Assembly (NCBI RefSeq): GCF_001542625.1
Contig: NZ_CP016279.1
Location: 3,472,001-3,536,000, forward strand
Source: Streptomyces griseochromogenes
GTDB taxonomy: Bacteria; Actinomycetota; Actinomycetes; Streptomycetales; Streptomycetaceae
Reading direction: 5' to 3'
DNA length: 64,000 bases
Below are positions 1-64,000 of the stretch, piece after piece. Both the position numbers and the translations under genes were made by a program. Position 1 is the stretch's first letter. Every line of letters begins with the position of its first letter. The notes beneath the pieces are model-generated. The model was given only the letters and a program-made list of their open reading frames with translations, had not been told where the DNA came from and made no database searches.

Positions 1-473
1 TCCGCGCCGTCGAACTCCCGCACCTCCTTCGGCGGCGAGGCGAGCGCGACGCCGCCCTCTCCGTCGTAGCGCCAGGGCAGTCCGCCTTCGGCGACCTGCG
101 TGCCCACGCCCGCCGGGGTGTAGAAGGCGGGGATGCCGGCGCCGCCCGCGCGCAGCCGTTCGGCCAGCGTGCCCTGCGGGATCAGCTCCACCTCCAGTTC
201 GCCGGACAGGTACTGGCGGGCGAACTCCTTGTTGCCGCCGATGTAGGAGCCGGTCACACGGGCGATCCGGCCGGCGGCGAGCAGCACCGCGAGGCCGGAC
301 TCCATCGCCCCGCAGTTGTTCGACACCACGCCCAGACCGCTCGTCCCGCGCTCGTACAGCGCCTGGATCAGTACGTTCGGCACACCGCTCAGCCCGAAGC
401 CGCCGACCGCGAGGGACGCGCCGTCGGGGACATCGGCCACCGCCTCACCGGCCGTGGCGACCACCTTGTCCAT
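1..473 (-). CDS. 3-oxoacid CoA-transferase subunit A, 5' part only
   Basis: About 157 N-terminal residues are visible; the gene runs off the left edge. The protein starts [12 protein letters not shown] and carries the class I CoA-transferase alpha-subunit signature ([16 protein letters not shown]), followed by the conserved [17 protein letters not shown] region. Such enzymes move CoA between succinyl-CoA and a 3-oxo acid, either acetoacetate (ketone-body use) or 3-oxoadipate (aromatic degradation). The sequence does not tell which. The beta subunit would be expected just outside the window. ATG at 473 is preceded by GAGG at a good distance. The gene is divergent from a MarR regulator. Confidence 0.9.
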
Positions 474-499
474 CCGTGAAGCCTCATCTCTGGAATTAA

Positions 500-520
500 T
501 CAGCGCACTGAGTATTTCAG
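500..520. promoter_or_regulatory. Overlapping dyads in the CoA-transferase/MarR divergent promoter
   Basis: TCAG (500-503), CTGA (508-511) and TCAG (517-520) form two overlapping inverted repeats in an AT-richer patch between the two divergent genes. A second inverted repeat, TCGTT (616-620) and AACGA (630-634), lies just upstream of the regulator start. MarR proteins commonly bind such dyads in shared divergent promoters. That these are operators is inference. Confidence 0.4.
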
Positions 521-653
521 CGAGATGCTTTTCACGCTGCCACCAGACATCAAAACCGTCAAGACCTCGTAGTGCGGGGGATCAGAGGGCGGACAGGTGG
601 GTCATCGGGCGAGTATCGTTCAGTACACCAACGAATCCATCCGAGGAGCGCAG

Positions 654-1121
654 ATGGCCGCCGTGGACCTCACCACCCATCCCGGGCATCTGGCCCGGCG
701 GCTTCAGCAGGCGCACTACCTGCTGTGGAACACCATGGTCTCGGAGGAGATCACCTCGCCGCAGTTCGCTGTCCTGAACGCGCTCGTCGCCGAGCCGGGC
801 CTCGACCAGCGGACCGTGGGGGAGCGGGTGGGCCTGGACCGGTCGACCATCGCCGAGGTCATCAGCAGGCTCGGCCGCCGCGGGCTGCTGGACAAGACCC
901 GTGACCCGCAGGACGGCCGCCGCTTCCTGCTCCGCCTCACCGACGACGGGCTGCGCACCCACCGCAAGCTGACCGTGCGCACGGCCCGGATGAACCAGGT
1001 CTTCCTCGCCCCTCTCTCCGCCGAGGAGCAGACCGACTTCTTCGACCTGATCCGCCGGGTCGCGGACGCGGCCGAGGACCTGCGCAATCCGGCGGAGCCG
1101 CCGATCGCCCAGGAGGGCTGA
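654..1121 (+). CDS. MarR-family transcriptional regulator
   Basis: 155 residues, normal for MarR proteins. A winged helix-turn-helix spans roughly residues 35-105: the recognition helix region DQRTVGERVGLDRSTIAEVI is followed by the wing DPQDGRRFLLRLT, flanked by helices that would dimerise. It lies head to head with the CoA-transferase gene and probably represses it until an acidic or aromatic ligand binds; that is inference from arrangement. I chose ATG 654 (MAAVDL) because GAGGAG lies just before it. An upstream in-frame ATG at 597 has no clear ribosome site and would run through the operator-like dyad. Confidence 0.85.
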   Translation: MAAVDLTTHPGHLARRLQQAHYLLWNTMVSEEITSPQFAVLNALVAEPGLDQRTVGERVGLDRSTIAEVISRLGRRGLLDKTRDPQDGRRFLLRLTDDGLRTHRKLTVRTARMNQVFLAPLSAEEQTDFFDLIRRVADAAEDLRNPAEPPIAQEG

Positions 1122-1132
1122 CCGGCGCGCGG

Positions 1133-2122
1133 TCAGGAGGAAGCCGCGGCGAACACCACCCACACCTGGCCCTCGGCGAAGTTCATCCGGCCGCCCTTCG
1201 CCGCCTTGAAAGTCGTACCGCCGGTCGCCGACGGCCGTGACCAGGTGGCGTCGAAGGACCGCCCGCCCCGCAGCACCTCGGCCTTCCCCGAGCCGACCGT
1301 CTCGGTGTACGGCGTGTGGCTGCCGAGCATGTCGTGGTAGCCGGAGGAGCGGATCTTCACGTGCTGTACGACGACCGTGGCCGGGGCGAGCCGCGCGCCG
1401 CCGGCCGTCACCGCGGGCTTGCCGTCCATCGCGACCAGCCAGTGACCGTGCCGCGCGGACCAGGTGAAGGTGAAGCGCGCCGCCGGGTAGCGCACGGTCC
1501 GTGAGGTCTCGGGGGTGCCGCCGGAGGGCGCCGGGCCGTAGCGGAATCCGGTGGTCAACGTGGCTTTGCCCGGGGCGCCGGACAACAGCCGGGCGGGGTG
1601 CAGGTAGAGGTTGTGCGGCGCAGCCTTGCCGGAGCCCCGGTAATAGGCGTAAGCGGCGTCGTCGGGTGACTTGGCGCGCAGGGGCGCCCGGTGGATCAGC
1701 GGCAGCAGCTTGTGCTGGGCCCCGGAGAACGCCAGGACCGGCTTGTCGAACTGGCGCAACAGCTCCAGGTCGGACTCGCGGGCGCTGCGCACCGGGCCGA
1801 CCGACTTCGGGAGCTTGGTGGCATACACCGCCATCAGACGGCTCAGCCCGCCCTCGACCTGCTCCGCGTACACGATGTCCGCCGCGTCGACTCCCGTCTG
1901 CGGGCGGGCGGCGGGCACGTTGTCGATCTTCACGGCGAGTGGTGAGCGGGCCGCGGACGCGGGCGCCCCGTGGGTCGGTGCCGGGGGCCTGCGCGGGGCG
2001 CGGGAGTCGTCGCCGGGGCCCTGCCGCGCGCAGCCCGCCGTCAGGGAGGCCGTCAGGGTGGCGCCCACCAGTGCCGCCGTCAGTACCGCGCGTCGCGTGC
2101 GCGCCCCATGTCCGATGCCCAC
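1133..2122 (-). CDS. DUF3048 (YerB-like) lipoprotein
   Basis: 329 residues with a GTG start. An Arg-rich N-terminus leads into a hydrophobic stretch and a lipobox, LTAGC, with the lipidated Cys at residue 31, so the mature protein should be anchored on the outer face of the membrane. A Pro/Ala-rich linker follows. The rest matches the DUF3048 fold: LAVKIDNVPAARPQTG near residue 62, then IVYAEQVEGGLSRLMAVY and VGPVRSARESDLEL. The C-terminal half resembles the second YerB domain (YPAARFTFTWS, VVVQHVKI). The biochemical role of the family is not known to me. It converges with the MarR gene. Confidence 0.85.
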   Translation of the reverse strand: MGIGHGARTRRAVLTAALVGATLTASLTAGCARQGPGDDSRAPRRPPAPTHGAPASAARSPLAVKIDNVPAARPQTGVDAADIVYAEQVEGGLSRLMAVYATKLPKSVGPVRSARESDLELLRQFDKPVLAFSGAQHKLLPLIHRAPLRAKSPDDAAYAYYRGSGKAAPHNLYLHPARLLSGAPGKATLTTGFRYGPAPSGGTPETSRTVRYPAARFTFTWSARHGHWLVAMDGKPAVTAGGARLAPATVVVQHVKIRSSGYHDMLGSHTPYTETVGSGKAEVLRGGRSFDATWSRPSATGGTTFKAAKGGRMNFAEGQVWVVFAAASS

Positions 2123-2424
2123 CGTTGCACCCCGTTCCCCTGGGTCGATTGTGTGCTCATCAGGTCATCGCATGCCATACCCGGTCGATGTCGATCGCGC
2201 GCGTTCGGTGGGCCGATCGGGTGCACCACGTGACCCGGGCGGGTCAGCCGTCTGCCCGGAGTGGAGTACGGCGCGGGGGTGTGCGGATACCAGCGCGCCG
2301 ACGCGGACCTCGCCCCGGCGCTTCGGTGTCGGCCGTCTCGTCGCGCCCCATGGAGCCATCGGCGGGACTCTTGCGGCGGCACGACCGAGGGGACCCTCCG
2401 GCGCAAGCGGGACGGCGCGGTCAA

Positions 2425-2461
2425 GGTCCCGATGCTGTCCTAGGGTCCCGATGCTGTCCTA
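2425..2461. repeat. 18-bp tandem duplication at the ligase stop codon
   Basis: The 18-mer GGTCCCGATGCTGTCCTA occurs at 2425-2442 and again at 2444-2461, period 19. The second copy supplies the stop codon of the DNA ligase gene (minus strand); the first copy carries an equivalent TAG just beyond it. It looks like a recent short duplication next to an end-joining gene. Confidence 0.9.
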
Positions 2462-3538
2462 AGGAGTGCCTTCCCCGGCTCCCAGGATCTCCGCGAGGTC
2501 GTAGCGCACGGGCTCCTCCAGCTGGGCGTAGGTGCAGCTCTCCGGGGTGCGGTCCGGACGCCAGCGGCGGAAGCGGGCCGTGTGCCGGAAGCGGGCGCCG
2601 TTCTCCATGTGGTCGTAGGCCACCTCCGCGACCCGCTCCGGCTTCAACGGCACCCAGGACAGGTCCTTCTTGCCCGACCAGCGGCTCGGCGCCCCCGGCA
2701 GCCGAGCCGTCTCATGAGCCGCTTCGTCCCCCCAGGCCGCCCACGGATGCCCGGTCGCGTCGTCCATGCGCAGCGGCTCCAGCTCCTCGACCAGCTCGGC
2801 GCGCCGTTTCATGGGGAACGCGGCCGACACGCCCACATGCTGGAGGGCGCCCCGGTCGTCGTACAGCCCCAGCAGCAGCGAACCCACCACCGGGCCGCTC
2901 TTGTGGAAGCGGTAACCCGCCACGACGACATCCGCCGTCCGCTCGTGCTTGATCTTGAACATCGCCCGCTCGTCCTGCAGATAGCGCCCGGTGAGCGGCT
3001 TGGCCACGACCCCGTCCAGCCCGGCCCCTTCGTACTGCTCGAACCACCGCTGCGCCATCTCCACGTCGGTGGTCGCCGGCGCCAGATGCACCGGAGCGCT
3101 CACACCTGAAAGAGCCCGGTCCAACAGTGCCCGCCGGTCGGTCAGCGGCACATCGAGCAGGGAGTGGTCGTCCAGCGCCAGCAGGTCGAAAGCGACGAAG
3201 GACGCCGGGGTCCTCTCGGCCAGCATCCGCACCCGCGAGTCCGCCGGATGGATCCGCTCGGTCAGCGCGTCGAAGTCCAGCCGCCCCTCCCGCGCGATCA
3301 CGATCTCCCCGTCCAGCACGCACCGCTCGGGCACCCGTTCCTTGAGCGCCACGACCAGCTCCGGGAAATACCTGGTCAGCGGCTTTCCGGTACGGCTGCC
3401 CAGCTCGATCTCGTCCCCGTCCCGGAACACGATCGCCCGGAAACCGTCCCACTTCGCCTCGTAGTGCATGCCCGGCGGGATCTTCGCCACCGACTTGGCG
3501 AGCATCGGCTTCACGGGCGGCATCACCGGCAGATCCAT
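2459..3538 (-). CDS. ATP-dependent DNA ligase (LigD-ligase type, NHEJ)
   Basis: 359 residues from ATG 3538. The adenylation motif EAKWDGFR carries the nucleotidyl-accepting Lys near residue 30. Further nucleotidyltransferase motifs follow: ELGSRTGKPLTRYFPE, LDGEIVIA, FVAFDLLALD, GLDGVVAKP and FKIKHERTADVVV. The C-terminal part is an OB-fold domain. It is a stand-alone version of the LigD ligase domain and should seal ends in bacterial non-homologous end joining. The divergent neighbour encodes the matching polymerase domain; no Ku gene is in the window. The start is uncertain: ATG 3562 (eight residues longer) has a weak ribosome site, while GGAGG sits unusually close to ATG 3538. Confidence 0.9.
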   Translation of the reverse strand: MDLPVMPPVKPMLAKSVAKIPPGMHYEAKWDGFRAIVFRDGDEIELGSRTGKPLTRYFPELVVALKERVPERCVLDGEIVIAREGRLDFDALTERIHPADSRVRMLAERTPASFVAFDLLALDDHSLLDVPLTDRRALLDRALSGVSAPVHLAPATTDVEMAQRWFEQYEGAGLDGVVAKPLTGRYLQDERAMFKIKHERTADVVVAGYRFHKSGPVVGSLLLGLYDDRGALQHVGVSAAFPMKRRAELVEELEPLRMDDATGHPWAAWGDEAAHETARLPGAPSRWSGKKDLSWVPLKPERVAEVAYDHMENGARFRHTARFRRWRPDRTPESCTYAQLEEPVRYDLAEILGAGEGTP

Positions 3539-3612
3539 GCCTCCGATTCTGCTCGCACACATCCGTTGATGCCCGGTATGCGTGGTGTGCTCGGTGCGCC
3601 TACCGTTGCCGC

Positions 3613-4632
3613 ATGGGTGATGCGGTGCAACTGGAGGTGGCGGGCCGGACCGTACGGCTGTCCAGCCCGGACAAGGTCTTCTTCCCCGAGCGCGGATTCA
3701 CCAAGCTGGACCTCGCCCAGTACTACGCCTCCGTCGGCCCCGGCATCCTGCGCGCCCTGCGCGACCGCCCCACCACCCTCCAGCGCTACCCGGACGGTGT
3801 CGGCGGGGAGTGGTTCTACCAGAAGCGCGCCCCCAAGGGCATGCCCGACTGGATCCCGACCGCCCACATCACCTTTCCCAGTGGCCGCAGCGCCGACGAG
3901 ATGTGCCCCACAGAGGAGGCCGCCGTGGTGTGGGCCGCCCAGTACGGCACGCTCACCTTCCATCCCTGGCCGGTCCGCCGCACCCATGTCGACCACCCCG
4001 ACGAACTCCGCATCGACCTCGACCCGCAGCCTGGCACCGACTACGGCGACGCCGCGCGCGCCGCCCACGAACTGCGCGCCGTCCTCGACGAGTTCGGCGG
4101 CCTGCGTGGCTGGCCCAAGACCTCCGGCGGCCGCGGCCTCCACGTCTTCGTGCCCATCGAACCCCGCTGGACCTTCACCCAGGTGCGGCGCGCCGCGATC
4201 GCGGTCGGCCGGGAGATGGAACGCCGGATGCCCGACCAGGTGACCATCAAGTGGTGGAAGGAGGAGCGCGGCGAGCGCATCTTCCTGGACTACAACCAGA
4301 CCGCCCGCGACCGCACCATCGCCTCCGCCTACTCCGTACGACCCCGCCCGCACGCCCCCGTCTCCGCACCTCTGCGCTGGGAGGAGGTCGGCGTGGCCCA
4401 TCCCCGGGACTTCGACCTGGCCACCATGCCGGCCCGCTTCGCCGAACTCGGCGACGTGCACGCCGACATGGACGACCACGCCTACTCGCTCGACGCCCTC
4501 CTGGAACTGGCCCGCCGCGACGAACACGAGCACGGCCTCGGTGATCTGCCCTACCCGCCGGAGTACCCGAAGATGCCCGGCGAGCCGAAGCGGGTCCAGC
4601 CGAGCCGGGCCCGGCGGGAGGAGACGTCCTGA
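3613..4632 (+). CDS. LigD-type DNA repair polymerase (AEP primase-polymerase)
   Basis: 339 residues, the size of stand-alone LigD polymerase domains. Recognisable elements are VRLSSPDKVFFP at the N-terminus, LQRYPDGVGGEWFYQKRAP, the metal-binding ELRIDLDPQPGTDY (two Asp), the SGGRGLHVFVPI active-site loop and RIFLDYNQTARDRTIASAYS. The archaeo-eukaryotic primase family fills and extends broken ends with ribo- or deoxynucleotides during end joining. It is transcribed away from the ligase across a 74-bp shared promoter region, so the LigD activities are split over two proteins. The C-terminus is a short Arg/Pro-rich tail. Confidence 0.93.
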   Translation: MGDAVQLEVAGRTVRLSSPDKVFFPERGFTKLDLAQYYASVGPGILRALRDRPTTLQRYPDGVGGEWFYQKRAPKGMPDWIPTAHITFPSGRSADEMCPTEEAAVVWAAQYGTLTFHPWPVRRTHVDHPDELRIDLDPQPGTDYGDAARAAHELRAVLDEFGGLRGWPKTSGGRGLHVFVPIEPRWTFTQVRRAAIAVGREMERRMPDQVTIKWWKEERGERIFLDYNQTARDRTIASAYSVRPRPHAPVSAPLRWEEVGVAHPRDFDLATMPARFAELGDVHADMDDHAYSLDALLELARRDEHEHGLGDLPYPPEYPKMPGEPKRVQPSRARREETS

Positions 4633-4643
4633 CGGCTGCCGCC

Positions 4644-6755
4644 TCAGCGCACCGGGGTGTCGATCCGCTCGCCGAACCCGGCCAGCACACGCCGGCAGTC
4701 CGTCTGGAGGGCCACGTCCGCGGCGACGTCGTAGCGCATATTGCCGCGGGAGTCGTCGTTGTTGTGGCGGCGCGAGGAGGCCAGCTCGGTGCGTATCAGC
4801 GGCAGGGCCGGCGCGGCCGCGGGGCCCATGTCCGCCAGGCAGGCGGCTATGGCGGGGCGTTGGGCGGGCGCGGCCGGCCACTCGGCCAGGAGCACGGGGA
4901 GCGCCTCGTCCGTCTCACCCGTGACCCGCCACAGGCCGACGGCCGCCCGGGCCGGCGTCCGGCCGGCCGCGATCAGCTCGCGCAATCGGGGTGCGAGCGC
5001 CGCACCGGACCGGCCCAGGGCCTCGGTGAGGTTGATGGCGGCGTACCAAGGGCTCCACGTCCGGGCCCGAAGGCACTCGCCGACGAGAGGCAGCACGGGC
5101 TCCGCCTCGCCGGTCAGGGCACACAGGGCCCGGGCGACATGAATGCGGCGCTCGTCCGCGAGGGTGTCGTCCTCCCACAGCCGCCGGACCCGGGGAAGGG
5201 CTTCGGCGGCCTCGGGGCCGAAGGCGGACAGGGCATCCAGGGCCCCCTCCGTCGTCCGGAAGTCCTCGGCTTCGGTCAGGACGTGCGTCAGCAGCGGCAC
5301 CGAATCGGCGTGCCGGAGCACGCCCAGGGCGTCGAGAAGGCGGTCCTGGTCCACGGACGGTGTCCCGTGGTCCAGTTGGGCCAGCCGGTCGTGGAGCACG
5401 GGGCCGAGCGGGGCCGCCGCTGCGGGGCCGAGCGCCTCCATCCACCGGGCCAGCTTCTCGGGGATCTCGACCACTTCCAGGATGTGGGTGAGAGCCGGCA
5501 CGATCCGGTCGTCGCCCTGAAGGGCCAGCACCTCGAAGGCCATGCCGACGGCCAGGTCCTGGAACGGCGTGTCGGCTTCCAGCGACCGGTCCTCCCAGCT
5601 CTCCAGATAGGCCGCCACTCCTTCGGACACGCGGTGTGCCGCCGGTGCCAGATACCGCAGCTCCGACAGCACCGACTTCTGCAGCCGCAGATCGTCGTCG
5701 GCGAGCAGCCGGGCCAGCGCCAGCAGCGGCTCGTCGTCCGGGGCCCGCCATCCGGTCAGCAGCCGTCCCGCCATGCCGACCGCATGTCGGCGCTGACGCG
5801 GGCCGGGGCTGCCCAACTGGCCGACGAGGAGCGGGAACCGCAGCTCGACGCGGTGGCGCAGCTCCGTGTGCAGCTCTTCCAGCAACTCCGCCGCGTCGTC
5901 CAGGTCGAGGCTGCGCCGGTGCTCCGCGTGCAACTCGCGCACGTGGGAGATCAGAGTGTCGGTGCGGGGCCGCTCGGGGGCGGCGGGCGGCGAGCCGAGT
6001 TCGTCGGCCTCCCGGGCCAGGCGCATGACGTCCAGCGCGATGTCCGCGGTGTCCGGCGGCAGTTCACCAGGTGCACAGCGCGCCAGGAGGGTCAGTGCCG
6101 TGATCCGGAGCTGGGGATCGGGCGTGCCGGACACGAGGTCCTTCAGCACCCGCGCGGCCTCGCCGCCCAGGCCGGAGGGGTGCCGCACGGCCAGCGTGCC
6201 CAGGGCGCGCACCAGGGACCGCACGGCCTCCGGATCCGCTTCCCCGGGCACGCGATCGCACAGGGCACCGAACATCCGCACCGGGTCCGGGTGCAGCCGC
6301 GCCAGCGCACCCGGCACGGCGGCGCGCACCCCGGGATCCGGATCGCCCAGCAGCCCGAGGAAGGCCCCGGCCCGCTCGCGGACCAGGTCACGCGCCACGA
6401 AGAAGTGCCGCATCCAGTCCTCGTGTTCGTCCTCGTCGAATTCGGTGAGGTCCTCGGCCTCCCCGTCCTCGTCGTCCGACGCGTGGGCGATGCTGCACAG
6501 CAGCCCGATCACGGCACCCCGGTCGCCGATGGTCGGGTTCGCGATCAGCTCGAACAGGAACGGGACGCAGGCGACGGTGCTGTCGTACACATCCCCCTGG
6601 TGGTGCACCGCGCCGTACATGCCGTCCAGCGCGATCTCCCGGCGCTCCGGGTCGTCCGACGCCAACCCCCACAACAACTCCGGCACATCGGTCGCCGAGT
6701 CCGTGTACGCATGCCCCATCGACGCCCAGTCGACGTCGTCGATCCCCCTGAACAC
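4644..6755 (-). CDS. HEAT-repeat protein
   Basis: About 703 residues from GTG 6755, which has GGAGG at a good distance; the open frame continues upstream without a better start. Nearly the whole protein is paired helices in HEAT-like units such as AGAFLGLLGDPDPGVRAAVPGALARL and ADSVPLLTHVLTEAEDFRTTEGALDALSAFG. An acidic linker lies at about residues 94-113. This suggests a curved protein-binding scaffold. No catalytic motif, signal peptide or membrane segment is visible. It converges with the LigD polymerase and follows a frameshifted gene on the same strand. Its function is unknown. Confidence 0.75.
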   Translation of the reverse strand: MFRGIDDVDWASMGHAYTDSATDVPELLWGLASDDPERREIALDGMYGAVHHQGDVYDSTVACVPFLFELIANPTIGDRGAVIGLLCSIAHASDDEDGEAEDLTEFDEDEHEDWMRHFFVARDLVRERAGAFLGLLGDPDPGVRAAVPGALARLHPDPVRMFGALCDRVPGEADPEAVRSLVRALGTLAVRHPSGLGGEAARVLKDLVSGTPDPQLRITALTLLARCAPGELPPDTADIALDVMRLAREADELGSPPAAPERPRTDTLISHVRELHAEHRRSLDLDDAAELLEELHTELRHRVELRFPLLVGQLGSPGPRQRRHAVGMAGRLLTGWRAPDDEPLLALARLLADDDLRLQKSVLSELRYLAPAAHRVSEGVAAYLESWEDRSLEADTPFQDLAVGMAFEVLALQGDDRIVPALTHILEVVEIPEKLARWMEALGPAAAAPLGPVLHDRLAQLDHGTPSVDQDRLLDALGVLRHADSVPLLTHVLTEAEDFRTTEGALDALSAFGPEAAEALPRVRRLWEDDTLADERRIHVARALCALTGEAEPVLPLVGECLRARTWSPWYAAINLTEALGRSGAALAPRLRELIAAGRTPARAAVGLWRVTGETDEALPVLLAEWPAAPAQRPAIAACLADMGPAAAPALPLIRTELASSRRHNNDDSRGNMRYDVAADVALQTDCRRVLAGFGERIDTPVR

Positions 6756-6795
6756 CGTGCCTCCCCGTGGTCCATGGCGCCTGTTCCGCCACTGA

Positions 6796-7358
6796 TCACA
6801 GCATGCCGCACGCCACTGACAACGGGCCGGACCTGTGGACAACCCGCCTGTGGACAACGGGTTCAGGTGAGATCGAGCACGCTCCATTCGATGTCTCGAT
6901 GAGCGGGAAGCCGGTGTACGGGCACGCCCGGGCGGTGCGCTCGGCCACGGTGAGGGCGTAGCGGTCGGAGATCCATCCCGCACCGGGCACCGGACTGCAG
7001 GACCACAGAGGTTCACCTGTGACACTCCACCGGCGCAGACCGGGCGCGCTCACTGGCTGCTCGTCGCCCGTGCCCGACCGGGCGGCCGCCGGCACGAAGC
7101 CTCCGTCGGGCAGGGCCTGGGCACAGGGCCGCCAGGGCAGCCCGCGCCCAGACAAGTCTCGTGGCAGGAACCGTCGGCGACGATGACCACCAAGGCCTCA
7201 TAGGGATCGGGTCCCTGCTGCTCGGGCGGACGCTCGACGAGCAGCCAGTGCGCGCGGCCGAACGCGTCGGCCGAACTGTGGACGATGTGCCAGTCGCGAC
7301 AGGTGCGCGGCAGGCGCGCGCAGGGCGCGAGCCGCGTCTCGGGGCGCTCAGTCGGCAT
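6796..7358 (-). pseudogene. Hypothetical gene broken by a one-base frameshift
   Basis: Two reading frames join into one coding-like protein of about 187 residues. The first runs from ATG 7358 (MPTERPETRL...WHIVHSSADAFGRAHWLLVE...VVIVADGSCHETC) to about 7150. The second continues as RGLPWRPCAQALPDGGFVPAAA...WISDRYALTVAERT to a stop at 6796. Codon use in each part is typical only in its own frame. Adding one base to the CCC run at 7147-7149 would restore a single frame. It could be a real loss or a sequence error. I do not recognise the family. Two DnaA boxes lie within the 3' end. Confidence 0.6.
6834..6857 (-). promoter_or_regulatory. Pair of perfect DnaA boxes
   Basis: TTGTCCACA, the form preferred at Streptomyces origins, occurs twice on the minus strand, at 6834-6842 and 6849-6857, 15 bp apart and in the same orientation. 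They lie within the 3' end of the broken gene, about 80 bp upstream of the HEAT-repeat gene start. Two boxes are too few for an origin. They could bind DnaA as a titration or regulatory site. Confidence 0.5.
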
Positions 7359-7486
7359 GAGCCCTTCTCATCGTCATGCGACGATCTTCTCCGGGCCGGA
7401 AGCCTCGGCGTCACTCCCTTTCAGCCACCGCGACCGGACCGCACCGCGGTTATCCTGATCGCCAGCCGCCGAGGAGGAGTCCCGAA

Positions 7487-8545
7487 GTGACCGAGGGTGT
7501 GTCGCGTCCCACGCTGGAGGCCGTCGCCGCGAGGGCCGGGGTGTCCCGGGCCACCGTGTCGCGGGTGGTCAACGGCGGGGACGGCGTCAGGGAGCCGCTC
7601 GTCACACGGGTCCGGCAGGCGGTCGAGGAGCTCGGCTACGTTCCCAACCAGGCGGCGCGCAGCCTGGTCACCAAGCGGCACGACGCCGTCGCGGTCGTCA
7701 TCGCCGAGCCCGAGGCCCGGGTCTTCGCCGACCCCTTCTTCGCGCTGCAACTGCGCGGCATCAGCAAGGAGCTGACGGCCCACGACAACCAGCTCGTGCT
7801 GCTGCTGACCGAGGGCCGTGCCGACCACGCGCGCGTGGCCCGCTATCTCGCCGGAGGCCATGTCGACGGCGCGCTCGTCTTCTCCCTGCACCTCGACGAC
7901 CCGCTGCCCGGCCTGATCCGCAACGCGGGCGTGCCCACCGTGTTCGGCGGCCGGCCCGACTGGAGCGACGGCACCCCCGGCCCGGTCTACGTGGACAGCG
8001 ACAACCGCGGCGGTGCCCGCGAGGCCGTACGGCACCTCGTGGGCCTCGGCCGGACCCGGATCGCGCACATCACCGGCGCACTGGACCAGACCTCGGCGGT
8101 GGACCGGCTCGACGGCTACCGCGACGTCATGGGTGATGTGGACCCGCGGCTCGTCGTGGAGAGCGACTTCACCCCGGGCGGCGGCGAACGTGCCATGCGG
8201 GAACTCCTCGACCGCTGTCCGGACGTCGACGCGGTGTTCGCCGCCAACGACCTCACCGCGTTCGGCGCACTGCGCGTCCTGCGCGAGCGAGGGCGGCGCG
8301 TGCCCGAGGATGTGGCTGTGATCGGTTTCGACGACGTGCTGCCCGTCGCCGAAGAGACCGATCCGCCCCTCACCACGGTGCGTCAGGACATCGAGGAGAT
8401 GGGTCGGCTCATGGCACGCCTTCTGCTGGACGGCCGAGCCGACCGGAGCGGCCGCCGGGGTGACAGCGTCGGCGGGGAGCCGGCGGACGAGGCGGCGGCC
8501 GGTGTGATCCTGCCGACCACGCTGATACGCCGCGCGTCCGCCTAG
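7487..8545 (+). CDS. LacI-family transcriptional regulator
   Basis: 352 residues from GTG 7487, preceded by GAGGAGG. The N-terminal helix-turn-helix and hinge are clear (LEAVAARAGVSRATVSRVVN, then YVPNQAARSLVTKR). They are followed by a periplasmic-binding-protein-like sensor domain containing HVDGALVFSLH, VYVDSDNRGGAREAVRHL, VFAANDLTAFGALRVL and VAVIGFDDVLPVAEETDPPLTTVRQD. Such proteins usually repress sugar catabolic genes and are released by a sugar. No sugar operon lies next to it, so its target may be distant. An 8-bp palindrome ACCGCGGT (7443-7450), with the central CG typical of LacI operators, lies upstream and could serve autoregulation. Confidence 0.9.
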   Translation: MTEGVSRPTLEAVAARAGVSRATVSRVVNGGDGVREPLVTRVRQAVEELGYVPNQAARSLVTKRHDAVAVVIAEPEARVFADPFFALQLRGISKELTAHDNQLVLLLTEGRADHARVARYLAGGHVDGALVFSLHLDDPLPGLIRNAGVPTVFGGRPDWSDGTPGPVYVDSDNRGGAREAVRHLVGLGRTRIAHITGALDQTSAVDRLDGYRDVMGDVDPRLVVESDFTPGGGERAMRELLDRCPDVDAVFAANDLTAFGALRVLRERGRRVPEDVAVIGFDDVLPVAEETDPPLTTVRQDIEEMGRLMARLLLDGRADRSGRRGDSVGGEPADEAAAGVILPTTLIRRASA

Positions 8546-8717
8546 ACCGCCGGCCCGCCTGGGGTGCCGGCCCCTCTGCACCGGCCGTCCGCCTGGACCG
8601 CCCGTCTGCCCGAACCGCCCGTTCGCCCGAGCGCCGTCCGTCCGCACATGCAGAGAGACCACGCGTCCGCATGGGCCGACCGTGTCCACCCCACGTTGTG
8701 CAGCCGCCCCCGCGACC

Positions 8718-9503
8718 TCAGCCCTGTGGTGGCGCGCTCTTGATCACCGCGAAGCGGACGCCGTACGGGTCGGCGAGCTTGGCCATGCGGCCGACGCCCT
8801 CCACGGTCGTCGCCGGCATGCGCACCGTGCCACCCAGCCCCTGTGCCTTCTCGACCAGGGCGTCCGTGTCCTCGACCTCGAAGTACGGCAGCCAGTGGGC
8901 GTCGGTCTCCGTCGGGTCGTCGGCCAGCGGGACCATCCCGCCGAACATCGTGTCCTCTCCGGCACCGCCAGGGTTGACACAGGTGTACGTACCGCCCGGG
9001 AACGGCACGGCCGAGGTCTCCAGTCCGAGGACCCGGTGGTAGAAAGCGGCGGCCGCGGCGATGTCCGGCGTGTACAGCTCGACCCAGCACAGCGCACCCG
9101 GCTCGTTCGCCGCGTCCACGCCCTTGGTCCGGCCGGGCTGCCAGATCCCGAACGGCACGCCCGCCTGGTCGGCGAGAACCGCCATGTGCCCCTGGCCCAT
9201 CACGTCCAGGGGCTGGAACAGCACGCTGCCGTGGGCCTGTTCGGCCGCCTTGGCGGTGGCCTGCGCGTCCGCGCTCTGGAAGTACACCGTCCAGGCGGGC
9301 GGACCCTGATCCGGGCCGGTCTGCATACCGCCGGCGACGGTCCTGCCGTCCAGCTGGAAGAAGCCGTAGCCGCCGGCGTCCGGCCCGGCCGACTGGAACC
9401 GCCAGCCGAACAGACCGCCGTAGAAGGACTGGGCGCCCTCGATGTCGGGGGTACCGACGTCGATCCAGTTGGGAGCGCCGTCCACGAATCGGGTGGTGAG
9501 CAT
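8718..9503 (-). CDS. Double VOC (glyoxalase/bleomycin-resistance fold) protein
   Basis: 261 residues with two tandem vicinal-oxygen-chelate domains. The first (about 9-120) begins APNWIDVGTPDIEGAQSFYGGLFGW; the second (about 130-258) begins GALCWVELYTPDIAAAAAFYHRVLGLE. The shared pattern PDxxxAxxFYxxxxG is typical of the family, whose members bind metals, extradiol substrates, thiols or antibiotics. The substrate cannot be told from sequence. ATG 9503 is preceded by AAGGAGGGCG; longer versions upstream have no ribosome site. It is a single gene reading away from the WhiB-like gene. Confidence 0.85.
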   Translation of the reverse strand: MLTTRFVDGAPNWIDVGTPDIEGAQSFYGGLFGWRFQSAGPDAGGYGFFQLDGRTVAGGMQTGPDQGPPAWTVYFQSADAQATAKAAEQAHGSVLFQPLDVMGQGHMAVLADQAGVPFGIWQPGRTKGVDAANEPGALCWVELYTPDIAAAAAFYHRVLGLETSAVPFPGGTYTCVNPGGAGEDTMFGGMVPLADDPTETDAHWLPYFEVEDTDALVEKAQGLGGTVRMPATTVEGVGRMAKLADPYGVRFAVIKSAPPQG

Positions 9504-9842
9504 CTTCGCCCTCCTTGAAAGCGAGCCCACGAGATGGGCCTGTCCGCTGCACTGCCGAGTCTTGCACCGCCCACTGACAACCGCCGCCCCGCGCCGCCGT
9601 GCGCCGGGCCGATACCCCCCGGTCGCCCTGGACGGCGAGCGGGACTCCGGCAGGCCTCTCGCGGGCCTGTCGTAGCGTGCTCGAAGGCTTCTCCGGGTTC
9701 TTCGGGATTTCTTGCCGATGCCGCGCGCCGCCGTGCGGCGGCCTGTCCCGGGGAGCATGATCGGGGGTGGCGCAGGGGCCCCGGCCGCGTCGTTGACCTG
9801 GCGTTGATCGAACGTTTTTCGCCGCCCGGCACGATCCTGGCC
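9504..9842. other. Intergenic region between divergent VOC and WhiB-like genes
   Basis: 339 bp that must hold both promoters. I see no convincing open frame in it. TTGATC-like and CACGAT-like hexamers lie shortly before the WhiB-like start, but the spacing is poor, so I do not call a promoter. Confidence 0.4.
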
Positions 9843-10088
9843 ATGCACATCGAAACGATCACCCCGGCCGACACCGCCTGGCAGGCTCAGGCTCTGTGCG
9901 CGCAGACCGGGGCGGATTTCTTCTTCCCCGAGCCCGGCAGTTCGGTGCGCGAGGCGAAGCGCATCTGCGGCATGTGCGAGATGCGCTCGGCCTGCCTCGA
10001 CTACGCGCTCGACAACGACGAACGCTTCGGCGTCTGGGGCGGCCTGTCCGAGAAGGAACGGCTCGCCCTGCGGCGCACGTCCTCCTGA
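9843..10088 (+). CDS. WhiB-like (Wbl) iron-sulfur regulator
   Basis: 81 residues, the usual Wbl size. Four Cys (19, 42, 45, 51) in the C-x22-C-x2-C-x5-C arrangement should bind a 4Fe-4S cluster. The G-V-W-G-G turn at residues 63-67 contacts the sigma factor or core polymerase, and a basic C-terminus (KERLALRRTSS) can bind DNA. Wbl proteins are found only in actinobacteria and control development, redox response and antibiotic resistance. Which paralogue this is cannot be decided here. It is monocistronic, with a hairpin just downstream. Confidence 0.93.
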   Translation: MHIETITPADTAWQAQALCAQTGADFFFPEPGSSVREAKRICGMCEMRSACLDYALDNDERFGVWGGLSEKERLALRRTSS

Positions 10089-10095
10089 CGCCCCG

Positions 10096-10119
10096 CCGCC
10101 GGAAATCCGTGTCCGGCGG
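10096..10119 (+). terminator. Hairpin terminator after the WhiB-like gene
   Basis: CCGCCGGA (10096-10103) pairs perfectly with TCCGGCGG (10112-10119) around an 8-base loop, starting 8 bases after the stop codon. There is no U-tract, as is common in Streptomyces. Confidence 0.55.
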
Positions 10120-10152
10120 GACCGGGCGGGCGGTTAGGATCCCAGGGCGCGT

Positions 10153-10224
10153 CCGGAGGTAGCGCAGAGGCAGGCGCACCCGCATGGCATGCGGGTCACG
10201 CCGGTTCGAATCCGGTCGTCCGGA
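10153..10224 (+). tRNA. tRNA-like gene, anticodon GGC (nominally Ala)
   Basis: A cloverleaf can be drawn: T8 A9, D-stem GCGC/GCGC, anticodon stem CCCGC/GCGGG with loop ATGGCAT (anticodon GGC), and a T-arm with the TTCGAAT loop. In this register the acceptor has 6 of 7 pairs (one G-G mismatch). The pairing continues outward beyond position 1 (10148-10152 with 10224-10228), giving an unusually long stem. The G3-U70 pair that marks tRNA-Ala is absent (G3-C70). It may be an atypical, orthogonal or decayed tRNA. Confidence 0.6.
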
Positions 10225-10300
10225 CGCGTCTGCCGGTCCCGTGGAGCAGAGGCAGACTCGCCGCCTTCCCAGGGCGGTCACGCCGGTTCGAATCCGGTCG
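10194..10300 (+). repeat. 25-bp exact direct repeat in two tandem tRNA-like genes
   Basis: A 25-base sequence covering the end of the anticodon stem, the variable region, the T-arm and the next two bases is identical at 10194-10218 and 10276-10300 (period 82). Its core is GCCGGTTCGAATCCGG. This points to tandem duplication followed by divergence of anticodon and acceptor. Confidence 0.85.
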
Positions 10301-10306
10301 GGACCA
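10235..10306 (+). tRNA. tRNA-like gene, anticodon CCC (nominally Gly)
   Basis: The acceptor stem GGTCCCG/CGGGACC is a perfect 7 bp, with A73 and no encoded CCA. The anticodon stem CCGCC/GGCGG holds the loop TTCCCAG (anticodon CCC). The D-stem has only three good pairs (GAGC/ACTC) and the T-arm is shared with the preceding tRNA-like gene. Bacterial tRNA-Gly normally has U73 and C2-G71; here these are A73 and G2-C71. It is folded well enough to be a functional tRNA, but the identity is doubtful. Confidence 0.65.
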
Positions 10307-10343
10307 CTGCGGTACGACGGACAGGGCGGGCGGGGCGGGACGG

Positions 10344-11729
10344 ATGAACGAGGCGACCGGTGCGGCGGTCACCGAAGCGGTGGCCGACGACGCGGTGGTC
10401 GGCGGTGAGGCGGTCGGCGAGGCCGAGCTGGCGGTCTTCCACCGGATCGTGGGCAGGCTGCGGGCGCTGCCCGTCGACGACCCGGTGCGGCTGAGGGCCG
10501 AGCAGGTGGCTGCGTCCTTCGCCCGGGACGGACGGCTCAGGCGCCGCAAGGCACGTGGGGCGGAGGCCTCGGCGGCCGACGCCGCGGCGATGGCCGCGAC
10601 CGCCACCGGTGCCCTCGAACGCCGTGAGGACGCGCCGTTGGCCGGGCCCGGCGCCCCCGGAGTCTTCCGCAAGCCGCGCACCTGCTATGTCTGCAAGGCG
10701 CCGTATCGACGAGTCGACTCCTTCTACCATCTGCTCTGCCCCCGCTGCGCGGCCGACAACACCGCTCGCCGTGCCCTGAGCACGGACCTGAGCGGCCGTC
10801 GTGTGCTGCTCACCGGCGGCCGGGTGAAGATCGGCTTCCAGCTGGCGCTGATGATGCTCCGCGACGGCGCGGAACTGCTGGTCACCTCACGCTTCCCGCA
10901 CGACACCGTGCGCCGCTTCCGGGCCGCACCGGGCAGCGCACGCTGGCTGGACCGGCTCACCGTCCTCGCCGTCGACCTGCGTGATCCGCGCCAGGTGCTC
11001 GGCCTGTGCGAGGACCTCAGGCAGCAGGACCGGCCACTGGACATCCTGGTCAACAACGCCGCCCAGACGGTCCGGCGGCCGCCCGAGTCGTACGCGCTGC
11101 TCGCCGCCGGCGAGCACGACACATTGCCCCCGGGCGCGCGGCAGGCGCCCGGGTTCACACCGATCGGCTCGCTGCCGGGCTCGGCCACCTCCCTGCCCGT
11201 TGCGCTGCGGGAGGCCGACGAGGCCGGGCTGCTGCCGGACCCGTCCCCCGAGAACTCCTGGTCGGCACGGCTCGGCACACTGGACCCGGCCGAGGTCCTG
11301 GAGACACAGCTCGTCAACGCGCTCGCCCCGGCCCTGCTGTGCGACCGGCTGCTGCCGCTGCTGCTGGCCTCGCCGCACCCGCGCCGCTATGTCGTCAACG
11401 TCACCGCGGTGGAGGGCCGTTTCGCCGTCCGCAACAAGACCGCCGGTCATCCGCACACCAACATGGCCAAGGCCGCCCTGAACATGCTGACCCGCACCAG
11501 CGCCGCCGAACTCGCCGAGCGGGGCGTGCACATGTGCGCCGTCGACACCGGGTGGATCACCGACGAGAACCCGGCGCCGAAGAAGGCCCGGATGGCGGAC
11601 GCCGGTTTCCGCACCCCGCTGGACGTGGTGGACGGCGCGGCACGGGTCTACGACCCGATCGTGCGCGGCGAGGCAGGCGACCCGGTGTCCGGTGTGTTCC
11701 TGAAGGACTACCGGGAGGCGGAGTGGTGA
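10344..11729 (+). CDS. SDR-family protein with N-terminal zinc knuckle
   Basis: 461 residues. After a helical N-terminus (1-105) comes a four-Cys zinc-binding motif (Cys114, 117, 132, 135), then a short-chain dehydrogenase Rossmann domain: TGGRVKIG at 157-164 and NNAA at 237-240. The usual catalytic Ser and Tyr are replaced: the region reads VNVTAVEG, and HTNMAK has Thr372 where YxxxK needs Tyr; Lys376 remains. The protein may therefore bind a nucleotide without normal dehydrogenase chemistry. Its stop overlaps the GTG of the next gene (GTGA), so the two are translationally coupled. Function unknown. Confidence 0.85.
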   Translation: MNEATGAAVTEAVADDAVVGGEAVGEAELAVFHRIVGRLRALPVDDPVRLRAEQVAASFARDGRLRRRKARGAEASAADAAAMAATATGALERREDAPLAGPGAPGVFRKPRTCYVCKAPYRRVDSFYHLLCPRCAADNTARRALSTDLSGRRVLLTGGRVKIGFQLALMMLRDGAELLVTSRFPHDTVRRFRAAPGSARWLDRLTVLAVDLRDPRQVLGLCEDLRQQDRPLDILVNNAAQTVRRPPESYALLAAGEHDTLPPGARQAPGFTPIGSLPGSATSLPVALREADEAGLLPDPSPENSWSARLGTLDPAEVLETQLVNALAPALLCDRLLPLLLASPHPRRYVVNVTAVEGRFAVRNKTAGHPHTNMAKAALNMLTRTSAAELAERGVHMCAVDTGWITDENPAPKKARMADAGFRTPLDVVDGAARVYDPIVRGEAGDPVSGVFLKDYREAEW

Positions 11730-12915
11730 GCGAGGAGACGAGCGAGCCCATGACCGGGTTCGCCGGTGTCCCCGACCTCGTGCCCCGCCCCCTGGCCGAC
11801 CTCGACCCACTGCTGGACTGGCTGCGCGCCGGGCGCCCGGCGGGGGAGCGGCTGGACTTCGCGTCCGGTACGGCCCTGCCGGACGGGCGGCTGGACCTGT
11901 GCAAGCAGGGCGTCGGCGCCGAGGGGCCGCGCTGATCGCCGGAGCCCTGGCCGCCGGACCCTCGCCGGTGCGGCATCTGCTGCTCGGCACGGACGCGCTG
12001 GGCGACGCCGGAGCCGAGGCCGTGGCCGGGGCGGGCGTGGACGTCGAGACGCTCTATCTCGGCTGCAACGGCATCACCGCGGCCGGTGCCTGCCGGATCG
12101 CCGACCAGCTGCGGGCCTCCCCGCAGGTCGTCACCGGTGTCTGGCTCAAGCGCAACCCGCTGGGCGGGGCGGGCGGGCACGCGGCGGCCGAGCTCCTGGA
12201 GTCGGCACGGTCGTTGCGCACCCTCGACCTCGTCCAGACCGGGCTGGACCCGTCGGGCGCGGCCGTCCTCGCCGACGCGCTGCTCGCAGCGGAGCAGGGC
12301 GGGCGGCGGATCGAGCGGCTCTTCGTCGGGGGAAATCCGCTGGGCGAGGCGGGCGCTCGGGCCCTGGCCGCCGTGCTCGCCGCGGGCGCGGTCGACGAAC
12401 TGTACGTCTCCGCCGTCCGGTTGGGCGACGCCGGCGCCCTCCGGCTCGCCGAGGGTCTGGAGCGCGCACCGCACGGCCGGCTCATCCGGCTGTCCGTCGC
12501 CAGCAACGGCATCGGTCCACGGGCCGTCGTCCGTCTCGTCACGGCTGCCGCCGCGGCCGGCGTGACCCTGCTCGACCTCGGCCGGGTCCGGGCCGCCGCG
12601 GTCCTCGCGGCCGAGGACAACCACGTCGACCTCGCCGCCGCCGACGCCATCGGCCGGGCCCTCGCTCAGGCCGAGCACCGCCTCGGCCACCTCGTCCTCA
12701 CCCATACCGGCATGCGCAGCCCGGAGGCCCACCGCCTCCTCGACCACGCGGCCGATTCCCGCACCGCCACCCGCTACCGGCTGGGCAACGGCATCGCCAC
12801 CAGCGTCAAGCAGCGCCTGGCCGCCCTCAGCAGCCACATTCCCGCCCTCCCGATCCCACGGGACGTGGCGGCGGTCCGCAGCGTGTACCGAACGGCGCCG
12901 CCGGACGAGCAGTGA
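11726..12915 (+). pseudogene. Leucine-rich-repeat (ribonuclease-inhibitor-like) gene with a frameshift
   Basis: From GTG 11726 the frame reads VSEETSEPMTGFAGVPDLV... and ends at a stop at 11933-11935. The coding pattern then continues in another frame as AALIAGALAAGPSPVRHLLLG... to 12915. One extra base in the GGG run near 11923 would join them into about 396 residues. The second part has RNI-type repeats (TLYLGCNGITAAGACRIADQL, RLFVGGNPLGEAGARALAAVL, RLSVASNGIG), so a horseshoe protein-binding scaffold is expected. It is coupled to the upstream SDR gene by a GTGA overlap. It may be a real break or a sequence error. Confidence 0.7.
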
Positions 12916-12939
12916 GCCGGAGGACAAGCCTTCCTCCGC

Positions 12940-14736
12940 TCAGCCGCGTCTCATCGTCGTGAAGACCTCCGTCCAGAACCGCTGCTGCTCCTCCGACGCG
13001 CCCACCAGGTAGGTCGCCCGCAGCTTCGCGGGCAGCAGGCGCACCAGGCGGGCGACCGGCCCCCGGTGCTTCTTCAGCTGGGAGAGTTCCGCGTTCGCGA
13101 GGATCTGGTGGACGGTGTCACTGTCGTCGCCGCCCTCGGTGGAGTGCTCGGCGGCCCGGCGAAGGCGTGCCTCCCAGGCGTCGGTATCGCGGGCGAGTTC
13201 GCGCAGGCCGGTGACCTGGCGGTCGCTCAGGCGGTCGATCAGCGCGGTGAGCGGCACGGGCGCGTACTCGCCGTCGCCGAGGTACATCGTGCCCATCTCC
13301 AGCGGCAGTCCACGCCGGTGCAGCTTGATGAGCCGCTCCAGAGTGCGCTTGGTGATCCAGGCACGGCCCTCGTCGTCGATGTCGTGCTTCCACCACTCCA
13401 GCACCGTTTCGGCGTCGGAGCCGTAGCGGGACAGCAGCCACTCGTTGGCCGGGACGTCCTCGGGCTCCACGGTGAGCGAGGCGGTGAAGCGGGTCGCCTG
13501 AGTGATGTTGTTCCTGGACACCAGCAGCTTGCGGCCCAGGTGGTACGGCGGGTTCTGTACGGCGATCTGGGCGCGCAGGTTCTCGATCCGCCGTCCTGCC
13601 AGCGACCACTCCTGGGTGATCTCCATCAGCTTGGCGAACGCGGCCCTGTCCTTGGGCCGGTTGTACTCGTCCCAGACGATCGCCTTCGGCTCCGGGCCGG
13701 TGAACTTCGCCGCCAGCAGGTTCTCGAGCGTGCCGTCCGGGGACGGGACGGGCGCGCACAGGTCCTCGACATTGGTCACGGGCAGCGAGAAGTACAGCGG
13801 TTCCCGGCCCATCCCCTCGCGCAGGGTCTCCCGCACGGCCTCCGTCTTGCCGCACCCCGGCGGGCCCTGGAGCAGCACCGTCCAGCGGTTGCGCAGCGCG
13901 GCCCGGACGACCTGCCGGACCGGATCCGCGATCCTCGCCGGATTGGCGACGCCCACCGCCTCCGCGATCCGGTCGAGTACCTCGGCCGTGCGGTCGTGTC
14001 CGGGCCTGCCGTCCGGGCCGGGCTCGGCCAGCCGCAGCCGTGCGCCGTCGAGCAGGGGCAGGCCCCAGCGCAGCGGGAACCCCTCCCGGGCGTTCGCCAG
14101 GATGTGGTCCAGGGTGCGCGGGGACAGCAGCTCGCGCAGGGCGGGGGAGAGCGACGCCCACAGGCTGAACACCGCACGCAGGTCCCACGGGCGGTACTTG
14201 GCCGCCAGGTGCCGGCGCCAGGAGGTGTCGTTCGCCGTGATCCGCAAGGTCACCATGCGGTCGAGCAGCGCCAGGTCCCCACGCCGGGCCGACGTCTCGG
14301 ACAGCGACTCGTTGTCCGTGAGGAACACGCCCACACAGCCGAGGGCCCGCAGATCGTGCTCGCCCAGGGTCCAGTTGCAGGCGATCTGCATCAGCTGCGA
14401 CTGGATCGTGTCGCCGGCCTGCAGCGAGTCGTCGACGAGCAGTACGAACGGGCGGCCCGGCGTGAGCTGGCTCATCACCAGCTGGCGCAGCACCAGTTCA
14501 CCGGTGTGCGGATCGCGCACGGGCGCGTTGACGAGCAGGTCGTCCGGCGTCAGGTTCGCCGCGGGCACGTACACCAGGGACGTGTCCGGGTGGGCGCGGG
14601 CCAGGTGCGAGAAGAACGTCGCCGTCTTGCCGATGCCGTGCTCGCCGAAGACCTGACCGGTCTGTCCCATGTCGATCATCGCGTCGATGAACGACTCCAG
14701 CCGGGAGGCCGTGGTCGTCTCCGTGTGTGTGGTCAT
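12940..14736 (-). CDS. Double AAA+ ATPase (MoxR/dynein-related type)
   Basis: 598 residues with two ATPase modules. The first has Walker A GEHGIGKT (31-38) and Walker B-like PFVLLVDDS (96-104). The second has Walker A GPPGCGKT (291-298) and Walker B AIVWDEYNR (352-360), followed by a sensor-like VSRNNITQATRF. MoxR-type ATPases work as chaperones with VWA-domain partners, and the gene just upstream on this strand encodes one, 7 bp away, so they form an operon. The first module's Walker B reads DD rather than DE, so it may bind but hydrolyse ATP poorly. The target is unknown. Confidence 0.85.
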   Translation of the reverse strand: MTTHTETTTASRLESFIDAMIDMGQTGQVFGEHGIGKTATFFSHLARAHPDTSLVYVPAANLTPDDLLVNAPVRDPHTGELVLRQLVMSQLTPGRPFVLLVDDSLQAGDTIQSQLMQIACNWTLGEHDLRALGCVGVFLTDNESLSETSARRGDLALLDRMVTLRITANDTSWRRHLAAKYRPWDLRAVFSLWASLSPALRELLSPRTLDHILANAREGFPLRWGLPLLDGARLRLAEPGPDGRPGHDRTAEVLDRIAEAVGVANPARIADPVRQVVRAALRNRWTVLLQGPPGCGKTEAVRETLREGMGREPLYFSLPVTNVEDLCAPVPSPDGTLENLLAAKFTGPEPKAIVWDEYNRPKDRAAFAKLMEITQEWSLAGRRIENLRAQIAVQNPPYHLGRKLLVSRNNITQATRFTASLTVEPEDVPANEWLLSRYGSDAETVLEWWKHDIDDEGRAWITKRTLERLIKLHRRGLPLEMGTMYLGDGEYAPVPLTALIDRLSDRQVTGLRELARDTDAWEARLRRAAEHSTEGGDDSDTVHQILANAELSQLKKHRGPVARLVRLLPAKLRATYLVGASEEQQRFWTEVFTTMRRG

Positions 14737-14743
14737 CTTCCGT

Positions 14744-16147
14744 CTACCGCGATCCTGTGGTGACGCGATGGGAGTCCATCGCGGGTCGGTGCCGTTCGGG
14801 CCATTCGTCGCCGCCCTCGGTGATCAGCCAGATCCATTTCTCCGGCTCGGCGGGTGTGATCGGCGGGGCGTACCCGTCGGTGAGGACCACGACGGCGTCC
14901 GGAACGGCGTCCAGCCGGCGGCCGCCCACCTCCGTGCGGCCCTCGACGTAGTCCGCGACCGCCTGGAAGCTCGTGCCGCCACCGCCGTACACATGCTCGC
15001 CCGGCCGGAAAGGCATCACCACCGCGTCGAAGGACAGCCAGTGTGCCTCCACCCCGTCGATGCGGCCGACGAGTTCGGTGAGCCAGTGGATCACGTGCTG
15101 GGGCATCGAACCGGAGGTGTCGTAGGCGATCACCAGCACCTTCTCCCGGACCGGGCCGCGCCGGGCGAGCACCGGGTCCTGGCCGAGGGCCGCCAGCAGC
15201 GCGCCCCGCTTCTTGGGGTACACGAGCCGCTCGCCCTCGCGGAGCCTGGAACCCAGCACGTCCACGAGCCAGCGCTGCCACCAGTCGACGGTCCGCGTGC
15301 GCGTCGTCTCGCCGCGCAGCATGCCGGCGCCGAGCTTCCCCCAGATCCGGGCGGCCCGCGCCGAACCGTCCTCGGTACGGCCCATCAGGTCCAGCAGCTC
15401 GCGCTCCGCGCCCGCGTGGCCGCGGCGGGCCGCCAGCAGGGAGTTGAGCAGCGCGGAGGAGGTGATCGCGTCGACGGTCTCCTGGTCGGCGGGGACGAGG
15501 CCGTCCACCAGGTGCGCGCACAGCGGTTCCGGGACGGGGGGCCGGTGCATCCGCTTCAGCTCGCCGTAGACCCGCAGGTCCGTCTCGATGAACCGTTCGT
15601 ACGGCACCGGCTCCAGGGCGTGTGCCGTCAGGTCCGCCACGTAGCCGTCGTACACCGCCCGGGGGTCGATGCCGGTGGGCCGGCCGTCCAGGAGCGGGAG
15701 TTCCTCCCGGTCGAGGCGAACCAGCGCCACGTGGTTGATCGCCACTTCGGCGGCCAGCGTGAACACCGGGTCGGCACGCAGCTCGTCGTCGGCGAACAGA
15801 TGGCGGTGCACCAGGTGCCGTGCCTCGTGGAAGAGCACGAACTTCACACCGTCCAGGCCCAGCCGGACGAAGAAGTCAGGGTTGTACAGCAGCAGGCAGG
15901 AGCCGTCGCCGGAGGCGACCACCGCGGCCGTGTCCACCGCGGTCGTCGGGATCTGGTGCCGGCATTTGCTGTACAGCCAGGAGGCCACCGCCGACTGGGT
16001 GAGACCGAAGTCCAGCAGCGCGGCCTCTTTCAGCCGCCGCGCCTCCTCGACCACCGCCGGGTCCGCCGGGCGGTACCGCTCGATCGCCCTGCGGTCGGCG
16101 AGGTCCACCACCGGCGCGCGCGGCCGCCCCCGCTCTCCGTACGCCAT
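14744..16147 (-). CDS. VWA-domain/metallopeptidase-like protein, partner of the AAA+ ATPase
   Basis: 467 residues from ATG 16147. The N-terminal half resembles putative metallopeptidases of the VWA-like (DUF2201-type) family: FHEARHLVHRH supplies an HExxH site at residues 107-111. The C-terminal half is a von Willebrand A-like domain with a MIDAS motif, DTSGS (343-347), the loop GGGGTS (388-393) and LTDGY near 422. It is cotranscribed with the AAA+ gene. Known MoxR-VWA pairs insert metals or remodel protein complexes; the actual substrate here is not evident. A longer version from 16207 is possible but lacks a clear ribosome site. Confidence 0.85.
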   Translation of the reverse strand: MAYGERGRPRAPVVDLADRRAIERYRPADPAVVEEARRLKEAALLDFGLTQSAVASWLYSKCRHQIPTTAVDTAAVVASGDGSCLLLYNPDFFVRLGLDGVKFVLFHEARHLVHRHLFADDELRADPVFTLAAEVAINHVALVRLDREELPLLDGRPTGIDPRAVYDGYVADLTAHALEPVPYERFIETDLRVYGELKRMHRPPVPEPLCAHLVDGLVPADQETVDAITSSALLNSLLAARRGHAGAERELLDLMGRTEDGSARAARIWGKLGAGMLRGETTRTRTVDWWQRWLVDVLGSRLREGERLVYPKKRGALLAALGQDPVLARRGPVREKVLVIAYDTSGSMPQHVIHWLTELVGRIDGVEAHWLSFDAVVMPFRPGEHVYGGGGTSFQAVADYVEGRTEVGGRRLDAVPDAVVVLTDGYAPPITPAEPEKWIWLITEGGDEWPERHRPAMDSHRVTTGSR

Positions 16148-16236
16148 GTGCCGTACCCCCGTACCGTGATTCCCCCGTGCCTCCTTGGTACCAGCCCGCA
16201 CCGACAACGGGCCAAGGCATTACGCTCGGCGCCAAG

Positions 16237-16313
16237 GGCGGGGCCGTAGCGCAGAGGCAGACGCACCGGTCTGCAAAACCGGAACACGCTGGTTCGAATC
16301 CGGCCGCCCCGCC
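16237..16313 (+). tRNA. tRNA-like gene, anticodon GCA (nominally Cys)
   Basis: The anticodon stem CCGGT/ACCGG holds the loop CTGCAAA (anticodon GCA). The T-arm GCTGG-TTCGAAT-CCGGC resembles the two tRNA-like genes 6 kb upstream, and the D-arm has the same AGAGGCAG loop. In the normal register the acceptor has two mismatches. A better pairing is GGCGGGG (16237-16243) with CCCCGCC (16307-16313) plus two pairs and a bulged C. U73, the main identity base for tRNA-Cys, is not present. It is possibly an unconventional or decayed tRNA. It lies between the divergent VWA gene and a hypothetical gene. Confidence 0.55.
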
Positions 16314-16325
16314 CCCTCGGCCCGC

Positions 16326-17165
16326 TCAGGCGATGGCGCCGGCGGTCGCGATCAGCTCGGGTGCCGTGCCGCGGAAGGTGTCGACGAGCTGGGCCAGGAC
16401 CGCCCAGGCTTCCACGCGGTCCCCCAAGTGCTCGTGCACGAGCGGACGCAGGGCGTCCTCGGCCTCCTGGGCCCGCGCCGGGAACAGCGTCCGGCCCATG
16501 GACAGCACCTGGAGCACCGGGGCGGCGGAGCGATGCGCCGTCGCGTACTCGGCGGGGCCGTCGAGCACCCCTGCCTGTCGCACACGGTGCGTGAACTTGG
16601 GATGCGAACCGAACCGCGCGCGCAGTGCGGGCGGGCAGTCGGGGCGCACGGACAGTGCCCAGCGGACGTAGCCGGGCAGCGGGCCTTCGCCGTCGGCCGC
16701 GGCCGCGGCCGCCCAGTCGGCCGGCGTGAGGACCATCGAGGCCGCCGCGCGTGCCGTGCTCATGGACCGGGCGGCACGCAGGGCGCCGGCCAGCCCGAGA
16801 CGGACGTAGCTCTCCGGGGTCTCCGGCTCCTCGCCGTGCAGGGTGGGGTGGACCGGGACGGGCTCGGTGCGTCCGGCCCCGAACGGCACACCCCGGGCGA
16901 TGGCCCGCCGCAGCCCGGCGTCGGTGCCCATGAACCGCCACACCACCGCGTTGAGGTCCGGATCGTCCTCCTGCAGGACCCACAGCACCACCGAGGCGGG
17001 CAGCACGTTCCCCCACGCCCATGCGCGCTCCAGCCGCCGCCGGACCGCCCGCGGATCCTCGGGTCCGGGCAACCCCGTCCGCTCCCGGACCCGCCCGGCG
17101 GTCTCGTCGTCGATCAGACGCAGCAGAAAGCCCGCCGCCTGCTCGGCCCTGGTGTGATCACGCAT
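16326..17165 (-). CDS. Hypothetical helical protein
   Basis: 279 residues from ATG 17165 (MRDHTRAEQAAGFL). The composition is Ala/Arg-rich and mostly helical, with repeated short helices such as YVRLGLAGALRAARSMSTARAAASMVL and ALRARFGSHPKFTHRV. There is no signal peptide, membrane segment or catalytic motif. Codon use is normal for the strain, so the gene is real. It ends just beside the Cys-anticodon tRNA-like gene. I do not recognise the family; a HEAT-like scaffold is possible. Confidence 0.65.
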   Translation of the reverse strand: MRDHTRAEQAAGFLLRLIDDETAGRVRERTGLPGPEDPRAVRRRLERAWAWGNVLPASVVLWVLQEDDPDLNAVVWRFMGTDAGLRRAIARGVPFGAGRTEPVPVHPTLHGEEPETPESYVRLGLAGALRAARSMSTARAAASMVLTPADWAAAAAADGEGPLPGYVRWALSVRPDCPPALRARFGSHPKFTHRVRQAGVLDGPAEYATAHRSAAPVLQVLSMGRTLFPARAQEAEDALRPLVHEHLGDRVEAWAVLAQLVDTFRGTAPELIATAGAIA

Positions 17166-17307
17166 GCGGGCATGATGCCGCAGGCCACCGACGGCCCGCA
17201 CCGTCGATTCCGCACGCGCGCGTACGGCATCGACATGGTTCGGTCATACCCGTGGGCACGGTGAGCCGGGTCGGTGCCCAGGCTCACCGCGCCCACGGGC
17301 TGGGCGA

Positions 17308-18282
17308 TCAGGCCCCGGCCCGGGCCGCCATCCGCGCCTTGCGGGCCGCCAGCTTCTCGTCGAACTTCAGCGCCTCGGAGTTCAGACCGCCCATGAACAG
17401 GCCGAGTTCCTCCTGTGCCTGGAGGCCCTCCGGGCCCAGGCCGTCGATCTCCAGGACCTTCAGGAAGCGCAGCACGGGCTGGAGGACGTCGTCGTGGTGG
17501 ATGCGCAGGTTGTAGACCTCGCCGATCGCCATCTGAGCCGCGGCCCGCTCGAAGCCGGGGATGCCGTGGCCGGGCATGCGGAAGTCGACCACGACGTCCC
17601 GGACCGCCTGCATGGTCAGGTCGGGGGCGAGTTCGAAGGCGGCCTTCAGAAGGTTGCGGTAGAAGACCATGTGCAGGTTCTCGTCGGTCGCGATGCGCGC
17701 CAGCATGCGGTCGCAGACGGGGTCGCCGGACTGGTGGCCCGTGTTGCGGTGCGAGATCCGGGTCGCCAGCTCCTGGAAGGCGACGTAGGCGATCGAGTGC
17801 AGCATCGAGTGCCGGTTGTCGGACTCGAAGCCCTCGCTCATGTGCGCCATCCGGAACTGCTCCAGCTTGTCCGGGTCCACCGCGCGCGAGGCGAGCAGAT
17901 AGTCGCGCATCACGATGCCGTGCCGGCCCTCCTCGGCCGTCCAGCGGTGCACCCAGGTGCCCCAGGCGCCGTCGCGGCCGAAGAGCGAGGCGATCTCGTG
18001 GTGGTAGCTGGGGAGGTTGTCCTCCGTCAGGAGGTTCACGACGAGGGCGATCCGGCCGATCTCCGTCACCTTGGACTGTTCCTTGTCCCAGGCCTCGCCG
18101 TCCTCGAACAGGCCGGGGAAGTTGCGGGCGTCGCTCCAGGGCACGTACTCGTGCGGCATCCAGTCCTTGGCGATCTTCAGATGCCGGTTGAGTTCCTTCT
18201 CGACCACTTCCTCCAGCGCGTACAGCAGCCGTGCGTCGGACCATGCGGACGGGCTGCCGAGGTGAGGGGAGGTGATCGTCAC
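17308..18282 (-). CDS. Acyl-ACP desaturase (diiron, ferritin-like)
   Basis: 324 residues from GTG 18282 with GGAG five bases before it. The helical bundle supplies the diiron ligands: Glu in LTEDNLPSYHH (about 87), ExxH in TAEEGRHG (118-121), and a later Glu plus ExxH in ATDENLHMVF. Family members introduce a double bond into acyl chains on acyl-carrier protein, using ferredoxin and O2, and so tune membrane fluidity. The protein is soluble, unlike membrane desaturases. Upstream lies a striking triple operator (18351-18396), so expression is probably under a TetR-type fatty-acid or redox repressor that is not in this window. Confidence 0.92.
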   Translation of the reverse strand: MTITSPHLGSPSAWSDARLLYALEEVVEKELNRHLKIAKDWMPHEYVPWSDARNFPGLFEDGEAWDKEQSKVTEIGRIALVVNLLTEDNLPSYHHEIASLFGRDGAWGTWVHRWTAEEGRHGIVMRDYLLASRAVDPDKLEQFRMAHMSEGFESDNRHSMLHSIAYVAFQELATRISHRNTGHQSGDPVCDRMLARIATDENLHMVFYRNLLKAAFELAPDLTMQAVRDVVVDFRMPGHGIPGFERAAAQMAIGEVYNLRIHHDDVLQPVLRFLKVLEIDGLGPEGLQAQEELGLFMGGLNSEALKFDEKLAARKARMAARAGA

Positions 18283-18350
18283 GGGAACTCCAGGGGGAAC
18301 GCCGAACAAGGGGGAGAGACGGGGAACGGTCCGGCGAGCGGTGCCGGAAA

Positions 18351-18396
18351 CCTACGAGATCGTAGGCTACGAAGCCGTAGGTTACGAAGCCGTAGG
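18351..18396 (-). promoter_or_regulatory. Triple palindromic operator upstream of the desaturase gene
   Basis: Three copies of a 15-bp unit follow one another without gaps; TACGA starts at 18353, 18368 and 18383 and each copy ends CGTAGG. Each unit is itself a dyad. The first, CCTACGAGATCGTAGG, is a perfect palindrome; the next two read TACGAAGCCGTAGG. The array lies about 70-115 bp upstream of the desaturase GTG. Tandem phased dyads like this usually bind a TetR-family dimer cooperatively. Confidence 0.75.
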
Positions 18397-18459
18397 TTAA
18401 GTTCGCTGTAAAGATGGCTGATCAGCGACACCGCGCCCGCTTTTTGAGGGCATGTCAAA

Positions 18460-18489
18460 CGGCCCCGAGACCCGCAGGTCCCGGAGCCG
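18460..18489 (-). terminator. Hairpin terminator of the dimethylargininase gene
   Basis: A 13-bp stem (18460-18472 with 18477-18489, two G-T pairs) closes a 4-base loop 22 bases beyond the stop codon. On the minus strand it is followed by TTTG. It also separates this transcript from the desaturase promoter. Confidence 0.75.
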
Positions 18490-18511
18490 TAGTGGTGACG
18501 CGATCACCCCG

Positions 18512-19288
18512 TCAGGCGTACAGCTCCCGCAGTCGCACCGAGAGACAGGTCACACAGCCTTCGAGCTTCTCGAACTCGCTGATGTCCACCGTGACCACCT
18601 CGTGGCCGAGGTCGGTCAGCAGCTCCGCCGTCTTCGGGGCGCTCGCCGCCATGAGCAGCTTGTGGCCGCCGAGCAGGACCACGTGCGCGCCGGACTCCTC
18701 GGGCACCGACAGGAAGCCAGGGAACAGCGACGGCCGGTCCACCTTCGGGATGTGCCCGATGACCGTACCGTCCGGCAGCGCGGTGACCGCCGACTTCAGG
18801 TGCAGCACCTTGCTCACGGGCACGGGCACCACGCGCGCGCCGAGCGGCTCGAAGGCGGCCCGCAGCTGCTGCACGCCGGCCGCGTTGGTGCGTCCGCCCC
18901 GGCCCACGTAGATGGTGTCGCGGACCTTCAGGACGTCACCGCCGTCCAGGGTGCCCGGCTCCCATATCCAGTTCACCGAGCAGCCGAGACGGGCCACCGC
19001 CTCCTCGACGCCCGCGGTCTCCTCCCGCCGGGACTCGGCGCCGGGCCGGGTGATCAGCGCCACGTTCTTGTACATGACGACGGTGTCCTCGACGAACACC
19101 GAGTCCGGGCAGTCGTCCTCCGCGTCGACCTCGATCGTCTCCCAGCCGTGCGTGCCGAGGGCCTCGACGTAGGCCTCCCACTGCTCGACGGCCAGCTCGA
19201 CGTCGACCTTCTCCCGCTCGATGTGCGTCACCAGGCCTTCGGCGAGGCGGGGGCTGGGACGGCGGACGAGCGCCTTCTTGCTGGGCAC
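18512..19288 (-). CDS. ddaH: Dimethylarginine dimethylaminohydrolase
   Basis: 258 residues, typical length, from GTG 19288. Family marks are LVRRPSPRLAEGLVTHIER at the N-terminus, DDCPDSVFVEDTVV, EPGTLDGGDVL, the catalytic His in VLHLKSAVTALPDG and the nucleophilic Cys in LEGCVTCLSVRL near the C-terminus. It hydrolyses N-omega-methylated arginines to citrulline and methylamines. It acts alone in the cytoplasm; no arginine genes are adjacent. A closely related arginine deiminase-type activity cannot be excluded from sequence alone. Confidence 0.9.
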   Translation of the reverse strand: MPSKKALVRRPSPRLAEGLVTHIEREKVDVELAVEQWEAYVEALGTHGWETIEVDAEDDCPDSVFVEDTVVMYKNVALITRPGAESRREETAGVEEAVARLGCSVNWIWEPGTLDGGDVLKVRDTIYVGRGGRTNAAGVQQLRAAFEPLGARVVPVPVSKVLHLKSAVTALPDGTVIGHIPKVDRPSLFPGFLSVPEESGAHVVLLGGHKLLMAASAPKTAELLTDLGHEVVTVDISEFEKLEGCVTCLSVRLRELYA

Positions 19289-19513
19289 GAGAGGCCTTTC
19301 GAATCGGTGGTGCGAGGCGGCGCCCAGGACCCGGCACCGCTGCGCCATCATGCAGGGCGGCCCGGCCCGCACAAAACCCCGGGTGCCGGGCTGTGGCCCT
19401 CCTGAGATGCTCGGGCCGGGTCACGCTCGGGGCAGAGGCGCCCGAAGCGGCCCGGCCCGGCGCACTCGCGGACCATCGGGTCCGCCTCACGGGCTCAGGT
19501 GACGGTGACGACG

Positions 19514-21157
19514 TCACGTACACCGTTGAAACCAGGCGGGATGCCCGACCTCCTCCGGCGCGATCTCCTTCAGCTCTCCCTCCTCCAGCAACAGCCACCG
19601 CGTGATCCCGATCGACTCCAGGAACGGCAGGTCGTGGCTCGCCACGAGCAGCGCTCCCTCGTACGACTCCAGGGCCGAGGTCAGCTGCCGGACGCTCGCC
19701 ATGTCGAGGTTGTTGGTCGGCTCGTCCAGCAGAAGCAGCTGGGGTGCGGGCTCGGCGAGCATCAGCGCGGCCAGGGCCGCACGGAAACGCTCGCCGCCCG
19801 AGAGCGTCCCGGCCCTCTGGTCGGCCCGCGCGCCCCGGAACAGGAAGCGGGCGAGCCGCGCCCGGATCCGGTTGTTCGTGACGCCCGGCGCGAACCGGGC
19901 CACGTTCTCGGCGACCGTGCGCTCGTCGTCCAGCACGTCCAGGCGCTGGGGCAGGAACCGCAGCGGGACGTGTGCCCTCGCCTCACCGGCCACTGCCGTC
20001 AGCTCCCCGGCGACGGTCCGCAGCAGCGTCGTCTTGCCCGAGCCGTTGCGGCCGACGAGGGCGATCCGCTCCGGACCGCGCAGATCGAGGGTCCCCTCGA
20101 CACGCGCCCCGTGGGTCATCTCCAGGTTCTCCAGAGTGAGCACCTGCCGGCCCGGCGGGACGGCGGTGTACGGCAGGTCGACACGGATCTCGTCGTCGTC
20201 CCGTACGGCCTCCACCGCCTCGTCAAGACGCTCCCTGGCCTCGGCGAGCTTCTCCTCGTGCATGATCCGGTGTTTGCCGGCCGACTCCTGGGCGGCACGC
20301 TTGCGCGCGCCCATGACGATCTTCGGTTCCCGCTTCGAGTCCCACATCTTCTGCCCGTACCGCTTGCGGCGGGCCAGCTTGACCTGGGCGTCGGCGAGTT
20401 CGCGCTTCTGCTTGCGCAGATCCGCCTCCGCGACGCGCACCATCCGCTCGGCCGCCTCCTGTTCCACGGCGAGAGCCTCCTCGTAGGCCGAGAAGTTGCC
20501 GCCGTACCAGGTGATCTCCCCGGAGCGCAGATCGGCGATCTGGTCGACCAGGTCCAGGAGTTCACGGTCGTGGCTGACGACCACCAGCACGCCCGGCCAG
20601 GCGGCGACGGCCGCGTACAGCCGGCGGCGCGCGTACAGGTCCAGGTTGTTGGTGGGCTCGTCAAGGAGCAGGACGTCAGGGCGGCGCAGCAGCAGCGCGG
20701 CCAGGCGCAGCAGCACCGACTCGCCGCCGGACACCTCGCCGACGGTGCGGTCCAGGCCGATGTGGCCGAGACCGAGTTCGCCGAGGGTGACGAGGGCGCG
20801 CTCCTCGACGTCCCAGTCGTCGCCGACCGTCTCGAAGTGCTCCTCGGCGACATCGCCCGCCTCGATGGCGTGCAGGGCGGCGCGCCGGTCGGCGATGCCG
20901 AGGGCCTCGTCGACGCGCAGCGCCGTGTCGAGCGTGACGTTCTGCGGCAGGTGACCGACCTCGCCGGTCACCTTGACGGTGCCGTCGGCCGGGGCCAGCT
21001 CGCCGGCCAGCAGCTTCAACAGGGTTGACTTGCCTGATCCGTTGACGCCGACGAGACCGGTCCGGCCGGGGCCGAAGGCGGTGTCGAGGCCGTCGAAGAC
21101 GGGGGTGCCGTCGGGCCAGGCGAAGGACAGGGACGTGCAGGTCAGGGAAGTAGACAT
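19514..21157 (-). CDS. ABC-F family ATPase (ribosome-associated, antibiotic-resistance type)
   Basis: 547 residues from ATG 21157. Two ABC modules are joined by a charged linker: Walker A GVNGSGKST and GRNGSGKTT, signature motifs VSGGES and LSGGERF, and Walker B LLLDEPTNNLD in both. There are no membrane segments. ABC-F proteins act on the ribosome, and one branch dislodges ribosome-targeting antibiotics. The gene has a leader of about 200 bases whose hairpin hides the ribosome site (see 21162-21215), which fits the drug-inducible branch. The exact drug class cannot be predicted. Confidence 0.9.
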   Translation of the reverse strand: MSTSLTCTSLSFAWPDGTPVFDGLDTAFGPGRTGLVGVNGSGKSTLLKLLAGELAPADGTVKVTGEVGHLPQNVTLDTALRVDEALGIADRRAALHAIEAGDVAEEHFETVGDDWDVEERALVTLGELGLGHIGLDRTVGEVSGGESVLLRLAALLLRRPDVLLLDEPTNNLDLYARRRLYAAVAAWPGVLVVVSHDRELLDLVDQIADLRSGEITWYGGNFSAYEEALAVEQEAAERMVRVAEADLRKQKRELADAQVKLARRKRYGQKMWDSKREPKIVMGARKRAAQESAGKHRIMHEEKLAEARERLDEAVEAVRDDDEIRVDLPYTAVPPGRQVLTLENLEMTHGARVEGTLDLRGPERIALVGRNGSGKTTLLRTVAGELTAVAGEARAHVPLRFLPQRLDVLDDERTVAENVARFAPGVTNNRIRARLARFLFRGARADQRAGTLSGGERFRAALAALMLAEPAPQLLLLDEPTNNLDMASVRQLTSALESYEGALLVASHDLPFLESIGITRWLLLEEGELKEIAPEEVGHPAWFQRCT

Positions 21158-21161
21158 GAGG

Positions 21162-21215
21162 GCCTCGCGGTTGCTGGATGCGGTCGGGCGGACGCGTGCG
21201 GAGACACCGCGAGGC
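21162..21215 (-). promoter_or_regulatory. Leader hairpin masking the ABC-F ribosome binding site
   Basis: GCCTCGCGGT (21162-21171) and ACCGCGAGGC (21206-21215) are a perfect 10-bp inverted repeat with a 34-base loop. The GAGG of the ABC-F ribosome site lies inside the stem, five bases before the ATG. A TACAAT -10-like hexamer on the minus strand near 21375 would give a leader of about 210 bases. Such layouts are typical of attenuation controlled by ribosome stalling. Short GTG-started frames exist in the leader, but I cannot choose one. Confidence 0.55.
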
Positions 21216-21493
21216 GGAAACCGAAGAACCTGGGGCACGAAAGGAAGACCTGTGCCTACGGACGGCTCGGACGCCGAGGTCGTACGCCACGCACACCTCA
21301 CCGGTGTGAACGCGGTGTCTCAGGACCTCAGACGAGCAACGTCCTTCTCCAATCGGCGGCAACAGGAACATTGTACACCGTACGAGGGGGGCGGAAGCGC
21401 TGTCAACGCCATTTGTTCCGCGCTCTCCGCGGTCCGCGTTCGTGTCGGATTTCTGCCAGCGCCCGGCCCGCCGTGGCTGTTTGACTGGCGCCC

Positions 21494-22330
21494 ATGACGC
21501 TCCGGTACCCGCTTCCCGACATCGCCCTGGCCTTCCGCGCGCTGCACGTGCCCGGCCGCCCCCTGGTTCTGCCGAACGCCTGGGACCCGGTGAGTGCCGC
21601 CGTCGTCGCGGAGGCGGGCGCCCCCGCCGTAGCGACCACCAGCGCGGGGCTCGCCTGGGCGCTCGGCGCCGCCGACGGGGACCGGCTGGACCGCGACCGT
21701 GCGCTCGATGCGGTCGCGCGCATCGTGGACGCCGTGCCGGGGATCCCGGTCAGCGCCGACATCGAGGGCGGCTACGCCGAGGACGCCGCGGGAGTCGCCG
21801 ACACCGTGCGGGCGGTGGTCGTCGCGGGCGCGGTCGGCGTCAACATCGAGGACGCCCGCCACCAGGCGGGCGGTGCGCCGCTGCGGTGCGTGGCGGAGCA
21901 GGCGGAGAGGATCGCCGCCGCCCGCGCGGTCGCCGACAGGGCGGGCGTGCCGCTGTTCATCAACGCGCGGATCGACACTTTCCTGCGCGGTGCCGGGGGA
22001 GTGGAGCCGACCCTGGAGCGGGCCGCGGCCTTCCTGGCCGCGGGCGCCGACGGGATCTTCGTCCCCGGGGCCGTCGACCCGGAGACCGTCAAGGCGCTCG
22101 TCGCGGGCGTCGACGGGCCGCTCAACGTGATGGTGGGCCCCGGCGCGCCGTCGGTCGCCGAGCTGGCCGCACTCGGCGTCGCCCGGATCAGCGCGGGCGC
22201 GGGCCTCGCCCAGGCCGCCCACGCCCTGGTCCGCCGCGCCGCGCGGGAGCTGCTGCGGGAGGGGACGTACGGGGCGCTCGCCGGCGGGCTGGACTACGGG
22301 GAGCTGAACGAGTTGCTCACGCGCGCGTAG
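21494..22330 (+). CDS. Isocitrate lyase/PEP mutase family protein
   Basis: 278 residues forming a TIM barrel of the PEP-mutase/2-methylisocitrate-lyase superfamily. Markers are LVLPNAWDPVSAAVVAEAG, the metal site in VSADIEGGYAED, GVNIEDARH, NARIDTFLRG and GADGIFVPGAVDPETV. The KKCGH active-site loop of true isocitrate lyases is missing, so the reaction is probably oxaloacetate- or carboxyphosphonate-like rather than isocitrate cleavage. It is a single gene divergent from the ABC-F leader. The start is almost leaderless, with no clear ribosome site. Confidence 0.85.
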   Translation: MTLRYPLPDIALAFRALHVPGRPLVLPNAWDPVSAAVVAEAGAPAVATTSAGLAWALGAADGDRLDRDRALDAVARIVDAVPGIPVSADIEGGYAEDAAGVADTVRAVVVAGAVGVNIEDARHQAGGAPLRCVAEQAERIAAARAVADRAGVPLFINARIDTFLRGAGGVEPTLERAAAFLAAGADGIFVPGAVDPETVKALVAGVDGPLNVMVGPGAPSVAELAALGVARISAGAGLAQAAHALVRRAARELLREGTYGALAGGLDYGELNELLTRA

Positions 22331-22334
22331 TGGG

Positions 22335-22751
22335 TCAGCAGGCGTCCCGCATCAGCTCGGCCAGGCCGTGGTCGAGATCCAGCTGAAGGTGCTCAAGGCC
22401 GACCGGCACGAGGTCGCCGGTCGCCTCCAGGAACCGCCGTATCTCGCCGGAACGCACGTGCACGATCGCGGTGCCCTCGGGCGCGTGGAACTCCAGTACG
22501 GTGCGGTCGTAGCCGTACGGCCGCACGCGGACGTCCCCGAAGCCCTCCGCGCCGTGCAGCCCGGCCGCGAGGAGCTCGCGGGAGAAGGTCCAGCAGACCT
22601 CGACGCCCTCCAGGGTGGCGGGGGCCGGGAAGGTCATACGGACGGCGAACGGATCGTTCCGGTCGTAGCTCAGCGTGGCGGGAATGCTCGGCATGCGCGG
22701 TGCGGCGGCGACGAGGCGGGCCTCTACTGGCTGCTCGATGACGGTGGACAA
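22335..22751 (-). CDS. SsgA-like sporulation/cell-division protein (SALP)
   Basis: 138 residues, the normal SALP length. The protein matches the SsgA/SsgB fold throughout: MPSIPATLSYDRNDPFAVRMTF, VCWTFSRELLAAGL, DVRVRPYGYDRTVLEFHAPEG and FLEATGDLVPVGLE. SALPs occur only in sporulating actinomycetes; SsgB recruits FtsZ to septum sites and others act in wall remodelling and spore separation. I chose the TTG at 22751 because homologues start MSTVIEQ-like and GAGGGAG lies upstream; longer frames upstream are not protein-like. It converges with the PEP-mutase gene, only 4 bases apart. Confidence 0.85.
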   Translation of the reverse strand: MSTVIEQPVEARLVAAAPRMPSIPATLSYDRNDPFAVRMTFPAPATLEGVEVCWTFSRELLAAGLHGAEGFGDVRVRPYGYDRTVLEFHAPEGTAIVHVRSGEIRRFLEATGDLVPVGLEHLQLDLDHGLAELMRDAC

Positions 22752-22948
22752 GGCCTTGCTCCCTCGTGACGGCTGGAAATCTTCCGGGCGTGTCAGACCT
22801 GGCACTGGAAGAGACGTCAGAATCGGCCAATCCGTGCACAGGAGGAACGAGTGACCTCGGTCACCGCCTTCATGCGAGGGAATCGCGAGGAACGCGGCCG
22901 GGGAGATCCTCTGGACGGCGGCCCGCCGGTGGGCTAGCTTCGCCCGCC

Positions 22949-24052
22949 ATGAGGCGTTCGGGGAGCACGCGACGCAGGGGACGGACGGGCCGGCTGGTGG
23001 CGACGGGGGTGGCTTGCGGGGCGGCGCTCGCCGCGCTGACGGTCCCGGCCGCCGAGGCACAACCGCTCGGGCACGGGACGGTGCACTGGGCCGAGAAGGA
23101 CAGCGGCACCCCTCAGGTGCGCTACCGCGGCCTGGCCGCCGTCGACCGCGACACCGCCTGGCTGGCCGGTACGGCGGGCACGGTGCTGCGCACCACCGAC
23201 GGCGGAACGAGCTGGCGGAACGTCTCCCCGCCCGGCGCGGCCGCGCTGGAGTTCCGGGACGTCGAAGCGTTCGACGCACGGCACGCGGTGGTCCTGGCCA
23301 TCGGCGAGGGCGAGGCCTCGCGCATCTACCGCACCGACGACGGCGGCGCGACCTGGACCGAGTCCTTCCGCAACACCGACGCGAAGGCGTTCTACGACTG
23401 CCTCGCCTTCTCCGACCGCCGTCACGGCCTCGCCATGAGCGACCCCGTGGACGGCAGGTTCCGCATCCTGTCCACCAGTGACGGCGGCCGCTCCTGGCGG
23501 GTGCTGCCCGCCGACGGGATGCCGGCCGCGCTGGACGGCGAGGCGGGCTTCGCCGCGAGCGGCCAGTGCCTGGTCACCTCCGGCCCGAAGGACGTCTGGC
23601 TGGCCACCGGCGGCGGCGCCCACGCGCGCGTGCTGCACTCCGCCGACCGCGGCCGGACCTGGACGGCCACCGACACGCCGATTCCGGCCGGGGATCCGGC
23701 CCGGGGCGTGTTCGCGCTCGCCTTCCGGGACCGCGCGCACGGCCTCGCGGTCGGCGGCGACTACCGCCCCGGCCGGTCCTCGCCGCAGGCCGCCGCGGTC
23801 ACCTCCGACGGCGGCCGCACCTGGCGGCTCGCCGCCACCCCGCCGCCCGCCTACCGCTCCGGCGCCGCCTGGCTCCCGCACAGCCGCCGTGCAGCGCTCG
23901 CCGTAGGCCCCACCGGCACGGATCTGACCACCGACGGCGGCCGCAGCTGGCGGACCATCGACACCGGTTCGTACGACACGGTCGACTGCACTCCGGACCT
24001 GAGCTGCTGGGCGGCCGGGGAGCAGGGGCGGGTGGCCCGGCTGGAGAACTGA
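22949..24052 (+). CDS. Secreted Asp-box (BNR/sialidase-like) beta-propeller protein
   Basis: 367 residues. A signal peptide with a strongly basic N-region (RRSGSTRRRGRTGR) and a hydrophobic core ends near AAEAQP, so export is expected. The mature part has at least six Asp-box repeats of the form S/T-x-D-x-G-x-S/T-W (RTTDGGTSWRN, RTDDGGATWTE, STSDGGRSWRV, SADRGRTWTA, TSDGGRTWRL, TTDGGRSWRT), which mark blades of a propeller. Such proteins resemble YCF48 or sialidases, but the catalytic Arg triad of sialidases is not evident. It probably binds or senses something outside the cell. Confidence 0.85.
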   Translation: MRRSGSTRRRGRTGRLVATGVACGAALAALTVPAAEAQPLGHGTVHWAEKDSGTPQVRYRGLAAVDRDTAWLAGTAGTVLRTTDGGTSWRNVSPPGAAALEFRDVEAFDARHAVVLAIGEGEASRIYRTDDGGATWTESFRNTDAKAFYDCLAFSDRRHGLAMSDPVDGRFRILSTSDGGRSWRVLPADGMPAALDGEAGFAASGQCLVTSGPKDVWLATGGGAHARVLHSADRGRTWTATDTPIPAGDPARGVFALAFRDRAHGLAVGGDYRPGRSSPQAAAVTSDGGRTWRLAATPPPAYRSGAAWLPHSRRAALAVGPTGTDLTTDGGRSWRTIDTGSYDTVDCTPDLSCWAAGEQGRVARLEN

Positions 24053-24114
24053 CGCACGAGGCCGGATCGCGGGTACTCGTTCCCTGCCGCGAAGGAGCGA
24101 GGAGAGGAGTGGTC

Positions 24115-24447
24115 ATGCCACGCGGTTCCAGCCCCAAGCGGGAACGTCAGTACGAGCACATCAAGGAGAGCGCGCTGGAGCGGGGCGAGAGCCCGAAGCG
24201 CGCAAAGGAGATCGCCGCGCGGACGGTCAACAAGGAACGCGCCCGCTCCGGCGAGTCCGGGACCGCCAGCCGCAGCTCGACCCAGGACATGTCGTCCGGC
24301 GAGCGCGGCGGCAAGCGGTCGGGCAAGGGGTCCCAGGGCCCGACCTACGACCAGTTGTACAACGAGGCGAGGCAGCGCGGCATCGAGGGGCGTTCGGACA
24401 TGAACAAGGCCCAGCTGCAGCGCGCGCTGAACGCCAAGAAGGGCTGA
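24115..24447 (+). CDS. Small basic SAP/Rho-N-like protein
   Basis: 110 residues, highly charged, with a strong ribosome site (GGAGAGGAGT). The N-terminal part (KRERQYEHIKESALERGESPKRAKEIAARTVNKERA) is a helical segment of the type often annotated as plasmid stabilisation. A disordered Ser/Gly/Lys linker follows, then a C-terminal helix pair (YDQLYNEARQRGIEGRSDMNKAQLQRAL) resembling SAP or Rho N-terminal nucleic-acid-binding domains. It probably binds DNA or RNA and may be induced in stationary phase, as similar small proteins are. Function not established. Confidence 0.8.
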   Translation: MPRGSSPKRERQYEHIKESALERGESPKRAKEIAARTVNKERARSGESGTASRSSTQDMSSGERGGKRSGKGSQGPTYDQLYNEARQRGIEGRSDMNKAQLQRALNAKKG

Positions 24448-24457
24448 CCCCGCCGGC

Positions 24458-24754
24458 TCAGCCCAGTGTCTGCCGGTGGCGTGCCAGTTCGGGTGCGGTC
24501 TTCGTGGCGACGAACTCCGTGACCCGGTACTCGCACACCCCGGCAGCCAGGAACGGATCGCCCGCGACGACCTCCTCGATACGGGCGCGGTCCTCGGCGA
24601 CAGCGAGGATCACCCCGCCGTCGCGGGGGTCCTTGCGCCCGGAAGCCAGGAAGAAGCCCTTCTCGTACTGCTCCTCCAGCCAGGTCACATGCGTCGGCAG
24701 GACAGCGTCCACGGCATCGAGCGGGGCGGTGTAGGTCAGCTCCAGTACGAACAT
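24458..24754 (-). CDS. YciI-like protein
   Basis: 98 residues with the YCII/dimeric alpha-beta-barrel fold: MFVLELTYTAPLDAVDAVLPTHVTWLEEQYEKG, then FLASGRKDPRDGGVILA and VAGDPFLAAGVCEYRVTEF. The conserved His-Asp pair of the family (H22 and the DP pair) suggests a small enzyme or ligand binder, but the substrate is unknown. It is divergent from endonuclease V and converges with the basic protein gene, 10 bases away. Confidence 0.85.
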   Translation of the reverse strand: MFVLELTYTAPLDAVDAVLPTHVTWLEEQYEKGFFLASGRKDPRDGGVILAVAEDRARIEEVVAGDPFLAAGVCEYRVTEFVATKTAPELARHRQTLG

Positions 24755-24814
24755 GATCGTGAGCGTACCCCCGGCGCCCGTCGGGCCGCTCGCGGGCCGT
24801 ACAGTCGGGACACC

Positions 24815-25522
24815 ATGACGACCGTAGGCGTACCGGCGGGCTGGCCCGCGACCGAGGAAGAGGCGCGCGCCGTACAGGACCGGCTGCGCGCGCGGGTGGT
24901 GCTCGACGAGCCGGGGCCACCGCCCGGGACGGGCCATGTCACCGGAGTCGACGTCGCCTACGACGACGAACGCGACCTGGTCGCCGCGGCGGCCGTCGTC
25001 CTGGACGCGGCCACCCTGGAGGTCGTCGCGGAGACGACGGCCGTCGGCCGGATCTCGTTCCCCTACGTTCCGGGACTGCTCGCCTTCCGCGAGATCCCGA
25101 CCGTGCGGGCCGCTCTGGACGCCCTGCCCTGCCCGCCCGGTCTGGTCGTGTGCGACGGCTACGGCCTCGCCCACCCGCGCCGCTTCGGTCTCGCCAGCCA
25201 CCTCGGCGTGCTCACCGGCCTGCCGACCATAGGCGTCGCCAAGAACCCGTTCACCTTCACGTACGACGATCCCGGGCCCGCCCGGGGCAGCGCCGCACCG
25301 CTCCTCGCCGGGACCGAGGAGGTCGGCAGCGCCCTGCGCACCCGGGACGGAGTCAAGCCGGTGTTCGTCTCCGTGGGCCACCGGGTGAGCCTCGGCAACG
25401 CCCTCGCCCACACCATGGCGCTCACGCCCGAGTACCGGCTGCCCGAGACGACGCGCAGGGCGGACGCGCTGTGCCGGCGGGCGCTTCAGGATGCCACGAC
25501 GCGCCAGGCGCCCACCTCCTGA
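24815..25522 (+). CDS. nfi: Endonuclease V (deoxyinosine 3' endonuclease)
   Basis: 235 residues, usual length. Conserved elements are GHVTGVDVAYDD (metal Asp), VGRISFPYVPGLLAFREIP (strand-separating wedge region), LVVCDGYGLAHPRRFGLASHLG (metal Asp) and TIGVAKNPF. The enzyme nicks DNA (and RNA) one nucleotide 3' of deaminated adenine, starting inosine repair. ATG 24815 gives the standard N-terminus. It is a single gene whose 3' end overlaps a small gene on the other strand by 37 bases. Confidence 0.92.
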   Translation: MTTVGVPAGWPATEEEARAVQDRLRARVVLDEPGPPPGTGHVTGVDVAYDDERDLVAAAAVVLDAATLEVVAETTAVGRISFPYVPGLLAFREIPTVRAALDALPCPPGLVVCDGYGLAHPRRFGLASHLGVLTGLPTIGVAKNPFTFTYDDPGPARGSAAPLLAGTEEVGSALRTRDGVKPVFVSVGHRVSLGNALAHTMALTPEYRLPETTRRADALCRRALQDATTRQAPTS

Positions 25523-25674
25523 TACGCCGAGTCGTAGACGGCCGAGCCGTCGCCCGGTTCCAGGGCGTAGTGGTGGAGATTGCCGCCCCAGTAGCGCAGG
25601 ATCCGTCCCAGCTCGCCGGCCCGCTCCGCCGCCGACGCATCCTCGCCCACCGTCACTTCCAGCACGAACTTCAC
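25486..25674 (-). CDS. Small conserved-looking protein of unknown function
   Basis: 62 residues: MKFVLEVTVGEDASAAERAG, then ILRYWGGNLHHYAL and a short C-terminus. It looks like one alpha-beta unit with a beta-strand start and a central amphipathic helix. Codon use is good (most third positions G or C) and a GGAGG ribosome site precedes the ATG. It overlaps the 3' end of endonuclease V in the opposite direction. I do not recognise the family. Confidence 0.65.
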   Translation of the reverse strand: MKFVLEVTVGEDASAAERAGELGRILRYWGGNLHHYALEPGDGSAVYDSAYQEVGAWRVVAS

Positions 25675-25817
25675 TTCCGTTCCGCCTCCTTCTGCCTGGG
25701 CCTCCAGCGTCTCATTGACGTTTCCGGTGAAACTTATGAGCGCGCGGCCGCAGGTGACTCCGCATTCCGGGAGCGGAAAGTCTCAAACGCGGGAGAAGGG
25801 CCGGAGGTGCTCGTACC

Positions 25818-27002
25818 TCAGGACCACCGGTCGGCCACCACCCGGAAGGTGATGCCCGCCGAGCGCAGCCGCTCGGTCAGTGCGTCGCCCATCGCGGTGG
25901 CCGTGGTGACCTGCCCGGCGGTCGGCGGCAGCTCGTCGAAGGCCAGGCTGAGTGCCGCCTCGGCGAACATCTTCGCCGTCTCGTCGTAGCCCGGGTCGCC
26001 GCCCGCGACCTCGGTGAAGACACGCCGCCCGCCGCCCTCGCCGACGAAACGCACCTTGAACCAGCTCTTCGCCCGCTTCTCGGGACCCGGCCCGTCCCCG
26101 GGCCTGAGCCGGTCCGACAGCCAGCGCCGGGCGGGCGGCAGCCGGGCGGCGGCCGCGAGCGCTCCGATCGCGGCGACACCGCCCGCGGCGACCGGCAGAT
26201 ACCTGACCGCCGCATAGTGCCGGTAGCGGAAATCGGGACCGTACCGCGCAAGGGCCTTCGCCGACCGGCGCACGATCTGCGGATCGATGGTCGGCAGTGG
26301 CAGCGCCCAGGCGCCGACCTCCTTGGCGAACCGCGGCGCGCCGACCGGTGCCGCCACCCGGCGCTCCATCAGACGGGGTTCGTGCCGGCCGCGTTCGCGG
26401 GCCGCGGCCGCCATCTGCCGGCCGCGCGCGAGCTGGTTCAGTGCCGACGCCAGCGTGCCGCCGGAGAAGGTGGCGTCCGCGGTCACGAACCCGTTCACGG
26501 TCAGCGGCACACCCTCCGGCAGCTGCCGGACCGTGAAGTACGCGCCCAGGTCGTGCGGTACGGAGTCGAATCCGCAGGCGTGCACCAGCCGGGCGCCCGT
26601 CTCACGCGCGCGTGCGTCGTGCCGTACGTACATCAGGTCGACGAACTCCGGCTCACCGGTGAGATCGAGGTAGTCGGCTCCGGTGTCCGCGCAGGCGGCG
26701 ACGAGCTCCTCGCCGTAGGTGACGTACGGGCCCACCGTCGTGGCCACCACGCGCGCGTGCTCCGCGAGCGCGCGCAGCGTGGCCGGTTCCCGCACGTCGG
26801 CCCGCAGCACCCCGACACCGCGGGCGCCGGGCAGCCGGTCGCGCAGCTGGTGCAGCTTGCGTTCGTCACGGCCCGCGATCGCCCAGCGCAGCTGCTTGGG
26901 GGCGTGTGCGGCGAGGTACTCCGCCGTGAGCGCGCCGACGAAGCCGGTGGCCCCGAAGAGCACGATGTCGTAGGGACGGTCCGTCCTGTTCAGCCTGCTC
27001 AT
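25818..27002 (-). CDS. Saccharopine-dehydrogenase-like / trans-acting enoyl reductase family protein
   Basis: 394 residues. The N-terminus is an NADP-binding Rossmann fold (YDIVLFGATGFVGALTAEYLA, then WAIAGRDERKL). It is followed by VVATTVGPYVTYGEELVAAC, YLDLTGEPEFV and HACGFDSVPHDLGAYF, which mark the family that includes mycobacterial trans-acting enoyl reductases. A hydrophobic stretch (about 265-290) may touch the membrane. The substrate is probably a lipid-linked enoyl or keto chain, by family analogy only. It is divergent from the beta-oxidation operon. Confidence 0.85.
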   Translation of the reverse strand: MSRLNRTDRPYDIVLFGATGFVGALTAEYLAAHAPKQLRWAIAGRDERKLHQLRDRLPGARGVGVLRADVREPATLRALAEHARVVATTVGPYVTYGEELVAACADTGADYLDLTGEPEFVDLMYVRHDARARETGARLVHACGFDSVPHDLGAYFTVRQLPEGVPLTVNGFVTADATFSGGTLASALNQLARGRQMAAAARERGRHEPRLMERRVAAPVGAPRFAKEVGAWALPLPTIDPQIVRRSAKALARYGPDFRYRHYAAVRYLPVAAGGVAAIGALAAAARLPPARRWLSDRLRPGDGPGPEKRAKSWFKVRFVGEGGGRRVFTEVAGGDPGYDETAKMFAEAALSLAFDELPPTAGQVTTATAMGDALTERLRSAGITFRVVADRWS

Positions 27003-27128
27003 GACACCCCTTGCCGGTGCAGCCCGCGCCGCTGTCGGTGGCTGAGGCTAGCGTGAACGATGCGGACCCCGGACACGGCCTCGGCAGGGCTGCCCGGGCA
27101 CTTGGCTAAGCGCTTGCTCGTTCAGGTC

Positions 27129-27184
27129 TTGTGTCCGGTGGAACGTGTTCTTAGCATCACTGGTGTTACATCAGTTGTGTCACA
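27129..27184 (+). promoter_or_regulatory. Promoter and MerR-type operator of the beta-oxidation operon
   Basis: TTGTGT (27129-27134) and TAGCAT (27152-27157) lie 17 bp apart, a plausible -35/-10 pair. At the expected transcription start lies TGTTACA-N7-TGTCACA (27164-27184). A near copy is found upstream of the merR gene (32591-32611); the 22-base aligned sites share 17 bases. The position over the start suggests repression. Confidence 0.6.
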
Positions 27185-27204
27185 TGAGCTGGGGGCAGGA
27201 CGGC

Positions 27205-28365
27205 ATGACGACGGCAGGGACGCCGAGGACGTCGGGGGACGGCCCGCTCGGCGGTGTGCGCGTGGTGGAGCTGGCCGGCATCGGGCCGGGCCCCTTCGCC
27301 GCCATGCTCCTCGCCGACCTGGGCGCCGACGTGGTCCGGGTCGACCGCCCGGGCGGTCCGGGCCTGGGCATCGACCCCGCGTACGACGTGACGAACCGCA
27401 ACAAGCGCTCGGTCGTCGTCGACCTCAAGGCCCCGGACGGCCCCGCGCGCGTCCTGGACCTGGCCGAACGGGCCGACATCCTCATCGAGGGCTACCGCCC
27501 CGGGGTGGCCGAGCGGCTGGGCGTCGGCCCCGGGGACTGCCACGCCCGCAACCCCCGTCTGGTCTACGGCCGCATGACCGGCTGGGGTCAGGACGGCCCC
27601 CTCGCCGACCGCGCGGGTCACGACGTGGCGTACATCGCCCTCACCGGCACCCTCGGCATGATCGGGCCTCCCGACGAGCCGCCGGCCGTCCCCGCCAACC
27701 TGCTCGGCGACTACGCGGGCGGCTCCCTCTACCTGGTCGTCGGCGTCCTCGCCGCCCTGCACCACGCGCGCGTGAGCGGCATCGGACAGGTCGTGGACGC
27801 GGCCATCGTGGACGGCACCGCGCACCTGTCCGCGATGATCCACGGCATGCTGGCCGCCGGCGGCTGGCAGGACCGGCGCGGCGCCAACCTCCTGGACGGC
27901 GGCTGCCCGTACTACGGCACCTACGAGACCGCCGACGGCGGATACATGGCGGTCGGCGCCCTGGAGGCGCGGTTCTACGAGGAGTTCCTGCACCTGCTCG
28001 GGTTGGACGACCTGGCCCCGGCCCGCAAGGACTGGACCCGCTGGGGCGAGCTGCGCGAGCGTGTGGCCGCCCGCTTCAAGTCCCGTACCCGCGACGAGTG
28101 GACGGCGCTGTTCGAGGGCTCTGACGCCTGCGTGGCGCCCGTCCTGTCCCTGGGCGAGGCCCCGCACCACCCGCACCTGGCCGCCCGCGGCACCTTCACC
28201 CGGCACGGCGGCATCACCCAGCCGGCCCCCGCCCCACGCTTCTCCGCCACCCCGACGACCGTCCGCACCGGCCCCGCCCTGCCCGGCGCCGACACGGGGA
28301 CGGTGGCGCGGGACTGGGGCATACCTGATCTCGTGAACGACGACCTGATCCCGGACGGCGACTGA
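27205..28365 (+). CDS. CaiB/BaiF-type CoA transferase, alpha-methylacyl-CoA racemase-like
   Basis: 386 residues. Class III CoA-transferase features are [63 protein letters not shown] and [10 protein letters not shown]. The overall length and the AGHD motif favour alpha-methylacyl-CoA racemases, which epimerise 2-methyl branched acyl-CoAs so they can enter beta-oxidation. It heads an operon with thiolase and FadB-like genes (gaps 54 and 41 bp), which supports that role; branched fatty acids are abundant in Streptomyces. ATG 27184 is an alternative start, seven residues longer, but it overlaps the operator. Confidence 0.87.
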
Positions 28366-28418
28366 GCCCGCCCGGCCGACGACCCTCCGCCCGGCCCACC
28401 CTCCCGAAAGGCACCCCA

Positions 28419-29633
<1,215 letters not shown>

Positions 29634-29674
29634 ACTCCCTGCGGAATCACGAGACTTCAACGGAGACGACTGTC

Positions 29675-31858
29675 ATGACCGAGAGCAACACCATCCGCTG
29701 GGAGCAGGACGACACCGGTGTCGTCACCCTCGTCCTCGACGACCCGAGCCAGTCCGCGAACACCATGAACCAGGCGTTCCGCGACTCCCTCGCCGCGATC
29801 ACCGACCGGCTGGAGGCCGAGCAGGACTCGATCCGCGGCATCATCTTCACCTCGGCGAAGAAGACCTTCTTCGCCGGCGGCGACCTGCGCGACCTGATCC
29901 GGGTCACCCCGGAGACCGCGCAGGACCTGTTCGACGGCGGCCTCGCCATCAAGCGCAACCTGCGCCGCATCGAGACCCTCGGCAAGCCCGTCGTCGCGGC
30001 GATCAACGGCGCGGCCCTGGGCGGCGGTTTCGAGCTGGCCCTGGCCTGCCACCACCGGGTCGCCCTCGACACCTCCGGCACCAAGATCGGCTGCCCCGAG
30101 GTCACCCTCGGCCTGCTCCCCGGCGGCGGCGGAGTCGTCCGCACCGTACGACTGCTGGGCATCGCCGACGCGCTGCTGAAGGTGCTCCTCCAGGGCCAGC
30201 AGTACAACGCGCGGCGCGCCCAGGAGAACGGCCTCGTCCACGAGGTCGCCGCCACGCCCGAGGAACTGCTCGCCAAGGCCCGCGCCTTCATCGACGCCAA
30301 CCCCGAGTCGCGGCAGCCCTGGGACAAGCCGGGCTACAAGATCCCCGGCGGCACGCCCGCCAACCCCAAGTTCGCCGCCAACCTGCCCGCCTTCCCGGCC
30401 AGCCTGCGCAAGCAGACGAACGGCGCCCCCTACCCGGCGCCGCGCAACATCCTCGCCGCGGCCGTCGAGGGCTCCCAGGTCGACTTCGAGACCGCCCAGG
30501 TCATCGAGGCCCGCTACTTCGTGGAACTGGCCGCCGGGCAGACCTCGAAGAACATGATCCAGGCGTTCTTCTTCGACCTCCAGGCCGTCAACTCCGGCGC
30601 CAACCGCCCGAAGGGCATCGAGCCCCGCCAGGTCCGCAAGGTCGCCGTTCTCGGCGCCGGCATGATGGGCGCGGGCATCGCCTACTCGTGCGCCCGCGCG
30701 GGCATCGACGTCGTCCTCAAGGACGTCTCCCCGGAGGCGGCCGCCAAGGGCAAGGGCTACTCCGAGAACCTGTGCGCCAAGGCCGTCGCCAAGGGCCGTA
30801 CCAGCCAGGAGAAGGCCGACGCGCTGCTCGCCCGCATCACCCCCACCGCCGAGGCGGCCGACCTCGCGGGCTGCGACGCGGTGATCGAGGCCGTCTTCGA
30901 GGACACGGCCCTCAAGCACAAGGTGTTCCAGGAGATCGAGGCCGTCGTCGAGCCCGACGCGCTGCTGTGCTCCAACACCTCCACCCTGCCCATCACCGCC
31001 CTCGCCGAGGGGGTGCAGCGCCAGGGCGACTTCATCGGACTGCACTTCTTCTCGCCCGTCGACAAGATGCCGCTGGTCGAGATCATCAAGGGCGAGCGGA
31101 CCGGCGACGAGGCCCTCGCGCGCGCCTTCGACCTGGTCCGGCAGATCAACAAGACGCCGATCGTCGTCAACGACTCGCGCGGCTTCTTCACCTCCCGGGT
31201 GATCGGCCACTTCATCAACGAGGGCGTCGCCATGGTCGGCGAAGGCGTCGAGCCCGCCTCCGTGGAGCAGGCCGCGGCCCAGGCCGGCTACCCCGCCAAG
31301 GTGCTCTCCCTCATGGACGAGCTGACCCTCACCCTCCCGCGCAAGATCCGCAACGAGTCGAAGAAGGCCGTGGAGGAGGCGGGCGGCACCTGGTCCGCGC
31401 ACCCGGCGGAGGCGGTCATCGACCGTCTGGTCGACGAGTTCGGCCGCACCGGCCGCAGCGGAGGAGCCGGCTTCTACGACTACGCGGAGGACGGCAAGCG
31501 GGCCGGGCTGTGGCCGGGCCTGCGCGAGCACTTCACGAAGCCCGGGTACGAGATCCCGTTCCGGGACATGCAGGAGCGGATGCTCTTCTCCGAGGCGCTC
31601 GACACCGTACGGCTCCTCGAAGAGGGCGTGCTGACCTCCGTCGCCGACGCCAACATCGGGTCGATCTTCGGCATCGGCTTCCCGGGCTGGACCGGTGGTG
31701 TGCTGCAGTACATCAACGGCTACGAAGGGGGCGTGCCCGGATTCGTGGCACGCGCGCGTGAACTCGCCGAGTGCTACGGCGAGCGGTTCACCCCGCCCGC
31801 GCTGCTCGTGGACAAGGCCGAGAAGGGGGAGCGGTTCAGCGACCCTGCGCGCTCATGA
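29675..31858 (+). CDS. Fatty-acid oxidation complex alpha subunit (enoyl-CoA hydratase/3-hydroxyacyl-CoA dehydrogenase)
   Basis: 727 residues. The N-terminal crotonase domain (about 1-200) has KTFFAGGDLRDL and INGAALGGGFELALACH for the oxyanion hole. From about 320 comes the NAD-binding domain (VAVLGAGMMGAGIAYSCARAG), with LCSNTSTLPITALA and the catalytic His in LHFFSPVDKMPLVEI, then two C-terminal dehydrogenase domains. It hydrates enoyl-CoA and oxidises the product to 3-ketoacyl-CoA for the upstream thiolase. Its stop codon abuts the stop of the convergent merR gene. Confidence 0.94.
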   Translation: MTESNTIRWEQDDTGVVTLVLDDPSQSANTMNQAFRDSLAAITDRLEAEQDSIRGIIFTSAKKTFFAGGDLRDLIRVTPETAQDLFDGGLAIKRNLRRIETLGKPVVAAINGAALGGGFELALACHHRVALDTSGTKIGCPEVTLGLLPGGGGVVRTVRLLGIADALLKVLLQGQQYNARRAQENGLVHEVAATPEELLAKARAFIDANPESRQPWDKPGYKIPGGTPANPKFAANLPAFPASLRKQTNGAPYPAPRNILAAAVEGSQVDFETAQVIEARYFVELAAGQTSKNMIQAFFFDLQAVNSGANRPKGIEPRQVRKVAVLGAGMMGAGIAYSCARAGIDVVLKDVSPEAAAKGKGYSENLCAKAVAKGRTSQEKADALLARITPTAEAADLAGCDAVIEAVFEDTALKHKVFQEIEAVVEPDALLCSNTSTLPITALAEGVQRQGDFIGLHFFSPVDKMPLVEIIKGERTGDEALARAFDLVRQINKTPIVVNDSRGFFTSRVIGHFINEGVAMVGEGVEPASVEQAAAQAGYPAKVLSLMDELTLTLPRKIRNESKKAVEEAGGTWSAHPAEAVIDRLVDEFGRTGRSGGAGFYDYAEDGKRAGLWPGLREHFTKPGYEIPFRDMQERMLFSEALDTVRLLEEGVLTSVADANIGSIFGIGFPGWTGGVLQYINGYEGGVPGFVARARELAECYGERFTPPALLVDKAEKGERFSDPARS

Positions 31859-32575
31859 TCCGCTGAGCCACTCGCTCAGCTCTTCCCGCAGCGACCGCTG
31901 GAACGTCGTCAGCAGCGCCTGCACCACCAGGGGGTGCATGTGAGCCGACAGGGACTTCACGTCCCGGGCGTCACGCTCCGCCACCTCGCCGCGGAAGAGC
32001 TGAGCCAGCTCGTGGGCCGCGGCGCGCGAGTGCTCGATGAGCACTTTGCGCGCCGCGAGGATCGCGTCCTGCGACAGCGGAACGTCCAGGAGCCGGACGC
32101 CGAGCCGCAGCAGCCCGGAGTCGACACGGAAGGTGTCGCCGTCGTCCGGCACCACGACGCTCATCGCCGCCAGCCGCTCGATGTCCTCGGCGGCGAGCGG
32201 CCGTCCCGCCCGCCGCTCCAGTTCCCGCCGCGACACCGTCTCCGCCGGGTCCGGTGCCCAGGACGCGACCACCGCGCGGTGGATGGCCAGGTCGTGCGGG
32301 GTGAGGTCCGGTGGCAGCTGTTCCAGGTACCGCTCGATCGCCGCGAGCGTCATGCCCTGCTGCTGCAACTCCTCGATGAGGGCAAGCCGTGCCACGTGCC
32401 CGGGCCCGTAGTGCCCCACCCGGCGCGGACCGATCACCGGCGGCGGGAGCAGCCCCTTGCTGCCGTAGAAGCGGATGGTGCGGACCGTGACGCCCGCCCG
32501 CGCGGCCAGCTCGTCGATGGTGAGGGCGGGCTCCCCGGCGTCGGTCGTCGCCTCGGTCGTCGCGTCGGTGGTCAT
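31853..32575 (-). CDS. MerR-family regulator, probably of the beta-oxidation operon
   Basis: 240 residues from ATG 32575. After a Thr-rich N-terminus comes a MerR helix-turn-helix (LTIDELAARAGVTVRTIRFYGSKGLLPPP, about 17-45), wing and dimer helix. The C-terminal 130 residues are helical, without the Cys pattern of metal sensors, so an acyl-CoA-like ligand is plausible. Its gene ends on the FadB-like gene (stop codons abut), and both its own promoter and that of the racemase-thiolase-FadB operon carry the same TGTNACA-N7 site. I infer it represses the operon and itself. Confidence 0.85.
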   Translation of the reverse strand: MTTDATTEATTDAGEPALTIDELAARAGVTVRTIRFYGSKGLLPPPVIGPRRVGHYGPGHVARLALIEELQQQGMTLAAIERYLEQLPPDLTPHDLAIHRAVVASWAPDPAETVSRRELERRAGRPLAAEDIERLAAMSVVVPDDGDTFRVDSGLLRLGVRLLDVPLSQDAILAARKVLIEHSRAAAHELAQLFRGEVAERDARDVKSLSAHMHPLVVQALLTTFQRSLREELSEWLSGS

Positions 32576-32590
32576 GTGCAGCAGTATCGC

Positions 32591-32611
32591 TGTCTCACCA
32601 CTGCTGTGACA
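32591..32611 (-). promoter_or_regulatory. Putative autoregulatory operator of merR
   Basis: On the minus strand the site reads TGTCACA-N7-TGAGACA, 16 bp upstream of the merR start codon. It matches the site before the beta-oxidation operon in spacing and in most bases. Its own two halves form an imperfect dyad (15 of 21 positions). Confidence 0.55.
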
Positions 32612-32970
32612 CCTCCACGGCAACGGCCGCACACAGTGTGACGCGCATGAATGCGAAATCTCTGTCCTCCTTTCGAGGGGCCGTCTCGGCAGGCGATTCC
32701 GTGGAGTGAAATTGCACGGATGTGGTGATTTACGGCAGCTTTCCGGCCGGCGGAATCGAGGGAGTGAACGCCTGTCCTGCCGACGCTTTGCTGTTCCTTG
32801 GGGGTTTGTGACAAACGCCGCTGTGTGACGTGGGTCATCGCATGGAACGCGATCTTCCTGGAAAGCTGCTGTCTTGGTATGTGCCGCCTCCGGGCTGGTG
32901 CGGACCAAGGCACGTACGGACCCACCCGGCCGGTGATCCCGCCCGGGTGCCCCAGAGAGTGGAACCACCC
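32612..32970. other. Intergenic region between merR and the permease
   Basis: About 360 bp, less GC-rich than its surroundings. It should carry the permease promoter and a leader. I see no convincing gene; a frame starting at 32830 continues into the permease but its first 47 codons are not protein-like. Confidence 0.4.
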
Positions 32971-34440
32971 GTGAGCAAGGACGCCGTGCACACCACAGCG
33001 CAGGCCGAGACCCGCAATGGGGCGGCCGGGACCCCGGTCGACGCGGGCGACGCCGGCTACAGCAAGGACCTCAAGGCCCGCCACGTCAACATGATCGCCA
33101 TCGGCGGTGCCATCGGTACCGGCCTCCTCCTGGGCGCCGGCGGCCGACTGCACAACGCCGGACCGGCACTCGCCCTGGCCTACCTGGTCTGCGGCATCTT
33201 CGCCTTCTTCGTCGTCCGGGCCCTGGGCGAGCTGGTCCTGTACCGGCCGTCCTCCGGTTCCTTCGTGTCGTACGCGCGCGAATTCCTCGGCGAGAAGGGC
33301 GCCTACGTCGCCGGCTGGATGTACTTCCTGAACTGGTCGACCACCGGCATCGCCGACATCACCGCGATCGCGCTCTACACGCACTACTGGAGCATGTTCA
33401 CGACCATCCCGCAGTGGGTGCTGGCGCTGATCGCCCTCGCGGTGGTCCTCGCCGTGAACCTGATCTCGGTGAAGATCTTCGGCGAGATGGAGTTCTGGTT
33501 CGCGATCATCAAGGTCGCCACCATCGTGGGCTTCATGCTGATCGGCATCTTCCTGCTCGCCACTCAGCACAAGGTCGGCGGCCACACCCCCGGCCTGAGC
33601 GTGATCACCGACCACGGTGGTGTCTTCCCGCACGGCGTCATGCCGGTCGTCCTCGTCATGCAGGGCGTGATCTTCGCGTACGCCGCCCTGGAGCTGGTCG
33701 GCGTCGCCGCCGGTGAGACCGCCGAGCCGGAGAAGGTCGTCCCGCGCGCGGTGAACTCGATCATGTGGCGCGTGGGCCTGTTCTACGTGGGCTCGGTCGT
33801 GCTGCTCGCCCTGCTGCTGCCCGGCTCGGTGTACTCCGCCGACCAGAGCCCGTTCGTGACGGTCCTGTCGAAGATCGGCGTCCCGGCGGCCGGCGACGTG
33901 ATGAACCTGGTCGTGCTCACCGCCGCCATGTCCTCGCTCAACTCCGGCCTGTACTCCACCGGCCGCATCCTGCGCTCCATGGCCATGGCGGGCTCCGCCC
34001 CGAAGTTCACCGCCCGGATGAACCGCAGCCAGGTCCCCTACGGCGGCATCCTGCTGACCTGCGGGGTCTGCGTGCTCGGCGTCGGCCTGAACTACCTGAT
34101 GCCCAGCCAGGCCTTCGAGATCGTGCTGAACATCGCCTCGCTCGGCATCATCAGCACCTGGGTGATCATCATGCTCTGCCACATGATCTTCGTCCGGCGG
34201 GCCCGCGCGGGCCTGGCCACCCGGCCGCACTTCCGGCTGAAGGGCAGCCCGGTCACGGAGATCGCCACGATCACCTTCCTGCTGGTCTGCCTCGGCATGA
34301 TGTGGAACGACCCGGACGTCGGCCGCAAGACCCTGCTGCTCATCCCGGTGATCGCCCTGCTGCTGGTCGTCGGCTGGTTCGGCGTCCGCCGCCGTGTCTC
34401 CCGCGACACCGACAAGGAACTGACCGAGCTGTCGCGATGA
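32971..34440 (+). CDS. Amino-acid permease, L-asparagine type (APC family)
   Basis: 489 residues, GTG start. About twelve membrane segments follow a short hydrophilic N-terminus. The APC signature NMIAIGGAIGTGLLLGAG lies in segment 1; further family motifs are AYLVCGIFAFFVVRALGELVL, YRPSSGSFVSYAREFLG and VPYGGILLTCGVCVLGVGLNYLMP. The closest type I recognise is AnsP, a proton-driven asparagine importer; related GABA, proline or aromatic permeases differ little, so the substrate is tentative. It is monocistronic. Confidence 0.87.
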   Translation: MSKDAVHTTAQAETRNGAAGTPVDAGDAGYSKDLKARHVNMIAIGGAIGTGLLLGAGGRLHNAGPALALAYLVCGIFAFFVVRALGELVLYRPSSGSFVSYAREFLGEKGAYVAGWMYFLNWSTTGIADITAIALYTHYWSMFTTIPQWVLALIALAVVLAVNLISVKIFGEMEFWFAIIKVATIVGFMLIGIFLLATQHKVGGHTPGLSVITDHGGVFPHGVMPVVLVMQGVIFAYAALELVGVAAGETAEPEKVVPRAVNSIMWRVGLFYVGSVVLLALLLPGSVYSADQSPFVTVLSKIGVPAAGDVMNLVVLTAAMSSLNSGLYSTGRILRSMAMAGSAPKFTARMNRSQVPYGGILLTCGVCVLGVGLNYLMPSQAFEIVLNIASLGIISTWVIIMLCHMIFVRRARAGLATRPHFRLKGSPVTEIATITFLLVCLGMMWNDPDVGRKTLLLIPVIALLLVVGWFGVRRRVSRDTDKELTELSR

Positions 34441-34457
34441 CGAAGTAGCAGCTCAGC

Positions 34458-34472
34458 GCCACTGTCAGTGGC
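34458..34472. promoter_or_regulatory. Perfect dyad upstream of the macro-domain operon
   Basis: GCCACTG-T-CAGTGGC is a 7-1-7 palindrome ending 18 bp before the macro-domain start. A one-base loop is too small for a stable RNA hairpin, so it is more likely a protein-binding site. Confidence 0.4.
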
Positions 34473-34490
34473 ACCGCCTACGGTGGCGTC

Positions 34491-34979
34491 ATGTCGGAGA
34501 TCATGTATGTCCGGGGTGACGCCACCGTTCCGTCGGTCAAGGGCGTCAAGGTCATCGCCCATGTCTGCAACGACATCGGGGGCTGGGGGAAGGGCTTCGT
34601 CCTGGCGCTCTCGCGCCGCTGGCCGGAGCCGGAGGCGGCGTACCGCGCCTGGCACCGCGACCGAGCCAAGAACGACTTCGGTCTGGGCGCGGTCCAGCTC
34701 GTCAGGGTCGACCCGTACGTGTGGGTGGCCAACATGATCGGCCAGCGCGGCATCCGGAGAGGCAGCAAGGGCGCTCCCGTCCGCTACGACGCGATCGACA
34801 CCGCCCTCGCCCGCCTCGCCGGCGAAGTGATCGAACTCGGTGCGTCCGTGCACATGCCCCGCATAGGCTGCGGCCTGGCGGGCGGCACCTGGTCCCGCAC
34901 AGCGCCGCTCATCACCGAGCGGCTGGTCAAGCGCGGCATCGCGGTGACGGTGTACGACCACGGGGAGGGTGGCGGATGA
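34491..34979 (+). CDS. Macro-domain protein (ADP-ribose-1''-phosphate phosphatase-like)
   Basis: 162 residues making one macro domain: MYVRGDATVPSVKG, VIAHVCNDIGGWGKGF (ligand loop), QLVRVDPYVWVANMIGQ, and VHMPRIGCGLAGGTWS (second loop). Family members bind or hydrolyse ADP-ribose derivatives, ADP-ribose-1''-phosphate or ADP-ribosyl-protein bonds. The loop sequences resemble the yeast Poa1-type phosphatases more than PARG-like enzymes. Its stop overlaps the ATG of the downstream sugar-kinase gene, so the two products are likely used together. Confidence 0.88.
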   Translation: MSEIMYVRGDATVPSVKGVKVIAHVCNDIGGWGKGFVLALSRRWPEPEAAYRAWHRDRAKNDFGLGAVQLVRVDPYVWVANMIGQRGIRRGSKGAPVRYDAIDTALARLAGEVIELGASVHMPRIGCGLAGGTWSRTAPLITERLVKRGIAVTVYDHGEGGG

Positions 34980-35893
34980 CGGCACACGAGGGTGCGATCG
35001 ACGTCCTGGTGCTCGGCGGAGCCGGGGTGGACACGATCGTGTACGTTCCCGAGCTGCCGCTCCCGTACGCCGACAGCTACATGATCGATTCCGGTATCCG
35101 CACCCGCGCCGGGCAGACCGGCGACTTCGTCGCCCTGAGCCTGACCTCGCTGGGACTGCGCACCCACCACCTCGACCTGCTCGGCGACGACCCCGAGGGC
35201 GACCTCGTCCGCGCCCTGCACCGGAAACGGGGCATCGGGTTCACCGCGCTTCCGCAACCCGCCGGGACCAAGCGCGCGGTCAATCTCGTCGGCCCGGACG
35301 GCCGGCGGCTGTCCCTCTACGACACCAGCCGCGCCCACCCCGACGACCGCTTTCCCGAAGAGACCCTGAACACCCTGGCCACGGCGAGCCGGCACGTCCA
35401 CGTCACCCTCACCCAGCCCTGCTCCCACGCCCTGCCGGCGCTGATCGAGACGGGCGTTCCCCTCTCCACCGATCTGCACGACTGGGACGGCGAGAACCCG
35501 TACCACGAGCCTTTCGCCCTCGCGGCCGACGTCGTCTTCCTCTCGGCGGCCGCACTCACCGACCCCGAACGGACCATACGGCGCATCGCCGGGCGTGGCC
35601 GGGCCGAGGTCGTCGTCGCGACCGCCGGAGCCGACGGCGCATATCTGCTGGCCGACGGCGAACTGAACCGCGTACCGGCGGCGGACCCGCCCGCGCCGGT
35701 GGTGGACTCCAACGGCGCGGGCGACGCCTTCGCCGCCGCCTTCCTCTACGGCCGCCTCATGGGCGAGCCTCCCCAGCGATGCGCCCTGTACGGTGCGGTC
35801 GCCGGGGCGTACGCCTGCACGGTCCCGGCCACACGCGCGGAGGCGATAGGCCGGGACGAACTGCTCGCGCGGGCGGACCGGACGAGACCCTGA
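34976..35893 (+). CDS. PfkB-family carbohydrate/nucleoside kinase
   Basis: 305 residues. N-terminal elements IDVLVLGGAGVDTIVYVPE and the glycine pair in RAGQTGDFVALSLTSLGLRT, and the C-terminal PfkB signature VVDSNGAGDAFAAAFLYG with its catalytic Asp, are clear. ATP and a sugar or nucleoside are the substrates; ribokinase-like use is likeliest but not proven. Coupled to the macro-domain gene by an ATGA overlap, it may phosphorylate ribose or a nucleoside released from ADP-ribose compounds. Confidence 0.88.
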   Translation: MTAHEGAIDVLVLGGAGVDTIVYVPELPLPYADSYMIDSGIRTRAGQTGDFVALSLTSLGLRTHHLDLLGDDPEGDLVRALHRKRGIGFTALPQPAGTKRAVNLVGPDGRRLSLYDTSRAHPDDRFPEETLNTLATASRHVHVTLTQPCSHALPALIETGVPLSTDLHDWDGENPYHEPFALAADVVFLSAAALTDPERTIRRIAGRGRAEVVVATAGADGAYLLADGELNRVPAADPPAPVVDSNGAGDAFAAAFLYGRLMGEPPQRCALYGAVAGAYACTVPATRAEAIGRDELLARADRTRP

Positions 35894-35904
35894 GGCCCCG
35901 GGCG

Positions 35905-37398
35905 TCAGTGCCCGTGCACGTCGTTGGTGGCCTCGATCTTCTTCCACGACTTCGGCTGGACGACGGCCGTACCGGCCTTCGTGAGGGACGCCGCGCGGGC
36001 CGCGGCTGCGGCCGGCTTCGACGGCTGGAACAGCCAGGTGTCGAACAGGGCGGCCAGCGGCTTGCCGGAGACCTGCTCGGCGTACCTCTGGAAGTCGGCC
36101 ACCGAGGCGTTGCCGTACGCGTGATCCTTCGGCCAGCCCTTCAGAAGGGCGAAGAAGGCGTCGTCACCGATCTCGTCGCGCAGCGCCTGGATGGCGAGCG
36201 CGCCCCGGTCGTAGACGGCGAGGTCGAACTGGCCGTCCGGGCCCGGGTCGCCGGGCTTGACCGTCCAGAACGCGTCACCGGACGGGTGAGAGGCGTACAC
36301 GTAGTCGGCGAGTTCCTGCGTGGTGCCCTCGCCCTCGTGCTCCGACCACAGCCACTGCGCGTACCGCGCGAAGCCCTCGTTGATCCAGATGTCCTTCCAG
36401 CCCTTCAGGGACACGTCGTCGCCGTACCACTGGTGGGCCAGCTCGTGCACGACCACCGAGGTGTTGGAGCCGTTCGCGAACTGCTTCGGACTGTAGTAGA
36501 CACGGGTCTGCGTCTCCAGCGCGTACCCGGTGGTGGTGTTGGGCACGTAGCCGCCGGCCGAGCTGAACGGATACGGCCCGAAATAGCCGCTCAGCCAGTC
36601 CACGATCTCCCCGGTGCGCTCCACGCTCGCCCGCGCGGCCCCGTCGTTGTCGCCGAGGTCCTTGCTGTAGGCGTTGACGACCGGCACCCCGCCGTCCGAG
36701 GTGCTGGTCGTGATGTCGAACTTCCCGACCGCGAGGGTGGCCAGATAGGTCGCCTGCGGCTTGTTCTGCCGCCAGTTGTAGGTGGTCCAGCCCAGCTTCG
36801 AACCGGTCGACTGGAGGGTGCCGTTGGAGATGGCCTGGGTGCCGTCCGGGACGGCCACCGACACGTCGTAGGTGGCCTTGTCGCTCGGGTGGTCGTTGCT
36901 CGGGAACCACCACCAGGCGGCCTCGGGCTCGTCCGCGGCCACCGCGCCGTCGGGCGTGCGGTGCCAGGTGTTGAAGCCGTAGGCGCTCTTCTTCGACGGC
37001 ACTCCGCTGTAGCGGACGACGACGGTGACCGGCGTGCCCTTGGCGAGCGGTGTCTTCGGAGTGATGACCAGCTCGTGCTGGTCGGACGTCGTGAAGGACG
37101 CCTTGGCGCCGTTGACCCGCACCTCGCTCACGTCCAGCAGGAAGTCCAGGTCGAAGCTGGACAGGTCCTCCGTGGTCCTCGCCAGGATGGTCGCCGTGCC
37201 CTGCAACTCGTCCGTCTTCGGCTGGTACCGCAGCCTCAGGTCGTAGTGCGAGACGTCGTAACCGCCGTTGCCGTAGGACGGGTAGTACGGGTCGCCGATG
37301 CCCGGCGCGCCGGGGGCGTAGCTCGCGGCCGATGCCGGGATCGCCAGCAGGAGGGAGGCCGCCACGAGTGCGCCCGGCGCGATGATTCTGCGGTGCAC
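35905..37398 (-). CDS. Secreted M1-family metallopeptidase (aminopeptidase N-like)
   Basis: 497 residues. A signal peptide (MHRRIIAPGALVAASLLLAIPASA) directs export. The N-terminal beta domain is followed by the zinc peptidase domain with HELAHQWYGD and, about 20 residues later, NEGFARY supplying the third zinc ligand. In place of the usual GxMEN exopeptidase motif I read GYALETQT, so the specificity for free N-termini may differ. The C-terminal helical domain is short compared with PepN. It probably feeds on extracellular peptides. It is divergent from the S15 peptidase gene. Confidence 0.9.
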   Translation of the reverse strand: MHRRIIAPGALVAASLLLAIPASAASYAPGAPGIGDPYYPSYGNGGYDVSHYDLRLRYQPKTDELQGTATILARTTEDLSSFDLDFLLDVSEVRVNGAKASFTTSDQHELVITPKTPLAKGTPVTVVVRYSGVPSKKSAYGFNTWHRTPDGAVAADEPEAAWWWFPSNDHPSDKATYDVSVAVPDGTQAISNGTLQSTGSKLGWTTYNWRQNKPQATYLATLAVGKFDITTSTSDGGVPVVNAYSKDLGDNDGAARASVERTGEIVDWLSGYFGPYPFSSAGGYVPNTTTGYALETQTRVYYSPKQFANGSNTSVVVHELAHQWYGDDVSLKGWKDIWINEGFARYAQWLWSEHEGEGTTQELADYVYASHPSGDAFWTVKPGDPGPDGQFDLAVYDRGALAIQALRDEIGDDAFFALLKGWPKDHAYGNASVADFQRYAEQVSGKPLAALFDTWLFQPSKPAAAAARAASLTKAGTAVVQPKSWKKIEATNDVHGH

Positions 37399-37581
37399 GT
37401 CAGCTCCAAGTCGTCGGGACAGGAAGTCTGTTCGGAGCCTATTCAGTCCCTGTGGCCGCTGACCTGTCCATGGCCCCTGCTGTCACACGATCGCCATTCA
37501 GCCGTCACGCACCACGCTAGACCGTACGACACCCTCAGCTGTCCTCTTCTGTACGGGAGTTGACCGGGGTAACGTCCGCGC

Positions 37582-39543
37582 ATGCCGAACAGCACACCGA
37601 TGCGCACGCGCTTCACGATCTGGAGAACGCTGGCGACCGCGGCCGTCACAGCCCTGATGGCCGCCTTCCTCGTCCCCACCGCCGCCCAGGCCGCGCCCCG
37701 TGAGAGCCGGCCCGTCTACTCCTACGCACACGCCATCCGTGAGGCGGTCTGGGTCGACACCGGCCTCGACAGCGACGGCGACGGGAAGACGGATCGCGTC
37801 GCCGCCGACATCGTCCGGCCCGCCGAACCGGCCCGCCAGGGCCGCAAGGTGCCGGTCATCATGGATGCCAGCCCGTACTACTCCTGCTGCGGCCGCGGCA
37901 ACGAGAGCCAGAAGAAGACGTACGACGTACACGGCCGCGTCGTGCAGATGCCGCTGTTCTACGACAACTACTTCGTGCCCCGCGGCTACGCCTTCGTCGG
38001 CGTCGACCTGGCCGGTACCAACCGCTCCGACGGCTGCGTCGACGTCGGCGGCCGCTCCGACATCCGGTCGGCGAAGGCGGTCATCGACTGGCTGAACGGC
38101 AGGGCCAGGGCGTACACGACCCGGACCGGCACGAGCACCGTCAAGGCGAGCTGGACCAACGGCAGAACCGGCATGATCGGCAAGAGCTGGGACGGCACGA
38201 TCGCCAACGGCGTCGCGGCCACCGGCGTCAAGGGCCTGAGGACGATCGTCCCGATCAGCGGCATCTCCTCCTGGTACGACTACTACTTCGCCCAGGGCGC
38301 CCCGCTGTACGACGGCGGCCCCGACGAACTGGCCGGCTATGTCGAGAGCGGCGACGCCGCGGCCCATTGCGCGGCCGTGCACAAGAAACTCGCCGACGGC
38401 AGCCCGCGCAGCGGCGACTGGACCTCCCTGTGGACCGAGCGGAACTACGTCAGGGACGCGGCCAAGGTGCGGGCCAGCGTGTTCCTGGTGCACGGCATGC
38501 AGGACCTCAATGTGCGCACCAAGCATTTCGGCCAGTGGTGGGACGCCCTCGCCGAGCACGGGGTGAAGCGCAAGATCTGGCTCTCCCAGACCGGGCACGT
38601 CGACCCCTTCGACTACCGGCGCGGCGCCTGGGTCGACACCCTGCACCGCTGGTTCGACCACGAACTCCTCGGCTATGACAACGGCATCGACCGAGCGCCG
38701 ATGGCCGACATCGAACGCCACCCCGACCAGTGGGTCACCTCCGAGGTCTGGCCGCCGCACGGCACCCGGGCCACCACGCTCCGCCCGGCCCCCGGCACCA
38801 CTCCCGGCGTCGGCACCCTCGGCCCGCGTCCGGCGACCGGCACCGAGACCTTCACCGACGACCCGAAGCTGAGCGAGACCGACTGGGCGGCCCACCTCAC
38901 CACCCCCACCCCGGAGAAGGCCGGCTTCCTCACCGCGCCCCTCACCCGCGACCTGCGTCTGTCCGGTTCTTCCACGGTGACGGTGACCGCCACGCCCACC
39001 ACCTCCTCGGCCCATCTGTCCGCCGTCCTGGTGGACCTCGGCCCGGACACCATCCGCGACTACGCCGACGGCGGCGAGGGCATCACCACCCTCACCGACC
39101 GCGGCTGCTGGGGCGCGAGCACAGCCGGGGACAGCGCCTGCTTCAAGAACACCAAGGCGAAGACGATCGCCGTCGACGACACGGTGCTCAGCCGCGGCTG
39201 GGCCGACCTCGGCCACTACGCCTCGCCCGACCACGGAGTCCCGCTCACCCCGGGCAAGGCGTACACGATCACGCTGTCCCTGGCGGCGACCGATCACGTC
39301 GTCCCCAAGGGCCACCGCCTGGCGCTGATCGTCGCCGGCACGGACAAGGACCTCATCGACCCGCCGTCCACCAAGCCGGCCCTCACCCTGGACCTGTCCC
39401 GGACCACGGCCAGGATCCCGCTGGTCGGCGGCGCCGCGGCGTTCGCCCGGGCCACCTCCACCAGCGCGTCCGCCGCTCCCGGGACGACGGTCCTGGACGG
39501 CGTCCGCGCACCGCGCGCCGGCCGGCACATCCCGGCGAGCTGA
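37582..39543 (+). CDS. Secreted S15-family X-Pro dipeptidyl-peptidase-like hydrolase
   Basis: 653 residues. The signal peptide runs to about AAQAAP. The alpha/beta-hydrolase part has the nucleophile in MIGKSWDGTIANG, an oxyanion Tyr region in DASPYYSCCG, LVHGMQDLNV (Asp) and QTGHVDPFDY (His). A C-terminal jelly-roll domain (about 430-620) is typical of X-Pro peptidases and cocaine-esterase relatives. It removes Xaa-Pro dipeptides, which suits collagen- or casein-like substrates in soil. It is divergent from the M1 peptidase across 183 bp. Confidence 0.88.
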   Translation: MPNSTPMRTRFTIWRTLATAAVTALMAAFLVPTAAQAAPRESRPVYSYAHAIREAVWVDTGLDSDGDGKTDRVAADIVRPAEPARQGRKVPVIMDASPYYSCCGRGNESQKKTYDVHGRVVQMPLFYDNYFVPRGYAFVGVDLAGTNRSDGCVDVGGRSDIRSAKAVIDWLNGRARAYTTRTGTSTVKASWTNGRTGMIGKSWDGTIANGVAATGVKGLRTIVPISGISSWYDYYFAQGAPLYDGGPDELAGYVESGDAAAHCAAVHKKLADGSPRSGDWTSLWTERNYVRDAAKVRASVFLVHGMQDLNVRTKHFGQWWDALAEHGVKRKIWLSQTGHVDPFDYRRGAWVDTLHRWFDHELLGYDNGIDRAPMADIERHPDQWVTSEVWPPHGTRATTLRPAPGTTPGVGTLGPRPATGTETFTDDPKLSETDWAAHLTTPTPEKAGFLTAPLTRDLRLSGSSTVTVTATPTTSSAHLSAVLVDLGPDTIRDYADGGEGITTLTDRGCWGASTAGDSACFKNTKAKTIAVDDTVLSRGWADLGHYASPDHGVPLTPGKAYTITLSLAATDHVVPKGHRLALIVAGTDKDLIDPPSTKPALTLDLSRTTARIPLVGGAAAFARATSTSASAAPGTTVLDGVRAPRAGRHIPAS

Positions 39544-39547
39544 CCGC

Positions 39548-40486
39548 TCAGGCGGCCGGGCGGGTCAGCCCGGCCGCCTCACGGGCGCAGCCCCAGGCCA
39601 CCGTGATCCCGGCCCCGCCGTGCCCGTAGTTGTGCACCAGCACCCGCCCGTCCGGCAGGGGCTGCCGTTCCAGCCGTACGGCGGGCCGGGCGGGCCTGAG
39701 CCCCACCCGGTGCGCCAGCACCCGTGCCCCCGCGATCTCCGGCCGGACGGCCGCGCACCGCGCGACGATCGCCGAGGCCGTGGCGGGATCCGGCGTCAGG
39801 GACCACGCGTCCTCCTCCGCGGTACCGCCCAGCAGCAGGCCGCCCGGCTGCGGGATGAAGTAGGTCGAGGCTCCGGAGGAGTGGTCGGCGGACGTGTACC
39901 ACGTCGTGATGCCCGGGTTCTCCACCACGACCAGCTGCCCGCGCACCGGGTGCACCGCCGGATCCGGCACCAGCGAACGCGCCCCCAGCCCCGTGCAGTT
40001 GACCACGACGGCGGCGGGTACGGCGGTCAGGTCCGTCACCTCACGCGACTCGACCGTGCCCCCCGCCCGCATGAGCCGCTCCCGCAGCCACGCCAGATGG
40101 ACCGGCATGTCGATCACCGGCAGCCGGGCCGCCAGCCCGGCGGCCACCGCGCGCAGCCCCGGCACCCGGTGCGCCCACTCACCCAGCTCGTCCAGCCGTG
40201 TCCCCTGGTGTACGCCCTCGACCAGGCGTACGCCGGACTCCCGAGGACGGCCGGCCAACTCCTCGTACACACCGAGGGACTCCAGAGCCCACACGCCGGC
40301 CAAGAGCTCGGGCTCGATCCGGTACGGCCACCACAGACCGCCCGCGACCGCCGAGGTCGTGTGTTCCGCGGGCTCCCGCGCCCACACCCGCACCCGCCGC
40401 CCGGACTCGGCCAGGACCACGGCCGTCGTCAGCCCGACGACCCCGCCACCGACCACGACCACCGCGTCCGCCGACTCACGCTCCAC
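39548..40486 (-). CDS. FAD-dependent D-amino-acid oxidase-like protein
   Basis: 312 residues. The dinucleotide-binding motif VVVVGGGVVGLTTAVVLAESG is at the N-terminus; substrate and flavin regions include HTTSAVAGGLWWPYRIEP, NCTGLGARSL and PVRGQLVVVENP. The C-terminal signature HNYGHGGAGITVAWG is the D-amino-acid oxidase PROSITE-type motif. It should oxidise D-amino acids to keto acids with H2O2, perhaps recycling cell-wall D-amino acids. It converges with the S15 peptidase, with only four bases between stops. Confidence 0.9.
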   Translation of the reverse strand: MERESADAVVVVGGGVVGLTTAVVLAESGRRVRVWAREPAEHTTSAVAGGLWWPYRIEPELLAGVWALESLGVYEELAGRPRESGVRLVEGVHQGTRLDELGEWAHRVPGLRAVAAGLAARLPVIDMPVHLAWLRERLMRAGGTVESREVTDLTAVPAAVVVNCTGLGARSLVPDPAVHPVRGQLVVVENPGITTWYTSADHSSGASTYFIPQPGGLLLGGTAEEDAWSLTPDPATASAIVARCAAVRPEIAGARVLAHRVGLRPARPAVRLERQPLPDGRVLVHNYGHGGAGITVAWGCAREAAGLTRPAA

Positions 40487-40552
40487 ACCAGGACGCTAAC
40501 CGAATATGTCATGCCGCGCTCACATCCATCCCGATGTGGGGATACTCACAGC

Positions 40553-41581
40553 ATGTCTGCCGCATACGCGACCTTCGGCCTGGCACCGGCGACCCGCGCC
40601 GGCGGTGTCCTCGCCGACGGCGGCTACCAGGTCCACCGTGACTTCGTGGATTTCATCGTCGACGGCCGTCCCCTGTTGTTCCAGCTCTCCGACCTGGACG
40701 CCGTCTCCCCGCTCGCCTCCGACATCCCGCCCGCCATCTTCACCGCACAGGTGCGCGGCCTGCTCCTCCAGGCACGGCCGCCGCTGCCGGACGGCCGGTT
40801 CGTGATCTACGGCTGCCCCGAGTGCGCGGACCTGGCCTGCGGCGCGGTCACCGCCGTCATCGAGCGGGACGGCGACGACTACGTCTGGCGGGACTTCGCC
40901 TGGCAGACCGACGAACGCGCCGATCTGGAGCTCAACGGCTACCACGGCATAGGCCCGTTCCGCTTCCACGGGCCCGAGTACCGTGCCGCCCTGGCCGCAC
41001 TGATCGAGGACACCGAGGGCACGTCCGCGCCCCGCCGCCGGGTGCTGCTGATCGGCGCCCGGGTCGCCGTCCTCGCCAAGCTGGCGGCCGCGCTGCGCAC
41101 CATCGGCATAGGAGCCGACATCACCCAGGACGCCCGTGCCGTCCCCGCCGAGGAACTGCGCGGGTACGGGGCCGTCGCCTTCGGGCGGGCGATCGGCGAG
41201 GCCGAACGGGCCGCCGTACGGCAGTCGTTCGAGCAGGCCGGGGTCGAGATCGCCTATGTGAGCGGCCTGGCCCCGATCGTGCCCCTGCTCGTCGCGCAGA
41301 TCGAGCACGCGCTGGAGCGCAGCCCGCTCGGCCGGCGCCGGCTGACCGAACTGGTGGCCGCCGACGGCGGGGCGGCTGTCGAGGTGACCTCGGCGTGCCG
41401 GGTCCAGGTCACCGCCTACCGCCTCGACCGGCTCTACCGCACCCATACCCACGAGGTCTTCGACGGCATCCTGGAACCCGGCCGGCACCGCATCCCCCTG
41501 GACCCCAAGGCGGTCAAGGGGGAGTCGTTCGTCGTGGCCAGGACCTCCGGGAGCGTGCTGGTGGAGCCGGTGCGCCGGTGA
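40553..41581 (+). CDS. Hypothetical two-part protein
   Basis: 342 residues, cytoplasmic, no membrane segments. The first half (DFVDFIVDGRPLLFQLSDLD, then IYGCPECADLACGAVTAVIERD) has a C-x2-C-x4-C cluster that may bind metal. The middle (RRRVLLIGARVAVLAKLAAALRTIGIGADITQ) looks like a Rossmann-type strand-helix unit. The C-terminal third (TSACRVQVTAYRLDRLYRTHTHEVFDG) is beta-rich. I do not recognise the family. It starts 66 bp from the divergent D-amino-acid oxidase gene and ends 48 bp before an ABC-F gene on the same strand. Confidence 0.75.
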   Translation: MSAAYATFGLAPATRAGGVLADGGYQVHRDFVDFIVDGRPLLFQLSDLDAVSPLASDIPPAIFTAQVRGLLLQARPPLPDGRFVIYGCPECADLACGAVTAVIERDGDDYVWRDFAWQTDERADLELNGYHGIGPFRFHGPEYRAALAALIEDTEGTSAPRRRVLLIGARVAVLAKLAAALRTIGIGADITQDARAVPAEELRGYGAVAFGRAIGEAERAAVRQSFEQAGVEIAYVSGLAPIVPLLVAQIEHALERSPLGRRRLTELVAADGGAAVEVTSACRVQVTAYRLDRLYRTHTHEVFDGILEPGRHRIPLDPKAVKGESFVVARTSGSVLVEPVRR

Positions 41582-41629
41582 GAGCCCGGCCGAGCGGCGG
41601 GCGCGGGGAGCATTAGGATCGGCGTCCTG

Positions 41630-43270
41630 ATGACTGCCACACTCGTCGCCAAGAACCTCGCCGCCGGCCACGGCGACCGCTCCCTCTTCACCGGACTCGA
41701 CCTCGTCGTCGCGCCCGGTGACGTGATCGGGCTGGTCGGCGCCAACGGCGCGGGCAAGTCCACGCTGCTGCGCCTGCTCGCCGGACTGACCCCGCCGGAA
41801 CAGGGCGAGCTGCGGCTGTCCCCGCCGACCGCGACCGTCGGCCATCTGCCGCAGGAGCCCGAGCGCAGGCCGGGGGAGACCGTCCGGGCGTTCCTGGCCC
41901 GCCGCACCGGCGTCGCCGAGGCACAGCGCGTGATGGACGAGGCCACGCAGGCGCTGGTCGACGGCGCGCCCGGCGCCGACGACGCCTACGCGGTGAGCCT
42001 GGAGCGCTGGCTGAACCTGGGCGGCGCCGACCTGGAGGAGCGCGCGGAGGAGATCGCCGACTCCCTCGGCCTGGCCGTGGACCTGGACCAGCCGATGACC
42101 TCCCTCTCCGGCGGCCAGGCGGCCCGTGCCGGCCTCGCCTCCCTCCTGCTGTCCCGCTACGACGTCTTCCTCCTGGACGAGCCCACCAACGACCTGGACC
42201 TGGACGGCCTGGAGCGTCTGGAACGCTTCGTCACCGGCCTGCGCGCGGGCACGGTCGTCGTCAGCCACGACCGCGAGTTCCTCACCCGAACGGTCACCAA
42301 GGTCCTCGAACTCGACCTCGCCCAGCGGCAGATCAACCTCTACGGCGGCGGCTACGAGGCCTACCTGGAGGAGCGCGAGGTCGCCCGCCGACATGCCCGC
42401 GAGGACTACGAGGAGTACGCCGACAAGAGGGCCGCCCTCCAGGACCGCGCGCAGATGCAGCGCGGGTGGATGGACAAGGGCGTCAAGAACGCGCGCCGCA
42501 AGGCCGGCGGCGACAACGACAAGATCGGCCGCAAGTTCCGCAGCGAGGCCAGCGAAAAGCAGGCCGCCAAGGCCCGGCAGACCCAGCGCATGATCGAGCG
42601 CCTGGACGTGGTCGAGGAGCCGCGCAAGGAGTGGGAACTGCAGATGGAGATCGCGTCCGCGCCGCGCTCCGGCGCCGTGGTCGCGACCCTGCGCGACGCC
42701 GAGGTCCGGCGCGGCGGCTTCACCCTCGGCCCGGTCAGCCTGCAGATCGACTGGGCCGACCGGGTCGCGGTGACCGGAGCCAACGGCGCCGGCAAGTCCA
42801 CCCTGCTCGGCGCGCTGCTCGGCCGGATCCCGCTCCACTCCGGACATGCCGCCCTCGGCTCCGGCGTCCTGGTCGGCGAGGTCGACCAGGCCCGCAAGCT
42901 GTTCCACGGCCCCGAGTCGCTGCTCGACGCCTTCTGCGCGGCGGTCCCGGACACCGAGCCGGTCGAGGTCCGCACCCTGCTGGCCAAGTTCGGCCTGAAG
43001 GCGGACCACGTCCTGCGCCCGGCCGCGACCCTCTCCCCGGGCGAACGCACCCGGGCCGCCCTGGCGTTGCTCCAGGGCCGGGGAGTGAACCTGCTCATCC
43101 TGGACGAGCCGACGAACCACCTCGACCTGCCCGCGATCGAGCAACTGGAGTCGGCCCTCGACTCCTACGAGGGCACCCTGCTCCTGGTCACCCACGACCG
43201 GCGCATGCTGGACGCGGTCCGGGTGACCCGGCGCCTGGAGGTGGCCGCGGGCAAGGTCGTGGAACGCTGA
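41630..43270 (+). CDS. ABC-F family ATPase
   Basis: 546 residues with two ABC modules: Walker A GANGAGKST in both, signature LSGGQAAR and a degenerate LSPGERTR, Walker B FLLDEPTNDLD and LILDEPTNHLD. The linker between modules is long, helical and charged (about 245-330), with GGYEAYLEEREV before it. No membrane segments. It is a different subfamily from the ABC-F at 19514, closer in feel to translation-factor or macrolide-type proteins, but I cannot assign the drug or role. No attenuator-like leader is visible here. Confidence 0.9.
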   Translation: MTATLVAKNLAAGHGDRSLFTGLDLVVAPGDVIGLVGANGAGKSTLLRLLAGLTPPEQGELRLSPPTATVGHLPQEPERRPGETVRAFLARRTGVAEAQRVMDEATQALVDGAPGADDAYAVSLERWLNLGGADLEERAEEIADSLGLAVDLDQPMTSLSGGQAARAGLASLLLSRYDVFLLDEPTNDLDLDGLERLERFVTGLRAGTVVVSHDREFLTRTVTKVLELDLAQRQINLYGGGYEAYLEEREVARRHAREDYEEYADKRAALQDRAQMQRGWMDKGVKNARRKAGGDNDKIGRKFRSEASEKQAAKARQTQRMIERLDVVEEPRKEWELQMEIASAPRSGAVVATLRDAEVRRGGFTLGPVSLQIDWADRVAVTGANGAGKSTLLGALLGRIPLHSGHAALGSGVLVGEVDQARKLFHGPESLLDAFCAAVPDTEPVEVRTLLAKFGLKADHVLRPAATLSPGERTRAALALLQGRGVNLLILDEPTNHLDLPAIEQLESALDSYEGTLLLVTHDRRMLDAVRVTRRLEVAAGKVVER

Positions 43271-43387
43271 GCGAGGGGCCGTACCGGCGGAATCGGGCGT
43301 GTCCGCGGTGCACCGAGCCGGGGACCGTACCCGCCGACGCCCTACGCTGACCGCAGTTCCACGTCGGCGGCCGGTCGAGGAGTGACC

Positions 43388-43876
43388 ATGAGCGGTGGGG
43401 TGAGCGGTCCGGGCCGACCGGGTGGTCCGGGGCTGCGGCTGCTGCGCGAGCAGGACGTGCTCGCGCGGATGCGCGGGACCGAGGACAGGATCGCGGACGC
43501 GATCACCGCCTTCGCGGGGACCATGCAGTTCGTCTATCTGCACGCCCTGTGGTTCACGGTCTGGATCGTGTGCAACGAAGGCGTGTTCGGCCAGGAGGTG
43601 ATCTGGGATCCCTTCCCCTTCGGACTGCTCACCATGATCGTCAGCCTGGAGGCGATCTTTCTGTCCACCTTCGTGATGGTGAGCCAGAACCGCCAGGCCG
43701 CCCGCGAAAACGTGCGGGCCGACCTGGACTTCGAGACCAATGTGCGCTCGGAGGTGTGGTCGATCCACATGGGCCGGGCCCTGGGCGTCGACCCCGAGGA
43801 GGTCGAGCGCGGGGTCCGGGAACTGCTCGCGGAGAACCGCGCCCGCATGAGCGGCTCCCCCCGGTCCCCCGAGTGA
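43388..43876 (+). CDS. DUF1003 membrane protein
   Basis: 162 residues. The family core is clear: MRGTEDRIADAITAFAGTMQFVYLHALWFTVWI, then WDPFPFGLLTMIVSLEAIFLSTFVMVSQNRQA, giving two membrane helices, followed by a conserved helical tail (ADLDFETNVRSEVWSIHMG). Both termini should be cytoplasmic. Function of the family is unknown. ATG 43388 has GAGGAG five bases upstream; GTG 43382 is an in-frame alternative. It lies between an ABC-F gene and a frameshifted flippase-like gene. Confidence 0.85.
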   Translation: MSGGVSGPGRPGGPGLRLLREQDVLARMRGTEDRIADAITAFAGTMQFVYLHALWFTVWIVCNEGVFGQEVIWDPFPFGLLTMIVSLEAIFLSTFVMVSQNRQAARENVRADLDFETNVRSEVWSIHMGRALGVDPEEVERGVRELLAENRARMSGSPRSPE

Positions 43877-44003
43877 GGGGCCACGTCCGCGCACCGGCTC
43901 CCGCCACGCGACGGGACGGTGACACGGGTGTCCGGGGCGGCCGGACGACGTCGCCGGGGAATGAGCGCATGGACCGGTCCCGCGTCCCCACCGGCGGCCG
44001 GAG

Positions 44004-46516
44004 GTGACCGGGCACCGCGGCGTGTTCCTGTCCGCCGGCATCGTGGGCAGGACGGACGACCGGGCGGCGCCGGTGATCGACGCGCCCCCGGCGCACGATG
44101 TGCGCCGGGCGGCCGATCTGTCGCGGCTGCTGGTGTCCCTGGCCATGCTGGGGCTGACGGCGCTGGTGGCGGTCGCCACCCGGGCGTTCGCCCGCACGGC
44201 GCAGCAGGGGCTGCTGTCCGCGGCGGCCGCGTTGCCACCGGGCCTGCGCGACGGGCTGGTCGGCACGGTGCAGTTCGTCGCTCTGGCGGCGCCGGTCGCG
44301 GCCGTGGTCCTCCTCGTCGTGCGCCGGTGCGGGGACGCGGTGCTCAGAATCCTGCCCGCCGCGGCGCTGGGCGCGGCGACCGCCTGGGCGCTCACACGTC
44401 TGGCGCTGGCACGCGGCCGACCGGATCTGTGGCCCGGGGTGCTGGCCGGCCGGGGCGGACTGATGGGGGCGGGCTGGCCGTCGGCGGTCTCCCTGGCGGC
44501 GTACGCCGCGGCGGTGGTCGCCGCAGGACCCTGGCTCGCGCGGCCGTGGCGGCGGACACTGTGGGCGCTGACGGCCGCGTGCGCCGTGCTCGGCGCCGTG
44601 GCCGCCGCTCTCGTACCTCTGGAGGCCGTCGCCGCGCTGGCAGCGGGCGGCGCGGCCGGCTCCGCGGTCCTGCTCATGGCCGGCGGCCCGCCGGACCGTC
44701 CGCCGGCCGGGGCGGTCGCCGACGCGCTGGTCGCCTGCGGGATCCCGCTCGCCACCCTGCGCGAGCTGCCCGAGGACGAGCAGCTTTCCGGCGAAGGGAT
44801 CGTCTACCGTGCCGAGACCGCCGCAGGCCTGCGGCTGACCGTACGGGCCGTCGCCGCCGAGGACCAGGGCCGAGACCTGTTCCACCGGCTCGCCCGGCGT
44901 ACCCTGCTGCGCCACCCGGACGACCCCGGCGCGCAGACCCCGCTCACCGCGGTCGAGCACGAGCTGCTCATGCTGGTCTTCGCCGCCCGCACCGGCGCCC
45001 GGGTCGACGAACCCGTGATCGCCTACCCGGTGGACGAAGGGGGCGCCCTCCTGGTGACCGTCGGGCAGGACGCCCGACGGCTGTCCGCGCTGGCGGCCGA
45101 GGATCTGACCGACGAACTGCTCGGCGAGGTGTGGCGGTCCGTGGCCCGTCTGCAGGAGCACCGCCTCGCGCACCGCGCCCTGCGCACCGAGAACATCCTC
45201 GTCGAACCGGGCGGCGGACTCAGGCTCACCGCCTTCGCCCGGGCCCGGCTCGACGCGCCGCCCGAGGCGCTCGGCAGCGACATCGCCGAACTGCTGGCCA
45301 CCACCGCCGTACGCGTCGGCCCGAGCCGCGCCACCGCCTGCGCGCTGGCCGGCCTCGGCCACGAGCGGCTGGCGAGCGCACTGCCGTACCTGCAACCGCT
45401 CGCGTTGATCGGCCCCGCGCGGCGCGAGGTCGCGCGCTACGACCAGGAGCGCGCCAAAGCCGCCGGGGAGGGCGTACGGGCCGTGCCCGGCGGCCCGGCG
45501 GACGGCCCAGCCTGCTGCACGACCTCGCCGCCGAGGTCCGTACGGTGTGCGCGGCGTCGTACGCCCCGCCGGCCCGCCTGGCACGGTTCACCTGGAAGAG
45601 CGTTCTCGGCCTGCTCGGCGCCTTCCTGGTGCTGCACCTCGTGCTGCCGCAGTTCGCCGGCGCCCCGGCCGCTCTCCATGCGCTGAAGGAGGCGAACTGG
45701 TGGTGGCTGCTCGCCGTCGTGCCCGTCACCTTCGTCTCGCAGGCGTTCTCGACCTGTCTGCAACTGGGCACGATCCCCGACCGACTGCCGTTCGGCCCCA
45801 CCTACCAGGTGCAGTTCGCCGGCTCGTTCCTGAACCGGATCACTCCGAACAACGTCGGCGGCATGGCGCTGGGCCTGCGCTACCTGCAGAAGACGGGCAT
45901 CGAGACCGGCGCGGCCACGGCCTCGGTCGGGCTGCAGAGCCTGGCCGGGGCCGTCTCCAACGCCCTCGTCGCCGCGGTGTTCCTCGCCTGGGCCGGGGGG
46001 CACCACGCGGGAGTCCACCTGGACGTGCCCGTCGGCCGGTACGCGCTTCCCGTCATCGCCCTCGTGCTCGCCGCCGGAGGGCTGATCGGTTTCACCCCGC
46101 CGGGCCGGCGCTTCCTGCACGAGAAGGTGTGGCCGTTCCTCAGCTCGGCCGGGTCGACCGTCAAGGGCATCGCCACCGACCCCGCGAAGATCGCCCTCGG
46201 CACCCTGGGCGCGCTCGGCCTGCCCCTCGTCCAGATCGTGGGCCTCGCCCTGAGCGTCCACGCACTCGGCGGAGACCTCCCCTTCGTCCAGGTGGGCGCC
46301 GCCTACATGGGGGCCCGGCTGCTCGCGAACGCGGCTCCTGTGCCCGGCGGCCTCGGTGCGCTCGAAGCCGGACTCATCGCCGGTCTGACCGCGCTCGGCG
46401 TGCCCGCCGGCGCCGCCACTTCGGCCGTCCTGGTCTACCGGCTGCTCACCTTCTGGCTCAACGTCCCCCTGGGCGCGCTCGCCCTCGGCATCGTCCGGCG
46501 AAAGGGGTATGTGTGA
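44004..46516 (+). pseudogene. Membrane protein with PAP2-like, kinase-like and flippase-like parts; one frameshift
   Basis: From GTG 44004 the frame is coding-like to about 45508. The coding pattern then moves to another frame and continues (SLLHDLAAEVRTVC...) to 46516. One extra base in the CCC run at 45506-45508 restores about 837 residues. Part 1 has several membrane segments and a degenerate PAP2-like loop. Part 2 is kinase-like with LAHRALRTENILV (HRD without its Asp) and no DFG. Part 3 is a lysylphosphatidylglycerol-synthase-type (UPF0104) flippase domain with LNRITPNNVGGMALGLRYLQ and ANAAPVPGGLGALE. The break may be a sequence error. Confidence 0.7.
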
Positions 46517-46525
46517 CGTCGGCTC

Positions 46526-46913
46526 ACATCCGGGAGCCGGGTCCCGGATCCTCGCCCGCCACCACGGCGGGCCGCTCGACGCGGTGCGCCCAGCCCTCTT
46601 CGTGCGCGGCACACGGCCTCGGGAGAGGGCAGGTTCCGGTGGACACCGCCGCAGGAGGGCGTCCTCGGGCACTTGGGCCAGGGTGATCCCGCTCGTCGAG
46701 GAGCCGGGCGGCAGCGGCATTCCGCCCTCTGCCCAGCCTCAGGTGAAGACGGTGCGCCGGGGCAGGCCGATCCCGACGTGGTGGCCCTCGGCGACGTTGC
46801 CACCGGTGACGTTCGTCCGGTGGACACCGCCGGGCCCGGAGCCGAATGCGCCATCGGGTCGTCTCGGCGGCGCCCGTGGCCGAAGACGGGGCGGGGCGCA
46901 CGGTGTGCCGCAC
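46526..46913 (-). pseudogene. Remnants of two small genes downstream of tex
   Basis: Within this gene-poor stretch the minus strand shows short runs with normal codon use in different frames. One is DGAFGSGPGGVHRTNVTGG..., ending with TVFT at a stop at 46739-46741. Another is MPLPPGSSTSGITLAQVPED from about 46720, whose coding pattern later moves to the frame ending at 46524. No single frame covers either. I read this as two small decayed or mis-sequenced genes of unknown function. Confidence 0.3.
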
Positions 46914-46930
46914 GGCCCCGCCCCGGTGGC

Positions 46931-49351
46931 TCAGCGCCGCCCGTCGTTCGGGTTCAGCAGCCCGGCCCGCCGCAGTGCGTCCGCCATGGCGCTGTTGGCC
47001 GGCGCGGGCGCCTGACGCCCACCCCGGTCACCGCCGCGGCTCTGCCGCTGGCCCTGGCCCTGGCCCTGCCGCTGGCCCTGGCCGCCGCTCTGGCCCTGCC
47101 GCTGCTGTGGCGGCCGGCCGGCGCCACCCCGCTGCTGCCTGCCGCCCTGTCCCTGCGCGGCGGCCTCGTCGTCCAGCCTCAGCGTCAGCGCGATCCGCTT
47201 GCGCGGAATGTCCACGTCGAGCACCTTCACCTTGACGATGTCCCCGGGCTTCACGACATCCCGAGGGTCCTTGACGAACGTCTTGGACATCGCCGAGACA
47301 TGCACCAGCCCGTCCTGGTGGACACCGACGTCCACGAAGGCCCCGAAGGCCGCCACGTTCGTGACCACCCCTTCCAGGACCATCCCGGCGGACAGGTCGG
47401 AGATCTTCTCCACGCCCTCCTTGAAGGTGGCCGTCTTGAAGGCGGGACGCGGGTCACGCCCCGGCTTCTCCAGCTCCTTCAGGATGTCGCTGACCGTCGG
47501 CAGACCGAAGGTGTCGTCCACGAAGTCCGCCGGCCGCAGCGAGCGCAGCACACCGGTGTTGCCGACGAGGGAGGCGACCTGCTGCCCCGTCGTCTTCACC
47601 ATGCGCCGCACCACCGGATACGCCTCCGGGTGCACGCTGGAGGCGTCCAGCGGATCGACGCCGTCCCGGATCCGCAGGAAGCCCGCGCACTGCTCGTACG
47701 CCTTCGGACCGAGCCGCGCCACCTTCTTCAGCTCGGAGCGCGAGGTGAACGGCCCGTTCGCGTCCCGGTGCGCCACGATGTTCTCGGCGAGACCGGACGA
47801 AATGCCCGACACCCGCGACAGCAGCGGCACGGAGGCGGTGTTGACGTCCACGCCGACGCCGTTCACACAGTCCTCGACGACCGCGTCGAGCGAGCGGGAC
47901 AGCTTCACCTCGGACAGGTCGTGCTGGTACTGGCCGACACCGATCGACTTCGGGTCGATCTTCACCAGCTCGGCAAGCGGGTCCTGCAGCCGGCGGGCGA
48001 TGGAGACCGCGCCGCGCAGCGACACGTCCATGTCGGGCAGTTCCTGCGAGGCGTACTGCGACGCCGAGTACACGGAGGCGCCCGCCTCGGACACCATCAC
48101 CTTGGTGAGCTTCAAGTCCGGGTGCCTGGAAATGAGTTCACCGGCGAGCTTGTCGGTCTCGCGGGAGGCCGTGCCGTTGCCGATGGCGATCAGGTCGACC
48201 GTGTGCTCCTTCGCCAGCCGGGCCAGCTTGGCGATCGCCTCGTCCCACTTGTTGGCCGGGACGTGCGGGTAGATCACGTCCGTGGCGACGACCTTGCCGG
48301 TGGCGTCGACCACCGCGACCTTCACACCCGTACGGAAGCCGGGGTCCAGGCCGAGCGTCGCGCGCGTGCCGGCCGGCGCGGCCAGCAGCAGGTCCCTCAG
48401 GTTCGCCGCGAACACGTTGACCGCCTCGTCCTCGGCGGCCGTACGCAGCCGCAGGCGCAGGTCGATGCCGAGGTGCACCAGGATGCGGGTGCGCCAGGCC
48501 CAGCGGACCGTGTCCTTCAGCCACTTGTCGGCGGGGCGGCCGCGATCGGTGATCCCGAAGCGATGGGCGATGATCCCCTCGTACGAGGACGGGCCCTCCA
48601 CGGGCTCCTCCGGCTCCAGGACGAGGTCCAGGACCTCCTCCTTCTCGCCGCGCAGCATCGCCAGGATGCGGTGCGAGGGCAGCTCGGTGAACGGCTCGGC
48701 GAAGTCGAAGTAGTCGGCGAACTTGGCGCCCGCCTCCTCCTTGCCGTCCTTCACCTTGGCGGCCAGCCGCCCACGCACCCACATGCGCTCGCGCACCTCG
48801 CCGATCAGGTCGGCGTCCTCCGAGAACCGCTCGGTGAGGATGGCCCGCGCGCCGTCCAGCGCGGCCTGGGGGTCGGCGACGCCCTTGTCCGCGTCGACGA
48901 ACGCGGCAGCGGCGGCGAGCGGCTCCACGGCCGGGTCCCCCAGCAGCCCCTCGGCCAGCGGCTCGAGGCCGGCCTCGCGTGCGATCTGCGCCTTGGTCCG
49001 CCGCTTGGGCTTGTAGGGCAGGTAGATGTCCTCGAGCCGCGCCTTGGTCTCGGCGCTGCGGATCTGCGCCTCCAGCTCCTCGGTGAGCTTGCCCTGCTCG
49101 CGCACCGACTCCAGGATCGCGGTCCGCCGCTCCTCCAGCTCCCGCAGGTAGCGCAGCCGCTCCTCGAGCGTGCGCAGCTGCGCGTCGTCGAGCATCTCGG
49201 TCGCTTCCTTGCGGTAGCGGGCGATGAAGGGCACGGTCGAACCGCCGTCGAGCAGCTCCACCGCGGCCTTCACCTGCCGCTCCCGTACGCCGAGTTCCTC
49301 GGCGATCCTGCCTTCGATGGACCCTACTTCGATGGATCCGGGTGTCGTCAC
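46931..49351 (-). CDS. tex: Tex-family RNA-binding transcription accessory protein
   Basis: 806 residues from GTG 49351. The order of domains is that of Tex: N-terminal helical region ([27 protein letters not shown]), YqgF/RNase H-like fold ([16 protein letters not shown]), helix-hairpin-helix pairs ([18 protein letters not shown]) and an S1 domain near residues 635-705 ([31 protein letters not shown]). Tex binds nucleic acids and associates with RNA polymerase or ribosomes. Unusually, the C-terminus carries an extra tail of about 70 residues rich in Gln, Gly and Arg. It is monocistronic. Confidence 0.93.
47044..47106. repeat. CTGGCC-type simple repeats in the tex 3' end
   Basis: Short units built on CTGGCC and CTGCCG repeat many times; on the minus strand they encode alternating Gln-Gly and Gln-Arg. 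Such tracts slip easily and their length probably varies between strains. Confidence 0.8.
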
Positions 49352-49564
49352 GATCCCGTACCGCCTTCTCCACTGAGGTTGCGCGGCAATTGTGGCAGGT
49401 GACACCGACAACCGGGGATCAGGGCGCCCCGGCGGGCCGCCGTGCCGCGCGGGAGTCCGGACACCACACCCCGGCCGACCTGCCCGGGCGGCCCGCGGGC
49501 CATGGCAGAAAAGGTGGGAATCTCGTCATTGCGGCCATGGCCGCACTCTCGAAGAATCGAGGAC

Positions 49565-50524
49565 ATGCCGCAGCGAACGCTCCTCTTCGTCCTCTTCGAC
49601 GGTGTGCAGAGCCTCGACGTCACCGGGCCCCTCGAGGTGTTCGCCGGTGCCGAGCAGCACAGGCCCGGCACGTACCGCATCCGCACGGCCTCGCTGGACG
49701 GCGGCCCCGTGCGCACCTCCAGCGGCCTGACCCTCGTACCGGACGGGGCGCTCGCGCAGGCGCCCGACCCGCACACCCTGCTGGTCCCCGGCGGTCAGGG
49801 CACCCGCAGCCCCGATCCGCGGCTGACCGAGTGGCTGCGCGCACACGGCCCGCGCGCGCGGCGCCTCGTCTCCGTCTGCACCGGCTCGCTCCTGCTGGCC
49901 GCCGCGGGTCTGCTCGACGGCCGCCGGGCGACGACCCACTGGGCCCAGTGCGACAAGCTCGCCCGTGACCACCCGGCCGTGCGGGTGGACCCCGAGCCGA
50001 TCTACGTACGCGACGGACACGTCTCCACCTCGGCGGGCGTGACCTCCGGCATCGACCTCGCCCTCGCGCTGGTGGAGGAGGACCTGCACCGGGACGTGGC
50101 GCTCGATGTCGCCCGGCACCTGGTGGTCTTCCTGCGCAGGCCCGGCAACCAGGCGCAGTTCAGCGTCCAGCTCGCCGCCCAGACCGCGCGGCGCGCACCC
50201 CTGCGGGACGTGCAGCAGTGGATCACCGAGCACCCCGCCGGTGACCTGAGCGTCGAGGCTCTCGCCGCCCGCGCCCGGCTCTCGCCGCGCCACTTCGCCC
50301 GTGCCTTCCGGGAGGAGACGGGCCTGACGCCCGGCCGCTACGTCGACCGCGTCCGGCTGGAGCACGCCCGCCGGCTCCTGGAGGACACCTGCGACGGCAT
50401 CGAGGAGATCTCCCGCGCCAGCGGTTATGGAACTCCCGAGGCCATGCGGCGCGCCTTCCTCAAGTCGCTCGGCACACCGCCCGCGGAGTACCGCAGGCGC
50501 TTCCATCCGGCATCCGCCCACTGA
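49565..50524 (+). CDS. GlxA-family AraC-type regulator with DJ-1/PfpI domain
   Basis: 319 residues. The N-terminal DJ-1/PfpI-like domain (about 1-180) has LLFVLFDGVQSLDVTGPLEVF, LLVPGGQGTR and a nucleophile-elbow Cys in VSVCTGSLLLAAAGLL. The C-terminal part holds two AraC helix-turn-helices (SVEALAARARLSPRHFARAF and EISRASGYGTPEAMRRAFLKSLG). The gene just downstream encodes a free PfpI-type enzyme, so this regulator probably controls it; the ligand is unknown. An upstream frame from 49442 is possible but unlikely. Confidence 0.9.
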   Translation: MPQRTLLFVLFDGVQSLDVTGPLEVFAGAEQHRPGTYRIRTASLDGGPVRTSSGLTLVPDGALAQAPDPHTLLVPGGQGTRSPDPRLTEWLRAHGPRARRLVSVCTGSLLLAAAGLLDGRRATTHWAQCDKLARDHPAVRVDPEPIYVRDGHVSTSAGVTSGIDLALALVEEDLHRDVALDVARHLVVFLRRPGNQAQFSVQLAAQTARRAPLRDVQQWITEHPAGDLSVEALAARARLSPRHFARAFREETGLTPGRYVDRVRLEHARRLLEDTCDGIEEISRASGYGTPEAMRRAFLKSLGTPPAEYRRRFHPASAH

Positions 50525-50570
50525 ACCGGCCGCACACCGGGACGGCACCCGACCACCGAAAGGGATCGTC

Positions 50571-51206
50571 ATGCACATCGCCATGGTCGTCTACGACCGC
50601 TTCACCGCCCTGGACGCCGTGGGGCCCTACGAGATCCTCAGCCGGCTCCCGGACGCCCGGGTCGACTTCGTGGCCGAGCGGCCCGGCCCGGTCCGCACCG
50701 ACACGGGCTTCCTCGCCGTCACCGCGGACAAGGCCCTCGACGAGGTGACGAGCCCCGACATCGTCGTGGTCGCCGGCGGTCCCGGCACCGCCGAGCAGCT
50801 GGAGAACCCCGCCCTCCTCGACTGGCTGCGCGCCGTCGACGCGAGGACCACCTGGACGACCTCGGTCTGCTCGGGCTCGCTGCTGCTCGCCGCCGCCGGT
50901 CTGCTCAAGGGCCGGCGCGCCACCAGCCACTGGGCCGCCCTGGAGGTGCTGAAGCAGTTCGGCGCCGAACCGACGGGCGAGCGGGTGGTCACCGACGGCA
51001 AGTACGTCACCGCCGCCGGTGTCTCCTCCGGCATCGACATGGGCCTCACCCTGGTCGGCAGGATCGCGGGCGACGAACACGCCCAGGCCGTCCAGCTGCT
51101 GACCGAGTACGACCCGCAGCCGCCCTACGACGCCGGTTCGCCGCAAAAGGCCCCCGCGCACCTGGTGGAGGAGTTCCGCGCGCAGAGCCGCCTCACTCTG
51201 CGGTAG
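50571..51206 (+). CDS. DJ-1/PfpI-family protein, isonitrile-hydratase-like
   Basis: 211 residues in a single DJ-1/PfpI domain: AMVVYDRFTALDAVGPYEIL, VVVAGGPGTAEQLENPALLDWL, and the Cys elbow TTSVCSGSLLLAAAGLLKGRRAT with SHW after it. That arrangement resembles isonitrile hydratase (InhA) and related hydrolases. It lies 46 bp after a GlxA regulator with the same fold, likely in one operon. It overlaps the convergent enoyl-CoA hydratase gene by 14 bp. Confidence 0.87.
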   Translation: MHIAMVVYDRFTALDAVGPYEILSRLPDARVDFVAERPGPVRTDTGFLAVTADKALDEVTSPDIVVVAGGPGTAEQLENPALLDWLRAVDARTTWTTSVCSGSLLLAAAGLLKGRRATSHWAALEVLKQFGAEPTGERVVTDGKYVTAAGVSSGIDMGLTLVGRIAGDEHAQAVQLLTEYDPQPPYDAGSPQKAPAHLVEEFRAQSRLTLR

Positions 51207-51948
51207 GCACGCTCCAGGTGAAGCGCGGCCGCCTGCGCTCCAGGAAGGCGGCGACCCCCTCCGCGGTGTCGCCGCTGCCGCGCGCCTGCTCCGTCCAGTG
51301 GGCGTCCCGGTCCGTGCGGCCGTTCGCGAACTCCTTCGCGGCGGCCTGGGTCAGCTGGGAACGGGACGCCAGGATCCGGGTCAGCTCGGCGACCCGCTTG
51401 TCCAGTTCGCCCTCGGGCAGCACCTCGTCCACGAGCCCGGTGCGCAGGGCCCGCCCGGCATCGATCAACTCGGCCGTGAACAGCAGGTACTTGGCGGTGG
51501 ACGGCCCCACCAGCGACACGAGCCGCCGCGTGGACGAGGCCGCGTACACGATCCCGAGCTTGGCCGGCGTGACCCCGAAGAGCGCTCCCTCCTCCACGAG
51601 CCGCAGATCGCAGGCGGCCGCGAGCTGGGCACCGCCGCCCACACAGTGGCCGCGCACCGCGGCGAGCGTCGGCTTGGGGAACGCGGCGAGCGCCTCCTCG
51701 GCCGCCACTGCCAGCCCCTGCGCCTCGGCTGGCGACCCCTGAAGCGTGGAGATGTCCGCACCCGCGCAGAAGGTCGCGCCCTCGCCGGTCAGAACCAGCG
51801 CCCGCACGGTGGGATCGCCCGCCAGCTCGTCCAGCAGCGGCGGCAGGGCCCGCCACATCGCGGCGGTCATGGCGTTGCGCTTGGCCGGATTCCGGATGAT
51901 CACCGTGGCCACGGAGTCGGCGATCTCGTGCGAGAGCTGGGGATCCAT
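51193..51948 (-). CDS. Enoyl-CoA hydratase/isomerase family protein
   Basis: 251 residues, one crotonase domain. The oxyanion-hole motifs are ATFCAGADISTLQG and RGHCVGGGAQLAAACDLRL; GVTPAKLGIVYAASSTRRLVSLVG follows. The second catalytic Glu of classic hydratases sits in the region LGIVY here, where it is not conserved, so isomerase, hydrolase or lyase activity is as likely as hydration. It is a single gene converging on the PfpI-type gene. Confidence 0.88.
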   Translation of the reverse strand: MDPQLSHEIADSVATVIIRNPAKRNAMTAAMWRALPPLLDELAGDPTVRALVLTGEGATFCAGADISTLQGSPAEAQGLAVAAEEALAAFPKPTLAAVRGHCVGGGAQLAAACDLRLVEEGALFGVTPAKLGIVYAASSTRRLVSLVGPSTAKYLLFTAELIDAGRALRTGLVDEVLPEGELDKRVAELTRILASRSQLTQAAAKEFANGRTDRDAHWTEQARGSGDTAEGVAAFLERRRPRFTWSVPTAE

Positions 51949-52215
51949 GCGATGGATGCTATCGGGGGCCGCCTACGGGGCCGGAGGGCCGTCCAGTGGT
52001 GCGGTCCCGCCCCCTCCGGGGTTTTCCCACAACCCGAATAGTTCGTGAACCGGCGTCAAGGGCGACAGGAGCGGTCCTACAACTGCCGTTGTCATACGCC
52101 CGCGGTCAGAAGCGCTCGATAATCGCTGACTTCTGGTCAGTCATCCGGAGCCGAGCGCATCGTTACCAACACTCGACGTGTGGTGACAATCGAGCGCGAG
52201 GGTGGCGACCGGACG

Positions 52216-52710
52216 ATGGACAACCACGGGTGCGGGGACGGCCCGCGCCCAGCGGGGGGCGCCGGGCGGCCGCCCGATCCACTGCCGTACGAGGGAGTCT
52301 GGCGGTTCACCGCGCCCGCCGTGGACGCCTCGGTCCCGCAGGCCCGGCACGCCGTACAGGACCTGCTGCTGCGCCAGGGTGTACCGGTCTCCGACGACCT
52401 GGTGTACGGCCTGCTGCTGATCGTCTCCGAGCTGGTCACGAACGCGGTCAGGCATGCGGCGCTGCTGTCGCCGATGCTCGCCGTGGAGGTGGCCGTCGGG
52501 GCCGAATGGGTGCGTGTGTCGGTGGAGGACAACCACCCCTACCGCCCGACCGCTCTGGAAGCCGACCACGGCCGGACCGGCGGCCGGGGCCTGCTCCTGG
52601 TCCGTGAGATCGCCCGGGAGGCGGGCGGAGCGGTCGACGTGGAGCACACGGCCGGCGGCGGCAAGGTGATCTGGGCCGCCCTGCCGCTCAAGCCGGCGAC
52701 CCTTTCCTAG
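52216..52710 (+). CDS. ATP-binding anti-sigma/RsbW-type regulator
   Basis: 164 residues. A Pro/Gly-rich N-terminus is followed by a GHKL (histidine-kinase-like) ATPase domain: the N-box LLLIVSELVTNAVRHA, the G1-type VEDNHPYRP (Asp) and G2-type GGRGLLLVREIA, then GGGKVIWAALPL. It lacks a phospho-accepting His, as expected for a kinase-type anti-sigma factor or a partner-switching protein, a class very abundant in Streptomyces. No sigma gene is adjacent. The start is uncertain: ATG 52216 has GAGGG upstream; GTG 52180 is 12 codons longer. Confidence 0.85.
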   Translation: MDNHGCGDGPRPAGGAGRPPDPLPYEGVWRFTAPAVDASVPQARHAVQDLLLRQGVPVSDDLVYGLLLIVSELVTNAVRHAALLSPMLAVEVAVGAEWVRVSVEDNHPYRPTALEADHGRTGGRGLLLVREIAREAGGAVDVEHTAGGGKVIWAALPLKPATLS

Positions 52711-52737
52711 GGAGTCGCCAGAGGGCGCGGGCGGGGT

Positions 52738-53331
52738 TCACCAGCCCGCGGACTCGCCGGTCAGCTCCCTGATCGCCGGACGTGCCGCGTCCAGCACGGT
52801 CATGAACCACGCCGAGAACGGGTCCCGCGCGTGCCGCTCGGCCAGCTCGGCCGCCGTCACGTACGCGGTCGCCTCGACCTCCTCCGGGACCGGCGCGAGC
52901 GGAGCCTGCACCATGCCGACGAACAGGTGGTTGTACTCCTGCTCGACCAGGCCCGAGGCCGGGTCCGGGTGGTTGTAGCGGACGGTGCCCGCCTCCGCCA
53001 GCAGGGAAGGCGAGACACCCAGCTCCTCGTACGTCCGCCGGGCCGCCGCGGCGAAGGGTGCCTCGCCGGGGTAGGGGTGGCCGCAGCAGGTGTTGGACCA
53101 CACACCGGGGGAGTGGTATTTGCCGAGCGCCCGCTGCTGGAGCAGCAGCCGGCCGTACTCGTCGAAGAGGAACACCGAGAACGCACGGTGCAGCTGCCCC
53201 GGCGGCTGATGCGCGGCGAGCTTCTCCGCGGTGCCGATCGTCACGCCCTTCTCGTCGACAAGTTCCAGCAAAATCGCCTCTGCGGTGCCGTTCGACGAGC
53301 TGTGCGTCTCGGTGGCAGGTGTGATCGGCAT
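52738..53331 (-). CDS. idi: Isopentenyl-diphosphate delta-isomerase, type 1
   Basis: 197 residues, the standard actinobacterial length starting MPITPATETH. A Nudix-like fold carries the catalytic Cys in GVWSNTCCGHPYPGE, metal ligands HRAFSVFLFDEYGRLLLQQRA and the Glu pair near VEQEYNHLFVG. It interconverts IPP and DMAPP, supplying isoprenoid precursors; its presence a few kb from hpnC fits hopanoid demand. ATG 53331 and 53337 both have usable ribosome sites. Confidence 0.94.
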   Translation of the reverse strand: MPITPATETHSSSNGTAEAILLELVDEKGVTIGTAEKLAAHQPPGQLHRAFSVFLFDEYGRLLLQQRALGKYHSPGVWSNTCCGHPYPGEAPFAAAARRTYEELGVSPSLLAEAGTVRYNHPDPASGLVEQEYNHLFVGMVQAPLAPVPEEVEATAYVTAAELAERHARDPFSAWFMTVLDAARPAIRELTGESAGW

Positions 53332-53511
53332 ACCCATCCTTAGCCTCGGTCTTCGCACCCCAAGTCTGCCGTACGAATCCGGCACTCCCGGCACTTCCCG
53401 GCACGTCCGCATGTCCCGAGCCGGGCGGTACCGGAGTGGGACCCGGTGATCATCGTGCCCGGCGCCACTCGCCGGGAACCGCCCGCGGGACTCGAACAAG
53501 ATTGCGTACGG

Positions 53512-54453
53512 TCAATGGCACAGCCGCGCCTCGTGCTCCGCGTGACCACCCGGCTCCAGCTGGAAGGTGCAGTGCTCGACGTCGAAGTGGTCGCCCAGGC
53601 ATCCCTGCAGCTCGTGCAGCATCTTCTCGTTGCCGATGGCGTTCAGCACGTCCGAGCTGACCACCACGTGCGCGGACAGCACGGGCATGCCCGAGGTGAT
53701 CGTCCAGGCGTGCAGGTCGTGCACGTCCTCCACGCCGTCCAGGGCCAGGATGTGCGCCCGCACCTCCGCCATGTCGACATCCTTCGGGGCCGCCTCCAGC
53801 AGCACGTCCAGCGTCTCGCGCAGCAGCTTCAGCGTCCTCGGCACGATCATCAGGCCGATGACCAGCGAGGCGACCGGGTCGGCGGCCTGCCAGCCCGTGG
53901 TCAGGATCACCGTGGCCGAGATCAGCACCGCCACCGAGCCGAGCGCGTCCGCGGCCACCTCGAGGAAGGCGCCTCGCACGTTCAGGCTCTCCTTCTGCCC
54001 ACGCATCAGCAGGGTGAGCGAGATGGAGTTCGCGACCAGGCCGATCAGACCGAAGACGATCATCAGGCCGCCGCGGGTGTCCGCGGGCGTGACGAACCGC
54101 TGCACCGCCTCGTACAGCACGTATCCGCCGACCCCGAGCAGCAGAAGGCAGTTGGCCAGGGCGGCGAGGATCTCGGCGCGGGCGTAGCCGAAGGTACGGT
54201 TCGTGCTCGCCGGGCGGTTCGCGAAGTGGATGGCGAGCAGCGCCATGCCCAGGCCGACCGCGTCGGTCGCCATGTGGGCGGCGTCCGCGATCAGGGCGAG
54301 CGAGTCCGCGACGAGACCGCCGACGATCTCGACCACCATGATCGTGAGGGTGATGCCCAGCGCGACGCGCAGCCGCCCGCGGTAGGCCGCCGCGGCCGTA
54401 CCTGTGGGGGGCGCGTGGCTGTGCGCATGCCCGTGGTCGTGCCCTGCCCCCAT
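53512..54453 (-). CDS. Cation diffusion facilitator (CzcD/ZitB-like Zn/Co exporter)
   Basis: 313 residues. A His-rich N-terminus (GHDHGHAHSHA) precedes six membrane segments. Metal-site residues are HMATD in segment 2 and the matching AADAL in segment 5. The C-terminal cytoplasmic domain (VRAHILALDGVEDVHDLHAW and onward) is the ferredoxin-like metal-sensing dimer unit. The HxxxD/DxxxD pattern points to zinc or cobalt. Located between idi and galE on the same strand but separated by hairpins, so probably its own transcript. Confidence 0.92.
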   Translation of the reverse strand: MGAGHDHGHAHSHAPPTGTAAAAYRGRLRVALGITLTIMVVEIVGGLVADSLALIADAAHMATDAVGLGMALLAIHFANRPASTNRTFGYARAEILAALANCLLLLGVGGYVLYEAVQRFVTPADTRGGLMIVFGLIGLVANSISLTLLMRGQKESLNVRGAFLEVAADALGSVAVLISATVILTTGWQAADPVASLVIGLMIVPRTLKLLRETLDVLLEAAPKDVDMAEVRAHILALDGVEDVHDLHAWTITSGMPVLSAHVVVSSDVLNAIGNEKMLHELQGCLGDHFDVEHCTFQLEPGGHAEHEARLCH

Positions 54454-54544
54454 GAAAACCGCCCCTTCCGTGTTCCGTCCGGGCTCACAGTGAACTACGG
54501 GTGGGGGGTATCGGGCAACGCGGCACTGAACACCGTTGTCATGT

Positions 54545-54579
54545 GCCCTGACCTGCGGAAACGAAACGCAGGTCAGGGC
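54545..54579 (-). terminator. Strong hairpin terminator after galE
   Basis: GCCCTGACCTGCG (54545-54557) pairs over 13 bp with CGCAGGTCAGGGC (54567-54579) around a 9-base A-rich loop, 12 bases after the galE stop. There is no U-tract. It insulates the CDF gene promoter. Confidence 0.85.
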
Positions 54580-54591
54580 GTGGCCACGGGC

Positions 54592-55563
54592 TCACTTCCC
54601 GTGGTGCAGCTGCCAGCCCCGCCAGGCCGAGGCGACCATCTCCGGCACCCCGCGCCCGGCCCGCCAGCCCAGTTCCTCGGCGGCCCGCTCCGCCGAGGCG
54701 ACCGCGCGCGGCGCGTCCCCGGGGCGGCGCCCCTCGACCACCGGCGCCCGCCGGTCGCCGGTGACCTCACCGATGACAGTGATCAGCTCGCGCACCGAGA
54801 CGCCCTCGCCGCGGCCGATGTTCAGCGTCAGATCGCCCGTGAGGTCCCCGCCGGCGAGCCGCCGCGCGGCCGCCAGGTGCGCCTCGGCGAGGTCGGCCAC
54901 GTGGATGTAGTCCCGGATGCAGGTGCCGTCCGGCGTCGGATAGTCGGTGCCGAAGATCCGCGGGGCCTCGTCGCGGGTGAGCCGGTCGAAGACCATCGGC
55001 ACGATGTTGAACACACCTGTGTCCGCGAGTTCCGGTTCGGCCGCGCCCGCCACGTTGAAGTAGCGCAGGCACACCGTCGAGATCCCGTGCGCCCGGCCCG
55101 CCGCCCGTACCAGCCACTCCCCGGCCAGCTTGGTCTCGCCGTAGGGGTTCACGGGCGCGCAGGGAGTGTCCTCGGTGATCAGCTCCACGTCCGGGTTGCC
55201 GTACACCGCCGCCGACGAGGAGAACAGCAGGCGGCCGATCCCCGCCTCGGCGACCGCGTCCAGGAGGGTGGCCAGGCCGCCCACGTTCTCCCGGTAGTAG
55301 CGCGTGGGCTCGGCCACGGACTCGGCGACCTGCTTGCGCGCGGCGAGGTGGACGACGCCCGTCACGCCGTACTCCGCGAAGACCCGCTTGAGCAGGCTCC
55401 CGTCCAGCGTCGAGCCCGCGACGAGCGGGATCCCGGCCGGGAGCCGCTCGGGCACCGCGGCCGACAGGTCGTCCAGCGCCACGACGCTCTCCCCGGCGCC
55501 CGCCATGGCCCGCGCCACATGTGCCCCGATGTATCCGGCCCCGCCGGTGATCAGCCACGTCAT
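54592..55563 (-). CDS. galE: UDP-glucose 4-epimerase-like (extended SDR)
   Basis: 323 residues. The NAD motif TWLITGGAGYIGAHVARAM starts the protein; the Ser region LLFSSSAAVYGNP and the Tyr-Lys pair in PYGETKLAGEW complete the active site, with CLRYFNVAGA, TPDGTCIRDYIHVADLA and LNIGRGEGVSVREL typical of GalE. It would supply UDP-galactose (or a related sugar). Its gene is divergent from the polymer operon, with 277 bp between the starts, so it probably serves it. Confidence 0.9.
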   Translation of the reverse strand: MTWLITGGAGYIGAHVARAMAGAGESVVALDDLSAAVPERLPAGIPLVAGSTLDGSLLKRVFAEYGVTGVVHLAARKQVAESVAEPTRYYRENVGGLATLLDAVAEAGIGRLLFSSSAAVYGNPDVELITEDTPCAPVNPYGETKLAGEWLVRAAGRAHGISTVCLRYFNVAGAAEPELADTGVFNIVPMVFDRLTRDEAPRIFGTDYPTPDGTCIRDYIHVADLAEAHLAAARRLAGGDLTGDLTLNIGRGEGVSVRELITVIGEVTGDRRAPVVEGRRPGDAPRAVASAERAAEELGWRAGRGVPEMVASAWRGWQLHHGK

Positions 55564-55840
55564 GGTCGCCCACCCTATGCCGACCCGACCGTGTGTCCGT
55601 GATGCCGGGGAAGCCCGGGTCTGCGACCAAAGTTTGTGGGACGGGCCCCGGATCCCCGATGATGATCGCGGCAAAGGCCTGGGCAGCACTCGTGGACCGG
55701 CCCGTGAACGGGCGGTGAACACGGACTTCGGCCCATCGGATAGCCTCTGCCGACATGCCGCCCGGGCACCGCAGGCCAAGGCGCCCCCCACCACGCTAAA
55801 GACCGGCGTCGAAGCGCCGGCACCCAGGGAGTGAGTTCGG

Positions 55841-57628
55841 TTGCCGACCGCCATCGTCACCGGTCAGCCGGTCCCCGGATCGTCGCTCGAGAACGATCTG
55901 CGGTCCCTCGGCTTCGACGTGCGCGCGGCCACCGACGCCGCCGAGGCGGAGACCCTGCTCGCCGCCGTCCCCGCCGACCGGCGCGTCGCCCTCGTCGACG
56001 CCCGCTTCGTCGGCCACGTGCACGCACTCCGGCTCGGCCTCACCGACCCGCGCTTCGACCTCGCCGCCGTCCCGGGCGCCGTCACCGCCCAGCCGGCCGC
56101 CCGGCCGGCCCTGACCCGGGCGCTGGCCCGCGAGACCTCCGCCGGCGGCGGTACGGCGGTGGCCGTGGACAGCGTCGCCGACCGCCTCGTCACCGCCCTC
56201 GGCACCGACGGCTGCGAGGTCCACCGGCCCGAACTGGGCAGCCTGGTCGCCGCCGTCCCGGCCGACCCGCAGGGCCGCAACGAGGCCCGGCAGGCCGTCG
56301 CCGCCGTCGACGACGAGGCGATACGCCTGAAGTCGGCCGTGAAGTCCCGCGACGGCTTCTTCACCACGTTCTTCATCAGCCCGTACTCGCGCTACATCGC
56401 CCGCTGGTGCGCCCGCCGGGGCCTGACCCCCAACCAGGTCACCACCGCCTCGCTGCTCACCGCCCTGATCGCGGCGGGCTGCGCGGCGACCGGCACCCGG
56501 GGCGGGTTCATCGCGGCCGGCGTGCTGTTGATCGCCTCGTTCGTGCTGGACTGCGCCGACGGCCAGCTCGCCCGCTACGCCCTGAAGTACTCCACCCTCG
56601 GCGCCTGGCTCGATGCCACCTTCGACCGGGCCAAGGAGTACGCCTACTACGCCGGTCTCGCCCTCGGCGCCGCTCGCGGCGGCGACGACGTGTGGGCGCT
56701 CGCCCTCGGCGCGATGATCCTGCAGACCTGTCGGCACGTGGTCGACTTCTCCTTCAACGAGGCCAACCACGACGCCGCCGCCAACACCAGCCCCACCGCG
56801 GCCCTCTCCGACAAGCTGGACAGCGTCGGCTGGACGGTCTGGGCGCGCCGGATGATAGTCCTGCCCATCGGTGAGCGCTGGGCGATGATCGCCCTCCTCA
56901 CCGCGGCCACCACCCCCCGCATCACCTTCTACGTGCTGCTCGCCGGCTGCGCCTTCGCCGCGACGTACACCACGGCCGGCCGGGTGCTGCGGTCCCTGAC
57001 CCGCAAGGCACAGCGGACGGACCGGGCCGCCCAGGCCCTGGCGGACCTCGCCGACAACGGCCCGGTCGCCTCCCGCATGGCGCATCTCACCCGCGTCCGC
57101 TTCGGTGCCCCGCTGCTGGTGGCCCTGGCCGGCACGGCCGTCCTCGCCGTCTCCCTCTTCTCCGGGAGGACCTGGGCGCCGGTCGCCGGTGCCTTCGTCT
57201 ACGCCGTCACCTCGGGCCAGGCCCTGTGCCGCCCCCTCAAGGGCGCCCTCGACTGGCTCGTCCCCCCGCTGTTCCGGGCCGCCGAATACGGCACCGTCCT
57301 CGTCCTCGCGAGTAAAGCTGGGGTAAACGGGGCGCTTCCTGCGGCTTTCGGCCTGGTGGCCGCCGTCGCCTACCATCACTACGACACGGTGTACCGCATC
57401 CGCGGCAACGCCGGAGCGCCGCCGGCCTGGCTGGTGCGCGCCGTCGGGGGGCAGGAGGGGCGGACACTGCTCGTCACCCTGCTGGCCGCGCTGCTCACCG
57501 CTGGGCAGTTCAAGGTCGCGCTCACGGTCCTCGCCGTGATCGTCGCCCTGGTGGTGCTCGTCGAGAGCATCCGCTTCTGGGTGTCCGCTGGGGCACCCGC
57601 CGTACACGACGAAGGAGAACCCGCATGA
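55841..57628 (+). CDS. CDP-alcohol phosphatidyltransferase-family protein, large multi-domain form
   Basis: 595 residues, TTG start after GGGAG. Residues 1-165 look like a degenerate nucleotidyltransferase domain (ends near VDDEAIRLKSAVKSRDG). Residues about 180-400 form a CDP-alcohol phosphotransferase: the full motif D237-x2-D240-G-x2-A-R-x8-G254-x3-D258-x3-D262 is intact. The C-terminal part has more membrane segments. Such enzymes transfer a phospho-alcohol from a CDP carrier. It overlaps the next gene by ATGA. The overall layout recalls fused cytidylyltransferase/phosphotransferases for inositol phosphodiesters, but the substrate is unknown. Confidence 0.85.
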   Translation: MPTAIVTGQPVPGSSLENDLRSLGFDVRAATDAAEAETLLAAVPADRRVALVDARFVGHVHALRLGLTDPRFDLAAVPGAVTAQPAARPALTRALARETSAGGGTAVAVDSVADRLVTALGTDGCEVHRPELGSLVAAVPADPQGRNEARQAVAAVDDEAIRLKSAVKSRDGFFTTFFISPYSRYIARWCARRGLTPNQVTTASLLTALIAAGCAATGTRGGFIAAGVLLIASFVLDCADGQLARYALKYSTLGAWLDATFDRAKEYAYYAGLALGAARGGDDVWALALGAMILQTCRHVVDFSFNEANHDAAANTSPTAALSDKLDSVGWTVWARRMIVLPIGERWAMIALLTAATTPRITFYVLLAGCAFAATYTTAGRVLRSLTRKAQRTDRAAQALADLADNGPVASRMAHLTRVRFGAPLLVALAGTAVLAVSLFSGRTWAPVAGAFVYAVTSGQALCRPLKGALDWLVPPLFRAAEYGTVLVLASKAGVNGALPAAFGLVAAVAYHHYDTVYRIRGNAGAPPAWLVRAVGGQEGRTLLVTLLAALLTAGQFKVALTVLAVIVALVVLVESIRFWVSAGAPAVHDEGEPA

Positions 57629-58377
57629 TCGGCCTCGTGCTGGCGGCCGGCGCCGGACGGCGTCTGCGCCCCTACACCGACAGCCTTCCCAAGGCTCTGG
57701 TGCCAGTGGGCCCTGCGGGCATAGAGGACTCGATCACCGTGCTCGACCTCACTCTCGGCAACTTCGCCGAGATCGGTCTGACCGAGGTCGCGGTCATCGT
57801 CGGCTACCGCAAGGAGGCCGTGTACGAGCGCAAGGCGGCCCTGGAGGCGAAGTACGGCCTCAAGCTCACCCTGATCGACAACGACAAGGCCGAGGAGTGG
57901 AACAACGCCTACTCCCTGTGGTGCGGCCGTGACGCCCTCAAGGACGGTGTGATCCTCGCCAACGGCGACACCGTCCACCCGGTCTCCGTCGAGAAGACGC
58001 TGCTCGCCGCGCGGGGCGAGGGCAAGAAGATCATCCTCGCCCTCGACACCGTGAAGTCCCTCGCGGACGAGGAGATGAAGGTCGTCGTCGACCCCGAGAA
58101 GGGCATGACGAAGATCACCAAGCTGATGGACCCCGCCGAGGCCACCGGCGAGTACATCGGCGTCACCCTCATCGAGGGCGACGCCGCCCCCGAGCTGGCC
58201 GACGCGCTGAAGACGGTCTGGGAGACCGACCCGCAGCAGTTCTACGAGCACGGCTACCAGGAGCTGGTCAACCGCGGCTTCCGGATCGACGTGGCACCGA
58301 TCGGTGACGTCAAGTGGGTCGAGATCGACAACCACGACGACCTCGCCAAGGGACGGGAGATCGCGTGCCGCTACTGA
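57625..58377 (+). CDS. Sugar/polyol-phosphate nucleotidyltransferase
   Basis: 250 residues. The signature LVLAAGAGRRLRP and LPKALVPVG binds NTP; VILANGDTVHP carries the metal Asp and KWVEIDNHDDL lies near the C-terminus. The size and motifs resemble phosphocholine-, inositol-1-phosphate- or glycerol-phosphate cytidylyltransferases. In this operon it most likely makes the CDP-activated polyol used by the two CDP-alcohol phosphotransferases. It overlaps its neighbours on both sides (4 and 13 bp), a sign of tight coupling. Confidence 0.88.
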   Translation: MIGLVLAAGAGRRLRPYTDSLPKALVPVGPAGIEDSITVLDLTLGNFAEIGLTEVAVIVGYRKEAVYERKAALEAKYGLKLTLIDNDKAEEWNNAYSLWCGRDALKDGVILANGDTVHPVSVEKTLLAARGEGKKIILALDTVKSLADEEMKVVVDPEKGMTKITKLMDPAEATGEYIGVTLIEGDAAPELADALKTVWETDPQQFYEHGYQELVNRGFRIDVAPIGDVKWVEIDNHDDLAKGREIACRY

Positions 58378-59426
58378 CCCGGCTCATTCCCTCGCCGGTC
58401 GTCGTCGACATCCGCCCGGGTGCCCTGGACGACCTGGCCTGTGTCCTCGCCGACGAGCGCATCGCGCAGTCCGGCCGGCTCGCCGTCGCCGTCAGCGGCG
58501 GCTCCGGCACCAAGCTGCGCGAGCGCATCGCCCCCTCGCTGCCCGGCGCCTCCTGGTACGAGGTCGGCGGCGGCACCCTCGACGACGCGATCCGGCTGGC
58601 CGGAGAGATGAAATCCGGCCACTACGACGCGGTGGTCGGGCTCGGCGGCGGCAAGATCATCGACTGCGCCAAGTTCGCCGCGGCGCGCATCGGCCTGCCC
58701 CTGGTCGCCGTGCCGACGAACCTCGCGCACGACGGCCTGTGCTCGCCGGTCGCCACGCTCGACAACGACGCCGGGCGCGGCTCCTACGGTGTGCCGAACC
58801 CGATCGGTGTCGTCATCGACCTGGACGTGATCCGCGAGGCCCCGGCCCGCTTCGTCCGGGCCGGCATCGGCGACGCGATCTCCAACATCAACGCGGTCGC
58901 GGACTGGGAGCTGTCCAACCGCGTCAACGGCGAGAAGATCGACGGTCTCGCCGCGGCCATGGCCCGTCAGGCCGGCGAGGCGGTCCTGCGCCACCCCGGC
59001 GGCATCGGCGACAACGACTTCCTCCAGGTGCTCGCCGAGGCGCTGGTCCTCAGCGGTATCTCGATGTCGATCTCCGGCGACTCCCGGCCGTCCTCCGGCT
59101 CCTGCCACGAGATCAACCACGCCTTCGACCTGCTGTTCCCCAAGCGGGCGGCCGCCCATGGCGAACAGTGCGGGCTCGGCGCGGCCTTCGCGATGTATCT
59201 GCGCGGAGCCCACGAGGAGGCGGCCCACCAGGCCGGGGTGCTACGCCGGCACGGGCTTCCGGTGCTGCCGGAGGAGATCGGCTTCACGGTGGACGAGTTC
59301 GTCCGCGCCGTGGAGTTCGCCCCGGAGACCAGGCCCGGCCGCTACACGATCCTCGAACACCTCGACCTCAAGCCGAACCAGATCAAGGACATCTACGCGG
59401 ACTATGTCAAGGCCATCGGTAGCTGA
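58365..59426 (+). CDS. Glycerol-1-phosphate dehydrogenase-like (iron-containing ADH/EgsA fold)
   Basis: 353 residues, GTG start inside the previous gene. NAD-binding features are VVGLGGGKIIDCAKFAAARIG and VPTNLAHDGLCSPVAT. The metal site is spread over GIGDAISN, SGSCHEINHAFD and HGEQCGLGAAF. This pattern is that of sn-glycerol-1-phosphate dehydrogenases (archaeal EgsA, Bacillus AraM). In bacteria this enzyme makes the glycerol enantiomer not used in ordinary phospholipids. Beside a nucleotidyltransferase and CDP-alcohol phosphotransferases it would supply the polyol phosphate. A different dihydroxyacetone-type substrate is possible. Confidence 0.87.
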   Translation: MPLLTRLIPSPVVVDIRPGALDDLACVLADERIAQSGRLAVAVSGGSGTKLRERIAPSLPGASWYEVGGGTLDDAIRLAGEMKSGHYDAVVGLGGGKIIDCAKFAAARIGLPLVAVPTNLAHDGLCSPVATLDNDAGRGSYGVPNPIGVVIDLDVIREAPARFVRAGIGDAISNINAVADWELSNRVNGEKIDGLAAAMARQAGEAVLRHPGGIGDNDFLQVLAEALVLSGISMSISGDSRPSSGSCHEINHAFDLLFPKRAAAHGEQCGLGAAFAMYLRGAHEEAAHQAGVLRRHGLPVLPEEIGFTVDEFVRAVEFAPETRPGRYTILEHLDLKPNQIKDIYADYVKAIGS

Positions 59427-60183
59427 ACTCCGTCCGGTCGTCCACCCCGCCGGGGTGAAGGACCGGCGCAGCGGTGAGCACTGGGCGGGACGCCTCTACA
59501 TGCGTGAGGTGTCCCTGCGCGTCGACCGCTACCTGGTGAACACCAGGGTCACGCCCAACCAGCTCACGTACCTGATGACCGTCTGCGGCGTGCTCGCGGC
59601 CCCGGCCCTGCTGGTGCCGGGGATCGCGGGAGCCGTGCTCGGTGTGCTCGCCACCCAGCTGTACCTGCTGCTGGACTGCGTCGACGGCGAGATCGCCCGC
59701 TGGAAGAAGCAGTACTCCCTCGGCGGGGTCTACCTGGACCGCGTCGGCGCCTACCTGACCGACGCGGCGGTCCTGGTCGGCCTCGGCCTGCGCGCCGCCG
59801 ACCTGTGGGGGAGCGGGCGCATCGACTGGCTGTGGGCCTTCCTCGGCACCCTCGCCGCCCTCGGCGCGATCCTGATCAAGGCCGAGACCGACCTCGTCGG
59901 CGTCGCCCGGCACCAGGCAGGGAAGCCGCCGGTCCAGGAGGCGGCCTCCGAGCCGCGCTCCTCCGGAATGGCGCTGGCCCGCCGGGCCGCCTCGGCGCTG
60001 AAGTTCCACCGGCTCATCCTCGGTATCGAGGCCTCGCTGCTGATCCTGGTCCTCGCGATCGCGGACCAGATCCACGGCGATCTGTTCTTCACCCGGCTCG
60101 GCACCGCCGTGCTCGCCGGCATCGCCCTGCTGCAGACCCTGCTGCACCTGGTGTCCATCCTCGCCTCCAGCAGGCTGAGGTGA
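59404..60183 (+). CDS. CDP-alcohol phosphatidyltransferase-family protein with an altered motif
   Basis: 259 residues from ATG 59404, overlapping the dehydrogenase gene by 23 bp. After HWAGRLYMREVSLRVDRYLV comes RVTPNQLTYLMTVCGV and the catalytic region: D91-x2-D94-G-x2-A-R-x8-G108-x3-D112-x3-A116. The last position should be Asp, the general base of the family, but is Ala here. About six membrane segments are predicted. It may use another base or act on a special substrate. The start could instead be further in; the ribosome site is weak. Confidence 0.85.
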   Translation: MSRPSVAELRPVVHPAGVKDRRSGEHWAGRLYMREVSLRVDRYLVNTRVTPNQLTYLMTVCGVLAAPALLVPGIAGAVLGVLATQLYLLLDCVDGEIARWKKQYSLGGVYLDRVGAYLTDAAVLVGLGLRAADLWGSGRIDWLWAFLGTLAALGAILIKAETDLVGVARHQAGKPPVQEAASEPRSSGMALARRAASALKFHRLILGIEASLLILVLAIADQIHGDLFFTRLGTAVLAGIALLQTLLHLVSILASSRLR

Positions 60184-60188
60184 GCGGC

Positions 60189-61061
60189 ATGAAGGTCGGC
60201 GCGGTCATCATCACCATGGGCAACCGGCCCGAGGAACTGCGTGCCCTGCTCGACTCGGTCGCCAAGCAGGACGGCGACCGGGTCGAGGTGGTCGTCGTCG
60301 GCAACGGCTCGCCCGTCCCGGACGTCCCCGAAGGCGTACGGACCATGGAGCTGCCCGAGAACCTGGGCATCCCTGGCGGCCGCAACGTCGGCATAGAGGC
60401 CTTCGGGCCCAGTGGCCGCGATGTCGACATACTGCTTTTCCTCGACGACGACGGACTGCTCGCCCGGCACGACACCGCCGAGCTGTGCCGTCAGGCGTTC
60501 GAGGCCAACCCGAAGCTCGGCATCATCAGCTTCCGGATCGCCGACCCGGACACGGGCGAGACCCAGCGCCGGCATGTACCGAGGCTGCGCGCCTCCGACC
60601 CGATGCGTTCCTCCCGGGTCACCACCTTCCTCGGCGGCGCCAACGCCGTCCGCACCCGGGTCTTCGCCGAAGCCGGTGTGCTCCCGGACGAGTTCTTCTA
60701 CGCCCACGAGGAAACCGACCTGGCATGGCGGGCCCTCGACGCGGGCTGGATGATCGACTACCGGTCCGACATGGTGCTGCACCACCCGACGACCGCGCCC
60801 TCCCGGCACGCGGTGTACCACCGCATGGTGGCCCGCAACCGGGTCTGGCTGGCCCGCCGCAACCTGCCCGTGCTCCTCGTCCCCGTCTACCTCGGGGTCT
60901 GGCTGCTGCTCACCCTCCTGCGCCGCCCGTCGGTGCCGGCCCTGAAGGCCTGGTTCGGCGGCTTCAGAGAGGGCTGGACCACTTCGTGCGGCCCCCGTCG
61001 CCCCATGCGCTGGCGTACCGTGTGGAGGCTCACCCGACTGGGCCGGCCCCCGGTCATCTGA
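60189..61061 (+). CDS. Family 2 glycosyltransferase
   Basis: 290 residues. GT-A fold with VGAVIITMGNRPEELRALLDSV at the N-terminus, NLGIPGGRNVGI, the metal motif LLFLDDDG, then FLGGANAVRTRVF and the catalytic EETDLAWRALDAG. The layout is like rhamnosyl- or galactofuranosyltransferases acting on cell-wall polymers. A C-terminal hydrophobic stretch (VYLGVWLLLTLLRRP) may bring it to the membrane. It starts five bases after the preceding gene and probably decorates or extends the polymer made by this operon. Confidence 0.9.
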   Translation: MKVGAVIITMGNRPEELRALLDSVAKQDGDRVEVVVVGNGSPVPDVPEGVRTMELPENLGIPGGRNVGIEAFGPSGRDVDILLFLDDDGLLARHDTAELCRQAFEANPKLGIISFRIADPDTGETQRRHVPRLRASDPMRSSRVTTFLGGANAVRTRVFAEAGVLPDEFFYAHEETDLAWRALDAGWMIDYRSDMVLHHPTTAPSRHAVYHRMVARNRVWLARRNLPVLLVPVYLGVWLLLTLLRRPSVPALKAWFGGFREGWTTSCGPRRPMRWRTVWRLTRLGRPPVI

Positions 61062-61129
61062 CAAGCTCGTCGGTGCGGGGCGCGCGTTCCCGGTGCGCCC
61101 GGGGAGGGATCCGACGACGCCCGCGAACG

Positions 61130-61198
61130 ATGAATCCGACGCAGCCGACGCACATGACGCACAACGACGTACCCGAAGACGAAAGCTTCCTCCTGTGA
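61130..61198 (+). CDS. Possible 22-residue leader ORF of the exporter genes
   Basis: ATG 61130 to TGA 61198 encodes a short polar peptide rich in Thr, His, Asp and Glu. Its stop overlaps the GTG of the permease gene (GTGA), so its translation could couple the two. The nearest purine-rich ribosome site is 22 bases upstream, which is too far, so it may not be translated. Confidence 0.35.
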   Translation: MNPTQPTHMTHNDVPEDESFLL

Positions 61199-62124
61199 GT
61201 GAGACAACGCATGACGGCGGTGTCGCGGTGACCGCGGCCCCGTCACCCGACGAGGGACTGACGGCGGCGCAGCTCGCCGCCAAGTACGGGCTCGCCGTGA
61301 GCGGCGCCCGGCCCTCCCTCGTCGAGTACGTCCGTCAGCTGTGGGGACGGCGCCACTTCGTCCTCGCCTTCTCCCAGGCGAAGCTGACCGCGCAGTACAG
61401 CCAGGCCAAGCTCGGCCAGCTCTGGCAGGTGGCGACGCCCCTGCTGAACGCGGCCGTGTACTACTTCATCTTCGGCGTCATCCTGCACGCGAGCAAAGGC
61501 ATGTCCAAGGACGTGTACATCCCGTTCCTGGTCACGGGCGTGTTCGTCTTCACGTTCACGCAGAGCTCGGTCATGACGGGCGTCCGCGCCATCTCCGGCA
61601 ACCTCGGCCTGGTGCGCGCCCTGCACTTCCCGCGCGCCTCGCTGCCCATCTCCTTCTCCCTGCAGCAGCTGCAGCAGCTGCTCTTCTCGATGATCGTGCT
61701 GTTCGTCGTCGCGATAGGATTCGGCAGCTACCCGAGCGCCTCCTGGCTGCTGATCGTGCCGGTCCTGGTGCTGCAGTTCCTGTTCAACACCGGGCTCGCG
61801 CTGATCGTGGCCCGCATGGGCGCCAAGACGCCGGACCTCGCCCAGCTGATGCCGTTCATCCTGCGCACCTGGATGTACACGTCCGGTGTCATGTTCTCCA
61901 TCAACAAGATGATGGAGGGCCGCTCCGAGCTGTCGGTCCGGCTGCTCGAGGTCAACCCGGCCGCCGTCTACATGGACCTGATGCGCTACGCGCTGATCGA
62001 CGGCTACCACGCCTCGAACCTGCCGCCGCACGTGTGGGCCATCGCCCTGTTCTGGGCCGTGGTCGTCTTCGCCGGCGGTTTCGTGTACTTCTGGAAGGCG
62101 GAGGAGAGGTACGGCCGTGGCTGA
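61195..62124 (+). CDS. ABC-2-type polysaccharide exporter permease (TagG/Wzm-like)
   Basis: 309 residues from GTG 61195. A cytoplasmic N-terminus with an amphipathic segment (YVRQLWGRRHFVLAFSQAKLTAQYSQAKLGQLWQVATPLL) leads into about six membrane helices: VYYFIFGVIL, FLVTGVFVFTFTQ, LLFSMIVLFVVAIGFG and so on. This is the pattern of permeases that export lipid-linked teichoic acids or O-antigens. It overlaps the ATPase gene by 8 bp. The cargo is presumably the product of the upstream operon genes. Confidence 0.92.
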   Translation: MSETTHDGGVAVTAAPSPDEGLTAAQLAAKYGLAVSGARPSLVEYVRQLWGRRHFVLAFSQAKLTAQYSQAKLGQLWQVATPLLNAAVYYFIFGVILHASKGMSKDVYIPFLVTGVFVFTFTQSSVMTGVRAISGNLGLVRALHFPRASLPISFSLQQLQQLLFSMIVLFVVAIGFGSYPSASWLLIVPVLVLQFLFNTGLALIVARMGAKTPDLAQLMPFILRTWMYTSGVMFSINKMMEGRSELSVRLLEVNPAAVYMDLMRYALIDGYHASNLPPHVWAIALFWAVVVFAGGFVYFWKAEERYGRG

Positions 62125-62920
62125 GCAGAACATCGCCGAACAGGACATCCGGGACCCGCGCCCGACGGTCATCGCGGACGACCTGCACATCGTCTACCGG
62201 GTCAACGGAGCCAAGACCGGCAAGGGCAGCGCGACGGCGGCCCTCAGCCGCATTCTCAGGCGAGGCTCCGACGACTCGGCGCGCGGGGTGCGCAAGGTGC
62301 ACGCCGTGCGCGGTGTCTCCTTCGTCGCCTACCGCGGCGAGGCCATCGGCCTGATCGGCTCCAACGGCTCCGGCAAGTCCACGCTGCTGCGCGCCATCGC
62401 CGGCCTGCTGCCCGCCGAGAAGGGCAAGGTCTACACCGACGGCCAGCCCTCGCTGCTCGGTGTGAACGCGGCCCTGATGAACGACCTGACCGGAGAGCGG
62501 AACGTCATCCTCGGCGGTCTCGCCATGGGCATGTCCCGTGAGCAGGTCAAGGAGCGCTACCAGGACATCGTCGACTTCTCCGGGATCAACGAGAAGGGCG
62601 ACTTCATCACGCTGCCGATGCGGACGTACTCCTCCGGCATGGCTGCCCGGCTGCGCTTCTCCATCGCCGCCGCCAAGGACCACGACGTCCTCATGATCGA
62701 CGAGGCCCTCGCCACCGGCGACCGCAAGTTCCAGAAGCGCTCCGAGGAGCGCATCCGGGAGCTGCGCAAGGAAGCCGGCACGGTGTTTCTGGTCAGTCAC
62801 AACAACAAGTCCATCCGCGACACCTGCAACCGTGTCCTGTGGCTGGAACGCGGCGAACTGCGCATGGACGGACCCACCGAAGAGGTCCTCAAGGAGTACG
62901 AGAAGTTCACGGGCAAGTAG
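62117..62920 (+). CDS. ABC exporter ATPase (TagH/Wzt-like)
   Basis: 267 residues, GTG start. Walker A GSNGSGKST, signature YSSGMAARLRFSIA, Walker B DVLMIDEAL and the switch His in VSHNNKSIRD are present. The N-terminal insert before the core (RVNGAKTGKGSATAALSRIL) is usual for TagH-type proteins, but the large C-terminal substrate-binding domain of Wzt is missing, so export probably does not need recognition of a terminal cap. It pairs with the preceding permease and closes the polymer operon. Confidence 0.93.
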   Translation: MAEQNIAEQDIRDPRPTVIADDLHIVYRVNGAKTGKGSATAALSRILRRGSDDSARGVRKVHAVRGVSFVAYRGEAIGLIGSNGSGKSTLLRAIAGLLPAEKGKVYTDGQPSLLGVNAALMNDLTGERNVILGGLAMGMSREQVKERYQDIVDFSGINEKGDFITLPMRTYSSGMAARLRFSIAAAKDHDVLMIDEALATGDRKFQKRSEERIRELRKEAGTVFLVSHNNKSIRDTCNRVLWLERGELRMDGPTEEVLKEYEKFTGK

Positions 62921-63214
62921 CCCGGGTTCGGCCGGAGCCCGCCGGAACTCCCGGTGGGGCCCGCGTCCGCAAAGGAAGCGTCAACTCGCTCTGGTCTTAG
63001 GAATCTTGACGCCAATCGGTGTGTTGTTGTGATGCGCAGGACACCCCGCCTGACCTCGCTGCGTTGTACAACGTAAGCTGTACCGGTCCCGGAAAGCGGC
63101 AAGTGGGGCGATAATGCGCGACAGCCTTTGCCGGGCAGCCCGGCGGAAGTCCGGGCGGCGTGTCCGAAATAGTGTGTATTGGGTCGGCAGTGTAGAACGG
63201 GAGATGTGACGGCA
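62921..63214. other. Intergenic region before the hopanoid genes
   Basis: About 290 bp, less GC-rich than elsewhere. It ends the exporter operon and should hold the hopanoid promoter. TTGACG near 63006 is a possible -35. No gene is seen here; a palindrome is listed separately. Confidence 0.45.
63062..63073. promoter_or_regulatory. Perfect 12-bp palindrome upstream of hpnC
   Basis: CGTTGTACAACG reads the same on both strands. It lies about 215 bp before the hpnC start in the presumed promoter region and may bind a dimeric regulator of hopanoid synthesis. Confidence 0.45.
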
Positions 63215-63280
63215 ATGGTTACGGAAACTCCCCAGCTCAGCGCAGTATGTGCCGTCCCCGCCCAGGGCAGCGCGCGGTGA
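63215..63280 (+). CDS. Possible 21-residue leader ORF before hpnC
   Basis: ATG 63215 opens a frame MVTETPQLSAVCAV... that ends at TGA 63278-63280, overlapping the hpnC GTG (GTGA). GGGAG lies 11 bases upstream, an acceptable distance. Like the one before the exporter permease, it would couple its translation to the next gene. No function is known. Confidence 0.4.
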   Translation: MVTETPQLSAVCAVPAQGSAR

Positions 63281-64000
63281 CGGGAACCGACACGGCGCCC
63301 GCACTGGAGCGCGCCACGCTGGACAAGGCCACGAGCGAGAACTTCCCCGTGGCCCCCTTCTTCCTGCCCCGGGCCTGGCGCGACGACCTCATGGCCGTCT
63401 ACGGCTTCGCCCGCCTCGTGGACGACATCGGCGACGGCGATCTGGCCCCCGGTGGAGCCGACGCGCGGATCCTCGGCGTGTCGGCCGGTGAGGCCGAGGA
63501 CCGTCTGATCCTCCTCGACGCCTTCGAGGCCGACCTGCGGCGTGTCTTCGACGGCGCGCCCCGCCATCCCCTGCTGCGCCGCCTGCAGCCCACCGTCCGC
63601 CGCCACGCCCTCACCCCCGAGCCCTTCCTCGGCCTGATCGCCGCCAACCGCCAGGACCAGCTGGTCACCCGGTACGAGACCTACGACGACCTCCTCGCCT
63701 ACTGCGAACTGTCCGCCAACCCCGTCGGCCGCCTCGTCCTCGCCGTCACCGGCACCGCGACCCCCGAGCGGAACCGTCTCTCCGACGCGGTCTGCACCGC
63801 CCTGCAGATCGTGGAGCACCTCCAGGACGTCGCGGAGGACCTCGGCCGCGACCGGATCTATCTGCCGGCTGCGGACATGAAGCGCTTTCACGTCCAGGAA
63901 ACCGATCTCGCCGCGAAAACCGCGGGCGCATCGGTGCGCGCCCTGGTTGCATACGAAGCGCAACGCGCCCGCGATCTGCTGAATGAAGGCGCCCCCCTGG
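63277..64000 (+). CDS. hpnC: Squalene/phytoene synthase family protein HpnC, 5' part
   Basis: About 241 residues before the right edge. GTG start with an N-terminus typical for HpnC (TSENFPVAPFFLPRAWRDDL). The first Asp-rich motif is LVDDIGDGD and the second EHLQDVAEDLGRDR; ANPVGRLVL lies between. HpnC works with HpnD and HpnE in the three-step route from two farnesyl diphosphates to squalene, the precursor of hopanoids. It starts the hopanoid cluster, whose other genes should follow. Phytoene synthase is the alternative, less likely by context. Confidence 0.88.
   Translation, partial: MTGTDTAPALERATLDKATSENFPVAPFFLPRAWRDDLMAVYGFARLVDDIGDGDLAPGGADARILGVSAGEAEDRLILLDAFEADLRRVFDGAPRHPLLRRLQPTVRRHALTPEPFLGLIAANRQDQLVTRYETYDDLLAYCELSANPVGRLVLAVTGTATPERNRLSDAVCTALQIVEHLQDVAEDLGRDRIYLPAADMKRFHVQETDLAAKTAGASVRALVAYEAQRARDLLNEGAPL

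Follow-up and report, generated by a model that had tools for sequence, protein, structure and literature searches.

A seven-gene Streptomyces operon as a candidate TagD-free route to CDP-glycerol for teichoic-acid-type polymers

The synthesis of poly(glycerol phosphate) without LtaS in Streptomyces is a standing question in the available text of PMC3196553, and a locus of Streptomyces griseochromogenes, a genome with 0 TagD matches at E<=1e-3, offers candidate enzymes for such a polymer. In the window, i.e. the whole 64,000-nucleotide stretch of DNA that was analysed, the operon at 55841..62920 comprises seven genes, all open and all on the + strand where a sequence-only reading had placed them as overlapping or abutting. 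Four overlaps (4 bases for CDP1/NTP, 13 for NTP/G1PDH, 23 for G1PDH/CDP2 and 8 for permease/ATPase) and the 5-base spacing between CDP2 and GT2 agree with that description, but the GT2-permease gap amounts to 133 bases, so that this single pair does not abut. The families named by that reading were borne out by Pfam and NCBIfam, Pfam backing the assignment of each gene: CDP1 (55841..57628, +; TTG start assumed), a 595-aa membrane CDP-alcohol phosphotransferase with CDP-OH_P_transf (PF01066) and DUF5941 (PF19365); NTP (57625..58377, +), a LicC/PntC/IPCT-like cytidylyltransferase (NTP_transferase, PF00483); G1PDH (58365..59426, +; GTG start assumed), a glycerol-1-phosphate-dehydrogenase-like enzyme (Fe-ADH_2, PF13685); CDP2 (59404..60183, +), a CDP-alcohol-phosphotransferase-like membrane protein (PF01066); GT2 (60189..61061, +), a family 2 glycosyltransferase (Glycos_transf_2, PF00535) with one membrane segment predicted from hydropathy close to the C-terminus; an ABC-2 permease of the TagG/Wzm type (61195..62124, +; GTG start assumed; ABC2_membrane, PF01061); and an ABC ATPase of the TagH/Wzt type (62117..62920, +; GTG start assumed; ABC_tran, with an NCBIfam TagH match).

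We favour, with moderate confidence, a reading in which NTP and the dehydrogenase together turn dihydroxyacetone phosphate into CDP-glycerol, probably of the sn-1 form, without TagD and for use in teichoic-acid-type polymers. By its family, the dehydrogenase would reduce dihydroxyacetone phosphate to sn-glycerol-1-phosphate (Gro1P), which the LicC-like NTP would convert with CTP to sn-1 CDP-glycerol, both steps together replacing TagD and the supply of glycerol-3-phosphate for it. The AF2299-like CDP1 would transfer glycerol phosphate to a membrane-bound acceptor, on which GT2 would put a sugar, while the atypical CDP2 may be the partner of CDP1 or a second transferase. The main chain may be built from this donor as well, by the TagF-type polymerases whose genes lie elsewhere in the genome, and the TagGH-type ABC pair would export the product.

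A profile of 15 NTP members scored 101 bits with LicC, 90 with PntC and 74 with IPCT, versus at most 55 bits with sugar and other nucleotidyltransferases; by sequence, NTP is closer to the alcohol-phosphate cytidylyltransferases than to the sugar nucleotidyltransferases, and it is proposed to be a CTP:sn-glycerol-1-phosphate cytidylyltransferase. If true, the locus would hold the probable gene for this activity, and the LicC-like NTP would be the first gene to which it is assigned within the literature found, the Gro1P-preferring cytidylyltransferase of Archaeoglobus having been described in 2021 as a gene yet to be identified (PMC8262930, available text). Phosphonate chemistry, raised solely by the PntC similarity, was set aside, with no PepM among the Pfam matches of the operon. 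The dehydrogenase reached 241 bits with the NCBIfam G1PDH family (NF002022), under its archaeal cut-off of 413, and 86 bits with glycerol dehydrogenase. In its profile search, 3ce9, which bears the name of glycerol dehydrogenase, came first with 227 bits, followed by the G1PDH 4rgq with 212, the other chains named glycerol dehydrogenase reaching at most 82, and the single-sequence search of solved structures placed 4rgq and 4rfl on top. The residues D170, H248 and H265, which we take to be the Asp/His/His metal ligands by analogy with glycerol dehydrogenase, are present, with both His invariant and the Asp replaced by Glu in one of 14 aligned sequences. It is by family only that the enzyme is assigned to the glycerol-1-phosphate dehydrogenase (EgsA/AraM) type, and to this extent the glycerol-1-phosphate chemistry of the sequence-only reading is supported; the handedness is likewise predicted from the family alone, and the enzyme activities are putative. 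The genome contains a single close copy of the dehydrogenase and a single close copy of NTP, other matches being weak; of 80 named loci with the dehydrogenase, 77 also have NTP. The use of Gro1P for ether lipids was considered and dropped, as PcrB, another Gro1P consumer, was not found in this genome.

The same scheme could operate with another polyol, the dehydrogenase reducing a different keto-phosphate and the polymer bearing a different polyol phosphate. The score under the G1PDH cut-off, the presence of glycerol dehydrogenase and glycolaldehyde reductase among the NCBIfam relatives of the dehydrogenase, and an IspD-SDR fusion that adjoins related assembly genes in Streptosporangium are consistent with this, which is nevertheless decidedly unlikely: the best solved relatives of the dehydrogenase are, by a wide margin, G1PDHs and 3ce9, the donor of AF2299 is CDP-glycerol according to the available part of PMC4634129, and TagD takes the place of the pair in one relative (L178), while no sampled genome with the dehydrogenase has a TagD match that reaches 100 bits. 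An IspD-SDR fusion is also found in the S. griseochromogenes genome (locus L185), and PF04464 polymerases may use CDP-ribitol.

The catalytic domain of CDP1 (approximately residues 170-320) is preceded by a short N-terminal part of poor conservation and followed by the C-terminal DUF5941, and its motif D..DG..AR(x8)G...D...D is invariant in 18/18 aligned sequences, a set chosen without the degenerate Nocardiopsaceae forms. Its best solved relative is AF2299, both by sequence and by predicted fold, the fold match being partial (TM-score 0.29-0.30 by query and 0.50-0.52 by target). The N-terminal part, a low-confidence region of the predicted model, gave weak MgtE matches only in the PDB profile search; a cytidylyltransferase fold in it (hhalign probability 60, E 8.5e-5) was suggestive only and was not retained. 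The sequence-only reading had counted two CDP-alcohol phosphotransferases, and PF01066 is indeed found in both; however, the fourth Asp of the motif, the putative catalytic base in this family (PMC4634129 and PMC6506517, available parts), is missing from CDP2. The position is occupied by Ala in 12/12 Streptomyces operon sequences; among 2196 relatives of the Nocardiopsis form, the 120 best all have His there, as do 29/29 others. The CDP2 subfamily would thus be a test case for the mechanism of a CDP-alcohol transferase without the fourth Asp. Of 101 genomes with genes of the CDP2 type, 36 have no dehydrogenase; an inositol-phosphate synthase, guessed from gene length as a polyol source for them, was discarded, the four tested genes being GT2.

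The survey of gene co-occurrence that had been suggested for actinobacteria was run on 296 genomes of the class Actinomycetes, 72 with the dehydrogenase and 224 without it. The seven-gene block, including GT2 and the TagGH-type exporter, is intact in 11/11 further Streptomyces loci, and the starts of the dehydrogenase and CDP2 genes lie at most 2.5 kb apart in 59/72 genomes that carry the dehydrogenase (28/28 within Streptomyces); this conservation exceeds chance. In 44 of the 80 named loci, nearly all of Micromonosporaceae, NTP and the dehydrogenase are followed by another CDP-alcohol transferase, and the permease match is absent. PF04464, the TagF-type domain, is found in 69/72 genomes with the dehydrogenase versus 48/224 without it, and a TagD match of at least 100 bits, a limit picked after the list was seen, in 0/72 versus 22/224. 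At E<=1e-10, 11 of the 72 genomes have TIGR01518 (TagD) matches of 49.7-68.0 bits, the curated cut-off of this family being passed by only 3/296 genomes. Fisher p values overstate these associations because the sampled genomes are related, and 34 of the 117 PF04464 genomes have neither TagD nor the dehydrogenase route.

The S. griseochromogenes genome has five PF04464 domains, all outside the operon. In L190, the locus of a relative, NTP, the dehydrogenase, the permease, the ATPase, a GT2/PF04464 fusion and a GT4 follow one another on one strand, the CDP1/CDP2 match being absent. Five more loci (L034, L188, L189, L191 and L192) have PF04464 genes at a distance of 4.4-7.0 kb from the dehydrogenase. 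A polymerase match near a dehydrogenase-like frame in L043 was dropped, since it overlaps another open frame. TagF profiles were built from the longest open frames (one of five loci), some probably of the wrong strand, and therefore the linkage to PF04464 is not based on them. For the 80 named loci (none titled Streptomyces, 23 shorter than 20 kb), flanks of at most 10 kb were fetched on each side, and a PF04464-like gene occurred in 0 of them. In L178, a GT2 with a TarS linker, another GT2, CDP2, galE and TagD (205 bits, cut-off 165) stand on one strand and the dehydrogenase is absent, so a true TagD occupies the place of the NTP-dehydrogenase pair, and the pair appears to substitute for TagD. 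With this TagD, a related CDP2 would be supplied with the sn-3 form, which counts against the sn-1 handedness. A non-polymeric product, either a lipid head group or a small phosphodiester such as the glycerophosphoinositol or diglycerol phosphate of Archaeoglobus, would suit the permease-free Micromonosporaceae version, and the nearest solved relatives, AF2299 and DIPP synthase, do not process lipids in the available text of PMC4634129. It is highly improbable, given the exporter and GT2 in all 11 Streptomyces loci, the link of the pair to a TagF-type polymerase in L190, and, in L178, the grouping of CDP2 with TagD and a glycosyltransferase that has a TarS linker.

The TagD-free route to CDP-glycerol resembles the Bacillus wall teichoic acid pathway (TagD, TagB/F, TagGH) by its inferred CDP-glycerol donor, its TagGH-type exporter, and TagF-type polymerases in the same genome or, in L190, in the same operon. 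It differs from it by the genome without TagD, the donor predicted as sn-1 rather than sn-3, and two CDP-alcohol-transferase-like proteins in an operon without a PF04464 gene. With the Archaeoglobus glycerophosphoinositol route (Gro1P, CDP-glycerol, AF2299), which is served by a G1PDH-type dehydrogenase, it shares such a dehydrogenase, CDP-glycerol and an AF2299-like transferase, but the Streptomyces operon is bacterial and adds GT2 and an ABC exporter. Alternatively, the product could be specifically the Streptomyces lipoteichoic acid (LTA). CDP1 and CDP2 would then take over from LtaS and assemble sn-glycerol-1-phosphate on a glycolipid inside the cell, either as the whole chain or as its first few units. 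This is rather unlikely. In its favour, CDP-alcohol transferases are membrane enzymes, and Thermobifida fusca carries both CDP2 and the dehydrogenase, but we know of no polymerising member of that family. The available text of PMC3196553 reports poly(glycerol phosphate) LTA in S. hygroscopicus and preliminarily in S. coelicolor, LTA in T. fusca, and the absence of clear LtaS orthologues, and discusses an alternative LTA pathway; however, it favours an LTA sharing the wall teichoic acid route (tagB/tagF), and LTA was not detectable in S. verticillus. LTA synthesis of the LtaS type would likewise give a sn-glycerol-1-phosphate polymer, if the handedness is right, but takes its units from phosphatidylglycerol outside the cell (PMC7086022, available part), whereas here they would come from a nucleotide donor inside. 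As the Bacillus LTA consists of such Gro1P units (same source), the earlier remark that bacteria seldom use the sn-1 enantiomer does not hold.

Free Gro1P and CDP-1-glycerol are thought absent from bacteria, and the TagF-like Cps7D is able to polymerise from CDP-1-glycerol, as given in the available text of PMC8262930. If the TagD-free route is true, the archaeal-type enantiomer would join bacterial cell-wall chemistry, and the predicted sn-glycerol-1-phosphate polymers would resist the sn-3-specific GlpQ. More tentatively, a wider actinobacterial nucleotide route to CDP-sn-1-glycerol is possible, in which a dedicated G1PDH and a LicC-like cytidylyltransferase displace TagD, so that cytoplasmically made teichoic acids would be opposite in handedness to those of Bacillus. 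In this reading, the assembly would involve the subfamily of CDP-alcohol transferases whose catalytic Asp is replaced by His or Ala, and the LtaS-free poly(glycerol phosphate) LTA could find its explanation. Caulobacter CpgD, which forms CDP-glycerate for ceramide diphosphoglycerate, is similarly a nucleotidyltransferase-annotated protein that uses CTP to activate a C3 phosphate on the way to an envelope molecule, but with phosphoglycerate instead of glycerol phosphate and for a sphingolipid head group (PMC12275187, available part). The pathway had been called undescribed; a 2026 publication already lists the syntenic block, including tagG, tagH and araM, but no pathway is given in the available text of PMC13118837, and the pathway itself was not found in the literature searched.

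An envelope role had also been suggested from the hopanoid neighbourhood. The gene hpnC (63247..64000, +; TIGR03464 above cut-off), which continues past the window end, begins 326 bases downstream of the ATPase on the same strand and adjoins the block in 11/11 Streptomyces loci, but it is near in 0/80 named loci, by which hopanoid coupling is rejected as a general function and a modification of hopanoids by this operon becomes barely credible. A terminator between the ATPase and hpnC was not retained: the search gave one weak consensus match at 63009, with a region total of 3 that is close to shuffles (mean 1.6, sd 1.2), and a folding z of -0.28 for 62918-63020. The linkage of the divergent galE (54592..55563, -; TIGR01179 above cut-off) varies: it is near in 7/11 Streptomyces loci and 0/80 named loci, but its position beside CDP2 in L178 leaves it a possible role. 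The polyol-phosphate envelope polymer with TagGH-type export, as first read from the sequence, is supported. The permease matched the galactan-export permease family of NCBIfam with 56 bits, under the cut-off of 380, and the ATPase matched TagH with 182 bits, under the cut-off of 320, yet as the top of 181 families; this ATPase shares 85% identity with its counterpart in the TagF-type cluster of the same genome.

The seven genes that the sequence-only reading had joined into a candidate undescribed polyol-phosphate envelope polymer pathway were confirmed as open reading frames on the plus strand of the single 10.76-Mb contig of the Streptomyces griseochromogenes genome; the closest proteins with a name come from Streptomyces. 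By Pfam and NCBIfam, they encode the CDP-alcohol-phosphotransferase-like membrane protein CDP1 (55841-57628, TTG start), the cytidylyltransferase NTP (57625-58377), a glycerol-1-phosphate dehydrogenase (G1PDH)-like enzyme (58365-59426, GTG start), the second transferase-like protein CDP2 (59404-60183), the family 2 glycosyltransferase GT2 (60189-61061), a TagG/Wzm-type permease (61195-62124, GTG start) and a TagH/Wzt-type ATPase (62117-62920, GTG start), with these TTG and GTG starts being our choice. The first three junctions overlap by 4, 13 and 23 bases and permease/ATPase by 8, while 5 bases separate CDP2 from GT2, 133 separate GT2 from the permease, and hpnC starts 326 bases further downstream. 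The pathway claim stood in part: the best-supported reading is a putative TagD-free CDP-glycerol route coupled to teichoic-acid-type assembly, with the proposed CDP-glycerol probably of sn-1 handedness.

A profile of 15 NTP sequences scored LicC at 101 bits, PntC at 90 and Thermotoga IPCT at 74, with sugar and other nucleotidyltransferases at 55 or less. The profile of 14 dehydrogenases scored 3ce9 at 227 bits, G1PDH 4rgq at 212, 5fb3 at 183 and 9h4x at 128; 3ce9 carries the name glycerol dehydrogenase, other chains so named score at most 82, and the dehydrogenase scores under the NCBIfam G1PDH cut-off. Passages of PMC8262930 regard bacteria as likely lacking CDP-1-glycerol, describe the Archaeoglobus cytidylyltransferase that prefers Gro1P as unidentified, and state that Cps7D, unlike Cps3D, can polymerise from CDP-1-glycerol. 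According to excerpts, Bacillus lipoteichoic acid (LTA) is sn-1 and its wall teichoic acid sn-3 (PMC7086022), and Streptomyces has LTA without LtaS (PMC3196553). In the consulted part of PMC13118837, the block appears among the syntenic regions of Streptomyces, its members including tagG, tagH and araM, and NTP is noted as duplicated in 76 of 929 genomes. No description of the pathway was found in the literature searched, which mostly left out subscription journals.

In the S. griseochromogenes genome, TagD (TIGR01518) gave no match at E<=1e-3 and PcrB none, and five domains of the TagF-type polymerase family PF04464 lie at 9.79-9.80 and 6.86 Mb, the 9.79-Mb cluster having its own permease-ATPase pair with an ATPase 85% identical to that of the operon. 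Across 296 genomes of the class, scanned with Nocardiopsis queries for the dehydrogenase (E<=1e-60) and CDP2 (E<=1e-25), matches were found in 72 and 101 genomes, respectively, PF04464 (E<=1e-10) in 117, and TagD in 22 at >=100 bits, a limit set after the list was seen. With kinship ignored, PF04464 occurred in 69/72 genomes with the dehydrogenase (the exceptions being G476, G521 and G601) versus 48/224 without it, and TagD at this limit in 0/72 versus 22/224. The 72 genomes are spread over nine of the sample's families, and dehydrogenase and PF04464 occur together in one or more members of every one of these. At E<=1e-10, TagD matches of 49.7-68.0 bits appeared in 11 of the 72, 10 belonging to the window's genus and one not; only 3/296 genomes passed the curated TagD cut-off, and neither route was present in 34 of the 117 PF04464 genomes.

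Physical linkage was seen in loci L188-L192, which are examples and not a rate, since they were picked for dehydrogenase and PF04464 on one contig. On one strand, L190 carries NTP, dehydrogenase, permease, ATPase, a GT2-PF04464 fusion and GT4, with no CDP1 or CDP2 match in the run; L189 carries NTP-dehydrogenase-permease-ATPase-CDP1-CDP2-GT2, with the PF04464 gene on the opposite strand; L191 has CDP1-NTP-dehydrogenase near PF04464; and second Streptomyces dehydrogenase copies lie near PF04464 in L188 and L192, with NTP in L188. PF04464 also occurs in L034; among the best 80 dehydrogenase loci of named species, such linkage was found in 0/80 within fetched flanks of at most 10 kb a side. Streptomyces L188 and L193 hold second NTP-dehydrogenase pairs away from the main locus, and one of the two lies some 7 kb from a PF04464 gene; these pairs agree with the NTP duplications reported in PMC13118837.

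Locus L178 is a natural swap, with TagD in place of the Streptomyces NTP-dehydrogenase pair: one strand carries two GT2 genes, the first with a TarS linker domain, then CDP2, galE and TagD (204.8 bits, above the curated cut-off of 165.4), and the genome has no dehydrogenase match. TagD standing for the donor pair ties CDP2 to CDP-glycerol. L178 is a single case among 14 fetched CDP2 loci that have no dehydrogenase close by, and for 11 of these the whole genome gave no match to that enzyme; CDP2 and TagD at >=100 bits occurred together in two sampled genomes, that of L178 and G569, where 415 kb lie between them. An IspD-SDR fusion (L108:5555-6841), below the ispD and ribitol-5-phosphate cut-offs, adjoins CDP1 in Streptosporangium, and another lies elsewhere in the S. 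griseochromogenes genome (G000:C1:9257236-9257928, L185); on the model of Acs1/Bcs1, such fusions could produce CDP-ribitol.

The motif D..DG..AR(x8)G...D...D is complete in all 18 CDP1 sequences aligned. The nearest solved relative of CDP1, in sequence as well as in predicted fold (pLDDT averaging 76.5 and low over residues 1-80), is AF2299, at Foldseek ranks 1-4 with a TM-score of 0.50-0.52 by target. In the part of PMC4634129 consulted, AF2299 uses CDP-glycerol as donor and does not process lipids, and the fourth motif Asp is the likely catalytic base, D93N in a mycobacterial relative nearly abolishing activity. In Nocardiopsaceae, CDP1 is the decaying one: no open frame with the complete motif was found in 11/11 loci, of which L114 ends early upstream. 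Nocardiopsis L117:7786-8550 and other loci of the family hold a CDP1 homologue without the motif, with DUF5941 kept as a separate gene. DUF5941 also has a gene of its own in Streptosporangium L108; the term was not found in the literature searched.

CDP2 keeps the first three motif Asp, and in the window's copy the CDP-binding sequence P(N)xx(T) persists as well. The fourth is His in the best 120 of 2196 relatives of Nocardiopsis CDP2 and in all 29 strong matches of the named loci, and Ala in the window's CDP2, in 11/11 other Streptomyces operons and in three paralogues (L172, L173, L176), which come from this genome and two more of the genus. The paralogue here (G000:C1:730752-731507, L172:8747-9553) adjoins a 2OG-Fe(II) oxygenase gene. 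By analogy with eukaryotic CHPT1, where a His adjoining the third Asp is proposed as used (PMC10182977, partial text), a fourth-position His as base in CDP2-type proteins is thinkable; the Streptomyces Ala form falls outside that account.

All seven genes and hpnC recur in order in 11/11 further same-genus loci of ~20 kb (L049-L051, L137-L144), and galE in 7 of them; L048, where one of the same genomes has an additional dehydrogenase copy, was not counted. Identity to the window's proteins is 85-94% for CDP2 and 68-83% for CDP1, so CDP2 is not decaying. Given that the dehydrogenase is missing from 36/101 genomes with CDP2, the operon is most aptly viewed as two modules that often, though not always, go together: NTP-dehydrogenase as the donor pair, and CDP1, CDP2, GT2 and the ABC genes as the assembly set. 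In the best 80 named dehydrogenase loci, none titled Streptomyces and 23 shorter than 20 kb, NTP was matched in 77, CDP2 in 44 (some being weak matches to another CDP-alcohol transferase), CDP1 in 28, GT2 in 26, the ATPase in 22, the permease in 16, and hpnC and galE in none. The 29 strong CDP2 matches are from Nocardiopsaceae, Streptosporangiaceae, Nitriliruptorales, Thermoleophilia and others. Another 44 loci, nearly all Micromonosporaceae by title (L061-L131), have a different, motif-intact CDP-alcohol transferase after NTP-dehydrogenase and no permease match, and may represent a smaller pathway that yields a different product. In several of L168-L181, which come from genomes or places without the dehydrogenase, CDP2 has GT2, ABC genes, a nucleotidyltransferase resembling MobA or a PF04464-like gene close by; the CDP2-type genes of these loci possibly serve another polyol donor. 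Sulfotransferase-family genes near the cluster in three distant loci (L033:3767-4891, L034:7622-8653, L036:11829-13010) perhaps decorate the product.
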